Origin: Diaphorobacter sp. HDW4A
GTDB lineage: Bacteria > Pseudomonadota > Gammaproteobacteria > Burkholderiales > Burkholderiaceae_C
Assembly: GCF_011305995.1 (NCBI RefSeq)
Contig: NZ_CP049910.1
Coordinates: forward strand, 6,214,501 to 6,278,500
DNA length: 64,000 bases
Direction: 5' to 3'
Made by a program: the position numbers and the translations under genes. The notes beneath the pieces are model-generated. The model made no database searches, was not told where the DNA came from, and worked only from the letters and a program-made list of their open reading frames with translations. This document shows positions 1 through 64,000 of this stretch, piece after piece. How positions within the stretch are numbered: position 1 is the first letter of the stretch; each line of letters opens with the position of its first letter.

Positions 1-12
1 GAAGATGCCTGA

Positions 13-132
13 AGCCTCAAGGACTTCCGGGATGCCGTCAAGGCAAGTTGGCAAATCGCGGATCAAAAATATCTCGAACACAATATAGTGCGGTGTCTTC
101 CTCCGGGCGCCCCGGTTAAGTTCAAGTAGTGC
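13..132 (+). other. Possible C-terminal tail or remnant of an upstream gene
   Basis: One forward frame reads 38 protein-like codons from 13 to 129 and stops at TAG 130-132, just before hsdM. The same frame has a TGA at 10-12, so it is either the end of a broken gene or chance. The reverse strand is also open from about 82 leftwards to the window edge, with possible GTG start. I cannot identify either reading. Confidence 0.2.
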
Positions 133-159
133 GCCTTGCAGGGGAAGTGCCCTTGCAAA

Positions 160-1647
160 ATGATCACTGGAACCATCAAACATCAAGTAGACCGCATCTG
201 GGACGCATTCTGGTCCGGCGGTATCTCTAACCCCATCGAAGTGATTGAGCAGCTCACCTATTTGCTGTTCATCAAGCGACTGGACGATCTTCAGACCCTT
301 AAGGAGAAAAAGGCTAACCGCATTGGTAAGCCTGTTGATAGCCCCATCTACCCCCCGGCACAGCGCCATCTGCGTTGGTCTGTGTTCAAGGACATGGGCG
401 ACGCATCGGCAATGTATGAAACCGTGGCGGACGAGGTTTTCCCGTTCATTCGCAACCTCGGCGGAGCAGGCGATGACTCCACCTACGCCAGGCACATGAA
501 GGATGCGCGCTTCACCATTCCCAACGCCGGTTTGCTGGCCAAGGTGGTGGATATGGTGAACGACATCCCCATGGACGACCGCGACACCAAGGGCGATCTG
601 TACGAATACATGCTCGGCAAGATCGCCACTGCCGGCCAGAACGGCCAGTTCCGTACGCCGCGCCATATCATCAAACTCATGGTGGACATGATGGCTCCCA
701 CGCCGTCTGACGCGATCTGCGACCCCGCATGCGGCACGGCGGGCTTTCTGGTAGCTGCTGCCGAGTATCTGCAAGATCACCACGCGCAGGCCATCCACAA
801 AGACGCCAAATCAACGCGGCGCTTCAACGAAGAGACCTTCTTCGGCTTCGATTTCGACAGCACCATGCTGCGCATCGGGTCCATGAACATGCTGCTGCAC
901 GGCGTGGAAAACCCGCGCATAGAAAACCGCGATTCGCTTAGCGAAGGGCACTCCGGTGTGTCCGAAGAGTTCAGCCTGATTCTGGCGAACCCACCGTTTG
1001 CGGGTAGTCTCGACGACGAGAGTGTGGCCAGCGACTTGCAGGCCATTGTTAAGACCAGGAAGACCGAGCTGCTGTTCGTTGCGCTATTCCTGCGCTTGAT
1101 GAAGAACGGCGGACGCGCTGCGGTTATCGTGCCGGATGGCGTGCTCTTTGGCTCCAGCAAGGCCCACAAGGCGCTGCGCCAGATGCTGGTGGAAGAGCAC
1201 AAACTCGATGGCATCGTCTCCATGCCGTCCGGCGTGTTCAAGCCGTATGCGGGTGTTTCGACCGCGATTCTGCTGTTCACCAAGACCAGCAGCGGCGGCA
1301 CGGATGGTGTCTGGTTCTACGACATGCAGGCTGATGGCTTCAGTCTGGACGACAAGCGCAATGTGCTGCCTGACGGACATGACAACAACAATCTGCCGGA
1401 TGTGCTGGCGCGCTGGGCTGAGCGCAATGGTTCAGAGAAGCAACGTGCGCGTATTGATCAAAGCTTTGTGGTGCCCAAGGCGGATATCGCGGCGAATGGG
1501 TATGACCTGTCGATCAATCGCTATAAGGAAGTGGTGCACGCAGCGGTGGAGTATGAATCGCCGCAGAAGATATTGGCGGATTTGAAGGTGCTGGAGAAGG
1601 AGATTTTGGCGGGGGTGGAGGAGCTTGAGGGGATGCTCAGTGCCTAA
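160..1647 (+). CDS. hsdM: Type I restriction-modification system, DNA methyltransferase subunit M
   Basis: HsdM (495 aa) is the N6-adenine methyltransferase of a type I R-M complex; with HsdS it methylates host DNA, and with HsdR it cuts unmodified DNA. The SAM-binding motif DPACGTAGFL lies near residues 188-197 and the catalytic NPPF motif at 277-280. The N-terminal part (KHQVDRIWDAFW, then LFIKRLDD) is the typical HsdM helical domain. I start at ATG 160, preceded by AGGGGAAG; a TTG at 136 is also in frame but would add only eight unusual residues. The end overlaps hsdS by eight bases, which fits translational coupling. The family assignment is firm; the recognition sequence cannot be read from here. 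Confidence 0.95.
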   Translation: MITGTIKHQVDRIWDAFWSGGISNPIEVIEQLTYLLFIKRLDDLQTLKEKKANRIGKPVDSPIYPPAQRHLRWSVFKDMGDASAMYETVADEVFPFIRNLGGAGDDSTYARHMKDARFTIPNAGLLAKVVDMVNDIPMDDRDTKGDLYEYMLGKIATAGQNGQFRTPRHIIKLMVDMMAPTPSDAICDPACGTAGFLVAAAEYLQDHHAQAIHKDAKSTRRFNEETFFGFDFDSTMLRIGSMNMLLHGVENPRIENRDSLSEGHSGVSEEFSLILANPPFAGSLDDESVASDLQAIVKTRKTELLFVALFLRLMKNGGRAAVIVPDGVLFGSSKAHKALRQMLVEEHKLDGIVSMPSGVFKPYAGVSTAILLFTKTSSGGTDGVWFYDMQADGFSLDDKRNVLPDGHDNNNLPDVLARWAERNGSEKQRARIDQSFVVPKADIAANGYDLSINRYKEVVHAAVEYESPQKILADLKVLEKEILAGVEELEGMLSA

Positions 1648-2821
1648 ACTTGTCGATTGCGCGCTGATTAATCCAAAGTTCGATAAAGCTTTGGCAAGCA
1701 AAGGAGAGCTTGCAAGTTTTGTCCCTATGGCGGCTGTTTCGGCGGAAACGGGTTCCATCGTTGAGCATGAGGTCAGAGAAATAGACGGTTTGTTGAAAGG
1801 ATTCACACCTTTCCAGCCCGAAGATGTTTTGGTTGCAAAGATCACGCCTTGCTTTGAGAACGGCAAAATTGCGCATGCCAATATTGAGCGCCGGTTTGGC
1901 TTCGGCTCTACGGAGTTTCATGTGGTGCGCGCCGACACCCAGAAACTGGATGAACGATATCTTTTTCACTTCCTGCGACAGCCACGAATCCGTGTCGAGG
2001 GAGAAAAGAGAATGACAGGTAGTGGTGGCCAGCGACGGGTTCCGAAGGCTTATCTGGAGCAACTGGACATACCTCTGCCTACACTTTCCGATCAACGCCG
2101 CATCGCCGACGTTCTGGACAAGGCTGACGCTCTGCGTGCCAAGCGCCGCGAAGCCATCGCCAAGCTTGATCAACTGCTGCATGCGGTGTTTTTGGAGATG
2201 TTTGGGGATCCGGTTTTCAATCCCAAGAAATGGCCCGTTGTACGTGTGGGTGACCAGTTCTCAGATTTTGTTGGCGGTAAGAATATGGAGTGCCCAGACA
2301 CAAGCGCATCCCCATACCGCATTCTGAAAGTTAGCGCCGTAACAAAGACTGTTTACGCGCCGAATGAAAGTAAAGCAGCACCTGAGCACTACGAGCCATC
2401 TCAAAATGCCATTGTTCGTAAGGGTGACCTGCTATTCAGCCGCGCAAATACAAGTGAGCTGGTCGCTGCTACTGCTTATGTTTGGGATACGCCCGCGAAT
2501 ATGGTCTTGCCCGACAAAATCTGGCGAATGGTTAAGACTGATGAGGCTATCGTTGAGGATTTATTCGCGTGGGAGCTTTTTAAGAACCGATCCTTTAGGT
2601 CTGAGTTGACAAAGAGATCAAGTGGAACGAGCGGATCCATGAAAAATATTGCAAAAGGGAAATTGGTTGAAGTCCTGATGCCATTGCCGCCAAAGGAGCT
2701 TCAAAATCGATTTGCAAAATTTAGCGAGTCGTTGCACCGCCAGAAACATGGTCTGATAGAACAGTTTGCAAAACTTGAAATAGCAAATACGAGCTTGGCG
2801 TTGAAATTCTTTGGCAATTGA
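1640..2821 (+). CDS. hsdS: Type I restriction-modification system, specificity subunit S
   Basis: HsdS (393 aa) chooses the DNA target for methylation and cleavage. It has two target-recognition regions, about residues 1-150 and 200-340. They are separated by a conserved helical spacer around 150-190, where ADVLDKADALRAKRREAI is diagnostic of the family. A second, weaker helical segment lies at the C-terminus. The start chosen is GTG 1640, inside the end of hsdM and six bases after GAGGGGA; a TTG at 1625 is less likely. Length is normal for the family. As usual for hsdS, the recognition halves use less GC-rich codons than hsdM, a common sign of exchange of specificity domains between strains. 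Confidence 0.93.
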   Translation: MPKLVDCALINPKFDKALASKGELASFVPMAAVSAETGSIVEHEVREIDGLLKGFTPFQPEDVLVAKITPCFENGKIAHANIERRFGFGSTEFHVVRADTQKLDERYLFHFLRQPRIRVEGEKRMTGSGGQRRVPKAYLEQLDIPLPTLSDQRRIADVLDKADALRAKRREAIAKLDQLLHAVFLEMFGDPVFNPKKWPVVRVGDQFSDFVGGKNMECPDTSASPYRILKVSAVTKTVYAPNESKAAPEHYEPSQNAIVRKGDLLFSRANTSELVAATAYVWDTPANMVLPDKIWRMVKTDEAIVEDLFAWELFKNRSFRSELTKRSSGTSGSMKNIAKGKLVEVLMPLPPKELQNRFAKFSESLHRQKHGLIEQFAKLEIANTSLALKFFGN

Positions 2822-2836
2822 GGGTCACCACAAACC

Positions 2837-5800
2837 ATGTCCAACTTCCAATTCCTCCACCCCGAATTCCGAGCCCTTCTAGAGCCCGCTGTCGGGGCGG
2901 AACAATTGGTTCGGTTGGACCCGCGCGCTGCCGTCATGCGCGCCCGGCACGCGCTGGAACGCGTCGTGCTCTGGCTCTACGACAACGACAACAGCCTGTG
3001 CATGCCCTACGACAAGGGCCTCAATACGCTGCTGACCCAGCCTGATTTTGCTCGGCTCGTACCTCCGCATGTTTTCGACAAGATGCGGCTGATTCAGCGG
3101 CAAGGCAATCAGGCGGTGCATTCGGGTTATGTGATCAATTCGCCCGAGGCCATCGGCATGGTACGCGAGCTGTTTCATGTGCTGTATTGGCTTGCGCGTA
3201 CCTACACGCGCATGTCGGACCCCAAGCAGATGGTGGCGGTGTGGAATGAGCGCAAGTTGCCCGTGCTGCTCAATGCCGACGAGGCGGTGCAGTTCACCCG
3301 CGAAGAACTCAAGCGGCAAGACGAGAAATTCCAGACCCAGTTCGCCGCACGCGCCAAGGAACTAGAAGCGCGTGAAGAGCAACTGAACGCCCAAGCCACC
3401 ACATTGGCCGAGCGCGAAGCGGCGTTGGCGCGCATCGACGCAGAACTGGCTGAACGCCGTGCCGAACTGGCGCGCGCCAAGGCCGCTGCCATCGCCGTGC
3501 CCGATACGCACGACTACAACGAGACCGATACGCGCCACCAGTTCATCGACATACTGCTGCGCGAAGCGGGTTGGGATGCGAGCGTGAACATGGGTGTGGA
3601 AGTGGTGGTGCCCGGCATGCCCAATACGCAGGGCGAAGGCGCTGCGGACTATGTGCTTTGGGCGGCAGACGGCAAGCCTGCGGCGGTGGTGGAGGCCAAG
3701 CGCACGTTCAAAGACCCGGAGATTGGCCGCCAGCAAGCCAAGTTGTACGCTGACGGACTGGAGGCCAAGTACGGCCAGCGTCCGCTGATCTACTACACCA
3801 ACGGGCATCGCACTTTCTTCTGGGACGACACCAGCGCGCCTCCGCGCGAAGCGCAGGGCTTTCATACACGCGATGAGCTGGCGCTGATCATCGAGCGCCG
3901 CTCGCTCAGGCAAGACCCGCGCGCGCTGGCGATTAATAACGACATCGTCGAGCGCCCGTATCAGCACCGTGCCATTCGCGCCATGCTGGAGGCCATGCAG
4001 CAAGGCCGTCGCCGTGGCTTGTTGACCATGGCGACCGGCACCGGTAAGACGCGCATGGCTGTGGCGCTGGTAGATGTGTTGATGCGCGCCAATCTGGTCA
4101 AGCGCGTACTGTTTCTGGCGGATCGCAAGGAGCTGGTGCGACAGGCTGCAGGCGCGTTCAAGACTTTTTTGGCAGACAGCAGCCCGGTCAATCTGCTGCT
4201 GGACAAGCACGGCCAAGGCCGTGTGTTCGTATCGACTTACCCGACGATGATGGGCTTGATCGATGAGTTGGCGGGCGATCAGGGCCGCGAGCGCCGAAGA
4301 TACGGCGTGGGCTTTTTCGATCTGGTGATCGTAGACGAGGCGCACCGCAGCGTGTATCAAAAGTACGGCGCGATCTTCCGCTACTTCGACAGCTATCTGG
4401 TGGGCCTCACGGCTACGCCGCGCGATGAGGTGGATCGCGATACCTATCACCTGTTCGGCCTGGAAACCGGCGTGCCGACGGACGCCTACGGGCTGGACGA
4501 AGCCGTGGCGGGCGGCTATCTGGTGCCGCCCAAGGCGTATGACGTACCGCTCAAGTTCGTGCGTGAGGGCATCAAGTACGACGAGCTTTCTGACGAAGAA
4601 AAAGAGCGCTGGGAGAGCACCGAATGGGGCGACCGTGCGGACGACGATGGTGACGCGCCGGACGAGATTTCGGCCAGCGAGATCAACAAGCAGCTGTTCA
4701 ACGAAAGCACCGTGGATTTGATGCTCAAGCACCTGATGGAGAACGGCCTTAAGGTGGATGGCGGCGACAAGCTGGGCAAGACCATCATCTTTGCCGTGAA
4801 CCAGAAGCATGCAGACTTCATCGCGCAGCGCTTTGATCATCACTATCCGCGACTCAAAGGCGACTTTGCGCGCGTGATCACGCATGCGGTGACCTACGCG
4901 CACACGCTGATCGACGATTTCAAGAGCCCGGAAAAGACGCCGCAGATCGCGATTTCCGTGGATATGCTGGACACGGGTATCGACGTGCCCGAAGTGTTGA
5001 ATCTGGTGTACTTCAAAGCCGTGCGATCGAAGGTGAAGTTCCTGCAGATGATTGGTCGCGGCACGCGGCTGTGCAAGGATTTGTTCGGGCCAGGGCAGGA
5101 CAAATCGGAATTTGCGATCTTCGATTACTGCGGCAATTTCGAGTACTTCAATGAGCACCCGGATGGCAGCAAATCGAGCGTGGCGGAGCCCCTCGGCAAG
5201 CGTTTGTTCAAGTCGCGCATCGATTTGCTGGTGCTGCTCAATGAGCGCAACACCGAATTGATGGTTGCAGAGCCGCGAGTGAAGTACGGAGATATCGACG
5301 AACCGCAAAGCGACGCTGAAGTGAAGTTCGATCTGCTCAAGCAATTGCATGGCGAAGTTGCGGCGATGAATCAGGATAATTTCATCGTCCGCACGGAGTT
5401 GGAGCATGTCACCCGGTTTGCAGATGCCAAGGCGTGGGTGCAGATGTCACATTCCGCGTTTGCCGATCTGCGCAACCATGTGGCTGGCCTGCCGTCGGAG
5501 CAAGAGGGCGAGCACATCACCGCGCGTCTCTTCGATCTGCTGTGCGTGAATCTGCAACTGGCACTGATCCGTCAAACCAGCGATTGGCCCAAGCTGCAAA
5601 TTCGTGTGATGGAAATCGCGGCCGATCTGGAGACCATGCAAGCGGTTCCTTCAATCAAGAACGAGTTGCCCTTGATTCAGGATGTGCAGAGCGAGGAATA
5701 CTGGAAAGACATCACCCTGCCCATGCTGGAGCGCATGCGGTGCCGGCTGCGTGGTCTGGTGAAGTTCATTGAGCGCAAATCCATCGACGTGGTCTATACC

Positions 5801-6331
5801 GTGTTGCAAGATGAGATGGGCGAGACAACGCCCGTGGAGCTCAAGGAGTACAGCACGGGTATCAATCTCGCGCAGTACCGCCGGAAGGTGGAGGCCTTTA
5901 TCCGTGCCAACGAGAACCATTTGGCTATTGCCAAACTCAAACATGCACGACCGCTTACCTCGACAGATTTGCAGCAACTAGAGCTGTTTTTCTTTAGCGC
6001 CCCCGAAGTGGGTGGTAGAGAGCGCTTCACCGAAACTTATGGGGAACAGTCGCTGCCTCGGTTCATTCGCTCGCTCGTGGGGCTGGACCGAGTTTCTGCG
6101 ATGGATGCGTTTGCTCGCTTCCTTGATGGCTCGCGCTATAGCAGCCAGCAGATTCGGTTTGTGGAAATGATCATCGATCGGCTGACCGCTAGTGGCGAGA
6201 TGGAGCCGGGGCAGCTATACGAACCGCCTTTTACCGCGATTCATCAGCATGGTTTGGACGGAGCCTTCGGCGATGCTGATGCGAATGCGGTGGTCGAGAT
6301 CGTAAATGAGTTAAATCGACTGGCGGCCTGA
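2837..6331 (+). CDS. hsdR: Type I restriction-modification system, restriction and translocase subunit R
   Basis: HsdR (1164 aa) is the ATP-driven translocase and nuclease of the complex. In order it shows a DUF4145-like N-terminal region (residues 1-120), a coiled-coil stretch rich in Glu, Ala and Arg (about 150-220), and an HSDR_N nuclease domain with the VVEAKRTF core near 286. Superfamily 2 helicase motifs follow: Walker A MATGTGKT near 396, DEAH near 499, and IGRGTRL near 739. A long EcoEI-type C-terminal domain completes it. The start ATG 2837 lies 15 bases after hsdS, so M, S and R form one operon. The frame is intact and all core motifs are present, so the enzyme is probably active. 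Confidence 0.94.
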   Translation: MSNFQFLHPEFRALLEPAVGAEQLVRLDPRAAVMRARHALERVVLWLYDNDNSLCMPYDKGLNTLLTQPDFARLVPPHVFDKMRLIQRQGNQAVHSGYVINSPEAIGMVRELFHVLYWLARTYTRMSDPKQMVAVWNERKLPVLLNADEAVQFTREELKRQDEKFQTQFAARAKELEAREEQLNAQATTLAEREAALARIDAELAERRAELARAKAAAIAVPDTHDYNETDTRHQFIDILLREAGWDASVNMGVEVVVPGMPNTQGEGAADYVLWAADGKPAAVVEAKRTFKDPEIGRQQAKLYADGLEAKYGQRPLIYYTNGHRTFFWDDTSAPPREAQGFHTRDELALIIERRSLRQDPRALAINNDIVERPYQHRAIRAMLEAMQQGRRRGLLTMATGTGKTRMAVALVDVLMRANLVKRVLFLADRKELVRQAAGAFKTFLADSSPVNLLLDKHGQGRVFVSTYPTMMGLIDELAGDQGRERRRYGVGFFDLVIVDEAHRSVYQKYGAIFRYFDSYLVGLTATPRDEVDRDTYHLFGLETGVPTDAYGLDEAVAGGYLVPPKAYDVPLKFVREGIKYDELSDEEKERWESTEWGDRADDDGDAPDEISASEINKQLFNESTVDLMLKHLMENGLKVDGGDKLGKTIIFAVNQKHADFIAQRFDHHYPRLKGDFARVITHAVTYAHTLIDDFKSPEKTPQIAISVDMLDTGIDVPEVLNLVYFKAVRSKVKFLQMIGRGTRLCKDLFGPGQDKSEFAIFDYCGNFEYFNEHPDGSKSSVAEPLGKRLFKSRIDLLVLLNERNTELMVAEPRVKYGDIDEPQSDAEVKFDLLKQLHGEVAAMNQDNFIVRTELEHVTRFADAKAWVQMSHSAFADLRNHVAGLPSEQEGEHITARLFDLLCVNLQLALIRQTSDWPKLQIRVMEIAADLETMQAVPSIKNELPLIQDVQSEEYWKDITLPMLERMRCRLRGLVKFIERKSIDVVYTVLQDEMGETTPVELKEYSTGINLAQYRRKVEAFIRANENHLAIAKLKHARPLTSTDLQQLELFFFSAPEVGGRERFTETYGEQSLPRFIRSLVGLDRVSAMDAFARFLDGSRYSSQQIRFVEMIIDRLTASGEMEPGQLYEPPFTAIHQHGLDGAFGDADANAVVEIVNELNRLAA

Positions 6332-6343
6332 CAGGGCGTCAGT

Positions 6344-7030
6344 TCAGATTGTTTCGGTCGCTTCTATGCGAGCCAAGAGCCGCTGCACCTGTCCAAGTCG
6401 CCAATTGCCGCCCGCAGGTGCCTTGACGCCAGCCGTGTTCAGTTCAGCGACCATCGCCCTCTGGGTGAGGTGTCGAGCCTTGAAACCTGCAACCAGCCCT
6501 GATAGGCGGGCGGCGAAGGCATCAGCCACTTTCTGACGCTCCCGGGTGTGCTGGCGCAGATTTTGAGGCCCACTTGCACCCAACACTACGCCGCGTGCCT
6601 TGGCAGCCACTAGCGCCGCCCGGGTGCGTTCGCTGATCTGGTCACGCTCCCATTCGCTCATCACGGCGTGCATCTGGATCATGACCTTGTTGGCATGCGG
6701 CATGTCTGCGGCGACGAAGTCCACCCCGGTTTCAATCAGACCCGACACGAAGTGCACGTTGCGGGCAAGACGATCCAGCTTGGCGATGAGTAGGGTTGCG
6801 CCAGTCTTGCGGCAACGCTCTAGTGCCATGCGCAGTTGTGGGCGTTTGTCGAGTGCGTTGCTACCCTTTCCTGTCTCGACCTCAACAAACTCCTCTGTGA
6901 CTGTTCTGGCGCTTTCTGAGAGGTGAGCCATCACACAGGCCCGCTGGGCGTCCAGACCCAGCCCAGATGCTCCTTGCCGCTGGGTGCTCACGCGGTAGTA
7001 GGCGATGAACTTCTGGGACTGCTGAGACAT
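6344..7030 (-). CDS. Serine recombinase, resolvase/invertase family
   Basis: This 228-aa protein has the resolvase catalytic domain: the nucleophile is Ser15 in YYRVSTQRQ. LDRLARN and the helix around MIQMHAVMSEWERDQISERT follow, and a short C-terminal helix-turn-helix region includes LTQRAMVAELNTAGVKAP. Such enzymes act as resolvases, invertases or small-element integrases. It converges on hsdR with a 12-base gap, so the two genes probably use the same short region for termination. An inverted repeat upstream (7060-7073) may be its binding site. No transposase partner is visible, so it may serve the island or control inversion at a site outside the window. Confidence 0.88.
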   Translation of the reverse strand: MSQQSQKFIAYYRVSTQRQGASGLGLDAQRACVMAHLSESARTVTEEFVEVETGKGSNALDKRPQLRMALERCRKTGATLLIAKLDRLARNVHFVSGLIETGVDFVAADMPHANKVMIQMHAVMSEWERDQISERTRAALVAAKARGVVLGASGPQNLRQHTRERQKVADAFAARLSGLVAGFKARHLTQRAMVAELNTAGVKAPAGGNWRLGQVQRLLARIEATETI

Positions 7031-7059
7031 GGGTGACCTCCGGGTACTGACTACATGAA

Positions 7060-7073
7060 AGGACGTTCGTCCT
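7060..7073. promoter_or_regulatory. Inverted repeat upstream of the serine recombinase
   Basis: AGGACG and CGTCCT form six-base arms around a TT spacer, 30 bases before the recombinase start. It may be an operator or part of a resolution site. No second copy was noticed nearby. Confidence 0.3.
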
Positions 7074-7282
7074 GTGTGTATCCGAAGCCTATCGGACCGC
7101 CTGCGCGGCGTGAAGGAGGTTCCTTAGCCGATGTGGAAAGTTATCGAATTGTTGGAATGTCGAGGATGCGTCTCCCTATAGTGAATTTGCGGTCGGACTG
7201 ATCTTCAGTAGATGGCCAGCCGCAGGAACCGGGGCGGTTTGTCGGTCTCGGGGTGTTTGGACTTACGTGATGGGAAATTGAA

Positions 7283-8371
7283 ATGGACGCGGAAACTACA
7301 AGCAACATTCTGAGGTATCAAGAGGTAGGGTCGAATTGCATGGACCCACCACTCGATTTGAGGGAGTGGCCTGACAGGGATTCGGGGCTGGAGGCATTGC
7401 TTGAAGAGCTGGCGTCAACTGAAGAACCTGCACCCTCACCGGTGAGTGAGGTGAATAAGCCAGTCGCAGTTGTTTCGGTCATAGACAGCCGAATGTCGCC
7501 TGTGTCGCGTTCGTCTTCGGTTGGAACTTCCGGTGGCAAGGACAATCCTCGTGCGGTGCATGTACCAACGGTAGCTAGCGAGCCGGGATGCGTACTCGCA
7601 AGGTGTTCCGTTGATCAGTTTCCGTTGTGTGGTCTTGTTGATGGCTTATCCGCCGATGAAGACGCGCTGGGGATGTTGAAAAGCCTGTGCGGGCAAATTC
7701 GTGCTGGAATCGACTACAGGAAAATTCGTCTGGAAATATGCATTCAGTCCATTCGCTTGAACTTGGCTGGAACAATTGCTCCTGCTTTCCGTCCTGCGGT
7801 AAAGGGCGCGGGGGACTTCAACGATCCGATACATCGGCTTATTCATAGGGATCGTCAAGTCGTTGATCTTCACTGGTGCTACTCACGACGTATGGAGTTC
7901 TCGCCTACTGAGATCCAGTACACCGCACTGTTTGAAGATTGCGAAAGTTTTGATTTTCAAAGCGCGTGGGAGCTGTCCGGAAAGAAATGGTCCAAGGACT
8001 TCCGGGCCACGGAGGCGCTGTGTCTCACCCCATTTCAACAATGCCAGTTGGTGGTGCTGCGATCCGAAGAGTTGGTAAAGCGGGAGAAAGCACTTGACGA
8101 AGGTCGGCGGGGCCGTGGTGGGGCGGGTCACAGCAAGCGATCAATTGCAAAGCGCGTCATTGCCGAATGGGCGGAGTCAAATCGCCGCATAGCACCCCAT
8201 CGGCGAGATTACGAACTTCTGTGGCTCGCTCGTGAACTTCTTGCCTCGGCAGCGACCATGAAGTCGATTGCGCAGCTTCATGCGCTCATGTGCGGGGGTG
8301 ATCCACTTGACCCCAAGACGGTTAGCGACAAGATGAAAAAGCTAGATCGGTGCCTTGCAGGGCTGTCATAA
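7283..8371 (+). CDS. Hypothetical protein of the island
   Basis: This 362-aa protein belongs to no family I recognise. Residues 1-115 are Ser/Pro/Glu-rich and look disordered. Residues 120-260 look folded, with regular hydrophobic spacing. Near 270-290 is a very basic, Gly-rich segment (EGRRGRGGAGHSKRSIAKR) that could contact nucleic acid. The C-terminal 70 residues are helical and end in a Lys-rich helix. There is no signal peptide or membrane segment. The gene is divergent from the recombinase (252-base gap) and followed by about 200 bases without a good frame. Codon use is less GC-biased than in the core genes, in line with transfer. Start ATG 7283 follows GGGAAA. Confidence 0.7.
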   Translation: MDAETTSNILRYQEVGSNCMDPPLDLREWPDRDSGLEALLEELASTEEPAPSPVSEVNKPVAVVSVIDSRMSPVSRSSSVGTSGGKDNPRAVHVPTVASEPGCVLARCSVDQFPLCGLVDGLSADEDALGMLKSLCGQIRAGIDYRKIRLEICIQSIRLNLAGTIAPAFRPAVKGAGDFNDPIHRLIHRDRQVVDLHWCYSRRMEFSPTEIQYTALFEDCESFDFQSAWELSGKKWSKDFRATEALCLTPFQQCQLVVLRSEELVKREKALDEGRRGRGGAGHSKRSIAKRVIAEWAESNRRIAPHRRDYELLWLARELLASAATMKSIAQLHALMCGGDPLDPKTVSDKMKKLDRCLAGLS

Positions 8372-8574
8372 GTCTACGAGGTGCTTGGTCGTCGGGGTGA
8401 TATACGGGGAGCTCCGGGGGAGGTTAGCCATGGAGACGTTCAGTATCTATGCGGCTTCCGGGGCAACTCTCCATGCCCAAAATCTCCATAGAGAAGAGAA
8501 CAGAGAACGAAAGCTGTAGATTGAAATTCAAATGGTGAAATATGAAAACTGAAGAAGATAAAAGAGGGACGCCG

Positions 8575-8988
8575 TCAAATCGATAACCTTTCAATTCCCA
8601 TCCTAATTTTCATAATGGTGGAGCTCCGGAGTGATTCCAAATTCGGGTGCCTCTCATCAGGTATTGAGTCGTCCGGAAGCCGTTCAGTTCGACGCAGCCA
8701 ATTCGGCAACCTTGCACCCCCTATCTGGATCGACCCGGGAGTGAAGGCCTCGATGCCGTTTTTTTCCAAGTTGCCAACGGCTCTATAAGAAATCCTGACT
8801 TCTGACACGCATCCCGGGTGTTTAAAAACCAGCTTGCTCCTATAGGGGTAGATAAACGCAAGATTTGCGCAATCCCGGGCGTTCGTTGTCTCTGGGGCGC
8901 AAGTTTTCAGGTAGCGTGTTCTCCCTCTGTGAAAGTCAATATTTATTCGGTATGACGTCAAGGAAAAAGCGTCATTTTTGAACCTCAC
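8575..8988 (-). CDS. Possible small hypothetical protein downstream of the integrase
   Basis: A 137-codon frame starts at GTG 8988, 17 bases inside the end of the integrase gene, and runs to 8575 on the same strand. The translation is Arg-rich with ordinary-looking hydrophobic spacing, but resembles no family I know. There is no clear ribosome binding site apart from the overlap. The DNA is comparatively AT-rich and contains several CCCGGG sites, so this may equally be the non-coding end of the element with attachment or integrase-binding sites. Treat as uncertain. Confidence 0.3.
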   Translation of the reverse strand: MRFKNDAFSLTSYRINIDFHRGRTRYLKTCAPETTNARDCANLAFIYPYRSKLVFKHPGCVSEVRISYRAVGNLEKNGIEAFTPGSIQIGGARLPNWLRRTERLPDDSIPDERHPNLESLRSSTIMKIRMGIERLSI

Positions 8989-9015
8989 ACGCAATGCCAG
9001 TGGCGATCCCGGGTG
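8733..9015. repeat. Cluster of short ATCCCGGG-type repeats next to the integrase gene
   Basis: ATCCCGGGTG occurs at 8811-8820 and 9006-9015, ATCCCGGGCG at 8872-8881, and an inverted TCCCGGGT at 8733-8740. A further inverted ATCCCGGG lies at 9232-9239 inside the integrase gene. Short repeats beside an integrase can be arm-type binding sites; this role is inference. Confidence 0.3.
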
Positions 9016-10150
9016 CGATGCCAAGCAGTCTCTGCAGGTCCTGCTGAATGAGCTCCAGCGGTTGTGAGACGTCCTGTATTGAAAGCTGCACATAGTGCCG
9101 ATGCAGGACATCGGATTTCGCGGGCGTGTGATTCAAGATGCGCCGCAGTGCTGCATCACCGACTCCCAGACGCTCTCCCACGGTTGCCAGCAACTTGCGA
9201 AGGTCATGCATCATGAAGGTGGGTGCGCCAGCCCGGGATGCCATCTGCGCGAGATGACCTGCAGACACTCCCGAGAATAACGCTTCGCAAGGCGCAGACT
9301 CTTCGCAACGTCTATCCAGAATCTCTCGCATCACGAGCGTGATGGGCAGGGTGTGGGGCTTGCCGTTCTTGGTCTCAGGAATGCGCAGAACGCCCTTGGT
9401 GAGGTCGATCTGGTCGCGACGCAGGTCACCTACCTCGTTGCGTCGCAAGCCCGTGTAGAGCGCCAGATAGAGAAAGTCACGCTGTGCGCCCGGGAGCTGG
9501 TCAATGCCGAGCCGCCAAGCGGGCAAATCACCTTCCTGGAGCACACGGGAGCGGGGCTGGGAACGGGCGGGCATCAACCCGGCGGCCGCAAGCTTGGTGA
9601 ACGGGCTGGCGATCTGGATGTCATGGACCGCACCGATGTACTTGAGCAGCGCGCCCCACAGGCCGCGAGTGAGCTCGACCAATGCAGCTCCTTTGCTACC
9701 TGCAAACGTATTGCAATGGCTGAAAAAGCGCGGGTCTTGCAAGGCAGTAACGGGCAGGGTGATCCACTCCGAGAAATGAGTCCGAATGAGCGACTCATAG
9801 CGCCTGCGGCTGGACTCCTTGATGCTTTTGGCGGCGCAGTAGTCAGCGAGCACTTGTGAAAGTAATGGCGCGATCTTGGTATCGCGCGGGGGCAGGTATG
9901 GGCGACGCCCTGCGCGGCACTCCCGGAGGATCTCTAGCGCCCGGGAGCGGGCCTCCTCAACGCTCATCAGGGGCCAGTATCCAAGATTCATGCGGAACTG
10001 CTTCCCTGCCACACTGGTCGCAACCCGGAAGGTGCGCTTGCGTGCGTTCATGCGAATGCAGAAGCCGCTCAGCATGCGGTCACGCAGGATTGTCCCGTCC
10101 GTAAGGCCAGAGCGCAGCAGCAGGGATTCGGTGATCAGTACAATTGGCAT
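8972..10150 (-). CDS. Tyrosine site-specific recombinase (integrase) of the island
   Basis: This 392-aa integrase has an N-terminal arm-binding region of the kind found in phage and island integrases (GYWPLMSVEEARSRA near residue 60). A SAM-like core-binding domain follows (about 95-200), then the catalytic domain. Catalytic residues are visible: Arg in YTGLRRNE, Lys in TKNGKPHTLP, His-x-x-Arg in HDLRK, His in ILNHTP, and the nucleophile Tyr353 in HRHYVQ. I start at ATG 10150. A much longer open frame continues upstream through ychF on the wrong strand and is a shadow. Its position at the junction with ychF, and the ychF fragment just upstream of its start, suggest that ychF is or was its attachment gene. 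Confidence 0.9.
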   Translation of the reverse strand: MPIVLITESLLLRSGLTDGTILRDRMLSGFCIRMNARKRTFRVATSVAGKQFRMNLGYWPLMSVEEARSRALEILRECRAGRRPYLPPRDTKIAPLLSQVLADYCAAKSIKESSRRRYESLIRTHFSEWITLPVTALQDPRFFSHCNTFAGSKGAALVELTRGLWGALLKYIGAVHDIQIASPFTKLAAAGLMPARSQPRSRVLQEGDLPAWRLGIDQLPGAQRDFLYLALYTGLRRNEVGDLRRDQIDLTKGVLRIPETKNGKPHTLPITLVMREILDRRCEESAPCEALFSGVSAGHLAQMASRAGAPTFMMHDLRKLLATVGERLGVGDAALRRILNHTPAKSDVLHRHYVQLSIQDVSQPLELIQQDLQRLLGIAPGIATGIACEVQK

Positions 10151-10240
10151 TAGTTTCCCCAGGCAAAACGAGGACAACGTCCTCTTGAAGTCCGACACAT
10201 TCCCCCTTGAGCTGACGCCCTGCCGTCCGGGGAGAATGGG

Positions 10241-10294
10241 CGCGGATCGGGCACTTCCACGACGCCGGTGTTCGGCTCGATGGTGCATAAGGGG
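10241..10294 (-). repeat. 54-bp ychF-derived fragment, inverted relative to ychF (candidate attachment-site remnant)
   Basis: The reverse complement of 10241-10294 matches ychF positions 10411-10464 at 49 of 54 bases. Three mismatches fall at third codon positions and keep the peptide [16 protein letters not shown], so the fragment came from the ychF of a related organism, not from this copy. It lies between the integrase start (10150) and ychF start (10316), in opposite orientation to ychF. A captured attachment site is the simplest reading. The inverted order is not what simple integration gives, which would leave a direct repeat. Confidence 0.8.
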
Positions 10295-10315
10295 TTGATT
10301 TACAAAGGAATTTCC

Positions 10316-11410
10316 ATGAGCCTCAAATGCGGCATCGTGGGCCTGCCCAATGTGGGCAAGTCCACTCTTTTCAACGCGCTGACGAAGGCTGGCATTGCCG
10401 CCGAGAACTATCCGTTCTGCACCATCGAGCCGAATACCGGCGTGGTGGAAGTGCCCGATCCGCGTCTGAAGGATCTGGCGAAGATCGTTGAGCCCGAGCG
10501 TGTCGTGCCCGCAATCGTTGAATTTGTGGACATCGCAGGTCTGGTGGCCGGCGCGTCCAAGGGTGAAGGCTTGGGCAACCAGTTCCTCGCGCACATCCGC
10601 GAAACCGACGCCATCGTCAATGTGGTGCGCTGCTTCGAAGACCCGAATGTGATTCACGTGGCCAACAAGGTCGATCCGATTGCCGACATCGAAGTCATCC
10701 AGACCGAGCTGTGCCTGGCCGATCTCGCGACCGTCGAAAAGGCGATCAACCGCTACAGCAAGGCCGCCAAGTCGGGCAACGACAAGGAAGCTGCCAAGCT
10801 GGTGTCGATGCTGATCCCGATTCAGGCTGCGCTCGACCAGGGCAGGCCAGCACGCTCGGTGCCGGTCAGCAAGGAAGACCTGCCGCTGCTCAAGTCGTTC
10901 TGTTTGATCACGGCCAAGCCTGCGATGTTCGTCGGCAACGTGTCGGAAGACGGTTTCGAGAACAACCCGCTGCTCGATCAACTGAAAGCCTACGCGGCTG
11001 CGCAGGGCGCTCCGGTGGTGGCGATCTGCGCCAAGATCGAGGCTGAGATGTCCGAAATGGGCGACGAAGACCGCGACATGTTCCTGAGCGAAATGGGCCT
11101 GGAAGAGCCTGGCCTGAACCGCCTGATCCGCGCCGGTTTCACGCTGTTGGGCCTGCAGACTTACTTCACCGCGGGCGTGAAGGAAGTGCGCGCATGGACC
11201 ATTCACGTGGGCGACACGGCTCCGCAAGCCGCTGGTGTGATCCACGGTGATTTCGAACGCGGCTTCATCCGCGCACAGACCATCGCGTTTGACGATTTCA
11301 TCCAATACAAGGGTGAACAAGGCGCGAAGGACGCGGGCAAGATGCGCGCGGAAGGCAAGGAATACGTCGTCAAGGATGGCGATGTGATGAACTTCCTGTT
11401 CAACGTCTAA
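10316..11410 (+). CDS. ychF: Redox-regulated/ribosome-binding ATPase YchF (Obg family)
   Basis: YchF (364 aa, normal length) is a universally conserved P-loop ATPase of the Obg/TRAFAC class that binds ribosomes and takes part in stress responses. It starts [17 protein letters not shown], with the G1 loop GLPNVGKST at residues 8-16. The G3 segment [12 protein letters not shown] and the C-terminal TGS-like domain ([27 protein letters not shown]) follow. The start ATG 10316 is preceded by AAAGGA; in-frame codons from 10268 are not used. In many Burkholderiales this gene follows pth; here the upstream neighbour is the island integrase, so the usual linkage is broken. A strong intrinsic terminator follows. 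Confidence 0.97.
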
Positions 11411-11432
11411 GTACAACGCTGCTGATTCAACG

Positions 11433-11470
11433 CCAGCACCCGCCGTTCGCGGCGGGTGCTGGCTTTTTTT
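11433..11470 (+). terminator. Intrinsic terminator after ychF
   Basis: CCAGCACCCGCC pairs perfectly with GGCGGGTGCTGG around a GTTCGC loop, followed by CTTTTTTT. Confidence 0.92.
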
Positions 11471-11530
11471 GTGCGTGGCGTGGCGCAAAGCAGCTATTCT
11501 TTCGGCTTCTCAAAATGGAGGCATCCGAAC

Positions 11531-13282
11531 ATGAAGCCGCAATTTCGACGCTGCGCCCTTGCCCTGAGCATCACTCTGGGTCTGGCCGTGATGGCACCCT
11601 CGGTCACCCACGCCGACACTCTCAAGAAACCCGCGCTCGATGCGATGGCATCGCAGCCTGCCGCAAGCAGTTTTAACGAGTTTCTGAAGAAAGCTGCCGC
11701 GCAGAATCCATCCGTGGCATCTGCGGTGCAGAGCTACACGAGCGGCAAGCCGCTGCTGGGCGACGAGCTGACCAACATCGCGCGCCTGCTGGGCCTGTAC
11801 ACCCGCATGACGCAGGAGAGCAAGGTGCTTTCGAGCATCGAGCAGATGGTGGAGCTGCCCACGGTGCGCGATCCCAAGATTCCGCCGCACGAGAACAAGG
11901 CGATCATCGAGTTCGGTCAGTTGGTCGAGAAGATGAGCAAGGACTTCGGCCTGCAGTTCCGCAACGTGGACAACCGCATCTTCGAGGTGACGCTGCCCGG
12001 CACGAGCGGTGAGGAATTCGGCATCCTGACGCACTCCGATGTAGTGCCGGTGGTGCCTGCGGAATGGGTGGTCGACGGCAAGCAGATCGATCCGTTCAAG
12101 GTCACGCGCATCGGCGACAGACTCTATGGGCGCGGCACGATTGACGACAAAGGCTCCATCGCCACGGTGCTGTTCGCGATGAAGGCGGTGAAGGATGCGA
12201 AACTGCCGCTGGCGCGCAGCATCCGCCTGATGATCGAGACCACCGAAGAGACCGGTGGCGATGCGATGAAGTACTACCGCGAGAAGACGAAATTGCCCGA
12301 GTACAACATCGTGCTCGACAGCAAATATCCCGCCGTGGTGGCGGAAAAGGGCACGGGCGCGATCAAGGCGTTCTTTGCTGAGGTGAAGACTGACGCGCAG
12401 CAACCGGTCATCACGGCGATGGCGGGTGCGGCGTCTTCTAACGCGATTGCACAGACCGCTACCGCCAGCATCGAGGCAGGCGATGCGTCGGCGTTGGCTG
12501 CTATTGCACAGAAGCTGCAAAGCGCGAAAGATGGCTATGTCGATGCTCACCAGAAGCTTGGCAAGTTCAGCATCGACATCGTGTCGACGGCCAACAAGAT
12601 CGATATCAAAGTGACCGGCGCATCGGCCCATGGCTCGCGTCCCGAAGAGGGTGTGAATCCGGTGCCCCGCCTTGCGCTGTTCATTCAGCAGGCGCTGCTG
12701 GCAGATGGTGGCAAGCCGCTTGTGCAGACCAACCAGTACGCCGAGGCGGTGCGCTACATCAACGGCGTCTACGGTCTCGACTATTTCGGCAACGCGCTCA
12801 AGCTTGCTTATGCGGACGATTTCATGGGGCCGTTGACCATCTCGCCCAACTTCATCAAGCCCGGCAACGGTCAGCTGGAGGTCACTGCGAATGCACGCAT
12901 GCCACGCGGCAAGTCGCCGGAGCAACTGAAAGCTGAAGTGGAAAAGGGCATTGCCGATTGGAGCGCTGCCGCCAAGGTGCCCGTGAAGATCGACTACACG
13001 CAAGGCAACTGGATGGCGCGCGATCCCAAGGGGGCATGGCTGTCCACGTTGCTCAACATCTTCGGTGACACCACGGGACTGGATGCCAAGCCAGTGCCCA
13101 CCGCTGGCAGCACGACGGCCAAGCTGATGCCTAACGCGATCAACTTCGGCCCCGCGATGCCCGGCAAGAAATACACGGCGCACAACGCGCTCGAGTATCA
13201 GGAATTGCCGGATCTGCGAACCGATATCCAGATGTTCACCGAGATGCTGGTGCGCATTGGCAATCTGCAGCAGATGCAGTAA
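11531..13282 (+). CDS. Exported M20-family metallopeptidase (dipeptidase-like)
   Basis: This 583-aa protein has a signal peptide (residues 1-27, ending near VTHA-D) and an M20 zinc-peptidase fold. Metal ligands are seen in THSDVV (His168, Asp170), GRGTIDDKGS, the Glu-Glu pair in ETTEETGG, and near the C-terminus HNALEYQ. A lid domain containing GASAHGSRPEEG lies between. It is likely a periplasmic dipeptidase or aminoacyl hydrolase; substrate cannot be told. I start at ATG 11531, eight bases after GGAGGC; an in-frame upstream start at 11456 lies inside the ychF terminator and is rejected. It stands alone between that terminator and a non-coding gap. Confidence 0.88.
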   Translation: MKPQFRRCALALSITLGLAVMAPSVTHADTLKKPALDAMASQPAASSFNEFLKKAAAQNPSVASAVQSYTSGKPLLGDELTNIARLLGLYTRMTQESKVLSSIEQMVELPTVRDPKIPPHENKAIIEFGQLVEKMSKDFGLQFRNVDNRIFEVTLPGTSGEEFGILTHSDVVPVVPAEWVVDGKQIDPFKVTRIGDRLYGRGTIDDKGSIATVLFAMKAVKDAKLPLARSIRLMIETTEETGGDAMKYYREKTKLPEYNIVLDSKYPAVVAEKGTGAIKAFFAEVKTDAQQPVITAMAGAASSNAIAQTATASIEAGDASALAAIAQKLQSAKDGYVDAHQKLGKFSIDIVSTANKIDIKVTGASAHGSRPEEGVNPVPRLALFIQQALLADGGKPLVQTNQYAEAVRYINGVYGLDYFGNALKLAYADDFMGPLTISPNFIKPGNGQLEVTANARMPRGKSPEQLKAEVEKGIADWSAAAKVPVKIDYTQGNWMARDPKGAWLSTLLNIFGDTTGLDAKPVPTAGSTTAKLMPNAINFGPAMPGKKYTAHNALEYQELPDLRTDIQMFTEMLVRIGNLQQMQ

Positions 13283-13624
13283 ATGTCATGCACGGCAAGC
13301 TGAGCGCTTTCAACGAATTGAGAGGCGAGGCCCGGTTGAGCGCCCTCACCCTTCCAAGCTTTCCTCGGGGCGTTGGCTGTAGCCTGTCGTCCTCCGGACA
13401 GGCGCTAGTCCGTATCCCTGATGAGTGGGAAATCTGGTGTCGCCAGAGGGGAGCCGCTGACTGCCCTGTTGGCTGGCCGATGGATTGCGCGGCAAGAAGA
13501 TAGCGGCGTGTGATAATTTTCACATCGATTGCGTAGATGCCAATGCGCCTCGTGCCTGGACTTTGTTGCACGGCGTATTCAAGCTGCGGCTCAATTTCTC
13601 AACCCAAAAGCCTGATCAAAATTC
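13283..13624. other. Non-coding gap between the M20 peptidase and the NadQ-like gene
   Basis: About 340 bases with no convincing gene; short open frames on both strands look like chance. It contains one perfect Crp-type palindrome (13509-13524). Confidence 0.5.
13509..13524. promoter_or_regulatory. Crp-type binding site
   Basis: TGTGA-TAATTT-TCACA matches the Crp consensus TGTGA-N6-TCACA exactly. It lies 101 bases before the start of the NadQ-like regulator gene. Whether the host has a Crp-type protein reading this sequence is unknown. Confidence 0.45.
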
Positions 13625-14560
13625 TTGAGCAAGTCTGACCCACACTTTGTACAAGCCGACCTCGTGGCGGTGCTGCTCGCCGTGACCAATGGCGAGCCGC
13701 GCGTGCTCACCACGAGGGAAGGGCGCACGCTGCCTGCAGGGCCGTTCACCGCGGGGCACCGTTCGCTGCAGGCGAGTCTGCGCGAATGGGTGGAGAGCCA
13801 GACGCACCACCCGCTGGGTTATGTCGAGCAGCTCTACACCTTTCCCGATCATGAACGCTCTGACGTGCTGGGCATGCGTGCCATCTCCATCAGCTATCTG
13901 GGGCTCACGCGCGAGCTCGACGACAACGGGGTCTCGCAACCCGGTTGGCACGACTGGTATCGCTACTTTCCTTGGGAAGACTGGCGAGGTGGAGAGCCCA
14001 CGCTCGTGACCAAGACCATTCTTCCGCGCTTGCGTGAATGGAGTCGCGGTGCGGGCGATGCAGCACTCAAGAAGCTGCGCACCCAGCGCGTGGCGGTGAT
14101 GTTCGGGATCGACGACAACGAGTGGAACGAGGAACTGGTGCTGCAGCGCTACGAGCTGCTGTTCGAGGCTGGACTGGTGGAGGAGTCGCGCCGCTACGGC
14201 ATCGAGTCTGCGCGCGATGTGCTGTTGCCGGGCGCTGATATGGGCCACGATCATCGGCGCATTCTTGCGACGGGCATGGCGCGTCTGCGTGCCAAGATCA
14301 AGTACCGCCCTGTGGTGTTCGAGCTCATGCCACCGGATTTCTCGCTGCTGCAGTTGCAGCAGACTGTGGAGGCGCTGGCAGGGCGTGGTTTGCACAAGCA
14401 GAACTTTCGCCGCCAGATCGAGCAGCAGGCGCTGGTCGAGGAAACCGGCCAGATCGCCGCAGGCACCGCAGGCCGCCCGGCCAAGCTCTATCGCTTTCGC
14501 CGCAACGTGATTCTCGAGCGCGCGATGTCGGGCAACAAGCTACCTCTGGCGCGCGGTTGA
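13625..14560 (+). CDS. nadQ: NadQ/NrtR-like transcriptional regulator (Nudix-related domain plus winged helix)
   Basis: This 311-aa protein joins an N-terminal Nudix-like domain (residues 1-155; VAVLLAVTNGEPRVLTT, then WVESQTHHPLGYVEQLYTF) to a C-terminal winged helix near 235-300. That part includes LQLQQTVEALAGR, FRRQIEQQALVEETG and GRPAKLYRF. The Nudix box itself is degenerate, which fits a ligand-sensing rather than hydrolytic role. Proteins of this type (NrtR, NadQ) repress NAD synthesis genes. nadC lies 850 bases downstream, and two matching palindromes surround its promoter and start. The start is taken as TTG 13625 and is not certain. A Crp-type site lies upstream. The regulator call is good; the NadQ label rests partly on this context. 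Confidence 0.8.
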   Translation: MSKSDPHFVQADLVAVLLAVTNGEPRVLTTREGRTLPAGPFTAGHRSLQASLREWVESQTHHPLGYVEQLYTFPDHERSDVLGMRAISISYLGLTRELDDNGVSQPGWHDWYRYFPWEDWRGGEPTLVTKTILPRLREWSRGAGDAALKKLRTQRVAVMFGIDDNEWNEELVLQRYELLFEAGLVEESRRYGIESARDVLLPGADMGHDHRRILATGMARLRAKIKYRPVVFELMPPDFSLLQLQQTVEALAGRGLHKQNFRRQIEQQALVEETGQIAAGTAGRPAKLYRFRRNVILERAMSGNKLPLARG

Positions 14561-14669
14561 TGCGCGCTGCGCGCCGCAGTCCTTCGGAAATTTCATGAGT
14601 GCGCGCTGAACCGCAAGCGGCCTTCGTCGCTACGATCGATCACGCCTCGAATGACCTTTTGCGCCCACC

Positions 14670-15287
14670 ATGATCGATCTGCAACTGCTCTCCCTTTTCG
14701 CATTGGCGTTCTTCACAGCCGTGCTGATTCCCGGCCCGAATGTGGCACTGGCCGTCACGCAGTCGATCCGCTATGGCCTTCGGCGTGCGATCCCCGGTGC
14801 GTGGGGTTTCGGGCTTGCGACGGGCATCCATGCGGTCACGGTGTACGCCGGCGTGGGGGTGTTCATCGGCGAGCATCCGCAGGTGCTCAACGTGCTGCGT
14901 TGGGCGGGCGTGGCCTACATCCTGCATCTGGCGTATGGAGCCTTGACGGACTTGAGTGATGAACCTACCGCGCAGACCCGCGAGGTGAGCCGGACGAAAA
15001 TCTTCACCAGCGCGTTTCTCGCCTCGCTCACCAGCCCCAAGGGCTGGCTGGTGAGCCTCTTGCTCTATCCGGGTTTCATCAATCCACAACTGGGCTACCT
15101 CTCCCAGGCGGCGTCGGTGACTGTGCTGGCGGTGTGCATTTCACTCGCCACCTACGGTGGCTACATGTTGGCGGCGGATCGTGCACAGCGGTTGTTTCGC
15201 AATCGGCGCCAGCTCAATCGCGTGGCGGCCGGGCTTTATGTGCTGGTGGCTTGCGGGCTGCTGCTGTCGATCTTCGACGCAATCTGA
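14670..15287 (+). CDS. LysE/RhtB-family amino-acid exporter
   Basis: This 205-aa inner-membrane protein has about six hydrophobic segments and the family signature near the N-terminus (LIPGPNVALAVTQSIRYG, residues 21-38). A charged cytoplasmic loop follows around 95-110 (DEPTAQTREVSRTKIF). Members export amino acids such as lysine, threonine or homoserine lactone; the substrate cannot be read here. ATG 14670 is the first good start. It lies 109 bases after the NadQ-like gene and is followed by the nadC control region, where a terminator-like hairpin (15370-15392) probably ends its transcript. Confidence 0.9.
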   Translation: MIDLQLLSLFALAFFTAVLIPGPNVALAVTQSIRYGLRRAIPGAWGFGLATGIHAVTVYAGVGVFIGEHPQVLNVLRWAGVAYILHLAYGALTDLSDEPTAQTREVSRTKIFTSAFLASLTSPKGWLVSLLLYPGFINPQLGYLSQAASVTVLAVCISLATYGGYMLAADRAQRLFRNRRQLNRVAAGLYVLVACGLLLSIFDAI

Positions 15288-15331
15288 ATTGTTGCGCGAC
15301 AAAAGGCTGCGCAGAATGAATTCCCCGCACC

Positions 15332-15360
15332 TTGACGGGTTTTATGCTCGTGATTAGCAT
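15332..15360 (+). promoter_or_regulatory. Candidate nadC promoter
   Basis: TTGACG (15332-15337) and TAGCAT (15355-15360) are separated by 17 bases. The -10 box lies inside the first NadQ-like palindrome, so a bound repressor would block it. Confidence 0.45.
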
Positions 15361-15361
15361 A
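15343..15361. promoter_or_regulatory. Candidate NadQ operator 1
   Basis: TATGCTC-N5-TAGCATA, an inverted repeat overlapping the putative -10 box. It shares architecture with the site at 15400-15418. Confidence 0.6.
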
Positions 15362-15369
15362 AGTTGTCA

Positions 15370-15392
15370 GCGCATTTGCGCCCCCTTTTTTT
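15370..15392 (+). terminator. Terminator-like hairpin between lysE-type gene and nadC
   Basis: GCGCA-TT-TGCGC is followed by CCCC and a run of T. It could end the exporter transcript or attenuate nadC. Confidence 0.45.
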
Positions 15393-15399
15393 GATTAAA

Positions 15400-15418
15400 T
15401 ATACTCAAAATGAGCATT
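15400..15418. promoter_or_regulatory. Candidate NadQ operator 2, overlapping the nadC start codon
   Basis: TATACTC-N5-GAGCATT, with the nadC ATG inside the spacer. Its centre is 57 bases from that of operator 1, roughly a whole number of helical turns. Confidence 0.6.
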
Positions 15419-16279
15419 AAAGAGACTGCTGCCCTACCGATTCCCCCGCTGCCCGATGTGATGCTTGAGCCACTGGTGCGCATGGCCTTGCTGGAAGATC
15501 TGGGCCGTGCGGGTGATCTGACCACCGATACCATCGTGCCAGCGGACGCCAAGGCCGAGCTGCGTTTGGTGGCGCGACAGGACGGGGTGCTCGCGGGACT
15601 CGATCTGGCGCGCCTCGCGTTCACGTTGATGGATGGTCGCACGCAGTTCGATGCGAGCTGCGCGGATGGCACGCTGCTCAAACCAGGCACCGAGATCGCG
15701 CGCATTCGTGGCTACAGCCGTGCGATGCTGAGCGCAGAGCGCGTCGCGCTCAACTATTTGTGCCATCTGAGCGGCGTTGCCACCGCCACGCATTCGATTG
15801 CCGTGGCAATTGCCGCCTTCGGCGCGCGCGTGACCTGTACGCGCAAGACCATGCCGGGTCTGCGTTCGCTGCAGAAGTATGCGGTGCGGGTGGGCGGCGG
15901 CAGCAACCACCGTTTCGGGCTGGACGACGCGGTGCTCATCAAGGACAACCACATCGCGCTCGCGGGGGGCGTCGAGACGGCGGTGCAGCGCGCACGCGCC
16001 GGTGTCGGTCATATGGTGAAGATCGAGCTCGAGGTGGACACGCTCGCGCAGCTCGAGGTGGCGCTCGTGCTCGGCGTGGACGTGGTGCTGCTCGACAACA
16101 TGAGCCTCGACGATCTGCGCACGGCGGTGGACATGTGCAAGGGCCGGGCGATTACCGAGGCCTCGGGTCGCATTACCCCCGAGACCGCGCCTGCGGTGGC
16201 TGCCACGGGGGTCGATCAGATAGCGGTCGGCTGGATCACGCACAGCACGCGGGTGCTCGACATCGGGCTCGATGCCTGA
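15410..16279 (+). CDS. nadC: Nicotinate-nucleotide pyrophosphorylase (carboxylating)
   Basis: NadC (289 aa, normal length) converts quinolinate and PRPP to nicotinate mononucleotide, CO2 and pyrophosphate in de novo NAD synthesis. It shows the N-terminal LEDLGRAGDLTTD segment, CTRKTMPGLRSLQKYAV with catalytic basic residues (about residues 144-160), GGGSNHRFGLDDAVLIKDNH (163-182), the acidic ELEV and LDNM strands, and the final SGRIT. ATG 15410 sits within a palindrome and has no obvious ribosome site, so the start itself may be covered by a repressor. A Bug-type receptor gene follows after 20 bases. The pair of NadQ-like operators predicts repression when NAD or ATP is abundant. Confidence 0.97.
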   Translation: MSIKETAALPIPPLPDVMLEPLVRMALLEDLGRAGDLTTDTIVPADAKAELRLVARQDGVLAGLDLARLAFTLMDGRTQFDASCADGTLLKPGTEIARIRGYSRAMLSAERVALNYLCHLSGVATATHSIAVAIAAFGARVTCTRKTMPGLRSLQKYAVRVGGGSNHRFGLDDAVLIKDNHIALAGGVETAVQRARAGVGHMVKIELEVDTLAQLEVALVLGVDVVLLDNMSLDDLRTAVDMCKGRAITEASGRITPETAPAVAATGVDQIAVGWITHSTRVLDIGLDA

Positions 16280-16299
16280 AGTGATGGAGTGAATCCAAA

Positions 16300-17292
16300 A
16301 TGCTGAAACGACGCATGGCCTGGATGACGGCGGCGGTGCTCGCGCTGATCGCCATTGCGGGTGTCTGGCAGGTCAGCAGCGGCCGTGCGGCGGTGCGCTT
16401 CGACAAGCCGATCTCCATCATCGTGACCTTTCCTCCGGGCGGTGGAACCGACTTGCTCGCGCGGCGACTGGGCGCAGCGCTGCAGGAGCGGCTGGGGCAG
16501 AACGTGGTGGTGGAAAACCGCCCGGGCGCGAGCGGCAACATCGGCGCGCGCTATGTGGCCGAGGCGCCCGCCGACGGCTCCACGCTGCTGATGGTCAACA
16601 GCTCGTTCGCGATCAATCCGGGCGTCTACCAGCATCTCGATTTCGATCCGCACCGCGACTTTCGCGCCGTGGTCAATGCGGGCACCATCGCTTCGGTGCT
16701 GGTGGTGCCTCAGGGCAGCGATGTCAGCTCGCTTGCCGGGTTGATCGCTCGGCAACAGGCACAGGGTATTGTCCCGGTGGCCTTCGCATCGTGCGGCAAT
16801 GGCACGCCGCAGCATCTGGCCGGTGAGATGCTGGCGCGCGCGCTGCACATCGGTCTGCAGCATGTGCCCTACAAGGGCTGCGGTCCGGCCATCACCGATG
16901 TGGCGGCGGGGCAGGTGCCGCTCGGCATGGTCACGGCGAGCAGCGCCGCGCCGATGATCGAGGCGGGTCGCGTGCGCGCGATTGCGGTGACCTCGGCGTC
17001 ACGCCTACCGCAGCTGGCCCATGTGCCGACCGTGGCCGAGCAGGGTGCGCCGGGCTTCGAGGCCCAGCAATGGCACGGACTGCTCGCACCTGCGGGCACG
17101 CCGGACGCGGTGGTCGAACATCTGCACAATGTGCTGATGGCGATTCTGGACGACCCCGCGATGGCGCAGACGCTCGCGGCACAGGGCTATGCGCCGCAGC
17201 GCCAGACCACGCAGCAGTTCGACAAGCTGATCGCCACCGACATGGATCGCTACGCGCAGTTGAGTCGAGAGCTGGGGCTGCGGGTGGATTGA
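16300..17292 (+). CDS. Bug/TctC-family tripartite tricarboxylate carrier receptor
   Basis: This 330-aa periplasmic binding protein has an N-terminal hydrophobic signal or anchor (residues 5-25). The Bug-family order follows: ISIIVTFPPGGGTDLLAR (ligand loop, near 44-61), NVVVENRPGASGNIGARYVA (68-87), and HVPYKGCGPAITDVAAGQV with GAPGFEAQQWHGLLAPAG further on. Bordetella and Comamonadaceae hold dozens of such receptors, usually without their membrane partners nearby, as here. Being 20 bases downstream of nadC, it may share its transcript, so a pyridine carboxylate ligand is possible but unproven. ATG 16300 is preceded by GGAG. Confidence 0.92.
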   Translation: MLKRRMAWMTAAVLALIAIAGVWQVSSGRAAVRFDKPISIIVTFPPGGGTDLLARRLGAALQERLGQNVVVENRPGASGNIGARYVAEAPADGSTLLMVNSSFAINPGVYQHLDFDPHRDFRAVVNAGTIASVLVVPQGSDVSSLAGLIARQQAQGIVPVAFASCGNGTPQHLAGEMLARALHIGLQHVPYKGCGPAITDVAAGQVPLGMVTASSAAPMIEAGRVRAIAVTSASRLPQLAHVPTVAEQGAPGFEAQQWHGLLAPAGTPDAVVEHLHNVLMAILDDPAMAQTLAAQGYAPQRQTTQQFDKLIATDMDRYAQLSRELGLRVD

Positions 17293-17478
17293 CCTGTGCC
17301 AGATAAGACCGCGAGCGGCAACGACATTTTCATTTGATGCGAATAATTCCCGTTTGACGATTCGCAACATTTGAACATCTGAGGAGCGCACCTCTTCAAG
17401 AGCCGGGTACAGTGACGCCCGTCACGTGGTTGTCACATTGCATTGCAACCATGCCGTGCCGGCTCCAGAGAGGTCTTC

Positions 17479-18186
17479 ATGTTCGTGGTGATGAAACGCA
17501 ATGCGTGCTGTGGCGCGTTCTTTCTGCTTGCGATGCTCGCAAGTGCTCAGGTCATGGCCGCGCGGCCGATGATCACAGATGATGCGCGCGTCGTTGACGC
17601 AAAGGCCTGTCAGGTCGAGAGTTGGGCGCGCCGCAATCAAAATGGCAGCAACGAGTTCTGGGCGCAGCCCGCGTGCAATTTCACCGGCAATCTGGAGGTG
17701 ACCGTTGGCGGTGCGTGGACGCGCGATGATGGCGTCACGCAGAACTCGGCCCGCGTCATTCAGGGCAAGACCTTGTTCAAGCCGCTCGAGACCAACGGCT
17801 GGGGCTGGGGGCTGGCGCTTGGCACCATGCGCGATCCGCATGGCGGCAATGGCCGCAACTGGTATGGCTATGTGCCCGCGAGCTTCTCGTTCTTCGAGGA
17901 CCGCTTCGTACTGCATACCAACGTGGGCTGGCAGCGCGATCAGGGCACCAAGCGCAGCCACGCGACCTGGGGTCTCGGCAGCGAGACCCGGCTCACGGAG
18001 CGTTCGTGGCTGGTCGCAGAAACCTTCGGCGCGGCCGATGGCAAGCCGCATTACCAGATGGGCGTGCGCTACTGGGTCGTGCCGGATCGGGTGCAAGTCG
18101 ACACGACCTACGGTAACCGTCTCGGCGGCGGCGAGCGGTGGATTTCCGTGGGGCTGCGGCTCTTGTCACCCGCATTCCTGCCGTGA
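17479..18186 (+). CDS. Exported hypothetical protein, probably beta-rich outer-membrane or periplasmic
   Basis: This 235-aa protein has a signal peptide with a hydrophobic core near residues 10-24 and likely cleavage after VMA-A. The rest is rich in alternating polar and aromatic residues (WARRNQNGSNEFWAQPACNF, FVLHTNVGWQRDQ, YQMGVRYWVVPDRVQVDTTYG). It ends in a beta-strand pattern (WISVGLRLLSPAF), as in small transmembrane barrels. I do not recognise a named family. ATG 17479 follows AGAGAGG. The upstream gap holds two inverted repeats (GCGAAT/ATTCGC at 17339-17365; GTGAC/GTCAC at 17412-17425) that may be regulatory. Confidence 0.75.
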   Translation: MFVVMKRNACCGAFFLLAMLASAQVMAARPMITDDARVVDAKACQVESWARRNQNGSNEFWAQPACNFTGNLEVTVGGAWTRDDGVTQNSARVIQGKTLFKPLETNGWGWGLALGTMRDPHGGNGRNWYGYVPASFSFFEDRFVLHTNVGWQRDQGTKRSHATWGLGSETRLTERSWLVAETFGAADGKPHYQMGVRYWVVPDRVQVDTTYGNRLGGGERWISVGLRLLSPAFLP

Positions 18187-18202
18187 TTGCTGGTGGGTTC
18201 TC

Positions 18203-18736
18203 TCAACCGATCTTGGCTGGAACCATGTGCAGCAGCAGGGTCGTCATCACCAGATAGCGCATGAACTTGCCGATGGCCATGTAACCCGCGCAGGGCCAGA
18301 ACGGCAGGCGCATCCAGCCAGCAACCGCGCACAGCGGATCGCCCACCACCGGCAGCCAGCTCAAGAGACAGGTCTTGGCGCCGAACTTGCGCAGCCACAC
18401 GCGCACGCGGCGCTCAGTGCGCGTGAGCTGGCGTGTTTTCTTGTGATGCGCGAGTTCCGGGTGACCGGCGAGACGGCGCTTGCGTGCGGCATTCCAGGCC
18501 TTGTGCGCGCCCAGACCCATCCACCAGCTCACCATGCCGCCAAGCGTGTTGCCTGCGGTCGCCACGAGCACGGCAGGCCAGAACAGTTCGGGGTTGAGCT
18601 TGATGAGGCCGAACACCGCAGGCTCCGAGCCCAGCGGCAGCAGCGTGGCGGAAATGAACGAAACGATGAACACCGTGCTCAGCCCGAATTGGGGCAGAGC
18701 AAGCCATTCCAGCAGTTGATGCAACCATGCTTCCAT
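18203..18736 (-). CDS. YqaA-like membrane protein (DedA/SNARE-associated family)
   Basis: This 177-aa protein has a DedA-type core: an N-terminal hydrophobic helix, FISATLLPLGSEPAVFGL (about residues 29-46) and AGNTLGGMVSWWMGLGAH (63-80). A basic loop and a second half with GAKTCLLSWLPVVGDPLCAVAGWMR and two closing hydrophobic segments follow. DedA proteins act as lipid transporters or scramblases in the inner membrane. ATG 18736 is used; a TTG three codons upstream is possible. It converges with the upstream exported-protein gene (16-base gap), and diverges from dusB. Confidence 0.88.
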   Translation of the reverse strand: MEAWLHQLLEWLALPQFGLSTVFIVSFISATLLPLGSEPAVFGLIKLNPELFWPAVLVATAGNTLGGMVSWWMGLGAHKAWNAARKRRLAGHPELAHHKKTRQLTRTERRVRVWLRKFGAKTCLLSWLPVVGDPLCAVAGWMRLPFWPCAGYMAIGKFMRYLVMTTLLLHMVPAKIG

Positions 18737-18852
18737 GGGGGCCAAGTGTAGGGCTGGTGCTGTAGCCCCTGCATGTCAGTACAGATGAACAGATTGCGTC
18801 GGCCGTCAAGTGGTTCACGCTCCATCCGCGCTGGCCTTGTCGGTATTCTCTT

Positions 18853-18878
18853 TTGCCTAAAATTTGGGCAGGTATAAT
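18853..18878 (+). promoter_or_regulatory. Promoter region of dusB-fis with an overlapping inverted repeat
   Basis: A perfect TATAAT -10 box lies at 18873-18878, 48 bases before dusB. The best -35 spacing is unclear. TGCC and GGCA flank an AT-rich centre (18854-18870) just upstream of the -10 box. Confidence 0.5.
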
Positions 18879-18925
18879 CGCGCCTCTTTTCCAGCGCTTT
18901 GCCGCATTTTTAAGCACCTCTCCCT

Positions 18926-20002
18926 ATGCCTGCCCTGCACATTGGTCCTATTCCATTGGCGAACAACTTGTTTGTTGCGCCCATGGCGGGTGTGACTGAC
19001 CGGCCTTTCCGCCAGCTGTGCAAGGCGCTCGGCGCGGGGTACGCGGTCAGTGAAATGGTGACATCGCGCAAGGATCTCTGGAACAGTCTCAAGACTTCGC
19101 GCCGTGCCAATCACGAGGGTGAGCCCGGTCCGATCTCGGTGCAGATCGCCGGAACCGATGCCGAGATGATGGCGGAGGCGGCGGTCTACAACATCGACCG
19201 TGGTGCCCAGATCATCGACATCAACATGGGCTGCCCGGCCAAGAAGGTCTGCAACAAGTGGGCCGGTTCGGCCCTGATGCAGAACGAGAAGCTGGCGGTG
19301 GAAATCGCCCAGGCGGTCGTCGAGGCGGCGGCGGTGCACAACGTGCCCGTCACGCTCAAGATGCGCACTGGCTGGTGCAACGAGCACAAGAATGCGGTGA
19401 CGCTGGCGCGCGCGTTCGAGAACGTCGGCATTCAGATGCTGACCGTGCACGGACGCACGCGCGAGCAGGGCTACAAGGGTTTTGCGGAGTACAACACGAT
19501 CGCCGCCGTGAAGAACGCGGTGCGCGTGCCGGTCGTCGCCAATGGTGACGTGGACAGCCCGGAGAAGGCGCGCGAGGTGCTCGCCGCCACGGGTGCCGAC
19601 GCCATCATGGTGGGTCGCGCGGCCCAGGGCCGTCCGTGGATCTTCCGCGAGATCGGCCACTTTCTCGCGACCGGCGAACATCTTGCGCCGCCGCTGGTGG
19701 CCGAGGTGCGGCGTCTGCTGCTCGACCATCTGCAGGACCACTACCAGCTCTACGGCGAGCTCACTGGCGTGCGCAGCGCGCGCAAGCACATCGCATGGTA
19801 TGTGCGCACGCTGCCCGGCGGCGAAGACTTGAGAAAACACATCAACACTTTGGATGACTGCACGGCGCAATGGCGTGCGGTGGCCGACTATTTCGATGCC
19901 CTGGGCACGGAAATGGACCGACTGCCGCGCGTCGAAATTGCGCAATCAAATGAAGCAGCATTGGATTTGAGGGAATCGACCCATGAGCAAGAACAACATT
20001 GA
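18926..20002 (+). CDS. dusB: tRNA-dihydrouridine synthase B
   Basis: DusB (358 aa) is a flavin enzyme that reduces uridines in the tRNA D-loop. It begins with the FMN-binding barrel (LFVAPMAGVTDRPFRQLCK, residues 16-34). The signature INMGCPAKKVCNKWAGSAL carries the catalytic Cys at about 108, and VTLKMRTGW, HGRTREQGYKG, GDVDSPEKA and MVGRAAQGRPWIF follow. Its last 20 bases overlap fis, the classical dusB-fis arrangement, so dusB sits at the front of the fis operon and shares its growth-phase control. The start ATG 18926 fits the family N-terminus. Confidence 0.97.
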   Translation: MPALHIGPIPLANNLFVAPMAGVTDRPFRQLCKALGAGYAVSEMVTSRKDLWNSLKTSRRANHEGEPGPISVQIAGTDAEMMAEAAVYNIDRGAQIIDINMGCPAKKVCNKWAGSALMQNEKLAVEIAQAVVEAAAVHNVPVTLKMRTGWCNEHKNAVTLARAFENVGIQMLTVHGRTREQGYKGFAEYNTIAAVKNAVRVPVVANGDVDSPEKAREVLAATGADAIMVGRAAQGRPWIFREIGHFLATGEHLAPPLVAEVRRLLLDHLQDHYQLYGELTGVRSARKHIAWYVRTLPGGEDLRKHINTLDDCTAQWRAVADYFDALGTEMDRLPRVEIAQSNEAALDLRESTHEQEQH

Positions 20003-20216
20003 AGAGAGCGTGCGCGAAAGCCTGCAGAGCTATTTCCGCGACCTCGACGGCGAGTCTCCCGACGGCGTGTACGAGATGGTCATCCGTCTCGTCGAAAAGC
20101 CATTGTTGGAAGTCGTGATGACGCAGGCCAACGAGAACCAGTCGCGCGCGGCCGAATGGCTGGGCCTGAACCGCAACACGCTGCGCAAGAAGCTGGTGGA
20201 GCACAAGCTGCTCTGA
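19983..20216 (+). CDS. fis: Fis-family nucleoid-associated DNA-binding protein
   Basis: Fis (77 aa) is a small DNA-bending homodimer that shapes the nucleoid and activates rRNA promoters in fast growth. The C-terminal helix-turn-helix is clear: NENQSRAAEWLGLNRNTLRKKL (about residues 51-72). The N-terminal beta-hairpin arm of the enterobacterial protein is shorter here, as usual in betaproteobacteria. The gene overlaps the end of dusB by 20 bases, implying coupled translation. A GC-rich hairpin (20229-20250) follows. Confidence 0.95.
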   Translation: MSKNNIEESVRESLQSYFRDLDGESPDGVYEMVIRLVEKPLLEVVMTQANENQSRAAEWLGLNRNTLRKKLVEHKLL

Positions 20217-20228
20217 ACTGAACCCAAG

Positions 20229-20250
20229 GACCCCGGCCCATGCCGGGGTC
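20229..20250 (+). terminator. Hairpin after fis
   Basis: GACCCCGGC and GCCGGGGTC form a near-perfect stem; there is no strong T run, so termination here is uncertain. Confidence 0.4.
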
Positions 20251-20324
20251 GGTCGTTGCAGTGAACGCATGGGGATGCGCGCCGCACGGCAACCGATTTA
20301 TTGAACTCTCTTTCTGAAGACCAA

Positions 20325-21923
20325 ATGAAAGCACTGATCTCCGTCTCCGACAAAACCGGCATCGTCGAATTTGCGCAAGCCCTGCACCAACTCGGCGTGA
20401 AGCTGCTGTCCACCGGCGGCACCGCCAAGCTGCTGGCCGAAAAGGGCCTGCCCGTGACCGAAGTGGCGGAAGTCACCGAGTTCCCCGAGATGCTGGACGG
20501 CCGCGTGAAGACGCTGCACCCCAAGGTCCACGGTGGCCTGCTCGCGCGCCGCGACTTCCCCGAGCACATGGCGGCTCTGAAGGAACACAACATCGACACC
20601 ATCGACCTGCTGGTGGTGAACCTCTATCCGTTCGAGGCGACCGTCGCCAAGCCCGGCTGCACGCTGGCCGACGCCATCGAGAACATCGACATCGGTGGCC
20701 CGGCCATGGTGCGCTCGGCCGCCAAGAACTGGAAGGATGTGGGCGTGATCACCGCTGCCGACCAGTACGAGGCCGTGATCGGTGAACTCAAGGCATCCGG
20801 CAAACTCTCCGACAAGCTGCGCTTCGCGCTGTCGGTGGCCGCGTTCAACCGCATCTCGCAGTACGACGGCGCGATCAGCGACTACCTGTCGTCGGTGAAG
20901 TTCGAGGACGAAAAACTGTCCGAGGAATACGTCCCCGAGCGCGCCGCGTTCCCCGGTCAGAGCAATTCCCAGTTCATCAAGATCCAGGACCTGCGCTACG
21001 GCGAGAACAGCCACCAGCAAGCCGCCTGGTATCGCGATCTGTACCCGGCTCCTGGGTCGCTCGCCACTGGCGTGCAACTGCAGGGCAAGGAACTCTCGTA
21101 CAACAACATCGCCGACGCCGATGCTGCATGGGAATGCGTCAAGAGCTTTGTGGAGCCCGGCTGCGTGATCGTCAAGCACGCCAACCCCTGCGGCGTGGCT
21201 GTGGGCAAGGACGCGCACGAGGCCTATGCCAAGGCATTCCAGACCGATCCGACCAGCGCGTTCGGCGGCATCATCGCTTTCAACCGTGCGGTGGACAAGG
21301 CAGCTGCCGAAGCGGTGTCCAAGCAGTTCGTCGAAGTGCTAATGGCGCCTGAATTCAGCACCGAAGCGCTCGAGATTTTCAAGAGCAAAGTGAACGTACG
21401 CCTGATGAGGATCGCACTTCCAACCGGTGGCAAGTCCGATTGGGACAACGGCCGCAACGCCGTCGAATCCAAGCGCGTGGGCTCCGGCATCCTGTTGCAG
21501 ACGGCCGACAACCACGAACTGCAACTGGCCGACTTGAAGGTCGTTACCGTGAAGCAGCCAACGCCTGAAGAACTGAACGATCTGCTGTTCGCTTGGAAGG
21601 TCGCGAAGTTCGTGAAGTCCAATGCCATCGTGTTCTGCAAGAACGGCATGACCATGGGCGTGGGCGCAGGCCAGATGTCGCGTCTCGACTCCGCACGCAT
21701 CGCCTCGATCAAGGCCGAAGCCGCGAAGCTGACGCTCAACAACACGGTCGTCGCAAGCGACGCGTTCTTCCCGTTCCGTGACGGCCTCGATGTGGTCGTG
21801 GACGCGGGCGCAACCTGCGTGGCCCAGCCCGGCGGCTCGATGCGCGATCAGGAAGTGATAGCCGCGGCCAACGAGCGCGGCGTGGCCATGGTGTTCACCG
21901 GCGTGCGCCACTTCCGTCATTGA
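20325..21923 (+). CDS. purH: Bifunctional AICAR transformylase/IMP cyclohydrolase
   Basis: PurH (532 aa) carries out the last two steps of purine synthesis: formylation of AICAR and closure to IMP. The N-terminal cyclohydrolase domain shows [25 protein letters not shown] and [14 protein letters not shown]. The transformylase domain shows [23 protein letters not shown] and the closing [16 protein letters not shown] start at ATG 20325 ([10 protein letters not shown]); a TTG at 20301 would add eight residues. The gene follows dusB-fis with its own gap and is followed after 19 bases by a cytochrome c gene. Confidence 0.97.
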
Positions 21924-21942
21924 TCCGGGCGACATCCAGACA

Positions 21943-22401
21943 GTGACTGAACCCTACGACGAAGGCGATGCGCCCAACCGCCCGAAATGGATCGGCTGGG
22001 CGCTGGTGATTTTCATGGCGCTGGTGGTGATCGGCGTGCTCAACGTGGGCTGGCTGATCATGCGGCCCACGCCCGCCGCCGATGCACTGGCCGCCGTGAT
22101 CGCCGCCAAACCGGAACTCGCGGTCGGCCAATCGGCCGTGGAGGCATCGGACTGCATGCGCTGCCACGGCGTGCAGCGCAAGGCGGTCGGCCCCTCGTTC
22201 GCGGACATCGCGAGCAAGTACGCGCAGCAGGCGGATGCCAAGGAGTACCTGGCCCGCAAGATCCGCGAGGGCAGCGTGGGGACATGGGGCAACGTCATCA
22301 TGCCGCGGCATCCGCAGATTTCGGAAGAGCAATCTTTGCAGATGGCTGCTTGGCTGATGGCTGTGCCTCGGGTGGGGGCTTCTTCAAGCTCCAATCAGTG
22401 A
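21943..22401 (+). CDS. Membrane-anchored c-type cytochrome
   Basis: This 152-aa protein has one N-terminal membrane helix (about residues 16-40, WALVIFMALVVIGVLNVGWLI). A small class I cytochrome c domain follows with the haem site CMRCH at residues 71-75 and a likely Met ligand in NVIMPRHPQIS. It probably carries electrons in the periplasm while fixed to the inner membrane; redox partners are not encoded nearby. Start GTG 21943 lies 19 bases after purH, so the two may be cotranscribed. The Ser-rich C-terminus runs directly into the repeat-bearing gap. Confidence 0.88.
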   Translation: MTEPYDEGDAPNRPKWIGWALVIFMALVVIGVLNVGWLIMRPTPAADALAAVIAAKPELAVGQSAVEASDCMRCHGVQRKAVGPSFADIASKYAQQADAKEYLARKIREGSVGTWGNVIMPRHPQISEEQSLQMAAWLMAVPRVGASSSSNQ

Positions 22402-22450
22402 TTGGGGCTTGGGGCTGGGGGGTGTTTGTTTGCTGGCTTGTGCTCTTTGG

Positions 22451-22964
22451 TTGAGGGCGGAGGCCGGGACTGCCCCCGGCGGGGCAGTAACTTTTTGGTC
22501 TTGCCCAAAAAGTCACCAAAAATGCGCTTCTTAATTCGGGGTCACGCGGCAGAACTCACTTCGCGACTGCGTCGCTCCGTTCGGGCAACCGCCGCGAGTC
22601 AGTGCTTAACCAAGAGGTGTTTACGGCACGTCGCTTCGCTTGTGCCGGGGTGTTTGTGGAGTTGGGTTGGATGCAAAAAAAGCCCGCTGCTCTTTTGAAC
22701 GCACTTGATCCAATGAACAAATCAAAATCGCAGGACACTGGCGCACCAGCATCTCGCGAAGTCGCGAGATGAGCGGCACGAGCGAAGCGATGTGCCGAAT
22801 ACGCCTCCGAGTGAACTTCTAGCTCGCGGCGGTTGTCCGAGCGGAGTGACGCAGGAACGCAGCGAGTTCTGCAGCGGGTATTGAAAACGCATTTTTGGTG
22901 ACTTTTTGGGCAAGACCAAAAAGTTACTCCGCCGCCGGGCGGAACTCCCGGCCTCTGCCCTCAA
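22451..22964 (+). repeat. Large palindromic intergenic element, copy A
   Basis: This 514-bp element begins TTGAGGGCGGAGGCCGGG and ends with the near inverse. The two ends match as inverted repeats for roughly 200 bp each, including AGTAACTTTTTGGTCTTG and CCCAAAAAGTCACCAAAAATG. A central part of about 110 bp holds a perfect hairpin, CATCTCGCGA-AG-TCGCGAGATG, at 22750-22771. No credible gene is present. A second copy in the opposite orientation lies at 43132-43640. It fills the gap between the convergent cytochrome and phosphatase genes. It could be a non-autonomous mobile element or a structured RNA; neither is shown. Confidence 0.88.
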
Positions 22965-23057
22965 ACCAAGAACAAGAACAAGAACAGAAACGAAAAATCG
23001 AACATCATCCCCAACCGGGAACAGGTACGCGCCAGGCATGAGGTGCCTCTTTGCGTG

Positions 23058-24827
23058 TCATGCTTTGACCAGCATCCCCGGCTGCGAGGGCATGACTTTC
23101 CAGCTCGCATCGACGCGTGCGGTGTAGCTCACGCTGGTCACCGTACTCACCTGCACCCATTCCGAAGTGCAGGCCTGCCGCGTCGCAGTGACGAGCAGAT
23201 AACCGCGCCGCGCGGTATCGCAGTAGCGCAGATCAGGCAGCAGCGACTCGAGCGTGCTCTTGAGCTCCGCCGGGACGATGCCGGTGTTGGCATCGAAGCC
23301 GGGCGAGGACACCGACGCGGTGGCGAACTCCACCCCGGCTGCAACGCCAGCATCGGTTCTGAGCACGTTGGCCCACGCGTTGTGCGTGTCGCCCGAAAGC
23401 ACCACCAGATTTTTCTTGAGCTGCAGGCCGGCTTGCAGCACCTGTTCGCGCGCGGCTGCGTAACCGTCCCAGGCGTCGAGGTTGTAGGGAATGCGCGGCT
23501 GAGCGAGCAGGGCCTTGTCGGCCGCACTGAGTTGTGACGGCTTGGACTGGGCGAGTGCGGCGATGCGCTGGTAGTCGCTTGCCGACACGCCGCCCGGCTT
23601 GCCGAGCCAGCCGAGCACGATGGGCTTGGGCAGATGCATGCGGCCCATCACGACCTGCTGGCCAAGTACTTGCCAGAGCGCGCTCGAATCGCCCATGGTT
23701 TTCTGCAACCATGCGAACTGCGTGTCGCCGAGCAGCTCGCGCTTTCCATTATTGAGCGCGCTTTGCAGCGCAGGCTCGAACTGTGCTTCGGGCAGCGCCA
23801 GCAGCGGGTCGTAGCTGAGCTGCTTGTCGCGGCCGACGGTGCGCGTGTCCAGCATGTGCAGCGCGAGCAGATCGCCGAATGCGAAGCTGCGGTAGATGAC
23901 CTCGGGGCTGGCCACGCGCGTGGGCAGCCACTCGTGATAGGCCTGCATCGCTGCGGCCTTGCGCGCGGCGAAGCTGCCTTCTGTGGCCGGTTGGTGATTG
24001 CCCGCGCCGTTCATCCAGGTGTCGTCGCAGAACTCGTGATCGTCCCATACAGCGATCATCGGCATGCGTGCATGCAGTTTCTGCAGTTGCGCGTCGGTCT
24101 TGTACTGCGCGTAGCGCAGGCGGTAGTCCTTGAGCGAGACGATCTCATTGGGCGGATCGACTTGGCGGCCCATCTCTGCGGCCGTCGCGGCTTCGTAGAA
24201 GCCCTTCTGGAATTCGTAGATGTAGTCGCCCAGATGGATGGCCGCATCGACATCGTCGTGCTGGCTTGCGTCGCCGTACACGTTGAAGTAGCCCTGCGGA
24301 AAATTGGCGCAGGAAAACACCGCGAGCTTGACGCTGTCGACCGGGCCGGTGGGCAGCGTCTTGGTGCGGCCGACGGGCGATGTCTGCGAGGCGGCGCGAA
24401 AGCGGTAGAAGTAGCTGGTGGCGGCGGATAGGCCGGTGACGTCGACCTTGACGGTGTAGTCCTGATCGGGTTTGGTGCGCGTCTTGCCGAGCGCGACGAC
24501 GACTTTGAAATCGGCATCGCTCGCCACCTCCCATTCCACCTCGATCTCGCCGACGAATACGCTGAGCGGAGAGAGCCGTGTCCAGAGAATCACGCGGTCT
24601 GCCAGTGGGTCGCCGCTCGCGATGCCGTGCACGAACTGCACCTTGGGATTGCCGGTGGCACCGCCGGAGCTGGACCCGCCGCCTCCGCCGCCACAGGCAC
24701 CGAGTGACCCACCCAGCGTGGCGATGGCGGCGGCAAAGGCCAGTTGCCAAACAACATGCCGGCGGCTTGGAGTGTCTGCTTTTGGTGGTGTGTGCTCGAC
24801 GGAATCGGTGAGGCGGCGTTCGCTCAT
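23058..24827 (-). CDS. phoD: PhoD-like phosphodiesterase/alkaline phosphatase, lipoprotein
   Basis: This 589-aa protein starts with a Tat-type signal (SRRHVVWQLA, near residues 21-30) that ends in a lipobox, LGAC, followed by a Gly/Ser linker. It is thus probably exported folded and lipid-anchored. The PhoD N-terminal domain (FVHGIASGDPLADRVILWTRL) is followed by the metallophosphatase core: FSCANFPQGYFNVY, HLGDYIYEF, AVWDDHEFCDD and VVLSGDTHNAW carry the metal ligands. PhoD enzymes use calcium and iron and release phosphate from diesters and monoesters. I start at ATG 24827; in-frame codons upstream lie in the promoter region divergent to the riboswitch. Confidence 0.92.
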   Translation of the reverse strand: MSERRLTDSVEHTPPKADTPSRRHVVWQLAFAAAIATLGGSLGACGGGGGGSSSGGATGNPKVQFVHGIASGDPLADRVILWTRLSPLSVFVGEIEVEWEVASDADFKVVVALGKTRTKPDQDYTVKVDVTGLSAATSYFYRFRAASQTSPVGRTKTLPTGPVDSVKLAVFSCANFPQGYFNVYGDASQHDDVDAAIHLGDYIYEFQKGFYEAATAAEMGRQVDPPNEIVSLKDYRLRYAQYKTDAQLQKLHARMPMIAVWDDHEFCDDTWMNGAGNHQPATEGSFAARKAAAMQAYHEWLPTRVASPEVIYRSFAFGDLLALHMLDTRTVGRDKQLSYDPLLALPEAQFEPALQSALNNGKRELLGDTQFAWLQKTMGDSSALWQVLGQQVVMGRMHLPKPIVLGWLGKPGGVSASDYQRIAALAQSKPSQLSAADKALLAQPRIPYNLDAWDGYAAAREQVLQAGLQLKKNLVVLSGDTHNAWANVLRTDAGVAAGVEFATASVSSPGFDANTGIVPAELKSTLESLLPDLRYCDTARRGYLLVTATRQACTSEWVQVSTVTSVSYTARVDASWKVMPSQPGMLVKA

Positions 24828-24939
24828 GGCGTGGGCAACGGAAGGTTGGGAGTTGGCAAGTGGCGCCAGTCTAGCCGTGACGTCTCGCGCTCGGAAGACG
24901 GAATTGTCAGCATCGGTGCGTGCTAACATCGGCCCAGCG

Positions 24940-25178
24940 TTTGCAGGTGCCTACAACAGTGGGTGAAACGGGAACAAGGTCGATCTCCGCAGGGATGATT
25001 GGATGCCTTGGCTGCCCCCGCAACGGTAAGTAGATCAGAGCATGTCACGCGGTCCGAGAGGACTGCAGCCACTGGGGACTCGGGTTCCGGATTTTTTGTC
25101 CGGGGCTTTGTCATCGGGAAGGTGAAATGCGGATGCGCCCAGGCGCATCGTCTATGAGCCCGGAGACCGGCCTGCAGA
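24940..25178 (+). promoter_or_regulatory. Cobalamin riboswitch
   Basis: The outer stem pairs TGCAGG (24942-24947) with CCTGCA (25171-25176). Conserved elements appear in order: GTGAAACGGGAA, GCTGCCCCCGCAACGGTAAG, GCCACTGGG, GGGAAGGTG and the B12 box GCCCGGAGACCGGCCTG. A side hairpin, TTCCGGATTTTTTGTCCGG, lies at about 25085-25102. Binding of adenosylcobalamin should shut off the TonB receptor and transporter genes that follow. About 150 bases separate it from the receptor start, space for an expression platform. Confidence 0.95.
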
Positions 25179-25329
25179 CTTTCTGGTGCGATGCACTGAA
25201 CCCATGACTGTCTGCGGGGTGTGGACGGCCTTCATTCTTGTGAGGCTTGGAGCGGCACGTCAGTGGCCAGACCGGGTTTTCGCGCAGAGTGAGGCTGCAC
25301 TTCAGACGGTCATCACTCTGTTTGAAGAC

Positions 25330-27477
25330 ATGTTCTCCAACTCTTTGCCTGCGCAGCCTTCGGTTCGCGCTTCGGTCTGTTTCCCCCGTTTTCGTCCGGT
25401 ACTTGTGCGCACCAGCGTGACCGCCGCATGCGCGCTGATGGGCACGGCCCACGCGCAATCGAGTCTGCCCGAGGTGCAGGTGCAATCCACGCGCGCGGTC
25501 GATTCCGCGCTGGGTCTCGCCAACACGGCGAAGTCTGGCTCCAACGTCGATGTGCCGGTGCAGGATCTGCCCGCCAGCGTGTCCACGGTGTCGTCGCAGC
25601 AGTTTGACGAGCGTGCCGACTACGCGGTGATGGACGCGGTCACGCGCACCGTGGGCCTCTCTACCAACAGCTCGCCGGGCAATGGCGGGCTTGCGTTTTC
25701 CAGCCGCGGTTTCAGCGGCGTGAATTCCGTGGGCGTGGCCGAAGACGGGATGATGCTCGGCGTGGCCTCCGGCACGGTGAACTATCCGAACGATGCCTGG
25801 GGCTACGAGCGCATCGACGTGCTGCGCGGCCCCGCGTCCATCGTTTACGGCAGCGGCACGATGGGAGGCACGGTCAACGCGGTGCGCAAGCAGCCAAGCC
25901 GCGAGCACTCCACCGATTTGTTGGTGGGCGCGGGCAGCCATGGCGAGGCGCGTCTCGGCTTCGGCACTACGGGTGCGATCAACGAGACGCTGAGCTATCG
26001 CATCGATGCCTACGGTCAGCGCACCGACGGCGAGCGCGAGCTGGGCTATGCGAACAGCCAGAAGCTGATGACCGGCCTGCGCTGGCAGCCGCGCGCTGAT
26101 CTCAAGGTCGATGTCACGGCCGACATCGCCGACCAGAAGCCCGAGCGCTATTTCGGCACGCCCGCAGTGGACGGCCAGCTCGTGCGTTCGCTGCGCAACG
26201 TCAACTACAACGTGCAGGACAGCGACATCCGCTACAAGGACAAGCGCGTGCGTGCCAAGGCCGAGTGGAATGTGAGCGACCGGCTCACGCTGCGCGAGGA
26301 GCTCTACTGGTTCAAGGCCGACCGGCACTGGAAAAATGCCGAGGCGTACAGCTTTGATCCCGCTGCCGGACAGGTGACGCGCGGCGACTATCTCGAGATC
26401 GGCCACGACCTTGAGCAGAAGGGCAACCGCATCGGGGCTGAAATGAAGCTCGCCGATCACCGCATCGCCATGGGTTGGGACGTGGCCGATGTGCGCTACG
26501 CCAACCTGAGCAATTCGCCCTACGGCACGCCGTCGAACACGCTCGATGCGTGGAATCCCGTGCATGGCGAATGGACGAGTCCCGATCCCTACATCGCTCG
26601 TAGCAAGACGAAGCTGCGCCAGAACGCGCTCTATCTCGAGGACGCATGGCAGCTGTCCAACCAATGGCTGCTGATGGCAGGCCTGCGTCGCGACTGGTAT
26701 GACTTCGACCAGCGCAGCCTCATCACCGGGGCGACGGCAGACACGGAACTGCGCGGCACCTCGTGGCGCGTGGGCGCGACCTACAAGCTCAGCGAGCGCA
26801 GCAGTCTCTATGCGCAGCTCAGCCGTGGGCATGATCCCGTGGGCAGTCTGGTGTCGCTGTCGGCATCGCAGACGGCCTTTAAGCTCACGCGCGGGCGGCA
26901 GGCAGAGATCGGCTGGAAGCAGCAACTGCCAGACGAGCGCGGAGAGGTGACACTCGCGGCCTTCGACATCCGCAAGACCAATATCCTCACGCGCGATCCG
27001 CTGCGTCCCGCGCTCTCGGTACAGGGCGGCAAGCAGACCTCACGCGGTGTGGAGCTGAGCGCGGCCTACAAGGTGAACGCGGCGTTCCGCGTGGATGGAA
27101 ATCTGGCCTATGTGAAGGCCAAATTCGACGAGCTGCGCGAAGGCAGTTCGGGTATCGACCGCGCGGGCAATCGCCCGGAGAACGTGCCCGCGACGACGGC
27201 CAATCTCTGGGGGCACTACCGCATCGGCGCATGGCAGACCTCGCTCGGCCTGCGCCATGTCGGCAGCAGTTACACGAGCAATGCCAACACCTCCAAGCTG
27301 CCGCGCTACACCGTAGCCGATGCGGTGCTGCGTTGGGATGTGAGCAAGACGACGGCGCTGAATCTGGTAGTGCGCAATCTCACCAACCGCGTGTACGCCG
27401 CCTCGTCGTACTACGACGACCAGTGGCTGGTCGCACCGGGCCGCAGCGTGGCGCTGACGGGCCAGTTCCGGTTCTGA
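25330..27477 (+). CDS. btuB: TonB-dependent outer-membrane receptor, probably for cobalamin
   Basis: This 715-aa receptor has a signal peptide ending near AHA-Q (residue 42). A plug domain follows (PVQDLPASVSTVSSQQFDERAD; YERIDVLRGPASIVYGSGTMGGTVN), then a 22-strand barrel that ends in the expected aromatic residue (LTGQFRF). By sequence alone it looks like a siderophore-type receptor. The cobalamin riboswitch in its leader and the binding-protein, permease and ATPase genes behind it make corrinoid the likely ligand. ATG 25330 is used, shortly after GAAG; in-frame codons from 25186 overlap the leader and lack a signal sequence. Confidence 0.88.
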   Translation: MFSNSLPAQPSVRASVCFPRFRPVLVRTSVTAACALMGTAHAQSSLPEVQVQSTRAVDSALGLANTAKSGSNVDVPVQDLPASVSTVSSQQFDERADYAVMDAVTRTVGLSTNSSPGNGGLAFSSRGFSGVNSVGVAEDGMMLGVASGTVNYPNDAWGYERIDVLRGPASIVYGSGTMGGTVNAVRKQPSREHSTDLLVGAGSHGEARLGFGTTGAINETLSYRIDAYGQRTDGERELGYANSQKLMTGLRWQPRADLKVDVTADIADQKPERYFGTPAVDGQLVRSLRNVNYNVQDSDIRYKDKRVRAKAEWNVSDRLTLREELYWFKADRHWKNAEAYSFDPAAGQVTRGDYLEIGHDLEQKGNRIGAEMKLADHRIAMGWDVADVRYANLSNSPYGTPSNTLDAWNPVHGEWTSPDPYIARSKTKLRQNALYLEDAWQLSNQWLLMAGLRRDWYDFDQRSLITGATADTELRGTSWRVGATYKLSERSSLYAQLSRGHDPVGSLVSLSASQTAFKLTRGRQAEIGWKQQLPDERGEVTLAAFDIRKTNILTRDPLRPALSVQGGKQTSRGVELSAAYKVNAAFRVDGNLAYVKAKFDELREGSSGIDRAGNRPENVPATTANLWGHYRIGAWQTSLGLRHVGSSYTSNANTSKLPRYTVADAVLRWDVSKTTALNLVVRNLTNRVYAASSYYDDQWLVAPGRSVALTGQFRF

Positions 27478-27502
27478 CGGTGGCATGAAAGGACTCGCGA
27501 CG

Positions 27503-28519
27503 ATGGCTTATTCGACCTTCACATCGAACCGGCGCATGCGCGCGGCGGCCATCTTCGCGATGGCGTTTTCTGCTGCGGGCGCTGTGCATGCGCAATCCGC
27601 GCAACGTGTGCAGCCGCTGGTGATCGACGTCTGCGGCAAGCCGGTGACCTATGCGCGCGTGCCGCAGCGCGCGGTCACGCATGACGTCAACATCACCGAG
27701 ATGTTTTTGTATCTGGGGCTGGGCTCGCGCCTCGTCGGCTACTCGGGCATTCCGGCCAGCAAGGACGTGTCGTTGCGTTATCGCGCCGCGCTCGCCAAGG
27801 TGCCCGATCTCTCGCGCAAGGACATGAATCTGGAGAGCATGCTCGGTGTGCGTGCCGATTTCGTCTTCGGTGGTTGGAGCTACGGCTTTCGCGCCGGTGG
27901 CGTGACGCCTGCGCTGCTCGCGCGCTACGGTGTGGATTCGTATGTGCTGCGCGAGTCCTGTATTCATGTCGAAAAGCGCGAACGCATTGTCCTTTCCGAT
28001 TCGCTGATCGACATGCGCAATGTAGCGCGCATCTTCGATGTCGAAAAAGAAAACGCGCTGAAACTGCAGGCGCTTGAATCGCGCATTCAGGCGCTTGAGG
28101 GCGAGATGCAGGGCGTTACCAAGCGCCCGCGCGTCTTCGTCTACGACAGCGGCCAGCGCTTGCCGGTGACTGTCGGCCGCTTCGGCACGCCGCACGCGAT
28201 GATCGAAGCGGCGGGCGGGCAGAACATCTTTTCCGACATAGCAAGCAACTGGCCCACGGGCAATTGGGAAGACGTGATCGCGCGCGACCCAGAATGGATC
28301 GTGATCATCGACTACGACCAGCCGGACGCGCAAGGCAAGATCGATTTTCTACTCGCCAAGAAGGAGCTCGCGCACGTCGAGGCCATCCGCAATAAGCGCT
28401 TCTTCGTGATGACTTATTCGGATGCGACGCCCAGTCCCGCCAATGTGGATAGGGCAGAGGCGTTGGCGCGCAGGCTGCATCCCGAGCGCTTTGCCGCGGC
28501 TACGGGCGCGGGCAGGTGA
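27503..28519 (+). CDS. btuF: ABC transporter periplasmic corrinoid-binding protein
   Basis: This 338-aa class III binding protein has a signal peptide ending near VHA-Q. Two lobes are linked by a long helix around QALESRIQALEGEMQG. Lobe-specific segments include YARVPQRAVTHDVNITEMFLYLG and DPEWIVIIDYDQPDAQGK. It should hand cobalamin to the permease encoded next. ATG 27503 lies nine bases after AAAGGA; ATG 27485 is the alternative. It follows the receptor gene by 25 bases and ends four bases before the permease start, so it lies in the riboswitch-controlled operon. Confidence 0.88.
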   Translation: MAYSTFTSNRRMRAAAIFAMAFSAAGAVHAQSAQRVQPLVIDVCGKPVTYARVPQRAVTHDVNITEMFLYLGLGSRLVGYSGIPASKDVSLRYRAALAKVPDLSRKDMNLESMLGVRADFVFGGWSYGFRAGGVTPALLARYGVDSYVLRESCIHVEKRERIVLSDSLIDMRNVARIFDVEKENALKLQALESRIQALEGEMQGVTKRPRVFVYDSGQRLPVTVGRFGTPHAMIEAAGGQNIFSDIASNWPTGNWEDVIARDPEWIVIIDYDQPDAQGKIDFLLAKKELAHVEAIRNKRFFVMTYSDATPSPANVDRAEALARRLHPERFAAATGAGR

Positions 28520-28523
28520 GCGC

Positions 28524-29582
28524 ATGAAGGCTTTGCGCGCGCGATCACTGGGCGCATGGCTCGGCGTGTTAGCGCTGCTGCTTCTTTGCTCGATGACGGC
28601 GGGCGTGGCGCTGGGCTCGGTCAACGTGCCGCCGCTCGTGGTCTGGCGCGTGGTGCTCGGCGAGCTGTTTGGCTCTTCATCGTCGCCGGCTGACATCAGC
28701 GTGCAGCAGCATCAAATTGTCTGGCTGGTGCGCGCGCCGCGCGTGCTGATGGCGGCGCTGGTCGGCGCGGGGCTGGCGACGGTGGGCGTGGTGATGCAGG
28801 CCATGGTGCGCAATCCGCTGGCGGACCCGTACATGCTTGGCGTGTCGTCGGGCGCGTCGGTCGGTGCGGTGTCGGTGCTGGCCTGGGGCAGTTTTGCGTT
28901 TGCGGGCGTCTATGCGATTTCTGCGGGCGCTTTTGTCGGCGCGTTGATCGCGACGATGGCGGTTTATTGGCTTGCGCGTGGACGCGCGCGGGTGCAGCAG
29001 TCCACGCGCTTGATTCTGAGCGGCGTGGCGGTGGGCTACTTTTTCACCGGGCTCACCAGCCTGATCACGCTGACTTCGGGACAGCGCGATTTGGCCGGTG
29101 CGCTGATGACCTGGACGCTCGGCAGCCTCGCCGGTACTCAGTGGAGCCATCTCTCGCTGCCCGCGCTGGTGCTGCTCGCGGGCATGGTCTGGCTTGCGCT
29201 GCAGACGCAGGCGCTCAACGCTTTGATGATGGGCGACGAGACCGCCGCCACGCTTGGCGTGAACACGCATGCGCTGCGGCGCACGCTGTTCGTCGTGGTG
29301 TCGCTGCTGACCGGCGTGATGGTCGCGGCCAGCGGCGCCATTGGATTTGTAGGGCTGGTCGTGCCGCATGTGGCGCGCATGCTGGTGGGATCGGACCACC
29401 GACGCGTGCTGCCGGTGGCAGCGGTGATGGGAGCGCTGTTTCTCGTCGTCGTCGACCTGCTGGCTCGCGTGCTGTTCTCGCCGATGGATGTGCCGGTGGG
29501 CGTGATCACCGCGCTGATCGGCGGGCCGTTCTTCGTGTGGCTGCTCATGCGTCAGACGCCGGCACGCAAGGAGCTGCAATGA
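28524..29582 (+). CDS. btuC: ABC transporter permease, FecCD/BtuC family
   Basis: This 352-aa permease has about ten hydrophobic segments and the FecCD signatures RAPRVLMAALVGAGLATVGV and NPLADPYMLGVSSGAS (about residues 77-110). The cytoplasmic coupling region GFVGLVVPHVARMLVG (near 276-291) contacts the ATPase. ATG 28524 is four bases after the binding-protein stop. The stop codon overlaps the ATPase start (ATGA), a sign of tight translational coupling. The riboswitch context argues for cobalamin rather than iron-siderophore transport. Confidence 0.92.
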   Translation: MKALRARSLGAWLGVLALLLLCSMTAGVALGSVNVPPLVVWRVVLGELFGSSSSPADISVQQHQIVWLVRAPRVLMAALVGAGLATVGVVMQAMVRNPLADPYMLGVSSGASVGAVSVLAWGSFAFAGVYAISAGAFVGALIATMAVYWLARGRARVQQSTRLILSGVAVGYFFTGLTSLITLTSGQRDLAGALMTWTLGSLAGTQWSHLSLPALVLLAGMVWLALQTQALNALMMGDETAATLGVNTHALRRTLFVVVSLLTGVMVAASGAIGFVGLVVPHVARMLVGSDHRRVLPVAAVMGALFLVVVDLLARVLFSPMDVPVGVITALIGGPFFVWLLMRQTPARKELQ

Positions 29583-30355
29583 CGTTGCTGATCGACGCCG
29601 AACATCTGTGCTGGAGCATCGCGGGCCAGGCCGTGGTGAAGGATGTGTCGATCCAGTTGCGCGATGGTGAATGTGTTGGCGTGATCGGCCCCAACGGCTG
29701 CGGCAAGTCGAGTCTGCTGCGCATGCTGTACCGCGTGATCCGGCCACAGTCGGGTGCGGTGCGGTGGATGGGGCAAGACATCTGGGAGATGCATGCGCGC
29801 CAGTTAGCGCAGCAGGTCGCGGTACTCACGCAGGAGTTCGCGCCGGTGTTCGACATCTCGGTGCAAGAGACCGTGATGATGGGCCGCACGCCGCACCGCT
29901 CGCCATGGGCCTGGGACGGGGCGCGGGACAGGCAAGTGGTGGTGGACTGTCTCAAACGCGTGGGTTGCCTGCATCTGCAGGAACGCGATTTCGCGTTGCT
30001 CTCGGGCGGTGAAAAACAGCGCGTGCTGCTTGCGCGCGCCTTGGCGCAGCAACCGCGCTGCCTGATGCTCGACGAGCCGACCAACCATCTCGACGTGCGC
30101 TACCAGCACGAATTGATGGCGCTGGTGCGGGGGGCGGGGCGCAGCACCCTGGTGGTGCTGCACGACCTGAACATCGCGGCGCAGTATTGCGACCGGCTGT
30201 GCCTGATGCACGAGGGCGCGCTGGTGGCCAAAGGTCCGCCGGAGGAGGTACTCACGCCGGTGAACATCGCGGCGGTCTACGGTGTGGACGCCGTGGTCGA
30301 TGCCCATCCGCAAACCGCCAAGCCGCGCGTGACGTTCTGCGGCGTTCTCGATTGA
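29579..30355 (+). CDS. btuD: ABC transporter ATP-binding protein, BtuD/FecE type
   Basis: This 258-aa ATPase has Walker A GPNGCGKSS (about residues 37-45), Q-loop VAVLTQEF, signature LSGGEKQR, Walker B CLMLDEPTNHLD and the H-loop VVLHDLN. All catalytic motifs are complete. It powers the upstream permease. The gene overlaps the permease stop by four bases, and its own stop lies three bases from the stop of convergent hemL. A long frame starting at 28967 runs through the permease in another frame and is not the true start. Confidence 0.93.
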   Translation: MTLLIDAEHLCWSIAGQAVVKDVSIQLRDGECVGVIGPNGCGKSSLLRMLYRVIRPQSGAVRWMGQDIWEMHARQLAQQVAVLTQEFAPVFDISVQETVMMGRTPHRSPWAWDGARDRQVVVDCLKRVGCLHLQERDFALLSGGEKQRVLLARALAQQPRCLMLDEPTNHLDVRYQHELMALVRGAGRSTLVVLHDLNIAAQYCDRLCLMHEGALVAKGPPEEVLTPVNIAAVYGVDAVVDAHPQTAKPRVTFCGVLD

Positions 30356-30358
30356 GGC

Positions 30359-31663
30359 TTATAGCGTCTTGAACACTTCGCGCGCGGCTTCGATGGTCTT
30401 GTCGATGTCGGCGTCGGTGTGTGCGCCGCTCACGAAACCGGCTTCGTAGAGCGCAGGTGCGAAGTAGTGGCCGCGGTCGAGCATGCCGTGGAAGAACTGG
30501 TTGAACACCTTGCCGTCGGTCTTCATGACCTCGGTGTAAGTGCTTGGCAGCTCGGGCAGGAAGTAGAAGCCGAACAGGCCGCCCTGGTGGTCGACGCTGA
30601 ACGGAATGCCCGCCGCATCGGCTTCCTTCTTGAGGCCGGCCATCAGACGGCCGGTGGTCTTGTGCAGCGCTTCGTGGAAGCCGGGTTGGCTGATCAGCTC
30701 GAGCGTCTTCAAACCGCAGGCCGTGGCGATGGGATTGCCCGAGAGCGTGCCGGCCTGATAGACCGGACCGAGCGGCGAGAGCTTTTCCATGATCTCGCGG
30801 CGCGCGCCGAAGGCGGCCATCGGCATGCCGCCGCCGATCACCTTGCCCATCACCGTGATGTCGGGCTTGAAGCCTTCAATTTGCTGGGCGTAGAGGCTTT
30901 GCGCGCTGCCGAGCGCCACGCGGAAGCCGGTCATGACCTCGTCGTAGATCATCAGCGCTCCGTGCTCTGTGGTCAGCTCGCGGATGCGGCGGGTGAAGTC
31001 GATGCTCGCGCGCACGAAGTTCATGTTGCCCGCAATCGGCTCCATGATCACGCAGGCGATTTCGCTGCCGATCTTGGCGAACGCTTCTTCGAGCTGGGCC
31101 ACGTCGTTGTATTCGAGAACGATGGTGTCCTTGACCACATCGGCAGGCACGCCGGCCGACGACGAGGATCCGAAGGTGGCGAGGCCCGAGCCTGCCTTCA
31201 CGAGCAGCGAGTCGGCATGGCCGTGGTAGCAGCCGTTGAACTTGATGATCTTGTTGCGACCGGTGAAGCCGCGCGCCAGGCGCAGCGCGCTCATGCCGGC
31301 TTCGGTGCCCGAGCTCACCATGCGCACCATTTCCATGGAGGGCATGAGTTTCAGGATGGCCTCGGCCAGATGCACTTCGCGTTCGGTCGGTGCGCCGTAG
31401 GAGAAGCCTTCGAGCACGGCCTTCTGGACTTCGGCGATCACTTCGGGGTGGCCGTGGCCGAGGATCATCGGGCCCCAGGAGCCGATGTAGTCGGTGAACT
31501 GCTGGCCGTTGGCGTCCCAGAAATAGGCCCCGAGTGCGTGTTCGACGAAGCGCGGCGTGCCGCCGACGGCGTTGAAGGCGCGCACGGGCGAGTTCACGCC
31601 GCCGGGGATTACCTGCTTGGCGCGTTCGAACAGAGAAACATTCAGATCAGTGGGATGTGTCAT
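30359..31663 (-). CDS. hemL: Glutamate-1-semialdehyde 2,1-aminomutase
   Basis: HemL (434 aa) is a PLP enzyme that turns glutamate-1-semialdehyde into 5-aminolevulinate, the committed precursor for haem, sirohaem and cobalamin. It shows [13 protein letters not shown] near the start, [32 protein letters not shown]-type strand [11 protein letters not shown] and the PLP lysine in [19 protein letters not shown] 31663 gives the usual family N-terminus and overlaps the end of the thiD-like gene by 17 bases. Its location next to corrinoid uptake is suggestive, but this hemL-thiD pairing looks like ordinary core order. Confidence 0.96.
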
Positions 31664-32597
31664 TGGGAGGAAGTCGTAGAGCATCGACGCCGGTGGCGCC
31701 ATCGGACTCGGAAGCATCGTCGTCTTCTTCGTCCTCGTCGGGCAGAGCCCAGAACATGCGGTCGGGCAGCAACTGGCCCATGCCGGGTCGGTAGCCCGCA
31801 GAGAGGCAGCCGTCCAGATAGGTCAGCGCTTCGCGCGTCGCATCGCCCAGATCATTGTCACAAGCGATGAGTGCCGCAAGCGCTGCGGACAAGGTATCGC
31901 CAGCGCCTGCAAAACTCACGTCGAAGCGCTCGAACTGGCCATTGCCGAGCACAGCCTGCGGCGTGCACAACACATTGTCGAAATGTTCCTTGTCGACAGG
32001 AACGCCGGTCACCAGTGTGTAGGGAACACCCTTGGTCGAGGCGGCTTTGGCGATCTCGCGGGCGGTAGGCAGGCGATCACTCTCCCAGTCCGGAAGCAGC
32101 CAGCGGCGCAGCGTGCTGTGGTTTCCTACCAACACTGAGGTCTGGGGGAGTAACAATTCCACAAATGCGTCGTGGTACTGGTCGATGAGGTCGTCGCTCC
32201 ACCACGACAGGCTGGGCATGTAGGCGATGACGGGAACATCGGCGTAATCGGCTGTCAGTTCAGCGACGATGGCGAGGTTTTCGGGACTGCCGACGAAGCC
32301 GACCTTGATGGCCTGTACGGGCATATCCTGAAAAACAGTTCGTGCTTGATCTGCGACAGTATCGTCATCGAAAGCGACAAAATCGACGATTTCCGTTGTG
32401 TCTCTGACATAGGTGCCCGTCACAATAGCCAGCGCATGTGCACCCACGGAGGCGATAGCCGCTGTGTCGCCGGTCAATCCACCAGCTCCACTGGGATCGT
32501 TGGCGTTGAAAGTCATCACGCAGACTGCGCTTTCGACCTCCTCAGCGGCTTTGTTTTCGGACTGGTGGGAGATGGGAGGGTGAGAGTCTTGTTTCAT
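31647..32597 (-). CDS. thiD: Hydroxymethylpyrimidine/phosphomethylpyrimidine kinase (ThiD-like)
   Basis: This 316-aa ribokinase-fold protein should phosphorylate HMP or HMP-P in thiamin synthesis. It shows [18 protein letters not shown] (about residues 28-45; substrate site), the GTYVRDT segment, [12 protein letters not shown] and the anion hole and catalytic base in [13 protein letters not shown]. The first 25 residues and an acidic tail ([15 protein letters not shown]) extend beyond the usual domain. In the first motif Asn-Ala-Asn replaces the common Gly-Ser-Asp. The gene overlaps hemL and diverges from rubredoxin. Confidence 0.85.
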
Positions 32598-32691
32598 GTA
32601 CGGACGCCAGCGTATCTGGTGGCGCGAAAGCCGCATCTCTTGGTGATGTCTAGATACAATCGTTGCATTCTATGTGAAGGCTATTTAAGCT

Positions 32692-32865
32692 GTGACAAAC
32701 TCAAAAACTTGGATGTGTCTGATTTGCGGGTGGATATATGACGAAGCCGAGGGGGCTCCTGATCATGGTATTGCACCGAACACGCCATGGGAACAAGTAC
32801 CCATGAACTGGACATGTCCCGAGTGCAGCGCACGCAAAGAAGACTTCGAGATGGTTGAAATCTGA
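32692..32865 (+). CDS. Rubredoxin
   Basis: This 57-aa protein is a classical rubredoxin. Two Cys pairs, CLICG (from residue 9) and CPECS (from residue 42), bind one iron. WIYDEAEG, the PNTPWEQVP segment and a final FEMVE complete the fold. It is a small cytoplasmic electron carrier. The start is GTG 32692. It is divergent from thiD and lies 50 bases before pilG, an arrangement I know from Comamonadaceae, without evidence of a functional link to pilus signalling. Confidence 0.93.
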   Translation: MTNSKTWMCLICGWIYDEAEGAPDHGIAPNTPWEQVPMNWTCPECSARKEDFEMVEI

Positions 32866-32915
32866 TGAAGAGCGCTCGCAGTGGCGATTTTTCGAATCCT
32901 CGGGAGCGGTAGAAA

Positions 32916-33317
32916 TTGACTACAGGTGGAAATCCAACATTCAAGGTGCTGGTTGTCGATGACAGCAACACCATCCGCCGGAGTGCGGAAATTTTTCTCA
33001 AGCAGGGCGGGCACGAGGTGCTGCTTGCAGACGATGGTTTTGACGCACTGTCCAAAATCAACGACTTCAATCCTCAGCTGATCTTCTGCGACATTTTGAT
33101 GCCCAAGCTCGATGGGTATCAGACCTGCGCAATCATCAAGCGCAACGCCAAATATTCAGACACGCCGGTCGTGATGTTGTCCTCCAAGGACGGGGTCTTC
33201 GACAAGGCGCGCGGCCGCATGGTCGGCTGTCAGGAATATCTCACCAAACCGTTTACGAAAGACCAGTTGCTGCAAGCGGTGCAGCAATTTGGCATTGTGG
33301 ATCAAGGAGCTAAGTAA
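32916..33317 (+). CDS. pilG: Twitching-motility response regulator PilG
   Basis: PilG (133 aa) is a single-domain CheY-like receiver that drives pilus extension in the Pil-Chp pathway. It has the acidic pair in LVVDDSNTIRR, the phosphorylation Asp in IFCDILMPKLDGYQ (about residue 60), and LSSKDG and TKPFTKDQL with the conserved Lys. Start TTG 32916 follows GGGAGCGGT. It is directly followed by pilH with no gap, the first of five genes on this strand. Confidence 0.93.
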   Translation: MTTGGNPTFKVLVVDDSNTIRRSAEIFLKQGGHEVLLADDGFDALSKINDFNPQLIFCDILMPKLDGYQTCAIIKRNAKYSDTPVVMLSSKDGVFDKARGRMVGCQEYLTKPFTKDQLLQAVQQFGIVDQGAK

Positions 33318-33683
33318 ATGCCCATTCAGAAAGTATTGGTTGTCGACGATTCGAAAACCGAATTGATGTATCTGACCGACTTGCTGCAGAAAAAAGGCAT
33401 GCAGGTACGTACCGCCGAGAACGCGGACGAAGCGATCAAGCGCCTGGCCGAAGAAAAGCCTGACCTGATCCTGATGGACGTGGTGATGCCCGGCCAGAAT
33501 GGTTTCCAGCTCACGCGCTCGATCTCGCGCGATCCGTTGTATGCCGACGTGCCAATCATCATGTGCACCAGCAAGAATCAGGAAACCGACCGCGTCTGGG
33601 GCATGCGCCAGGGCGCGCGCGGCTACATCACCAAGCCAGTCGATCCGGCCGAGTTGCAGGCCAAGATCGATTCGCTGAGCTGA
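33318..33683 (+). CDS. pilH: Twitching-motility response regulator PilH
   Basis: PilH (121 aa) is the second CheY-like receiver of the Pil-Chp system. In Pseudomonas it antagonises PilG or acts as a phosphate sink and promotes retraction. Motifs are LVVDDSKTELMY, LILMDVVMPGQNGFQ with the phospho-Asp near residue 52, CTSKNQ and YITKPVD. ATG 33318 abuts the pilG stop and a sequence AAGGAGC lies upstream. Confidence 0.93.
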   Translation: MPIQKVLVVDDSKTELMYLTDLLQKKGMQVRTAENADEAIKRLAEEKPDLILMDVVMPGQNGFQLTRSISRDPLYADVPIIMCTSKNQETDRVWGMRQGARGYITKPVDPAELQAKIDSLS

Positions 33684-33721
33684 TTTTTCCCCATTGATTA
33701 CTGGAAGGTTCAAGCGGATCC

Positions 33722-34249
33722 ATGGCCAATCGCGAAGCCCTCAGAGAGCTCCAGACCCGTCTTGCCAGTCGCCTTCAGGCGGCCAAGGCGGAAGGCTCGA
33801 ATGTGTCGTCATGGCTGGCCGTGGAGACCGCCGGTCAGCGGTATCTGTTGCCGCTCGGCCATTCGGGTGAAATTTTCCCGTGGACCGGGGTGCAGGCCGT
33901 GCCGTACACGCACGCCTGGTTTCTGGGTGTCGCCAATTTGCGCGGTGCCCTCATGGGTGTAGTGGATCTGGGTGGCCTCATCGGCATGCAGATTCACCGC
34001 ACCGAGCAGGCGCTGGCGGACTCGAGTCTGCTGGCGGTGAATCCGGCGCTGGGTGTGAACGCAGCGCTGATGGTGGACAAATTGCTTGGACTGCGCGGCA
34101 CGGATGCCTTCGTGTCGTCCGAAGCGCCTGGTGAAGGGGCTCCCGAGTATTTCGGGTCCCGTTATGCGGATGCGCAAGGCGCGCAATGGCAGGAATTGAA
34201 TCTGCAGGCGATGTCGCAGAGTCCGGTCTTTCTAGGTATTGGCGTTTGA
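33722..34249 (+). CDS. pilI: CheW-like coupling protein PilI
   Basis: PilI (175 aa) links the receptor PilJ to the kinase ChpA. It is a single CheW domain: SSWLAVETAGQRYLLPLGHSGEIFPW (about residues 28-53), then VPYTHAWFLGVANLRGALMGVVDL (60-83), the segment that contacts kinase and receptor. The gene lies 38 bases after pilH and 20 before pilJ. Confidence 0.92.
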   Translation: MANREALRELQTRLASRLQAAKAEGSNVSSWLAVETAGQRYLLPLGHSGEIFPWTGVQAVPYTHAWFLGVANLRGALMGVVDLGGLIGMQIHRTEQALADSSLLAVNPALGVNAALMVDKLLGLRGTDAFVSSEAPGEGAPEYFGSRYADAQGAQWQELNLQAMSQSPVFLGIGV

Positions 34250-34269
34250 GATTTTCTTAGGGTTGCACT

Positions 34270-36540
34270 ATGTCTTTTTCTCTTGACAAACTGTTCAAAC
34301 GCAAGGGGGCTCCGGCGGACGCCAGCGTCGAGCAGGCGGTTGAACACACTGAGCAGGACGCGCTGGCCGCAGGTTCGCTGGCGGACTCGTTTCAGTCTGA
34401 AGGCATGTACAGCGTGCAAGGCGACCCCAATCAGAACACCCAGTATGGTGATGAAGATGAATTCGCCAACCATGAGTTGATCTCCTTGCCACTGCTGGGC
34501 CGCGCGAGCGCCGCTTCGCACCAGCGCAAGTTGCTGCTGCTGCTGGGTATCGGCCTCGTCGTGCTGGCACTGGTTGCGGGTTGGGTGCTGCAGCAATCGA
34601 ATCGCGTGGCGCAGCAGCTCACGGCCACTGGCCAGGCGCTGATGCAGTCGCAGCGTCTTGCGAAGTCGGTGTCCCAGGCGCTGGTGGGTGCTCCCCAGGC
34701 CTTCCCCGACGTGAAGGACAGCGCGGACGTTTTGACGCGCAACGTGAACGCCATGAACAGCGGCGACAGCGAACTTGGCGTGCAGGCGTTGGGCGATACT
34801 TTCAAGCCAGAGCTGGAGACGGTCTCTCCGCTGGTCGAGCGCGCTGACCGCAACGCCAAGGTGGTGATGGGTCAACAGAAGATCCTGACGCAGGTGGGTG
34901 ACGCGCTGCGTACCATCAATCGCCAGTCCGCCGATCTGCTGGAAATCGCCGAAACGGTTTCCTCGCTCAAGCTGCAGCAGAACGCTTCTTCTGCAGAAAT
35001 CTCCGCCGCTGGCCAGCTCGTGATGTTGACACAGCGTATCGGCAAGTCAGCCAACGAATTCCAGACAACAGAAGGCGTGAGCCCCGAGGCCGTGTTCCTG
35101 TTGGGTAAGGATTTGAACTCGTTCAAGGAAATCGCTCAGGGCCTGCTGGATGGCAGCTCCGAGCTGCGCTTGCCCGCTACCCGGGATCCGCAGACGCGCG
35201 AGCAACTCGACGGTCTGGTCAAGCTCTACGACGAAACCCGCACCCAGGCGGGCGCGATTCTGGGCAACCTGCAAGGTCTGGTGTCCGCGCGTGAAGCGCA
35301 GTCCGCCATCGTGGCCGATTCCGAGCCGCTGCGTCGCGGCATGGAATCCCTGCAGACCAAGTTGAGCGAGCAAAGCGGTATCGGCATCGGCCAACTGATT
35401 GCGCTGGTGCTGACCGGTATGTTCGTTGTGCTTTGCGGTATCGGCATTTCCCGCGTTCAGCTGGGTGACTCGCGCAACCGTCAAGCTGCCGCTGAATCGT
35501 TGCAGCGCGATGCCAAGCGTCAGGAGCAGGAAGCCAAGCGCGTGAACGACGCGAACCAGGCCGCCATTTTGCGTTTGATGAATGAACTGCAGTCGGTCGC
35601 TGAAGGTGACTTGACGCAGGAAGCGACCGTGACCGAGGACATCACCGGCGCCATTGCCGACTCGGTGAACTACACGGTGGAAGAATTGCGACAACTGGTG
35701 GGCTCGGTGCAGAACACCGCCACCCGCGTGGCACAGACGACGGCCCAGGTGGACGCGACATCGACCGAACTGCTGGCCGCTTCGACCGAACAGCTGCGCG
35801 AGATCCGCGAAACCGGCCGCTCGGTTCTGGAAATGGCGAATCGTATTAACGACGTGTCGGTGCAGGCTCAGGAATCGGCCGCTGTGGCGCGCCAGTCGCT
35901 GCAGGCTGCTGATCAGGGCCTGACGGCTGTGCAGAACGCCATCGGCGGTATGAATTCGATCCGTGACCAGATCCAGGACACCTCCAAGCGCATCAAGCGC
36001 CTGGGTGAATCGTCGCAGGAGATTGGTGAAATTACCGAACTGATTTCGGACATTACCGAGCAGACCAACGTGCTGGCTCTGAACGCCGCCATTCAGGCCG
36101 CATCCGCTGGTGAAGCCGGTCGCGGCTTCTCGGTGGTGGCGGAAGAAGTGCAGCGTCTGGCGGAGCGCTCCGCTGATGCGACGCGTCAGATTTCGGCACT
36201 CGTGAAGGCGATTCAGACCGACACTCAGGATGCGGTGGCCGCTATGGAACGTTCCACGCAGGGTGTGGTGGAAGGGGCCCGTCTGTCCGACTCGGCCGGT
36301 ACGGCCCTCTCCGAGATTGACCGCGTGTCGCGCCGTCTGTCCGAACTGATTGAACAGTTCTCGACTTCCACGTCTCGCGAGGCCGAACTGGCCAACGAAG
36401 TGGCCGAGAACATCCAGCACATTTTCGCGGTGACAGAGCAGACCGGTGAGGGTACCCGTACGACGGCCCAGCAGGTTCGCGAACTGTCCCAAGTGGCGGA
36501 GGAACTTCGTCAGTCTGTATCGCGTTTCAAGATTGCCTGA
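34270..36540 (+). CDS. pilJ: Type IV pilus methyl-accepting chemotaxis protein PilJ
   Basis: PilJ (756 aa) is the membrane receptor of the Pil-Chp pathway. After a cytoplasmic N-terminal stretch it has one membrane helix (about residues 87-108), a periplasmic region with two PilJ-type helical repeats, and a second helix (about 374-394). A HAMP-like region and a long signalling coiled coil follow. The tip, [25 protein letters not shown], is well conserved and should bind PilI and ChpA. In Pseudomonas PilJ senses pilin or surface contact. Residues 1-80 before the first helix are longer than in a minimal receptor and contain an acidic stretch. Confidence 0.92.
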
Positions 36541-36593
36541 GACAGCAGTTTCCTCTTTAACGAACTGGCTCCATGGGGGCCGGGGACGAATCC

Positions 36594-39500
36594 ATGTCAT
36601 CTCTTGAGGCTGTCAACGCTTCGGTCACTGATTGGACACACGGTGAGCAGGACCTGGGTCCGCTCGCGTGGGTGTTGGACGAACTTCGCAAATCGCTGGA
36701 CGGCACGGTCAAGTCCATGCGCCGTTTCGTGCGTGACGCGGAAGTTGCCCGCGACTCCGATCTTGCTTCTCTGGACGTCAGTCCGCTGCGCATGGCGCGC
36801 CAGCAGCTCCATCAGGCCAGCGGTGCGCTGGACATGGTGGGCATGGTGTCGCCCGCGCTGATCCTGCGTGCGCTCGAATCGGCGGTGCAGAAATATGTGC
36901 AACGCCCCGAGCTGTGCACGGACGAGGCCGCCAACACCATCGAGCGCGCAAGCTTCGCGCTTGTCGCCTATCTGGAGAGCGTGCTCTCCGGCAAGCCGGT
37001 GTCTGCCGTGTCGCTGTTCCCGCAATATCGGGAGGCGCAGTCGCTCAACGGTGTGGAACGTGTGCACCCGGCCGATTTGTGGCCGGTGGAGCGCCGCTTC
37101 CGCGAGCCCGAATTCACCATCGATGTGCCGCCGCAAAGCTACGACGCCGAGGCGCGCGCCAAGCTGGACAGCGCCGTACTGCGCATCATCAAGAGCGGCG
37201 ATCAGGCGGCTGATGCCGAATTGCTCAAGCTCTGCCAGGGCTTTGCCGCAGGCGAGTCGGATCGCCAGATCCGCGCGTTCTGGAAGATCTGCAGTGGCTT
37301 CTTTGAAGCGCTGGTGGCCAGCTTGCTCAAGCCCGATGTCTACGTGAAGCGGGTGGCTTCGCGCGTGCTTCTGCAGTACGCGACGCTCGCCAAGGGAGAC
37401 CGCACGGTCGCTGATCGACTGGTGCACGAGCTGTTGTTCTTTTGCGCTCAGGCCAAGTCACCGCAAAGCCCGGTGAACATGCCAGTCACGCCCGTGCTGG
37501 ACGCCGTGCGTCAGGCCTTCGGTCTGCAGCTCTACACACCGGTGGACTACAACATTGCACGTTTCGGTCTTTACGACCCGACTGTGATGGTGCAGGCGCG
37601 CAAGCGCATCGCCACGGCCACCGAAACATGGTCGGCACTGGCTGGTGGCGACCGTAACAAGCTCAAGCCCTCGGTGGATCAGTTCAGTCTGGTTTGCGAT
37701 TCGCTGCGCAAGCTGCATCCGGGCAGTGAGCCGCTGGCCGCGGCGCTGATGAATGCAGTCGAGAAGACCGCGCAGTCGGGCGAGCCACCAGCGCCAGCGC
37801 TGGCCATGGAGGTGGCCACGTCGGTGCTGTATCTGCAGGCCTCGTTCGAAGAGCTCGACGCGGCGCAGGAGCACATGGGCGAGCGCGCCAAGCGCCTTGC
37901 AGAGCGTCTGGATGGCGTGGTAGCGGGGGGCGACTCTGAGCCGCTCGAACCGTGGATGGAGGAGCTGTACCGCCGCGTCAGCGACCACCAGACGATGGGC
38001 AGCGTGGTTGATGAACTGCGCGCAACGTTGGGCGACGCCGAAAAATCCATGGACCAGTTCTTCCGCACACCGGATGACGTGTCCATTCTGAATAATGTGC
38101 CTGGCCGACTGGGCCAGATGCGCGGCGTGATGTCGGTGCTGGGTCTTGACCAGGCATCGCAAGCGGTCGTGCATATGCGCAGCACGATCGAACGTCTGAT
38201 TGTTGGCGACGTTACCGAAGAAGAGCGTCCTGCGCTGTTCGAGAAGCTCGGCAACAGCATGGGCGCGCTCGGCTTCCTGATCGACATGCTGAGTTACCAG
38301 CGCGCGATGGCGCGCAAGCTCTTCGTGTATGACGAAGCACAGGGCGAACTCAAACTCGTGATGGGCCGTGCCAAGCGCCAGCGCGCGAGCGATCAGCCCG
38401 AGGTGGCAGGCGCCATGGTCGATGCGCGCGGTGGTCCACCGGTGGCGCAGCCCGCGCCAGCCGTGCAGGCACCGGAGCCATTGGCTGCCGTGGACGCCGC
38501 GCCGGTCGCAGAGCCTGTCGTCGCAGTCGAACCCGCCACGTCGCAGGAGTTGCAGACGCTGGGTTTTGATACTGAGCTCGACAACAGTGCTCTGGCCCCC
38601 ATCGATTCGCCGGTCACGATTGCCGTCGAGCCGATTCAGCCTCCCGTTTCCGCTCCGCTGCCCGCGCCGGAAGATGAAGATGACGAGCTGCTGCAGATCT
38701 TCCTGGAAGAAGCTCGGGAAGTCATCGGCAACGGCACTGCCGCCATCGAGGCGCTGCACCGCGCACCGGCCGATCTGAGTGAGCAGACCACGCTGCGCCG
38801 CGCATTCCACACGCTCAAGGGCAGCTCGCGCATGGTGGGCCTCAACGCGTTTGGCGAAGCCGCTTGGTCGATGGAGCAGATGCTCAATGCCTGGCTGGCC
38901 GAGCAAAAGCCGATGCAGCCCAATCTGCTCACCCTCGCGCAGGAAACGCTCGCAGCGTTTGGGCGCTGGGTGGACGACATTGCCGCAGGCACTGCAAGTT
39001 CGTGGAGTCCACAGCCTTTCGTCGCATCGGCCGAAGCGATGCGCACGGAAGGTCGTCTTGTGCCTTTGGCACTGGCCGCAACTCCGATGGTCGTTGCTGC
39101 TGTTGCTGCTCCAGTCGCGCAAGAGGTTGAGCCGCTATCCGATCTGGAAATCGTGCCTGTGTCGATTCCGGCGCCGCTCGAGCCCATTTCCAATATCTCG
39201 TTCGATCTGCCAGAGTTGAGCGATGCTCCGACCGTTGCTGCACCGGACGAGCATGCTCCGCTTGATTTCAGTGTGACCATTCCGTTCGACATAGAGTCTA
39301 CGGACCAAGCTGCATTGGCGCCGGTTTCTGAACCAGCCTCGCTGCTTGATGGCAACACTGCGCAGGAAATCGATTTCTCGGAATTCGAGCAGGCGCTCGA
39401 AGCCGACAAGGCCCCGCAAGCTCCTGTACATGTGGCCAATCTGGAGCCACACGAGCTGCCGACCATCGCCTCTGTCGTGGGCGAGCATGAGCCCAGCATT

Positions 39501-42500
39501 CTGGATCTCAGGCTGGAAGCGCGTGCCCAGGGTACGCTGCCTGTAGAGCAAGAACAGGTGATCGAACTGCCCGAAGTGGAACTGCCGCCGGTTGCCGAAG
39601 TGCCGGAGGCGGAGGAGATTTCCGCTGCTGAATTCGAAGCCTTTGGCTTCGAGGACGCAAAGTCTCCCGCTCCAGCACCGGTTGTCGAGCAGCCTGCCGT
39701 CGCAACGGATCTGACTGGCAAACATGTCGATTTCTTCCCGATCGGAGAAGTCGAAGCCGAGTTTGTGAACGACATCGAAGAGGCCAAGGTCGAGCCGGCA
39801 GAGCCTGAGTTGCTGGCCGAAGTGGAATCGGTGCCACAGTCGTTCGCGGACTTCGTGTTCGAGGCAACGCCACCGGTCGCAGAGGAAGTCCCCGAGCTGC
39901 AAGCATCGTCCGAAGAAGAGTCTGAACCTGTGGGCGACGATTCGACCAAGGTCATTGGCTCGCTGCGGATTTCGCTGCCGCTCTACAACGTCTACCTGAG
40001 CGAAGCCGAAGAGTGGTCGCAGCGCCTGATCAACGATCTGCAGTTCTGGAAGCAGGAACAGGCCGACAAGCCGGTTCCAGAGTCCACGATTGCACGCGCG
40101 CACTCGTTGGCGGGCAGCTCCGCCACCGTGGGTTTCACCGCCCTGAGCGAGATGGCGCGATTGCTGGAGCACACGCTGCAGCATGTGCAGCCACAGCAAT
40201 TCGGCGTGCCCGCGCAGATGGATGTTTTCTTGGCCGTGGCCGAAGACATCCGTCGCCTGCTGCACCAGTTTGCCGCCGGTTTCCTCAAGGAACCGAGTGC
40301 CCAACTATTGGCGCAACTGCACGTGATTCTCGACTCCGACGTGATCAGTGGCATGGCGCCGCTGGGCGATGAGGAAGAGGACGAAGCGAGCGCCGTGCCT
40401 CAAGCAGTGCGGCACGAAGAGCCAAGTTTCGAAGCGGCGGAAACCATTGTTGCGCCTTTGCTGCCGATCGAGGAGCCCCGTGCCGTCACGCCCGAGCCGG
40501 TGCGTGGCTATGTGGCTCCGGCGCTGTCGATCCCCGTGCCGCAGGTGGCTGTGGATACGAGCGCAGTCGTCAAGTCGTCGAGTTCGCACCATGGTGACGA
40601 CATCGATGCGGTCGATGTGATCGACCCCGATCTGTTCCCGATCTTCGAAGAAGAAGCCATCGAGCTGCTGCCCGTGCTGGGCGGTGCGTTGCGTCAGTGG
40701 TCCATGCAGCCTGACAACCTCACGGCCCGCAGCGAACTGCTGCGTGCGCTGCACACCCTCAAGGGCAGTGCGCGTCTGGCCGGTGCGATGCGTCTGGGCG
40801 AAATGGCCCACCGCATGGAAACCGACGTCGAGCACGTCGACAAGGACACCGCGCATACCGATGACATCGAGCCGCTGCTCAGTAAACTCGATGCGCTGCA
40901 GGAATCGCTCGATACGCTGCGTGATGTGGGTTCGCAACCGCTGTCCGAAGCCGTCGCAGTGACGACGGCTGACGATGTGGTGGCTGTTGTGCCTGTGGCC
41001 GAAGTCGCGCAGACTGCTGAAGCCGAACCGGCTGCCGCACTGCAGCCGCTCGTCACCGCCGCCACGCAGATCACGATGCCGCCTGCGGTGCCCGCCGGCC
41101 CCGTGGCGCGTCCGCTCACGCTGCAACTGGCGAGTACGCGCGCCCATGCCGGTCAGTCTGTGCGCGTTCGCTCGACCCTGCTGGACCGCTTGGTCAACCA
41201 GGCCGGTGAGGTGATGATTGCGCGTTCGCGTCTGGATGTGCGTCTGGGTCAGATGCGCAGTTCGCTCAACGATCTGACGGGCAACCTGGAGCGTCTGCGT
41301 CAACAGCTGCGCGACATCGAAGTGCAGGCCGAATCGCAGATGCAGTCGCGCATGGCGCTGTCCAAGGAAACGGCGGCGGGCTTCGATCCACTCGAGTTCG
41401 ACCGTTTCACCCGGGTGCAGGAACTCACGCGCATGATGGCCGAGTCGGTGAACGACGTGGCGACCGTGCAGCGCAATCTGCAACGCGCGATGGAAGGTGC
41501 GGAAGACGATCTGATCAGCCAGGGCCGCCAGGCCCGCGAGCTGCAGCGTGATCTGCTGCGCACCCGCATGGTTGAGTTCGACAGCATCTCCGAGCGTCTG
41601 TACGCGCTGGTGCGCCAGTCGTCCAAGGAAACCGGCAAGCAGATCAAGCTGGACATTGCCGGTGGCTCCATCGAAATGGACCGTGGCGTGCTCGACCGGA
41701 TGACGCCTGCCTTCGAACATTTGCTACGCAATTGCGTGGGCCACGGTATCGAGAGCCCGGAAACCCGCGTTGCGGCAGGCAAGTCGGCCAGCGGCACGAT
41801 TTTGGTCACGGTGCGTCAGGATGGTAACGACGTCGCGGTCGAGTTCCGCGATGATGGTGCCGGTCTGAACGTGGGTCGTATTCGCGAGAAGGCCATCGAG
41901 CGCAATCTGATCACCTCCGACATGCCGGTGAGCGACGTTGAAGCCGCGAACCTGATCTTCATGCCCGGCTTCTCCACCGCCGCCGAAGTGACCGGCCTGT
42001 CCGGTCGCGGTATCGGGATGGATGTGGTGCGCACCGAAGTAAACGCCTTGGGCGGTCGCATCGAAACCACCACCACGGTGGGGCAGGGCACGGCGTTCCG
42101 TTTGGTGCTGCCGCTGACCACTGCGGTGACGCAGGTGGTGATGCTGCGCGCAGGTAACCTTGCGATCGGTGTGCCCGCGAGCTTGGTCGAAGTCGTGCGC
42201 CGCACCACGGCGCAGGAACTGACGACTGCCTACAGCACTCAGCAGTTCGAGGAGGGCCACGAAAACCTGCCGTTCTTCTGGTCCGGCGCACTGCTGCAGT
42301 CATCGATCCGCAGCACCGAAGCCAATGCCAAGATCCGTCCCGTCGTGGTTCTGCGAAGTGCCGCACAGCGCATCGCAATGCACGTGGACGAAGTGCTGGG
42401 CAACCAGGAAGTCGTGGTGAAGAACCTCGGCCCGCAGCTGTCCCGTCTGCCCGGAATGGCCGGCATGTCGGTGTTGGCGTCTGGTGCGGTGGTGCTGATC

Positions 42501-43061
42501 TACAACCCGGTGGCGTTGGCCAACGTGTTTGGAACCCGAGTGCAGGAGGCGACCAAGGCCGCCCAACTCGCAGCAGAAAAAGCGAACACCGCCAACAAGA
42601 CCGAGGCTGGTGATCAGGATGCAACAGCGTCCGGCACGCCATCGTTCACTTCGCACATTCCAAGCGCACCGCAAGTGCCGCTGGTGCTGGTGGTCGACGA
42701 CTCCATCACCGTGCGCCGCGTGACCCAGCGTCTGCTGCAGCGCGAAGGTTACCGCGTGAGCATGGCGGCCGACGGTCTGCAGGCGCTGGAACGCTTGCAG
42801 GAAGAGCGTCCAACGGTCGTGTTGTCCGACATCGAAATGCCACGCATGGACGGCTTCGACTTGGCGCGCAACATTCGTGCGGATCAGCGACTTAAGGACC
42901 TGCCGATCATCATGATCACGTCGCGAATCGCTGAGAAGCACCGCGAGCATGCGATGGAGCTGGGGGTGAATCACTATCTGGGCAAGCCTTACTCCGATGA
43001 GGAGCTGCTGGGGCTGGTTCAGCACTATGCTCGTCTTGAAGCAGAGGCTTCTGTGGGCTGA
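36594..43061 (+). CDS. chpA: ChpA/PilL-type hybrid histidine kinase of the pilus chemosensory system
   Basis: This very large CheA-like kinase (2155 aa) controls pilus motors through PilG and PilH. Its N-terminal 640 residues are helical and HPt-like but lack a clear phospho-His. Three clear HPt motifs follow: FHTLKGSS (His739), AHSLAGSS (His1170) and LHTLKGSA (His1387), separated by long acidic Pro/Val/Ala-rich linkers. Next come the dimerisation region (DRLVNQAGEVMIARSRLD), the ATPase N-box (LLRNCVGHGIE, near 1715), G-boxes, a CheW domain and a C-terminal receiver with Asp2079. Pseudomonas ChpA has more HPt-type modules. ATG 36594 is preceded by GGGGA; ATG 36573 is the alternative. A terminator follows. 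Confidence 0.93.
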   Translation: MSSLEAVNASVTDWTHGEQDLGPLAWVLDELRKSLDGTVKSMRRFVRDAEVARDSDLASLDVSPLRMARQQLHQASGALDMVGMVSPALILRALESAVQKYVQRPELCTDEAANTIERASFALVAYLESVLSGKPVSAVSLFPQYREAQSLNGVERVHPADLWPVERRFREPEFTIDVPPQSYDAEARAKLDSAVLRIIKSGDQAADAELLKLCQGFAAGESDRQIRAFWKICSGFFEALVASLLKPDVYVKRVASRVLLQYATLAKGDRTVADRLVHELLFFCAQAKSPQSPVNMPVTPVLDAVRQAFGLQLYTPVDYNIARFGLYDPTVMVQARKRIATATETWSALAGGDRNKLKPSVDQFSLVCDSLRKLHPGSEPLAAALMNAVEKTAQSGEPPAPALAMEVATSVLYLQASFEELDAAQEHMGERAKRLAERLDGVVAGGDSEPLEPWMEELYRRVSDHQTMGSVVDELRATLGDAEKSMDQFFRTPDDVSILNNVPGRLGQMRGVMSVLGLDQASQAVVHMRSTIERLIVGDVTEEERPALFEKLGNSMGALGFLIDMLSYQRAMARKLFVYDEAQGELKLVMGRAKRQRASDQPEVAGAMVDARGGPPVAQPAPAVQAPEPLAAVDAAPVAEPVVAVEPATSQELQTLGFDTELDNSALAPIDSPVTIAVEPIQPPVSAPLPAPEDEDDELLQIFLEEAREVIGNGTAAIEALHRAPADLSEQTTLRRAFHTLKGSSRMVGLNAFGEAAWSMEQMLNAWLAEQKPMQPNLLTLAQETLAAFGRWVDDIAAGTASSWSPQPFVASAEAMRTEGRLVPLALAATPMVVAAVAAPVAQEVEPLSDLEIVPVSIPAPLEPISNISFDLPELSDAPTVAAPDEHAPLDFSVTIPFDIESTDQAALAPVSEPASLLDGNTAQEIDFSEFEQALEADKAPQAPVHVANLEPHELPTIASVVGEHEPSILDLRLEARAQGTLPVEQEQVIELPEVELPPVAEVPEAEEISAAEFEAFGFEDAKSPAPAPVVEQPAVATDLTGKHVDFFPIGEVEAEFVNDIEEAKVEPAEPELLAEVESVPQSFADFVFEATPPVAEEVPELQASSEEESEPVGDDSTKVIGSLRISLPLYNVYLSEAEEWSQRLINDLQFWKQEQADKPVPESTIARAHSLAGSSATVGFTALSEMARLLEHTLQHVQPQQFGVPAQMDVFLAVAEDIRRLLHQFAAGFLKEPSAQLLAQLHVILDSDVISGMAPLGDEEEDEASAVPQAVRHEEPSFEAAETIVAPLLPIEEPRAVTPEPVRGYVAPALSIPVPQVAVDTSAVVKSSSSHHGDDIDAVDVIDPDLFPIFEEEAIELLPVLGGALRQWSMQPDNLTARSELLRALHTLKGSARLAGAMRLGEMAHRMETDVEHVDKDTAHTDDIEPLLSKLDALQESLDTLRDVGSQPLSEAVAVTTADDVVAVVPVAEVAQTAEAEPAAALQPLVTAATQITMPPAVPAGPVARPLTLQLASTRAHAGQSVRVRSTLLDRLVNQAGEVMIARSRLDVRLGQMRSSLNDLTGNLERLRQQLRDIEVQAESQMQSRMALSKETAAGFDPLEFDRFTRVQELTRMMAESVNDVATVQRNLQRAMEGAEDDLISQGRQARELQRDLLRTRMVEFDSISERLYALVRQSSKETGKQIKLDIAGGSIEMDRGVLDRMTPAFEHLLRNCVGHGIESPETRVAAGKSASGTILVTVRQDGNDVAVEFRDDGAGLNVGRIREKAIERNLITSDMPVSDVEAANLIFMPGFSTAAEVTGLSGRGIGMDVVRTEVNALGGRIETTTTVGQGTAFRLVLPLTTAVTQVVMLRAGNLAIGVPASLVEVVRRTTAQELTTAYSTQQFEEGHENLPFFWSGALLQSSIRSTEANAKIRPVVVLRSAAQRIAMHVDEVLGNQEVVVKNLGPQLSRLPGMAGMSVLASGAVVLIYNPVALANVFGTRVQEATKAAQLAAEKANTANKTEAGDQDATASGTPSFTSHIPSAPQVPLVLVVDDSITVRRVTQRLLQREGYRVSMAADGLQALERLQEERPTVVLSDIEMPRMDGFDLARNIRADQRLKDLPIIMITSRIAEKHREHAMELGVNHYLGKPYSDEELLGLVQHYARLEAEASVG

Positions 43062-43082
43062 TTCTTTTTCTTTCTCTCTTAT

Positions 43083-43117
43083 AAACCCGCGAGTTTTGTG
43101 GCTCGCGGGTTTTTTTA
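43083..43117 (+). terminator. Intrinsic terminator after chpA
   Basis: AAACCCGCGAG pairs with CTCGCGGGTTT around a TTTTGTGG loop, followed by further T. It separates chpA from repeat copy B. Confidence 0.9.
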
Positions 43118-43131
43118 TTCTTGTGCTTTGG

Positions 43132-43640
43132 TTGAGGGCAGAGGCCGGGTCTCGCCCTGGCGGGCGAGTAACTTTTTGGTCTTGCCCAAAAAGTCACCAA
43201 AAATGCGCTTTTCAATACCCGCGGCAGAACTCGCTTTGCGCTTCGCGCGCCGCTCGGACAACCGCCTCGAGCTAGAAATTCACTCGGAGGTGTGTTCGGC
43301 ACGTCGCTGCGCTCGTGCCGCGCATCTCGCGACTTCGCGAGATGCTGGTGCGCCAGTGTCGTGCGATTTTGATTTGTTCATTGGGTCAACTGCGTTCAAA
43401 AGAGCAGCGGGCTTTTTGCATCCAGCCCAACTCCACTAACGCCCCCGGCACGAGCGCAGCGACGTGCCGCAAATTTCTCTTAGTTAAGCACTGACTCGCG
43501 GCGGTTGCCCGAACGGAGCGACGCAGTCGCGCAGTGAGTTCTGCCGCGTGACTCCGCATTCAAAGCGCGTTTTTGATTACTTTTTGCGCGCAAGCAAAAA
43601 GTGATTGCCCCGCCGGGGCAGTCCCGGCCTCCGCCCTCAA
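43132..43640 (-). repeat. Large palindromic intergenic element, copy B
   Basis: The reverse complement of this 509-bp segment matches copy A (22451-22964) along its whole length, with scattered substitutions and small gaps. The centre (about 43320-43420) is nearly identical to that of A, including the CATCTCGCGA hairpin at 43323-43344 and GAGCAGCGGGCTTTTTGCATCC. Both ends carry the TTGAGGGC-GAGGCCGGG type terminal sequence. It lies between the chpA terminator and yqgE. There is no coding capacity of note. Confidence 0.88.
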
Positions 43641-43683
43641 CACAGCATCAGAAAACAAAAAACCAAAAGACGAGAGGTAAGAA

Positions 43684-43701
43684 GGGGAGCCAAGACTCCC
43701 C
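43684..43701. other. Short hairpin upstream of yqgE
   Basis: GGGGAG and CTCCCC are separated by six bases. No T run follows; a role in the yqgE leader is possible but not shown. Confidence 0.3.
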
Positions 43702-43773
43702 CATCACCCCCGTTCTCAAGTCAGTTGCCCCAGCAACAGTAAAATACTCCCCATGCCTCTAGACCCCGTGCCC

Positions 43774-44352
43774 ATGAACCTGACGAACCACTTCCTGATC
43801 GCCATGCCGGGCATGGAGGATTCGTCATTCACCAAGAGCGTCATCTACCTGTGCGAGCACACGGAGAAGGGCGCTCTGGGGTTGATCATCAACAAGCCCT
43901 CCGACATCAACCTGCAGGGCCTGCTGGCCAAGGTGGATCTGTCGCTCGGGCGCGATGACCTGACCGACGAACCCGTGTTCCAAGGCGGCCCGGTGCAAAC
44001 CGAACGCGGCTTTGTGCTGCACGATCCGATGCTCGCCTCGAACGAGGAAAAGAGCGAAGCGGCTTATGCATCCACCATGCAGATCGACGGCGGGCTCGAG
44101 ATGACCACCTCCAAGGATGTGCTCGAGGCGCTCGCCACGGGCGCCGGTCCACGCCGCGTGCTGGTCACGCTGGGCTATTCGGCCTGGGGCGAAGGGCAGC
44201 TCGAATCCGAACTCGCCGAGAACGCATGGATCACGGTGAGCGCCGACGAGCGCATCATCTTTGACACTCCCGTCGAGCAGCGCTACGACCGCGCGCTGTC
44301 GCTGCTGGGTCTGCAATCGTGGATGCTCACGCATCAGGCCGGACACGCCTGA
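43774..44352 (+). CDS. yqgE: YqgE/AlgH family protein
   Basis: YqgE (192 aa) is a widely conserved cytoplasmic protein of unknown biochemical function, known as AlgH in Pseudomonas. It opens with MNLTNHFLIAMPGMEDSSF, followed by VIYLCEHTEKGALGLIINKP (about residues 22-41), VFQGGPVQTERGFVLH and GYSAWGEGQLESEL. I start at ATG 43774, which matches the family start; ATG 43753 is in frame seven codons earlier. It lies 12 bases before yqgF, and the pairing of these two genes is common in proteobacteria. Confidence 0.92.
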   Translation: MNLTNHFLIAMPGMEDSSFTKSVIYLCEHTEKGALGLIINKPSDINLQGLLAKVDLSLGRDDLTDEPVFQGGPVQTERGFVLHDPMLASNEEKSEAAYASTMQIDGGLEMTTSKDVLEALATGAGPRRVLVTLGYSAWGEGQLESELAENAWITVSADERIIFDTPVEQRYDRALSLLGLQSWMLTHQAGHA

Positions 44353-44364
44353 TCGAGCGACGGC

Positions 44365-44787
44365 ATGTCAGTGACCGACCAGCAACCCATCGTCCCGGCG
44401 CAGTTCCAATCCTTTCTTGCTTTTGATTTCGGGCTCAAGCGCACCGGAGTCGCCGTTGGCACGCGCATGCTACGCAGCGCCTCGCCGCAGGGCACGATCA
44501 AGGCCGAGGGCGAGGCCGCGCGCTTTGCGCAGGTGGCCGAGCGCATCCGCGAATGGCAGCCCGACGCGCTGGTGATCGGTGTGCCGTATCACCCCGACGG
44601 AGCTTCGCACGAGAACACGGCGCGCGCGCTCAAGTTCGGGCGTCAGCTGCGTGGCCGCTTTGGTCTGCAGGTCTTTGAAGTGGATGAGCGCTACAGCACG
44701 ACCGAAGCCATCGCCTCCGGGGCGAAGGATGCGGACGCCGCTTCGGCCTGCATCATCCTTGAACAGTTTCTGAGGAATCTTCCATGA
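44365..44787 (+). CDS. yqgF: Putative pre-16S rRNA nuclease YqgF (RuvX-like RNase H fold)
   Basis: YqgF (140 aa) is an RNase-H-fold nuclease needed for 16S rRNA 5' maturation. It was formerly annotated as a Holliday junction resolvase. The acidic active site is visible in LAFDFGLKRTGVAVG (about residues 18-32), VIGVPYHPDG and VDERYSTTEA. The first 15 residues are a poorly conserved extension. Its stop overlaps the start of pyrR (ATGA), so the pair are translated together. Confidence 0.93.
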   Translation: MSVTDQQPIVPAQFQSFLAFDFGLKRTGVAVGTRMLRSASPQGTIKAEGEAARFAQVAERIREWQPDALVIGVPYHPDGASHENTARALKFGRQLRGRFGLQVFEVDERYSTTEAIASGAKDADAASACIILEQFLRNLP

Positions 44788-45362
44788 GCAGCACTGCTTC
44801 TTCGTCATCTTCATCTTCTCCGAGCTCAACCTCCACGACGACCGCCAATGGCGGTCATCTCACATTGGACGCCGAGGCGCTGTATCGCGAACTGCTGCGC
44901 GGCGTGCGCAGCATGCGTGGCACGAACACCTATCTGGCGGGCGTCGCCTCGGGCGGCATGTGGCTGGCGCAGCGCCTGCAGAAGGATCTGGGTCTCGACG
45001 GCGAGGCAGGTGTGCTGTCCTCGTCGTTGCACCGCGATGATTTCGCAAGCCGTGGTCTTGCGTCGAGCACCAGCTCGGTTCTGCCTTTCGATGTGAACGG
45101 CGCCGACATCATCCTGCTCGACGATGTGCTCTACACCGGCCGCACCGTGCGTGCGGTGATCAACGAACTCTATGACTACGGTCGTCCCGCCTGCGTGCGT
45201 CTGGCGGTGCTGGTCGATCGTGGTGGCCGCGAGCTGCCCATCGAAGCCGGCTTTGCGGCGGCGCGCGTGGCGCTGCCTGCCAACCAATCGCTGTCGCTTG
45301 CGCGCGCGCAGGACAGTGGTGCATTTTCTTTCGAAGTCCAAGTCAAAGACAAAGAGGTCTGA
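44784..45362 (+). CDS. pyrR: PyrR-like phosphoribosyltransferase
   Basis: This 192-aa protein has the PRPP-binding signature [16 protein letters not shown] (about residues 110-125) and the [14 protein letters not shown] segment. PyrR proteins are uracil phosphoribosyltransferases; in Gram-positives they also regulate pyr mRNA. In betaproteobacteria the RNA-binding role is uncertain. The first 22 residues form an unusual Ser/Thr tract ([17 protein letters not shown]) not part of the fold. It overlaps yqgF by four bases and ends two bases before pyrB. Confidence 0.88.
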
Positions 45363-45364
45363 CG

Positions 45365-46327
45365 GTGCTTTACAAGCGCAATCCCCAACTCAACAAGAAC
45401 GGTGAACTGATTCACCTGCTCTCCACCGAAGGTCTGCCCAAGGACATCATCACGCATATCCTGGACACGGCCTCCAACTTCGTGAGCGTTAACGACCGCG
45501 AAGTCAAGAAGGTGCCGCTGTTGCGCGGCAAGAGCGTGTTCAATCTGTTCTTCGAGAACTCCACGCGCACGCGCACCACGTTCGAGATCGCCGCCAAGCG
45601 GCTGTCGGCGGACGTGTTCAATCTCGACATCGCGCGCAGCTCGGCGAGCAAAGGCGAGTCGCTGCTCGACACCATCGCCAACCTGTCCGCGATGGCGGCC
45701 GACATCTTCGTCGTGCGCCACAGCGAGTCGGGCGCGCCGTACCTGATCGCGCAGCATGTCGCGCCGCATGTGCATGTGGTGAATGCTGGTGACGGCCGTC
45801 ACGCACACCCCACGCAGGGTCTGCTCGACATGTACACGATCCGTCACTACAAGAAGGATTTTTCCAACCTCACCGTGGCCATCGTCGGCGACGTGCTGCA
45901 CTCGCGCGTGGCGCGCTCGGACATCCATGCGCTCACCACGCTCGGTGCGGCCGAGGTGCGTGTGGTGGGCCCGCGCACGCTGGTGCCTGCGGATCTGGCG
46001 CAGATGGGGGTGAAGGTTTTCAACAACCTCGAAGATGGCATCCGCGACTGCGATGTGGTGATCATGCTGCGTCTGCAGAACGAGCGCATGAGCGGCGCGC
46101 TGCTGCCCTCAAGCCAGGAGTATTTCAAGAGCTTCGGCCTCACGCCTGAGAAGCTGCGACTGGCCAAGCCCGACGCCATCGTGATGCACCCGGGTCCGAT
46201 CAACCGCGGCGTGGAGATCGACTCTGCCGTGGTGGACGGTCCGCAGGCGGTGATCCTGCCGCAGGTGACCTTCGGCATTGCGGTGCGCATGGCGGTGATG
46301 TCCATCGTCGCGGGCAACGAGGCGTGA
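45365..46327 (+). CDS. pyrB: Aspartate carbamoyltransferase catalytic subunit
   Basis: PyrB (320 aa) forms carbamoyl-aspartate, the first committed step of pyrimidine synthesis. Motifs are [18 protein letters not shown] (carbamoyl-phosphate loop, about residues 58-75), [12 protein letters not shown] (the conserved loop), [12 protein letters not shown] and [10 protein letters not shown]. Start GTG 45365 is two bases after pyrR. The next gene encodes a dihydroorotase-like protein without metal ligands, as in Pseudomonas, where such a protein holds PyrB in a large complex. Confidence 0.96.
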
Positions 46328-46355
46328 CGGCGGGCGAGAAGGGCAAGAGAACATC

Positions 46356-47651
46356 ATGAAGCTACTCATTCAAAACGGCCGCGTCATCGACCCGGCAAGT
46401 GGTCTCGACAAGGTCTGCAACATCGCGATGGCGGCGGGCCGCATCATTGCGATCGACCGCGAACCCAAGGACTTCACGCCAAGCCGCGTGATCGACGCCA
46501 AAGGTTGCTATGTGCTCCCCGGTCTGGTCGATCTCGCAGCGCGCCTGCGCGAGCCTGGCCATGAGCATGAAGGCATGCTCGAGTCCGAAATGGGCGCGGC
46601 CGTCGCGGGTGGCGTGACGAGTCTCGTCTGCCCACCGGACACCGACCCTGTGCTCGACGAGCCAGGCCTGGTCGAGATGCTCAAGTTCCGCGCGGAAAAG
46701 CTGCATCAGGCACGCCTGTTCCCGCTCGGCGCGCTGACGCGTGGCCTCCGGGGCGAAGAGCTCACCGAGATGGCCGAGCTCACCGAATCCGGCTGCGTCG
46801 GCTTCAGTCAGGCCGACTCGGCGCTCAAGAGCACGCAGGTGCTGCAGCGCGCGCTGCAATACGCCGCTACCTTTGGCCATACCGTGTGGCTGCGTCCGCA
46901 GGAGCTTTATCTCGGCGGTGGTGTGGCGGCCAGTGGCCCGCTCGCGACGCGTCTGGGTCTCTCCGGCATCCCGGTGGCGGCCGAAACGATTGCGCTGCAC
47001 ACGATTTTCGAACTGCTTAAGTCCACCGGCGCACGCGTGCATCTGTGTCGCATCTCCAGCGCTGCGGGCGTCGAGTTGGTGCGTCAGGCCAAGGCCGATG
47101 GCCTGCAGGTGACCTGCGACGTGAGCATCAATTCGCTTTCCTTCACCGACACCGACATTGGCTACTTTGACAGCAGCGCGCGCCTCACGCCGCCGCTGCG
47201 CCAGCAGCGCGACCGCGATGCGCTGCGTGCCGCGCTGGCCGATGGTACGGTCGATGCGCTGGTCTCCGACCACACGCCCGTAGATGAAGATGCCAAGGTG
47301 TTGCCATTCGCCGAAGCCGAACCCGGCGCGACTGGCGTTGAGTTGCTGCTGTCCGCTGCGATCAAGTGGTCGCAGGATGCCAACGTGCCGCTGATGCGTG
47401 CGCTCGGCGTGATCACCCACGAACCTGCGCGCGTGCTCGGCGGATCGCTTGGCACGCTGCAGGCCAGCGTGGGCCGCATCGTCGAAGGTGGCGTTGCCGA
47501 CCTGTGCGTGGTCGACCCGGCCGTATCGTGGGTGGTGGAGCCGCAGGCGTTGCGCAGTCAGGGCAAGCACACACCATTCTCGGGCTATGAGCTGCCCGCG
47601 CGCGTGAAATGCACGCTGGTTGGCGGTCAAATCGCTTTCGAGCGCGCTTGA
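46356..47651 (+). CDS. pyrX: Dihydroorotase-like protein without the catalytic His pair (PyrC'/PyrX type)
   Basis: This 431-aa amidohydrolase-fold protein resembles class I dihydroorotase (LIQNGRVIDPASGLD; YVLPGLVDL; LREPGHEHEG; SDHTPVDEDAK). Where active enzymes have Asp-x-His-x-His before LREPG, it reads DLAARLREPG, so both metal-binding His are missing. The downstream His-containing strands are altered too. It is therefore almost certainly not a dihydroorotase. In Pseudomonas the inactive PyrC' is needed to assemble active PyrB; the gene order here supports the same role. A true dihydroorotase must be elsewhere in the genome. Confidence 0.9.
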   Translation: MKLLIQNGRVIDPASGLDKVCNIAMAAGRIIAIDREPKDFTPSRVIDAKGCYVLPGLVDLAARLREPGHEHEGMLESEMGAAVAGGVTSLVCPPDTDPVLDEPGLVEMLKFRAEKLHQARLFPLGALTRGLRGEELTEMAELTESGCVGFSQADSALKSTQVLQRALQYAATFGHTVWLRPQELYLGGGVAASGPLATRLGLSGIPVAAETIALHTIFELLKSTGARVHLCRISSAAGVELVRQAKADGLQVTCDVSINSLSFTDTDIGYFDSSARLTPPLRQQRDRDALRAALADGTVDALVSDHTPVDEDAKVLPFAEAEPGATGVELLLSAAIKWSQDANVPLMRALGVITHEPARVLGGSLGTLQASVGRIVEGGVADLCVVDPAVSWVVEPQALRSQGKHTPFSGYELPARVKCTLVGGQIAFERA

Positions 47652-47712
47652 GTCGCACACGGCGTATCGATATCAGCACGAACAGCAACCACAGCAACAA
47701 GGCGATCCACCG

Positions 47713-48453
47713 ATGATGAGATGGGCGTTGGCCATCTGGCGGTGTCTGCGAATGGCATGTCATGCACTGCATGGCGTGCTGGTCGTGCTGTTGCGCTTTC
47801 CGCGCCTCACGCCCGAGCAGCAGCAGGCGCGGGTGCAGGCGTGGGCGCTGCAGATGCTGGCATGCGCCGGCATCACGCTCGAGGTGCGCGGCGAGCCCGT
47901 GCTGCGTGGCCCGGTGCTGATGGTGGCAAATCATCTGTCGTGGCTTGATATTCCCGTGCTGCATGCGGCGCGCTACTGCCGCTTCATCTCCAAGTCCGAT
48001 GTGCGCGACTGGCCCATCGTCGGCACGCTCGCCACGGCCGGAGGAACGCTGTACATCGAACGCGCATCGCGCCGCGACGCGCTGCGCATGGTGCAGAGCA
48101 TGCAAGAGGCGCTGGAGCAGCGCGAGGTGTTGGCCGTGTTTCCTGAGGGCACTACCGGTGATGGCCGTGAGCTGCTGCCGTTCCACGCGAATCTTCTGCA
48201 GGCTGCCATCGCCGCGCAGGCCCCTGTGCAGCCCGTCGGCATCCGCTTTGTCGACAAGAAGAGCGGCGATGTCAGCTATGCCCCCAGCTACATTGGCGAC
48301 GAGACCTTGCTCGGCTCCATCTGGCGCACGCTCGCTGCGCCGCCGCTGGTAGCCGTGGTGCACTATGGCGCGCTGGAAAGTGCTGAGGGACAGGACCGTC
48401 GCACCTTGAGTCAGTATCTGCACGCTCGCGTGGACGAGTTGCGCAAGAACTGA
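47713..48453 (+). CDS. plsC: 1-acyl-sn-glycerol-3-phosphate acyltransferase (PlsC family)
   Basis: This 246-aa membrane-associated acyltransferase makes phosphatidic acid from lysophosphatidic acid. It has an N-terminal hydrophobic helix, the catalytic NHLSWLD (about residues 76-82), the second block TAGGTLYIERASRRDA, and FPEGTTGDG (near 141) for glycerol-phosphate binding. ATG 47713 is used, shortly after AAGG; the frame is open from 47620 but those codons overlap the pyrC-like gene. It is one of several possible PlsC homologues; acyl specificity is unknown. Confidence 0.88.
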   Translation: MMRWALAIWRCLRMACHALHGVLVVLLRFPRLTPEQQQARVQAWALQMLACAGITLEVRGEPVLRGPVLMVANHLSWLDIPVLHAARYCRFISKSDVRDWPIVGTLATAGGTLYIERASRRDALRMVQSMQEALEQREVLAVFPEGTTGDGRELLPFHANLLQAAIAAQAPVQPVGIRFVDKKSGDVSYAPSYIGDETLLGSIWRTLAAPPLVAVVHYGALESAEGQDRRTLSQYLHARVDELRKN

Positions 48454-48472
48454 TGGATTCCCGTTTCTGGTC

Positions 48473-48874
48473 ATGCGTACACTCGTCCGCATGACCAACA
48501 AGCTCCCGCCGTTCTCTCCCAACTCCTTCACGATCTACCACAACGCCCGCTGCAGCAATTCGCGCGGTGCGCTCGCCATCTTGCGCGAACATGGCATTGA
48601 ACCGCAGATCATCGACTACATTGCCGAGCCGCTTTCCGTGGAGCAACTTGAGACGCTGATCCAGAAACTGGGCATGCCGGTGCGCGATGTGATGCGTGCC
48701 AAGGAAGACATCTACAAAACTTTGAAACTGGATACCGAAACGGTGACGGATGCACAGCTTCTGGAGGCGATCGTCGCGCATCCCGTGCTGCTCAATCGCC
48801 CCATCGTGGTGCATGGGCAGCGCGCGCTCCTCTGCAGGCCGCCAGAGCAAGTTTTGCAGTTTTTGACAAATTGA
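48473..48874 (+). CDS. arsC: ArsC-family arsenate reductase-like protein
   Basis: This 133-aa thioredoxin-fold protein has the ArsC active site NARCSNSRGA with its nucleophilic Cys near residue 27. The arsenate-binding Arg region follows (QKLGMPVRDVMRAKE, then HPVLLNRPIVVHGQRALLCRPPE). It would reduce arsenate with glutathione and glutaredoxin. No ars operon neighbours are present, so a housekeeping role such as the Spx-like or YffB-like proteins is possible. Start ATG 48473 or ATG 48491; the choice does not affect the fold. Confidence 0.85.
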   Translation: MRTLVRMTNKLPPFSPNSFTIYHNARCSNSRGALAILREHGIEPQIIDYIAEPLSVEQLETLIQKLGMPVRDVMRAKEDIYKTLKLDTETVTDAQLLEAIVAHPVLLNRPIVVHGQRALLCRPPEQVLQFLTN

Positions 48875-48970
48875 TACGGTGCACTCAATGCGTGAACAAT
48901 AGTGATAACCCTATGTTTTAGTGCGGCGTCGTGAGCGATGACGCAGGAGATATTTCAGGATTCAATACAA

Positions 48971-49039
48971 TTATGTGAATAAAGTTACCCGTATTAACAT
49001 AATTTGAGACAAAGGTCTCGTGATGGGAAGGCGCATCAC
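48971..49039 (+). promoter_or_regulatory. Leader region with three inverted repeats before the ABC-phosphatase gene
   Basis: The region is AT-rich. TTATGT (48971-48976) and ACATAA (48997-49002) form a spaced palindrome. GAGAC-AAAG-GTCTC (49006-49019) and GTGATG-N8-CATCAC (49020-49039) are adjacent perfect hairpins. It may hold a promoter with an operator or a structured 5' leader. Confidence 0.4.
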
Positions 49040-49114
49040 GTGGCATTGCTAGATGGCTTCGCTACAAACCGAATGCGATCAGACCTTGTGGCGAACAACA
49101 CACCTGGAACAAGA

Positions 49115-50524
49115 ATGCAAAGCAACGACTGCTTGGTGGTCACGGAATTTGGCGCGGCATTTGGTGCCAAAGTCGTTCTGGCGGATGTGGAATTCACCCT
49201 TGCCAGAAGCACCATCACTGCGCTGATGGGGCCTTCCGGTTCCGGCAAGTCCACCATCCTGCATTCACTGGCGGGCACCTATGCCGGCCATCCCCGCTAC
49301 CGTTCGTGGGGTCAGGTGCAGTATCTGGAGCATCCTCTTGCTGACGACAACCGCCCGCAGCTTGTGCAGCAGCATGTGCGCGTAGTTGCGGGCTCCGTGC
49401 AGGACGCGCTCGTCGAACATGTGCGCGAACAGCTCAGCCTCTCACCTGCAGCGCTGCACCAATGGTGCGTGGACTACCTGCGCGAAGCGGGCTTTCCTGA
49501 TCTGGAGTCGCTGCTGGACAAGCCGTTCACCGAGCTGACCGATGTGCAGATGCGCGCGGTCGCCATTCTGCGCGAGGCCGCGCCGCAACCGGCCCTGCTG
49601 CTGATCGATGAACCCACCGCCGAACTCGATGAGTACGATGCCTTCCTGCTCGTGGACCTGATGCGCCAGTTGGCTCGCAAGATGTCGCTGCTGGTGGTCA
49701 CGCACAACCAGAAGCAGGCAAGGCGCCTCGCGCACCGCGTGATTCTGGTGGCTGGTGGTCGCATTCAGGAGACACGCAGCGCCGAGGATTTCTTCAACGC
49801 TCCGATCACTGAAGCGGGTGCGCAATTCATCCGCACCGGCAATTGCGCCGTAGCCTCGCTGGACGCTGACCCGCTGACGCTGGCCGAAGGCGTTCCCGCA
49901 CCGGCACCGCTGCCCATCGAAGCACTTGCGGGTCGGTCTCGCAGCCATGCGTCTGAAGTCGAAGTCGCCTCGATGAAGGCCATCTCATTGACCGGTGACT
50001 TGCCCACTTTGAACGGATCAACGCAGATCGCTCCAGCGGCTATGGCCTCATCGAGTGGCCCCACTGGATTTCTCTGGGTAGTTCCGGGAACGCTCGCGGG
50101 CGCCGCGATGCCCGGTATCGTGGATGACATGGACCACGATCTCGCGCTGCTCAAGCGCGTCGGCATCACCACGCTCATCACGCTGACGGAGCGCGACATC
50201 GATCAGGAAGCGCTCGCACGCCACCAGCTCAAGAACGTGCACCTGCCGGTGTACGACCGCGAGGCGCCGAGCCTTGGGCAGATCCAGATGCTGCTCAAGC
50301 GCATGGAGATTCTGGTGGGCCGTGGCGAGGTGCTTGCTGTGCATTGCCTCGGCGGCCTCGGCCGTACGGGCACCGTGCTCACCGCATGGCTGATCCGCGA
50401 AGGATTGACAGCTCAGGAGGCCTTGCGCCGCGTGCGCCTGCTCGATCCTCGGTATGTGCAAAGCGCCGAGCAGGAGGCGTTCTTGCAGCAATACGAAGAG
50501 CTGATTCTGCAAAAAATCATTTGA
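49115..50524 (+). CDS. Fusion of an ABC-type ATPase and a dual-specificity (Cys-based) protein phosphatase
   Basis: This 469-aa protein joins two domains rarely seen together. Residues 1-220 are an ABC ATPase with Walker A GPSGSGKST (39-47), Walker B LLLIDEPTAELDE (Asp165, Glu166) and the switch His197 in VVTHNQ. The usual LSGGQ signature is replaced by LTDVQ. Residues 221-310 are a Pro/Ala-rich linker. Residues 315-469 are a phosphatase of the dual-specificity type, with HCLGGLGRTGT (His410, nucleophile Cys411, Arg417) and a candidate acid Asp in VYDREAP. No membrane segments or permease gene are nearby, so it is unlikely to be a transporter. A roadblock-like gene follows after 29 bases. ATG 49115 is chosen because the ABC fold begins there. 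Confidence 0.85.
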   Translation: MQSNDCLVVTEFGAAFGAKVVLADVEFTLARSTITALMGPSGSGKSTILHSLAGTYAGHPRYRSWGQVQYLEHPLADDNRPQLVQQHVRVVAGSVQDALVEHVREQLSLSPAALHQWCVDYLREAGFPDLESLLDKPFTELTDVQMRAVAILREAAPQPALLLIDEPTAELDEYDAFLLVDLMRQLARKMSLLVVTHNQKQARRLAHRVILVAGGRIQETRSAEDFFNAPITEAGAQFIRTGNCAVASLDADPLTLAEGVPAPAPLPIEALAGRSRSHASEVEVASMKAISLTGDLPTLNGSTQIAPAAMASSSGPTGFLWVVPGTLAGAAMPGIVDDMDHDLALLKRVGITTLITLTERDIDQEALARHQLKNVHLPVYDREAPSLGQIQMLLKRMEILVGRGEVLAVHCLGGLGRTGTVLTAWLIREGLTAQEALRRVRLLDPRYVQSAEQEAFLQQYEELILQKII

Positions 50525-50553
50525 ATTCAATTTCTGAAAATCGGAGTTTTGGT

Positions 50554-50958
50554 ATGAGTTTTGACGACGCTTTGAACAAGGCGGCCGCGTCCGTGCCTGA
50601 GTGCGTGGCTGCCGGGTATGTGGACGTGGCATCTGGCATGCTGCTGTCGCTGAAGACGGTGGATTCGCATCCACGCCAGGTCATTGACCTGCTTGCCGCC
50701 GCCACCGCTGACATGTTCAACGGCCCCAACGTGAGCACCATCGAACGCATGTTCAAAAAGGCCCGTGGTCTGCAGGACGATGGCTATCACTACTTTCAGG
50801 AAATCATCGTGAACAGCGAAAATCTGATCCACGTGTTCCTGCGCGGCAAGATCAATCCTGAATATGTCGCTGTGTTCGTCTGCCGCAAGACTGCCAACCT
50901 CGGCATGGCTCTGACCAAGGCGCGTCTGGCGATGCCAGCACTGGAAGCGGCGTTCTGA
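50554..50958 (+). CDS. Small roadblock/LC7-like protein
   Basis: This 134-aa protein alternates helices and strands in the manner of the roadblock/LC7 fold: LNKAAASVPECVAAGYVDVASGMLL (helix then strands, about residues 7-31), a long helix around IDLLAAATADMF, and strands EIIVNSENLIHVFLRG and YVAVFVCRK before a closing helix. Roadblock proteins in bacteria dimerise and often regulate small GTPases or other NTPases. Its position 29 bases behind the ABC-phosphatase gene, with CGGAG ahead of the start, suggests one operon and a shared pathway. The fold call is by eye and moderate in certainty. Confidence 0.7.
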   Translation: MSFDDALNKAAASVPECVAAGYVDVASGMLLSLKTVDSHPRQVIDLLAAATADMFNGPNVSTIERMFKKARGLQDDGYHYFQEIIVNSENLIHVFLRGKINPEYVAVFVCRKTANLGMALTKARLAMPALEAAF

Positions 50959-50993
50959 TGGCCTGATGCCACACCTCGCCATTGAAAACAAGA

Positions 50994-51023
50994 AAGGGGC
51001 TTCCGCAAGGAGGTCTTTTTTTT
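50994..51023 (+). terminator. Probable terminator after the roadblock-like gene
   Basis: AAGGGGCTTCC pairs with GGAGGTCTTT, partly by G-T pairs, around GCAA, followed by a long T run. Confidence 0.6.
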
Positions 51024-51164
51024 GACTGGATGTCTCCGCATTCAAATCATGGAGCGACGCTGCGCGCTCAAAAAGGCATCCTAAGTCAGGCTTAAGTATC
51101 AGTCTTCAAACTTGCTTTCCATGGAACTCCGGTAGAGGTCCGAGTAGAGGAAAGGTTGCTTGAG

Positions 51165-52700
51165 ATGAACACGATTCTGAAGACTCCACGTGGGCTGGTC
51201 GCGGCGCTGTTGGCCGCAGGTGTGATCGGCGGTGCGGGCGCAGGCCTCGCCACTGCGCATTTCGCGGGTGCGCAGCAGTCGAGGACAACAACGGCGACAG
51301 CCATGGCTGCTGTGCCAGCGGGCGTGCCGAGCACCGCAACGCTGCCCAGCTTTGCGCAGATCACCAGTCAGTATGGTCCGGCGGTGGTCAACATCAGCGT
51401 GAGCGGAACGCGCCATGCGGGAGCGGGCGACGATGGTGACGATGAGGAGACACCCGCTGCGGCGCAGCGTCAGCAAGGGATCGATCCCAACGATCCGTTC
51501 TATCAGTTCTTCCGTCAGTTCGGCCTGCCAGCTCCGGGCATGCAGCAGCGGCAGGCTCCGCGCGATGTGCCGGTGCGTGGCGAGGGATCGGGCTTCATCG
51601 TGAGCGCCGATGGCGTGGTGCTGACCAATGCGCATGTGGTCAAGGATGCAGATACCGTGACAGTGAAGCTCACGGATCGTCGCGAGTTCAAGGCCAAGGT
51701 GTTGGGTGCCGATCCCAAGACCGATGTGGCGGTGCTCAAGATCGACGCCAAGGATCTGCCGACAGTGAAGCTTGGTGACACCAAGGCGATGAACGTGGGC
51801 GACTGGGTGCTGGCGATCGGCTCGCCCTTTGGTTTTGAAAACAGTGTGACGGCGGGCGTGGTGAGTGCCAAGGGGCGCTCGCTGCCAGACGACAGTGCGG
51901 TGCCCTTCATCCAGACCGACGTGGCGGTGAACCCCGGCAACTCGGGCGGACCGCTGTTCAACGCGCGTGGCGAGGTGGTGGGCATCAACTCGCAGATATA
52001 CAGCCGTTCAGGTGGTTACCAAGGGCTGTCGTTTGCGATTCCCATCGAAGTAGCGTCGAAGGTGCAGCAGCAGATCGTCGCCACCGGCAAGGTCGAGCAT
52101 GCCAAGCTCGGCGTGGCGGTGCAGGAGGTGAACCAGACGTTGGCCGATTCGTTCGGCCTCGACAGGCCCGAGGGCGCGTTGGTCTCCAACGTCGAGAAGG
52201 GCGGTCCGGCAGACAAGGCGGGGCTCCAATCCGGCGATGTGATCCGCAGCGTCAACGGCCAGAAGATCGTGGCCTCGGGCGATCTGCCAGCGGTTGTCGG
52301 CATGGCTACGCCAGGTACGAAGATCGACATGGAGATATGGCGTCAGGGCAAGCGAGAGCAGCTTTCTGCCACTCTGGGTAATGCCAGCGACAAGATCAGT
52401 AAGGTGGCCAGCAACGGCAATGACAAGGCATCGCGCGGCAAACTCGGCGTGTCGCTGCGGCCGCTGCAGCCCGATGAGCGCAAACAGGCGGGTGTGGACG
52501 CAGGGCTATTGATCGAGCAGGCGCAAGGCCCTGCTGCAAAGGCCGGAATTCAACCCGGCGACGTGCTGCTGGCCGTCAACGGAACGCCCGCCAAGGATGT
52601 GGAGCAAGTCCGCGAGGCCATCGCCAAGGCGGGCAAGTCGGTGGCGCTGCTGGTGCAGCGCGACGGATCGCGCATCTTTGTACCGGTGCAGTTAGGATAA
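51165..52700 (+). CDS. degP: Do/DegQ-like periplasmic serine endoprotease with two PDZ domains
   Basis: This 511-aa protease has an N-terminal signal or anchor helix (about residues 10-35) and a trypsin-like domain with the full triad: His157 in TNAHVV, Asp187 in KTDVAVL and Ser260 in NPGNSGGP. Two C-terminal PDZ domains follow (GALVSNVEKGGPADKAGLQSGD near 335; GLLIEQAQGPAAKAGIQPGD near 450). It should degrade or refold damaged envelope proteins. ATG 51165 lies after AGGAAAGG; a TTG three codons upstream is possible. The next genes are a two-component system, as is often seen with mucD or degP in betaproteobacteria. Confidence 0.94.
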   Translation: MNTILKTPRGLVAALLAAGVIGGAGAGLATAHFAGAQQSRTTTATAMAAVPAGVPSTATLPSFAQITSQYGPAVVNISVSGTRHAGAGDDGDDEETPAAAQRQQGIDPNDPFYQFFRQFGLPAPGMQQRQAPRDVPVRGEGSGFIVSADGVVLTNAHVVKDADTVTVKLTDRREFKAKVLGADPKTDVAVLKIDAKDLPTVKLGDTKAMNVGDWVLAIGSPFGFENSVTAGVVSAKGRSLPDDSAVPFIQTDVAVNPGNSGGPLFNARGEVVGINSQIYSRSGGYQGLSFAIPIEVASKVQQQIVATGKVEHAKLGVAVQEVNQTLADSFGLDRPEGALVSNVEKGGPADKAGLQSGDVIRSVNGQKIVASGDLPAVVGMATPGTKIDMEIWRQGKREQLSATLGNASDKISKVASNGNDKASRGKLGVSLRPLQPDERKQAGVDAGLLIEQAQGPAAKAGIQPGDVLLAVNGTPAKDVEQVREAIAKAGKSVALLVQRDGSRIFVPVQLG

Positions 52701-52794
52701 GCAGCACTGCCGCGCTTTGAAACCGGGGCCCCGCAGTCATCGAACTCGGGGCCTTTGTTTCGCTTTTTCTGTTTGAAAGACAAGCCACCACACC

Positions 52795-53454
52795 ATGCGC
52801 CTGCTGCTCGTAGAAGACGACACCATGATCGGGGAGGCCGTGCAGGATCTCCTGCGCGCCGAGCACTATGCGGTCGATTGGGTGCGCAATGCGGATGCGG
52901 CCGACACGGCGCTGCACACCCAGAGCTACGATTTGGTGTTGCTCGACCTCGGTCTGCCGGGGCGCGATGGTTTGTCTGTGCTGCGTGGCATGCGCACGCG
53001 TCGGGACCGCACGCCGGTGTTGATTGCCACGGCTCGGGATGCCGTCGTGCAGCGCGTGGAGGGGCTCGATGCAGGGGCGGACGACTATCTGCTCAAACCC
53101 TATGACATGGACGAGCTGCTCGCCCGCATACGTGCGCTCACGCGGCGCGCTGCGGGCCGTGCCGAGCCGAGCTACGAATACGAAGGGGTGAAAATCACTC
53201 CCGCCACGCGCGAGGCGACGGTGAGCGGGCAGCCGGTAATCCTGTCTGCGCGTGAATGGGCAGTGCTGGAATCGCTGCTCGCGCGCCCCGGGGCCGTGTT
53301 TTCGCGCCAGCAGCTGGAAGACAAACTCTACGGCTGGGGCGATGAGGTGAGCAGCAACGCGGTGGAGGTCTACATCCATGGTCTGCGCAAGAAGCTCGGG
53401 GCTGGTCTGATCATCAACGTACGCGGAGTCGGCTACATGGTGCCGAAATCATGA
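52795..53454 (+). CDS. OmpR-family response regulator (QseB/PmrA-like)
   Basis: This 219-aa regulator has a receiver domain (LLVEDDTMIGEAV; phospho-Asp in LVLLDLGLPGRDG near residue 51; LKPYDMDELLARI) and a winged-helix DNA-binding domain ending in SSNAVEVYIHGLRKKLG and VRGVGYMV. It resembles QseB/PmrA/TctD regulators. Its final four bases overlap the sensor kinase gene. The signal and targets are unknown; the neighbouring envelope protease and cardiolipin-synthase-like genes hint at an envelope role. Confidence 0.93.
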   Translation: MRLLLVEDDTMIGEAVQDLLRAEHYAVDWVRNADAADTALHTQSYDLVLLDLGLPGRDGLSVLRGMRTRRDRTPVLIATARDAVVQRVEGLDAGADDYLLKPYDMDELLARIRALTRRAAGRAEPSYEYEGVKITPATREATVSGQPVILSAREWAVLESLLARPGAVFSRQQLEDKLYGWGDEVSSNAVEVYIHGLRKKLGAGLIINVRGVGYMVPKS

Positions 53455-54827
53455 AACCCGTGCAGCAGTGGATACCCACATCCTTAGGCAAGCGTCTGCT
53501 GCTGTTCATCTGTGCGGCGATTGCACTCACGGCCTTGCTGCAGGCCGTTTTTGGGTATCGCAACGCATTGGCACAGACAGATACGCTGTTTGACTACCAG
53601 ATGCAGCAGACCGCATTTGCGCTGCGTGCCGGGCTACCGGTTGACGCGAAGGGCAGGGCGCAGGGCACTCCGGCGGAAGACGAGAACCATGAGTTCATCG
53701 TGCAGGTGTGGACCAACGAAGGTCTGCGCATTTTCGAGTCGGCGCTCGGGGCCGCGCTGCCGCAGAATGCGGTGCTGGGGTTTGCCGACGTGCCTGCGCG
53801 CGGTACGCTTTACAGGGTGTTTTCGCTGCAGACGCGCTCACAGGTGATTCAGGTGGCGCAGGACATGCGTGTGCGCCGCGCTTTGGCGCGCGATGCGGCC
53901 TGGCGCAGCCTGGTACCGATTGCGTTGCTGGCGCCCCTGCTGGCGCTGGCGGTGTGGTGGGTGGTACGCACCTCGCTCGCGCCGGTGCAGCGCGTGCGCA
54001 GCGAGGTCGCATCGCGGCGTCCTCAGGATCTGTCCCCCGTGGCTACGCAAGGGCTTCCCGATGAGGTGCGTCCGTTGGTGAATGAACTCAACGAGCTGTT
54101 GTCACGCATGCAGCGTGCATTCGAGGCGCAGCAGCATTTCGTGGCCGATGCCGCGCACGAACTGCGTTCTCCGCTGGCGGCGTTGCGCCTGCAGGTACAG
54201 GGGTTGCAGCGTGCTCAGGATGATGCATCGCGTGCACAGGCCGCATCGCGTCTGGTCACCGGCATCGACCGTGCGACGCGACTGGTGGAGCAGCTCATGG
54301 TGCTGGCGCGGCAGGAGGAGCGAGCCGCGTCCGGCGCCAATCTACAACCGGTGCGGCTCGACGAACTGGCCGCGCAGGCGGTGGCCGACGCGGCCCCTTT
54401 TGCTGCGCAGCGAAACATCGATCTTGGACTACCCGAAGCGGCTGTCGTCACTGTGCCCGCGCAGGTCGAGGCGCTACGCGTCCTCATGCGCAATCTCATC
54501 GACAACGCCATCAAGTACACGCCAGAAGGTGGCATTGTGGATGTGCGCGTGCAGACTGCGGGAATGGACGCCTTGATCATCGTGGAAGACAGTGGACCTG
54601 GCATCCCGAAGGAGCGGCGCGTCGATGCGATGCGGCGCTTTCACCGTGGGGAACAGGAGGGCACCGCGCAGGTGCAGGGGAGTGGCCTGGGACTCGCCAT
54701 TGTCGAGACAATTGCCCACGCGCATGGCGCAAGCGTGGTGCTGGAAACCGCCCCACAGCTCGGTGGATTGCGTGTCGTGGTGCGCTTGCACTGCAGCCAT
54801 AATGAAGGCAGTGCCACTTCCGTTTGA
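53451..54827 (+). CDS. Sensor histidine kinase (QseC-like)
   Basis: This 458-aa kinase has two membrane helices (about residues 16-36 and 158-178) enclosing a periplasmic sensor domain of the 2CSK_N type (LAQTDTLFDYQMQQTAFALRAG). A HAMP-like linker precedes the phosphorylation box FVADAAHELRSPLAAL (His near 245). The ATPase domain has MRNLIDNAIKYTPEGG, EDSGPGIPKE and GSGLGLAIVE. It pairs with the overlapping response regulator upstream. Its stop lies 11 bases before the start used for the next gene. Confidence 0.92.
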   Translation: MKPVQQWIPTSLGKRLLLFICAAIALTALLQAVFGYRNALAQTDTLFDYQMQQTAFALRAGLPVDAKGRAQGTPAEDENHEFIVQVWTNEGLRIFESALGAALPQNAVLGFADVPARGTLYRVFSLQTRSQVIQVAQDMRVRRALARDAAWRSLVPIALLAPLLALAVWWVVRTSLAPVQRVRSEVASRRPQDLSPVATQGLPDEVRPLVNELNELLSRMQRAFEAQQHFVADAAHELRSPLAALRLQVQGLQRAQDDASRAQAASRLVTGIDRATRLVEQLMVLARQEERAASGANLQPVRLDELAAQAVADAAPFAAQRNIDLGLPEAAVVTVPAQVEALRVLMRNLIDNAIKYTPEGGIVDVRVQTAGMDALIIVEDSGPGIPKERRVDAMRRFHRGEQEGTAQVQGSGLGLAIVETIAHAHGASVVLETAPQLGGLRVVVRLHCSHNEGSATSV

Positions 54828-54838
54828 CGCACGATTCC

Positions 54839-56224
54839 ATGATTCGCGTTGCTGCCTTTTCGGTTCTGAGTCACTCGATCTTTGTGGTCGCAGGCTTGCT
54901 CATCTATGTGATGACGACCCGCATCGGACATCAGCGCAGGCCGCCGTCGTCCGCCATCGGCTGGGTGGTCAGCATCGTAGCGTTTCCCTACCTTGCCGTG
55001 CCGCTGTTTCTCGTTCTGGGATCGCGGAAACTGACTCGCCCACAGCGGCATCTGCACGCCGTGATGGGGCCACCGCCCGCAGGTGGGCCAGTATGGGCAA
55101 CGCAGCTGCTCGCCAGCATGGAACTTCCCGCTCCTGTGTACAACGAAGAACTCGTTTGGCACGACGATGGCTCCGATGCACTGCAGAGCCTGCTCGCGCT
55201 GATCGATGGAGCGCAGCAGAGAGTGGACCTTTGCACCTTCATTTTGGGGAATGATCAGGTCGGCGAGGCGGTGGCAGAAGCTCTTGCACGTTGCGCACAG
55301 CGCGGTGTGCGCGTTCGACTGCTGATTGATGCCATCGGCAGCATGAAGACGCATCCCGGCACTCTCATGCGACTGCGCAAGAATGGAGTGCGCGTGCGGC
55401 GTTTCATGCCGCTGCTGCACAACCCGCGCCAGGGACGGTTGAATCTGCGCAACCACCGCAAGGTGGCGGTGGCAGATGGTCTGCATGTCTGGACAGGGGG
55501 GCGCAATCTGGCGACGGAGTATTTCTTCAATCTTGCTGATGCACCTGCATGGATCGATCTGAGTCACGAGGCTCGTGGTGCACTCGCTGTCCAAGCCGCA
55601 GCGCAGTTCGAGCTGGACTGGCGGACCGCGAGCGGGCGTGTGAAGCACGTCGATGTGCCCGTGGCTTCATCACCCGCGCTCGCCGCAGGACCGTGCGCGC
55701 AATGGATTGCTACTGGCCCAGATCATGCGGACGACACCGTGCACGCACTTCTGCTGGCCGCCGCGTACCACGCGAGAAAACGAATTCTCGCGATCACGCC
55801 GTACTTCGTGCCAGACGATGCGCTGCTCTACGCATGGTGCATGGCATGCAGGCGCGGTGTGGATGTGAATGTGGTGGTTCCTGCCCAATCCAACCATTTG
55901 CTCGCGGATTGGGCCCGGGGCCGCGCGTTGCGCGAGCTGTGTGCGTCTGGCGGCAAGGTGTGGCTGCTGCCGCAGATGGTGCATGCCAAAGCGGTGGTGA
56001 TCGATGACGATCTGGCATTGTCCGGATCGCTCAATCTCGATGCGCGCAGCCTGTTTCTCAATTATGAGGTGATGACAGCGTTCTACTCGGCCGAGCAAGT
56101 GCAGTGGCTGGAGCGCTGGTTCGATCAGCAGATGGCGACCGCCCAGCCGTTCGATGCGAAGCAGCCCAGCCTATTGCGCGACATGGGCGAGGGGCTTGTC
56201 CGGTCAGTGGGCTTTCAACTCTGA
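54839..56224 (+). CDS. Cardiolipin synthase-like phospholipase D family protein
   Basis: This 461-aa protein has two N-terminal hydrophobic segments (about residues 5-22 and 38-58) and two phospholipase D active-site motifs: NHRKVAVADG near residue 207 and VHAKAVVIDDD near 381, each with the His-x-Lys core. This is the layout of bacterial cardiolipin synthases, which join two phosphatidylglycerols. I start at ATG 54839; a TTG five codons earlier overlaps the kinase stop. Being directly behind the two-component genes it may be cotranscribed and controlled by them. Confidence 0.88.
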   Translation: MIRVAAFSVLSHSIFVVAGLLIYVMTTRIGHQRRPPSSAIGWVVSIVAFPYLAVPLFLVLGSRKLTRPQRHLHAVMGPPPAGGPVWATQLLASMELPAPVYNEELVWHDDGSDALQSLLALIDGAQQRVDLCTFILGNDQVGEAVAEALARCAQRGVRVRLLIDAIGSMKTHPGTLMRLRKNGVRVRRFMPLLHNPRQGRLNLRNHRKVAVADGLHVWTGGRNLATEYFFNLADAPAWIDLSHEARGALAVQAAAQFELDWRTASGRVKHVDVPVASSPALAAGPCAQWIATGPDHADDTVHALLLAAAYHARKRILAITPYFVPDDALLYAWCMACRRGVDVNVVVPAQSNHLLADWARGRALRELCASGGKVWLLPQMVHAKAVVIDDDLALSGSLNLDARSLFLNYEVMTAFYSAEQVQWLERWFDQQMATAQPFDAKQPSLLRDMGEGLVRSVGFQL

Positions 56225-56244
56225 CCTGCGTTTTCCCTACGGCA

Positions 56245-57174
56245 TCACTTCGATGCGCGCAGAGACATTCCATCGAGCGACGGCGCATGCGTGGGCGCAA
56301 GCGTCGAGGCGACCGGGTTGCCAAAGCGCGAATTCTCGTCATTTTCTCCGCGCAGGCAGGCCTCCCACTGGTCACGTGCTTCGTGCACTTCCTGCGAGGT
56401 GCGCGCGACAAAATTCCACCAGATGATGATGGCCTCGTCCATCGGCTCGCCTCCGATCACGATGAGGCGACTGCCCGCCACGCATGTGAACTCTACGCTG
56501 TCCGCGCCCTGTGGAATGTAGAGTAGTTGCTCCAGCGGCAAAGCCTCGCCGTTCACGCTCACGCTGCCCGAAAGCACCAGCACCGCATGCTCGAAATTCG
56601 TGCGCAGCGGCATTACGGCCTTCGCTCCTTTGCCCAGATCGGCGGCATGCAGATCCACGCCCATGAGCGGAGAATGCACCTCGGCCGGGGATGTGAGGCC
56701 CAGCGCCTCTCCCGCCAGCACGGTCGCATCGAAATCCCCGACGCGTGTTTGCGGCAGTTCTGGATAGTGTTGAAAACGTGGCTCGCAGAAGCGATGCGAA
56801 TCGGGCAGTGCGATCCACAGTTGCGTCGCATGGATATGCCAGGGTTGCTGACTTTCCTCGGAGTGTGCGATGCCGCGCCCCGCTGTCATCAGATTGACCT
56901 GACCGGGACGGATGATCTGCTCGCTGCCGAGGCTGTCGCGATGCAGTACCTCGCCGCGAATCATCCAGGTGAAGGTCTGCAGTCCGATGTGCGGATGAGG
57001 CCCCACCTGCATCCCCGGCGGTGCGGGGTCCGCAGGACCGGCGTGATCGAGAAAGCACCATGCCCCCACTTTGCGTAGCGCCCGTTGCGGAATCGCGCGA
57101 TGGATGGGGATGCCGCCCACATCGGCAATGCGGGTGGGCAGGTGCTGCGGTGCGGAGGTTATTGGATCGCTCAT
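56245..57174 (-). CDS. Pirin family protein
   Basis: This 309-aa bicupin has the pirin metal site in GPHPHIGLQTFTWMIRGEVLHRDSLGSEQ (about residues 57-85) and the HSEE motif that completes it (ITAGRGIAHSEE-type, here MTAGRGIAHSEES). A second cupin domain lies near 205-280. Bacterial pirins can act as quercetin dioxygenases or as metabolic regulators; which applies cannot be told. ATG 57174 is chosen; upstream in-frame codons from 57252 read as Pro/His-rich leader. It is convergent with the cardiolipin-synthase-like gene. Confidence 0.92.
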   Translation of the reverse strand: MSDPITSAPQHLPTRIADVGGIPIHRAIPQRALRKVGAWCFLDHAGPADPAPPGMQVGPHPHIGLQTFTWMIRGEVLHRDSLGSEQIIRPGQVNLMTAGRGIAHSEESQQPWHIHATQLWIALPDSHRFCEPRFQHYPELPQTRVGDFDATVLAGEALGLTSPAEVHSPLMGVDLHAADLGKGAKAVMPLRTNFEHAVLVLSGSVSVNGEALPLEQLLYIPQGADSVEFTCVAGSRLIVIGGEPMDEAIIIWWNFVARTSQEVHEARDQWEACLRGENDENSRFGNPVASTLAPTHAPSLDGMSLRASK

Positions 57175-57405
57175 GGTGGTGTGTCGGCAGGGGGTTGGGA
57201 CAGGATGTGGATTGTGATGTGTGCTCGGAATTCCTTGGCAGCACGTCGACATTTCAGTCGGTTACATCTGCAGGGGAGGTCTGCCTGTTCTCTGACATGT
57301 GAGGCGGGGAGGCGGGGCTATGCTGAAAGGCCAAGGCACATGAGCCGAGCGCTGGCGGTAAGGGCCGTACTGGGATGCGTGTGTCCCTATTACAGGAGGA
57401 TATCA

Positions 57406-57696
57406 ATGAACGATCAGAACAACCAACAATCCAATGGACAGGTCGAGACAGCAATCGAAGTGCAGCGCTTTCCTGAGCACTTCAAGGCCATCGTGCAAGG
57501 AAGGGTGCAACATCGCGTGGGTGATGGCCCTCTGGAAGAAATGCCAGTCGGCACCGAGGTGCAGGTGGACACGGCTCTCGCGAGCTATGTACTCTCTTGG
57601 AATCAACCCGGGGACGGGCACTCGGAAATCGTCACATTGGCCAAGCGTGAGTTTGAACTCTATGTGGACAACGGTGATCTCAAGGTCGTGGAGTAA
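57406..57696 (+). CDS. Small hypothetical protein
   Basis: This 96-aa protein has a polar N-terminus (residues 1-20) and then a compact, probably beta-rich domain (FPEHFKAIVQGRVQHRV; MPVGTEVQVDTALASYVLSWN; EIVTLAKREFELYVDNGDLKVVE). I do not recognise the family. There is no signal peptide. The ribosome site AGGAGGA six bases before ATG 57406 is very strong, and a perfect terminator follows, so it is probably a well-expressed single-gene unit. Confidence 0.75.
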   Translation: MNDQNNQQSNGQVETAIEVQRFPEHFKAIVQGRVQHRVGDGPLEEMPVGTEVQVDTALASYVLSWNQPGDGHSEIVTLAKREFELYVDNGDLKVVE

Positions 57697-57715
57697 CGGC
57701 GTTCTGAAACTATGC

Positions 57716-57744
57716 AAAAGCCACCGATCAAGGTGGCTTTTTTT
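57716..57744. terminator. Bidirectional intrinsic terminator
   Basis: AAAAGCCACC-GATCAA-GGTGGCTTTTTTT serves the small gene upstream and, because of the A run on the other side, the convergent gene downstream. Confidence 0.88.
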
Positions 57745-57750
57745 GGGTTG

Positions 57751-58284
57751 TCAGCGTGCTGGTGGCTGCTGCTGATGTGACAGTGCATCCTGATGGATGA
57801 TCACGCGCGTCGGCTCCTGCATCAACGGCGTGTGGGTGCCGCAGGCCGCATTCACGTTCGTGATGGCTGCATTGGTGCGCACGCGTTGTTCGGATTCTCC
57901 GAGCGTGCGGATGCTGCTGACGAATTCCATTTCCTTCTCGGCCTGCGCACATGGCGGCGTGCTGGCCAGATCGCGTGTGCCCGATGGCGGTGCATCGCTG
58001 CGCGTCTGCTGCATGTCCAGACGCAGCTGCTCGCGGTCCGATTGCACATCGCGTTGTTTGCGATCAATCGCTTCATTGGCCTGTGCGCGCTCCCGCTGTA
58101 TGTCGGCCGCTGATCGGGCTTCTTCCACGGTACGGCTGGTCTGGTGCTGCGCACAGGGCGCATCGGAGTAGCTCACCTTGCCGCTGGCATCCTTGCACTG
58201 GTAGACCTGCGCGTGCGCAGGCAAGGAAGTGAGCAGCAAGAGAACTGCCGCTGGTGCTATGCGTGTTGCTGAAGCTCGCCACAT
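57751..58284 (-). CDS. Exported DUF4124-domain protein
   Basis: This 177-aa protein has a signal peptide (residues 1-26, ending near AHA-Q) followed by a DUF4124 domain (VYQCKDASGKVSYSDAPC). That is a short domain common in betaproteobacterial envelope proteins and thought to be disulphide-bonded. The middle is a charged helical or coiled-coil stretch (ADIQRERAQANEAIDRKQRD), and two Cys lie in the C-terminal part. Function unknown. ATG 58284 follows AGGAGAG. Confidence 0.82.
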   Translation of the reverse strand: MWRASATRIAPAAVLLLLTSLPAHAQVYQCKDASGKVSYSDAPCAQHQTSRTVEEARSAADIQRERAQANEAIDRKQRDVQSDREQLRLDMQQTRSDAPPSGTRDLASTPPCAQAEKEMEFVSSIRTLGESEQRVRTNAAITNVNAACGTHTPLMQEPTRVIIHQDALSHQQQPPAR

Positions 58285-58567
58285 GAACTGCTCTCCTGCT
58301 GGGGGCTGATGATGTCGATGGGAAACCATGTCTGATCTCTCCTCAACGCGCGGGACGGCAAACTGGTTGTCAGTTCAGCTTGATGAAGGTTCCATGGAAA
58401 CCCGAATGTATGAACTCCCGGATGGTGAATCATTGGGGGCGGAAATCATGGTATTCGCTGATGAGTGTTTGTGTAGACGTCATGCTTGGCGCTGCATGCT
58501 CGCAACGGTTGTCGTTGAGATTGGCCGTCGCTTGATAGGATGGGCCGCATCATCTCGCGAGAAGACA

Positions 58568-58933
58568 ATGGCAAAAAAATCACCTGAGCAGAAAGCGGCG
58601 GAACAGCAACGCTATGTCGCCGCATGCGGCGCCGCGAATGCGGCCGAGTTGGAGCCTTTTCTGACCGATCCCAACCAGTCCATACGGGCCGTGGCGGCAA
58701 TGAATCCGGATGCGGACGCAGGGATTCTGGATCGCTTCGCGGATGACAAGTTCTGGGGCGTGAGGATAGAGGTTGTGGGCAACGCCAATGTGGGGTTGGA
58801 CACTCTGTTGAGGCTGCTCGAACCGGATGTGCGCAAACGGGGCGTGGTGCACCATGCGGCACGCGAAAAGTTGGAAGCGCGCGGCGTGGTGTTTGGCGCA
58901 GATGGCATGCCGAGCGTTCCCCGCAATGGATAG
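58568..58933 (+). CDS. Small HEAT/variant-leucine-rich-repeat-like protein
   Basis: This 121-aa protein starts MAKKSPEQKAAEQQRY and then shows short helical repeats built like AxNPDADAGILDRFADD and VVGNANVGLDTLLRLLEPD. These recall the variant leucine-rich or HEAT-like repeats of bacterial proteins. A role in protein binding is a guess. I start at ATG 58568; the frame is open from 58328, but those residues have a different character and lie in the gap behind the DUF4124 gene. The 283-base gap upstream shows no other gene. Confidence 0.65.
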   Translation: MAKKSPEQKAAEQQRYVAACGAANAAELEPFLTDPNQSIRAVAAMNPDADAGILDRFADDKFWGVRIEVVGNANVGLDTLLRLLEPDVRKRGVVHHAAREKLEARGVVFGADGMPSVPRNG

Positions 58934-59011
58934 GGTATCGACTCTGTCCCGGCCTTGTCCCCCAAAATCTTGTTTTGAGGTTGCTGCCCGTTTGATTTCA
59001 TTGAGAAATCC

Positions 59012-59086
59012 TGGTCCCTCCGACAGGAATCGAACCTGTATCTGACGCTTAGGAGGCGTCCGTTCTATCCATTGAACTACGGAGAG
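59012..59086 (-). tRNA. tRNA-Arg, anticodon CCU
   Basis: The reverse strand folds as a full cloverleaf: acceptor strand CTCTCCG pairs with CGGAGGG (one G-T pair), the anticodon arm is GACGC-CTCCTAA-GCGTC with CCT in the anticodon position, and the T arm is ACAGG-TTCGATT-CCTGT. The CCA end is encoded. It reads AGG arginine codons, rare in such GC-rich genomes. Confidence 0.96.
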
Positions 59087-59238
59087 GTGGGCAGAACCCT
59101 CGATTGTACGGTGTTCGGGTGGGCTTGCCCGAATCGGAGATGATCTCATGTCGCCGGCGGGCGGCGATGGTGTCTCGTGGCTTGTCATCGGTTGCAGCAT
59201 GCGGCTAGAATCCGCGCCTTTTTGCCGAAAATGCTCTG

Positions 59239-60096
59239 ATGCCTCAAATCGTCGTAGATCAGTTGCGCAAGTCTTATCGCATCCACGAGCGCGACCCCGG
59301 TGTGTCGGGTGCGCTCAAGGCGATGCTGCGTCCTCGCTATCGTTCGGTGCAGGCGCTCGACGGGGTGTCGTTTGCGCTGGAGCGCGGCGAGGTGCTGGGT
59401 TTCATCGGGCCCAACGGGGCGGGTAAGTCCACCACGATCAAGATTCTTTCGGGCATTCTGCGTCCCGACGACGGGAGCGTGCGCATCGATGGGTGCGATC
59501 CGTTCGAGGATCGCGAGCGCCATGTGGCGCGCATTGGTGTGGTCTTTGGGCAGCGCACGCAGCTGTGGTGGGATTTGCCGGTGGGCGATGGATTTCATCT
59601 GTTGCGCGACATCTACCGCGTCGACCCGCAGCGGTTTACGCGTACGCGCGATGAGCTGGTGGCCTTGCTCAAGCTGGACAAGTTGCTTGATCAGCCGGTA
59701 CGCCAGTTGTCGCTCGGTCAGCGCATGCGCGCGGAGATCGCGGCGGCCTTGCTGCATGAGCCCGAGATTTTGTTTCTTGACGAGCCGACGATCGGCCTTG
59801 ATGCTCCCTCCAAACTCGCGGTGCGCGAGTTCGTGCTGCGTGCCAATCGCGAACATGGCACGACGGTGCTGCTGACAACACACGACATGCACGACATCGA
59901 GGCCTTGGCCGAGCGCGTGATCGTGATCGGCCACGGACGTGTGCTGGCGGATTGCGCGGTGGATGCGTTGCGTGCGCAGGTGGAGGATGCACGCCGTTTG
60001 GATGACGGCTTGCCGGGCGATGCCGACGAGAAGGGATTGACCATTGAAGCCGTGATCGCGCGGTTCTACGCCATGCATGGCGCGGCGGAGGCCTGA
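59239..60096 (+). CDS. ABC-2 type exporter ATP-binding protein
   Basis: This 285-aa ATPase has Walker A GPNGAGKST (about residues 56-64), the GRTVGVVFGQ-like Q-loop (VVFGQRTQLWWDLP), signature LSLGQRMR, Walker B ILFLDEPTIGLD and switch His in TTHDMHD. The N-terminal region (RKSYRIHERDPGVSGALKAMLR) is typical of the COG4586 subgroup of uncharacterised exporters. It lies six bases before the first of two permease genes. Its substrate is unknown. The gene begins 150 bases from the tRNA on the other strand. Confidence 0.92.
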   Translation: MPQIVVDQLRKSYRIHERDPGVSGALKAMLRPRYRSVQALDGVSFALERGEVLGFIGPNGAGKSTTIKILSGILRPDDGSVRIDGCDPFEDRERHVARIGVVFGQRTQLWWDLPVGDGFHLLRDIYRVDPQRFTRTRDELVALLKLDKLLDQPVRQLSLGQRMRAEIAAALLHEPEILFLDEPTIGLDAPSKLAVREFVLRANREHGTTVLLTTHDMHDIEALAERVIVIGHGRVLADCAVDALRAQVEDARRLDDGLPGDADEKGLTIEAVIARFYAMHGAAEA

Positions 60097-60102
60097 GCGC
60101 TC

Positions 60103-60960
60103 ATGAGTCACGCTTGGCATATGACTTGGAAGAACCTTGCCCGTCCCTACGTGGCCGCGTTCGCATCGCGCTTTCTACAGATGCTGCAGTACCGCACAGC
60201 CGCGTGGGCGGGCTTTGCCACGCAGTGCTGGTGGGGCGGCATCAAGGTCATGGTGCTCACGGCGTTCTATGGCGGTGCGAGTGCGGCGGTGGGTGTGCCC
60301 ATGTCGCTGCAGCATGCCATCACCTACACCTGGCTGGCGCAAGGGCTGCTCGCCTTGCTTCCGTGGATGGGCGATCCCGAGGTCGCGCAGGCGGTGCGCA
60401 CCGGGTCGATTGCGTATGACCGGCTGCGACCGGTCGATGCCTATGTGCTGTGGTTTGTGCGCACGACCGGCTGGATCGCGGCGCGCGTGCTGCCGCGTCT
60501 TGCGTTGATGCTCGCGTTTGCGGCCGTGGTGCTGCCGCTGGCAGGCATGGGGCAATGGGGCTGGCAGCCGCCCGCAGGCATGTTGGCGCTGCTCGGATTT
60601 GTCATTTCGATGCTGCTTGCGCTGCTTCTTTCCGCAGCGCTGGTCATGCTGCTCAACATCGCCGTGGTATCCGCGCTCAACGAACGCGGCATCAACACCT
60701 TGGCCGTGCCGGTGGTGATCGTACTGTCGGGCAATCTGCTGCCGCTCACGCTGATGCCCGATGCGTGGCAGATGTTTCTGCTGGTGCAGCCACTGGCGGG
60801 GGTAATCGATATTCCTGCGCGCATCTATTTCGGCCAGATGGCGGGCGTGAATATGCTCGTGGTGCTGGCGTTGCAGGCGCTGTGGATTGCGTTGCTGGTG
60901 GTCTTTGGTCGTGCGGTGCTTGCGCGTACGATGCGGCGGCTGGAAGTGCAGGGCGGGTGA
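60103..60960 (+). CDS. ABC-2 type permease, first subunit
   Basis: This 285-aa membrane protein has about six hydrophobic segments, with ITYTWLAQGLLALLPW and the PLAGVIDIPARIYFGQMAG motif near the end. These are characteristic of COG4587 permeases, which always occur with a COG4586 ATPase and a COG3694 permease, exactly the order here. It starts six bases after the ATPase and ends four bases before the second permease. Confidence 0.9.
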   Translation: MSHAWHMTWKNLARPYVAAFASRFLQMLQYRTAAWAGFATQCWWGGIKVMVLTAFYGGASAAVGVPMSLQHAITYTWLAQGLLALLPWMGDPEVAQAVRTGSIAYDRLRPVDAYVLWFVRTTGWIAARVLPRLALMLAFAAVVLPLAGMGQWGWQPPAGMLALLGFVISMLLALLLSAALVMLLNIAVVSALNERGINTLAVPVVIVLSGNLLPLTLMPDAWQMFLLVQPLAGVIDIPARIYFGQMAGVNMLVVLALQALWIALLVVFGRAVLARTMRRLEVQGG

Positions 60961-60964
60961 GGAG

Positions 60965-61807
60965 ATGAAGTCCGGTTCGACCTCCAACCATACCAATCGA
61001 TCCATGGGATCGTTGCGTCTGTTCATGCGATTGGCAGGCGCGTCGATCAGCGGGCAGGCGCGCTATCCCGGATCCGCCGTCATGCTGACGTTCGGCCAGT
61101 TCCTCGTCACCGGAATCGAAGTGGTTGCGGTCTGGGCGCTGTTTCATCGCTTCGGGGATGTGCAGGGCTGGCGCATCGGCGAGGTGGCGCTGTTCTATGG
61201 AGTGGTCAACTGCATGTTCGCACTGGCCGACATGCTGGGGCGCGGCTTTGATGTGCTGGGCACCGAGTTTCTGCGCACCGGCGCGTTCGATAGATTGCTG
61301 CTGCGCCCGCGCTCCGTGGCGGTGCAGCTCATGGGGCACGATGTGCGCGTCAGCCGACTCGGGCGCTTTCTGCAAGGGGTAGCGGTGATTTGTTTTGCGA
61401 CCGTGCAGATGGGCATCGTCTGGACGCCGGCTCACATCGTGGTCGCGCTGTTCGCGCTGACGGGTGGCATCGCGCTGTTCCTCGGGATTCTCGTGCTTCA
61501 GGGCACGCTGTCGTTCTGGACCGTGCAAAGCCTCGAGGTGGCCAACGTGCTCACCTACGGCGGCGTCGAGGCCGCGCAGTACCCGCTCGCGATCTACGCG
61601 CGCTGGTTTCGGAGCGTGCTCACGTTTGCCGTGCCGCTCGCGGCGGTGGCGTACTACCCGGTGCTGACGATTCTCGGCAAGGCCGATCCGTTGGGCGCGC
61701 CGGACTGGGTGGGCACCGTCTCGCCACTGGCGGGTTTTGCGTTTCTCGCAGTCTCGCTGTGGGTGTGGCGATTCGGCTTGCGGCATTACGCGTCGACCGG
61801 GAGCTGA
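60965..61807 (+). CDS. ABC-2 type permease, second subunit
   Basis: This 280-aa COG3694-like permease has about six hydrophobic segments, including FYGVVNCMFALADMLGRGFD and VEAAQYPLAIYARWFRSVLTFAVPLAAVAYYP-type closing helices, here spanning roughly residues 205-235. It should pair with the first permease to form the channel of the exporter. ATG 60965 follows GGTGAGGAG; frames upstream lie within the preceding gene. Confidence 0.9.
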   Translation: MKSGSTSNHTNRSMGSLRLFMRLAGASISGQARYPGSAVMLTFGQFLVTGIEVVAVWALFHRFGDVQGWRIGEVALFYGVVNCMFALADMLGRGFDVLGTEFLRTGAFDRLLLRPRSVAVQLMGHDVRVSRLGRFLQGVAVICFATVQMGIVWTPAHIVVALFALTGGIALFLGILVLQGTLSFWTVQSLEVANVLTYGGVEAAQYPLAIYARWFRSVLTFAVPLAAVAYYPVLTILGKADPLGAPDWVGTVSPLAGFAFLAVSLWVWRFGLRHYASTGS

Positions 61808-61911
61808 TGCATCGTCCCGGCAGTGCGCAGTTGCGTGCAGAGGACTTTCAACGGCAGAGATGAGTGTCCCGGGTTCGATATTGACCAACCCCATCGTCAT
61901 CTCGCACGGAT

Positions 61912-62712
61912 TCATTTGAGCACGCCGGTGACCGCGATGAATTCGAAGTCGTCGAAGTCACCAGAGGTGGCGGGCAGCGAGTTCAACTGCACGCGGATGA
62001 CGTCTTCAGCCTTGAAGGTCTGCAGCGAGAAGCAGTTGTTGATCGCGGAGTACGAGCCATCGCGCTGGGTGGGCGGGATCGACTGGTTGATGTAGGTGCC
62101 CGGTTGTCCGTTTCTGGAGAGCGACAGGGTGGATTGCCCGTTTGGCGAGTTGTCGTCAATTCCTTTGGCGAAGAAGCTGATGCACAGCTGTGTGTACTTG
62201 GCGCTTTGCGCGGCGCTGAGCGTGGCTGTTTCGCTCCACACGGTTCCTGTGGCGTTGGGGAACTGGAACTGCGAGTTGCTGCTTCCGGTGTAGTTGGAGT
62301 CGCCGAGGTGGATGACCTTCATGGACGACTGGAAAAGGATGTCGCTCTCCTGCACCGCGCGGGTGGTGGTCTTGTTGATGAAGCTGAGTTTGCCGCTCTC
62401 GTAGGTGAAAAACACTGGATAGGGCACGATGCCTTGTTTGGTGGCGAGGCCCGAGAAGTGCGTGGGGTACGCGTATTCCTTCGGTAGACGGAGCTCATAG
62501 TTGCCGCTGGTGTCTGTGGTGGCGCTGTAGGTCTTGTCAAGTACGACGGACACGTTGACGTCATTGATTCCGGTGCCGCCCGCGTCGACGACCTGGCCCT
62601 TGTTGACCCAGACGGCACCGTCGATGCCGTCGCTGCCGCCTCCGCAGGCCGTCAGAAACATCAGGGTGGTGGACAGGGCCGTCACTGCGGTCAGCGCTCG
62701 GGATTGGTTCAT
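61912..62712 (-). CDS. Hypothetical lipoprotein
   Basis: This 266-aa protein has a lipoprotein signal with lipobox LTAC at about residue 23, followed by GGGSDG. An N-terminal carboxypeptidase-regulatory-like beta domain (VVDAGGTGINDVNVSVVLDKTYSATTDTSGNYELRLP) is recognisable at about residues 37-75. The C-terminal half is beta-rich and polar (FQFPNATGTVWSETATLS; VIRVQLNSLPATSGDFDDFEF). Function unknown; it is probably surface- or periplasm-exposed. ATG 62712 follows GAGGTG. Confidence 0.78.
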   Translation of the reverse strand: MNQSRALTAVTALSTTLMFLTACGGGSDGIDGAVWVNKGQVVDAGGTGINDVNVSVVLDKTYSATTDTSGNYELRLPKEYAYPTHFSGLATKQGIVPYPVFFTYESGKLSFINKTTTRAVQESDILFQSSMKVIHLGDSNYTGSSNSQFQFPNATGTVWSETATLSAAQSAKYTQLCISFFAKGIDDNSPNGQSTLSLSRNGQPGTYINQSIPPTQRDGSYSAINNCFSLQTFKAEDVIRVQLNSLPATSGDFDDFEFIAVTGVLK

Positions 62713-62930
62713 TCTTGGCACCTCATCGGTCGGGGTTGGCTGGATATGGCATCGGCACGGTGCGTGGAGTCTGTACCGGCTGAAGCCATGGTGCTACTCT
62801 TGCCGTCGACCGGCATCTCCCATGTGGGAGATGCATGTACCGGGAGGTTCACGCAGGGATCCGAGGGGCGCGAGCGATGGCGTTCGCGTCAGGTCTGCCG
62901 CTGAACGGTGTCTGACTGTGGGGTTGCTGT

Positions 62931-64000
62931 TCAGCGCGCGTCGAGCCGAGGCAGGTTGAGCACCGACATCAGGCGGATCAGATCGGCCTGCCGGTTCACG
63001 CCGGTCTTTGCGAAGATGGATTTGATCTGGATACGCACGGTGCCTGCGGTGGCTCCGGTGCGCTGCGCGATCTGCTTGGGCACCTCGCCCTGATTGAGCG
63101 CTAGCGCGACGCGTGACTCGGCGGGCGTGAGGCCGTAGAGCTGTTGCAGCAGGTACTGGTGTTCGAGATGCACCGAGTGCGGCTCGCTCAGCAGCGCGAG
63201 AGCAAGTGGGCGTGACCAGCGGTTGAACTGCTGCATTCGAGCGGGCAACGGCAGCACGAGAATCTGTAGTGGTGCCTGTTCCTGCGCGGTGGGGAGCACG
63301 ACGCCGCCTGCGAGCGCGGGGCCTTGTTTTCCGCAGGCTGAGCGCAGAAGCTGTGTGAAATGCCCGGCACGCAAACCTGCGGGCTGCAGGCAGCCTTGCC
63401 TTACGGCGAGCTGCGGGCGGCGCTGCATCAGGCGCTCGGCTTCGGCATTGGTCATGAGGATGCAGCTCTGTTCATCCAGAACCACAAGGGCAACATGCAG
63501 TTGATCGAGCACCAGGGACGCGAGTCCGGCCTTCTCCGTGAGCTGCTGCATGTGCATGCGGATGCGCACGGCTCGCTGGACATGCGGCACAAAGCGGCTG
63601 AAGTTCGAAAGATCGTCTGATGTGTAGTGCGGCTGGCGCAAGCGTCGTTGAAATGACAGAAAAGCTTCGGTGGTGTCCGTGCTCACCAGACGATTGCAGA
63701 GCACGGTGGAGACGTCGTTGCGGAGCACAAAATCCTGATAGTACGCACTTTGGCGAATTTTTTGTTCACCCAGATCTCGCTGATCCAGATACCAGCCTCC
63801 CAAAGGAATGGATTCGGCGAATGGAACAGCTTCGTCGAACTGGTGGTAGTGGCTGTTGTAGACGTCCATGACCTCGGACGCCATGCCGACCGTTTCGCGG
63901 ATGGCGTTCGTGGCCGTCTGTTTGTTGAATACCACGATGGATGCCATCGGGCTCTGCGTGACGCTCGAAATGCTGCGAAGCGCATCGCTCCACCCTTCGT
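62931..64000 (-). CDS. LuxR-type (HTH) transcriptional regulator, cut by the window edge
   Basis: The C-terminus holds a LuxR/GerE helix-turn-helix: LTPAESRVALALNQGEVPKQIAQRTG, then TVRIQIKSIFAKTGVNRQADLIRL. The large N-terminal part looks like a PAS-type sensor (ASIVVFNKQTATNAIRE; YLDQRDLGEQKIRQSAYYQDFVL). A possible ATG lies at 63947, but the frame remains open upstream to the end of the window, and the residues there look like part of the same domain. The gene is therefore probably incomplete here. The ligand is unknown. It is divergent from nothing visible and is followed by the lipoprotein gene on the same strand. Confidence 0.85.
   Translation of the reverse strand, partial: EGWSDALRSISSVTQSPMASIVVFNKQTATNAIRETVGMASEVMDVYNSHYHQFDEAVPFAESIPLGGWYLDQRDLGEQKIRQSAYYQDFVLRNDVSTVLCNRLVSTDTTEAFLSFQRRLRQPHYTSDDLSNFSRFVPHVQRAVRIRMHMQQLTEKAGLASLVLDQLHVALVVLDEQSCILMTNAEAERLMQRRPQLAVRQGCLQPAGLRAGHFTQLLRSACGKQGPALAGGVVLPTAQEQAPLQILVLPLPARMQQFNRWSRPLALALLSEPHSVHLEHQYLLQQLYGLTPAESRVALALNQGEVPKQIAQRTGATAGTVRIQIKSIFAKTGVNRQADLIRLMSVLNLPRLDAR

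Follow-up and report, generated by a model that had tools for sequence, protein, structure and literature searches.

In the window, by which we mean the whole 64,000-nucleotide stretch of DNA that was analysed, a gene joining an ABC-type P-loop domain to a Cys-dependent phosphatase (49115-50524, + strand; hereafter the fusion) is followed by a small gene, rb (50554-50958, + strand), for a 134-residue protein with a predicted MglB/Roadblock fold. We propose, with a probability of roughly 0.6, that the fusion and rb form one signalling unit related to the MglA/MglB-type operons, in which the fusion would be the enzyme and its phosphatase the output. The rb gene starts 29 bp after the fusion stop codon on the same strand. 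The preliminary description of this DNA took the fusion as a gene on its own and missed the partner on its 3' side; the fusion appears instead as half of a two-gene unit. Roadblock proteins pair with Ras-like GTPases in settings as different as bacterial MglA and the Rag-Ragulator complex, and the titles of PDB entries agree with this. We place the pair in an MglA/Roadblock module because rb is predicted to have such a fold, because in 23 of 24 loci rb lies next to the fusion in the same orientation, and because MglA is found near the pair in 6 of the 24. The fusion thus probably belongs to bacterial small-GTPase/MglA-Roadblock signalling, as an enzyme that has so far gone unrecognised. If Roadblock and ABC-phosphatase do form a conserved unit, bacterial small-GTPase modules would gain a defined enzymatic output, and what Group 3-like mgl operons act on would become testable.

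The fusion frame runs uninterrupted from the ATG at 49115 to the TGA at 50524 and encodes 469 amino acids. It had been described as a single frame rather than two adjacent genes, and this holds: the joined gene recurs in 24 tabulated loci (the window, L001, L042-L057 and L129-L134) from 23 genomes, so that neither an assembly error or frameshift nor homologues that are always two separate genes can account for it. A protein search with the fusion returned 1555 proteins at E <= 1e-3, a count that comes from the 7996 best candidates scored and may include plain ABC ATPases. A census of proteins with both domains, as earlier proposed, found ABC_tran together with PTP-SAK in all 120 proteins among the matches listed, the window's own included, according to a precomputed Pfam column. 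The claim that no system with this architecture has been described stood as far as our literature search reached, in which coverage of subscription papers was limited and no description of an ABC-phosphatase fusion was found; the architecture itself is nevertheless common to the 120 listed proteins. Few relatives are named, and their names were assigned automatically ('ATP-binding cassette domain-containing protein' or 'atypical dual specificity phosphatase', for example); named relatives occur in Diaphorobacter ruginosibacter (77%) and D. caeni (89%). Within its own genome the fusion is the only protein spanning both halves among the matches listed, and a scan of genome contigs with the fusion gave four loci, one of them a close relative. 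One candidate, L003 from Breoghania, was excluded from the 24, as no single frame holds both halves and a search for rb there gave nothing; at this locus an ABC ATPase with ISGGQ adjoins transporter-like genes, with separate phosphatase pieces close by.

The suggested structure prediction of the full chain (AlphaFold2) gave two well-predicted domains with a mean pLDDT of 89.2 and a pTM of 0.62. The linker between them (residues 245-315; 49847-50059, + strand) includes residues 286-312 with pLDDT below 50, which is very low confidence, and this part is probably disordered in view of the model. The C-terminal domain (residues 318-461; 50066-50497, + strand) is a dual-specificity-type Cys phosphatase by Pfam, PDB relatives and motifs, with PTP-SAK at 318-437 (E 7.3e-21) and DSPc at 340-461 (E 1.6e-9), both over the cut-off. 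Its phosphatase loop reads HC-L-G-G-L-G-R, with C411 and R417, and D381 is likely the general acid. The HC-x5-R site had been called intact; it is present in the window with C411 and is kept in 24 of 24 fusion loci, the upstream Asp in 23 of 24, and the window has both. Among the listed proteins, the window's own included, C411 is found in 119 of 120 and R417 in 120 of 120. The nearest phosphatases in the PDB are 25xa (E 1.2e-27), ShufPTP (4.7e-19) and human DUSP23 (2.8e-18), with archaeal SsoPTP also among them. The closest solved relatives of this part are small Cys phosphatases such as DUSP23/VHZ and SsoPTP; they are chains of about 150-160 residues, whereas here the phosphatase is the C-terminal part of 469 residues.

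The N-terminal ABC-type domain (residues 5-241; 49127-49837, + strand) is supported by Pfam, NCBIfam, the motifs in the 24 loci, the model and Foldseek; Pfam places ABC_tran at 22-169 (E 1.4e-17, over the cut-off) and the model gives mostly pLDDT above 90. The preliminary description called it a complete P-loop ABC domain. Walker A (GPSGSGKST, with the K45 codon at 49247-49249), Walker B (LLLIDEPT) and the switch His (H197) were read correctly, including the residue numbers, but the ABC ATPase is not complete: the LSGGQ position in the window reads LTDVQ (residues 141-145). This motif is degenerate in 24 of 24 fusion loci, none of which has both glycines; one of the two glycines remains in L046, L129, L131 and L132. 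Control ABC ATPases of the same genome have LSGGQ (six) or ISGGM (one) in 7 of 7 fetched, and LSGGQ is present in 5 of 6 ABC matches from other genomes, the sixth (L122) having no match to the pattern. In ordinary ABC dimers, the LSGGQ motif of one subunit supplies the missing part of the other subunit's ATP site. Because the motif is lost, the ordinary ATP-sandwich dimer chemistry is doubtful, and the fusion may not hydrolyse ATP, a point against the main reading.

The loss of LSGGQ in every locus would fit a pseudo-ATPase scaffold, in which the ABC domain has given up ATP hydrolysis and serves solely to position the phosphatase, rb acts as a structural clamp and the unit is constitutive rather than a switch. 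We consider such a scaffold rather improbable, since all 24 fusion loci retain the Walker A Lys, the Walker B Asp-Glu and the switch His, and K45, D165-E166 and the Q-loop Gln (Q86) are each found in 120 of 120 listed proteins, the window's own included, with H197 in 117 of 120; these residues would be needless in a dead enzyme.

Among known families, the ABC domain is closest to PstB, which is the top family in NCBIfam (TIGR00972, E 3.9e-33; next family 1.5e-22), the best Foldseek match (9k3s, E 5.5e-21) and among the best PDB sequence matches of the fusion. These are the grounds on which the fusion might be taken for a regulatory subunit of a transporter, for instance in phosphate uptake, yet we regard this as highly improbable: the PstB profile scores 114.8 bits, far below the family cut-off of 343.2, LSGGQ is lost, and no permease is found among the shared neighbours of 19 loci. 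The fusion also differs from PstB in its C-terminal phosphatase. The earlier remark that no permease is nearby was right for the immediate neighbours of the fusion; 8.7 kb downstream (59239-61807), visual inspection shows an ABC-2-type ATPase accompanied by its own pair of permease-like genes.

The same intact Walker motifs and lack of a shared permease could also speak for an ATP-driven remodelling enzyme that acts on DNA, the ribosome or protein complexes, with the phosphatase as its reset and rb as an adaptor. In this respect AAA_21 passes the Pfam cut-off on the fusion (33.6 versus 27 bits), with SMC_N under it (30.2 versus 40). We find remodelling unlikely, because there is one ABC domain only, the signature is degenerate, the best profile and the best fold are those of PstB, and relatives are located in signalling operons. 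Signalling, DNA or protein remodelling had been offered together as possible roles; the MglA/MglB-type operons in some relatives favour signalling and point away from remodelling.

The identity of rb came from its fold. A search of Pfam listed no family at E <= 10, Robl_LC7 included, although the HMMER filters drop most weak matches, and a search of the PDB by sequence gave nothing meaningful; the fold comparison alone gave matches. The AlphaFold2 model of rb has a pLDDT of 84, and its top Foldseek matches are MglB proteins (1j3w, E 3.5e-7, probability 1.00) with TM scores of 0.69-0.70. The model resembles MglB of Thermus and Myxococcus as well as other Roadblock proteins, and by this predicted structure rb is a protein of the MglB/Roadblock fold. 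An hhalign comparison of rb with classical Roadblocks was partial (80%, 56 columns), which we count against the main reading; one relative of rb (P0214) is labelled 'Roadblock/LC7 domain-containing protein' by one source. Downstream of rb, a hairpin ending in a U-run (50989-51024, + strand; -20.1 kcal/mol versus -8.8 for shuffles, z -4.8) is, from its sequence, the probable intrinsic terminator of the two-gene unit; a pattern scan did not list it.

Across genomes, the pairing of the fusion with rb is close. Where rb adjoins the fusion, the gaps are about -11 to 132 bp, with the fusion leading in 19 loci and rb in 4; only L056 (G066) departs from the pairing. A further locus outside the 24, L192 (G744), also has the two genes adjoining. 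In a neighbour clustering of 19 loci (16 with the fusion and 3 with rb only), the next most common real neighbours, which are ArsC-family proteins, HtrA and response regulators, were found in 5-7. Among the matches listed in 200 family genomes, 15 genomes have both genes, one the fusion only, one rb only and 183 neither (Fisher p 1.7e-20). Among those listed in 369 class genomes, a strong full-length fusion is found in 7, and rb adjoins it in 7 of 7; 212 of the 369 passed E 1e-35, and the matches listed below the seven strong ones cover the ABC part and at most the linker. An eighth class genome with a close rb (G564) has a fusion that was found by reading the locus, an example of the weak fusions that the genome census may miss. 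In 398 phylum genomes the fusion is found in 4 at E <= 1e-60; three of the 4 belong to the family and the fourth lies elsewhere in the class. The family, class and phylum samples overlap, and the candidates scored per genome were 8 for the family fusion search, up to 11 for the class rb search and 4 for the class and phylum fusion searches.

The pairwise distances of fusion and rb over 23 loci are correlated (r 0.77, with 0 of 5000 permutations as high), a comparison that ignores species descent. Relative to the window, identity over 22 loci is 59-99% for rb and 32-91% for the fusion, and this much stronger conservation of rb is another point in favour of the scaffold considered above. At L047 an apparent joining of the fusion to rb was rejected, as the long frame holding rb is a shadow frame. 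The fusion at L056 (5858-7033) is shorter, lies without rb and has no phosphatase Asp, which counts against the main reading; by eye, it comes after a gene for a 1820-residue toxin-like protein and a few kb before flagellar genes.

In some of the loci a small GTPase accompanies the pair. A gene for an MglA-like small GTPase of about 180 residues adjoins the fusion in L129, L130, L132, L133 and L057, the last within the family, and in L134 such a gene and rb are about 0.8 kb apart; five of these six loci (all but L132) also contain a second, classical Roadblock. In an alignment of 12 GTPases, the P-loop GxxGxGK[ST] is found in 11 and the twelfth is cut short; the G3 motif is GTPGQ in 10 of 12, GSPGQ in one and GLPGQ in one, without the usual Asp. 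Against the main reading, MglA had no match in 18 of the 24 loci, the window included, within about 6 kb on each side, one of the 18 (L052) being a contig of 5.1 kb only. In L130 and L132 the GTPase gene is preceded by a gene for 357-384 residues, whose product is a homologue of the protein found at this position in eight other mgl-type operons (hhalign 99.3%, E 2.4e-20). This receiver-like protein had weak tblastn matches in L129 (65 bits) and L133 (53 bits) and no match at the window locus.

In beta/gamma-Proteobacteria, the MglA systems of Group 3 combine MglA with one or two MglB homologues and an uncharacterised protein whose N-terminus resembles a receiver (PMC4316618; Wuichet and Sogaard-Andersen 2014). 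By gene content, L130 and L132 show the same gene set plus the fusion, but L132 is without a classical Roadblock besides rb, and 17 of 18 family fusion loci, the window included, have no adjoining MglA. The main text of PMC4316618 names a phosphatase 0 times, whereas a phosphatase is part of the system here; according to that text, 830 ABC protein sequences were excluded as noise. In Snodgrassella, according to PMC11112851, an orphan mglB is linked to type IV pilus motility, and the mglA there belongs to Group 3. The actinobacterial conservons (CvnA-D), as described in PMC4316618 and PMC13343842, likewise combine a small GTPase, a Roadblock protein and a signalling enzyme in an operon, but their enzyme is a histidine kinase, whereas here it is an ABC-phosphatase fusion.

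In the plain version of the main reading, the switch may be MglA, supplied from the same operon or from a separate locus. MglA is found somewhere in 9 of the 15 family genomes with both fusion and rb, the window's included. The second case may apply to the window's genome, where L190:6122-8339, about 300 kb off, encodes a 242-residue protein, an MglA-like GTPase, a Roadblock and a Roadblock-like 151-residue protein, the first and last called by eye. In the other six of the 15 genomes (G136, G003, G126, G129, G152 and G135; completeness 92-100%), MglA was not detected, and a Roadblock at the level of Pfam is also absent from G136, G126, G129 and G135. These six keep the pair, and the ABC domain itself may be the NTPase of rb. 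It would then form an ATP-powered Roadblock switch in Burkholderiales, with the ABC domain in place of the Ras-like GTPase and the phosphatase output built in. We put this forward as a tentative variant, less likely than not, with the presence of MglA in nine genomes against it; divergent Roadblocks have perhaps been missed as well, since rb itself escapes Pfam. If the ABC domain is the switch, we know of no earlier Roadblock protein that serves an ABC-type ATPase.

How the unit of fusion and rb might work can be outlined as follows. The PstB-like ABC domain, having lost its permease and its signature, would retain ATP binding and take on a nucleotide-dependent regulatory role, and the flexible linker would join it to an active Cys-dependent protein phosphatase as the output. 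By analogy with MglB, rb would bind an NTPase whose nucleotide state governs the phosphatase: it would dock on the ABC domain, and on MglA where present, and relay the switch state to the phosphatase, which would then dephosphorylate a protein substrate. We infer in this scheme the ATP binding, the physical contact, the direction of control and the substrate.

Copies of rb are also found without the fusion (L077, L078 and L079), so that rb can work without it, which counts against the main reading. At L079:6974-7378 (G126), such a copy lies between two large genes that appear autotransporter-like by eye. G018 has another rb at L078:7339-7803 that shares 93% identity with the window's and stands amid prophage-like genes (primase/helicase-like and terminase-like by eye). 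The prophage-like setting in G018 is one of the signs of a phage-defence or toxin-type effector, together with a match of the fusion to Pfam Tc-R-P, whose description refers to a phosphatase from polymorphic toxin systems, and 11 PADLOC matches of the fusion, of which mad3 has E 2.7e-18. A defence or toxin role is very unlikely nonetheless: all PADLOC matches are confined to the ABC part (residues 17-214), rb gave no PADLOC match, phage records had no match to rb and plasmid records none to the fusion, and the same flanking genes, pyrB and pyrC among them, are found in the window and in L001, L042 and L043, its three nearest relatives. In PHROGs, the fusion gave matches in the ABC region and one to a PHROG labelled thymidylate synthase (E 3.3e-9, residues 373-462).

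Distant relatives of rb came from 16 genomes with matches and were followed in 14 loci (L135-L148), G263 and G544 being left out; no fusion was found in the 14 loci. An alignment of 13 of these relatives matched rb at 99.3%. MglA and a classical Roadblock adjoin the distant relative in 10 of the 14, and in 8 of the 14 the relative is adjoined by a gene for a calcineurin-like phosphoesterase protein, three assigned by Pfam (L137:6113-7630, L139:7185-8765 and L144:5247-6815) and the rest by tblastn. These proteins have about 505-526 residues, with the phosphoesterase at the C-terminus and an N-terminal half to which no domain is assigned. Because the phosphoesterase gene is convergent with the rb-type gene in 7 of the 8 loci, the two are not in one operon there. 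At L135:3268-5061 (G375), a PP2C phosphatase gene is directly followed by two tandem rb-type genes, with no MglA match in the stretch. The recurrence of phosphatases near rb-type genes is suggestive only as to function.

Other neighbours vary from locus to locus. An ArsC-family gene (48473-48874) lies upstream of the fusion in the window, and such genes are near the fusion in 8 family loci at varying positions. At L051:26-6106 (G129), the fusion and rb come after two genes recognised by eye, one of them chemosensory and CheA/Pil-Chp-like, the other for a receiver. Truncated-globin genes or domains are located near the fusion and rb at L129:4360-5937, L130:5922-6557, L132:4665-6248 and L052:4715-5086, a hint of a redox or gas signal. 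The globin of L129 is joined to ferredoxin and reductase domains by Pfam, and L132 has a tblastn match to a protein of that type at 4686-6248.
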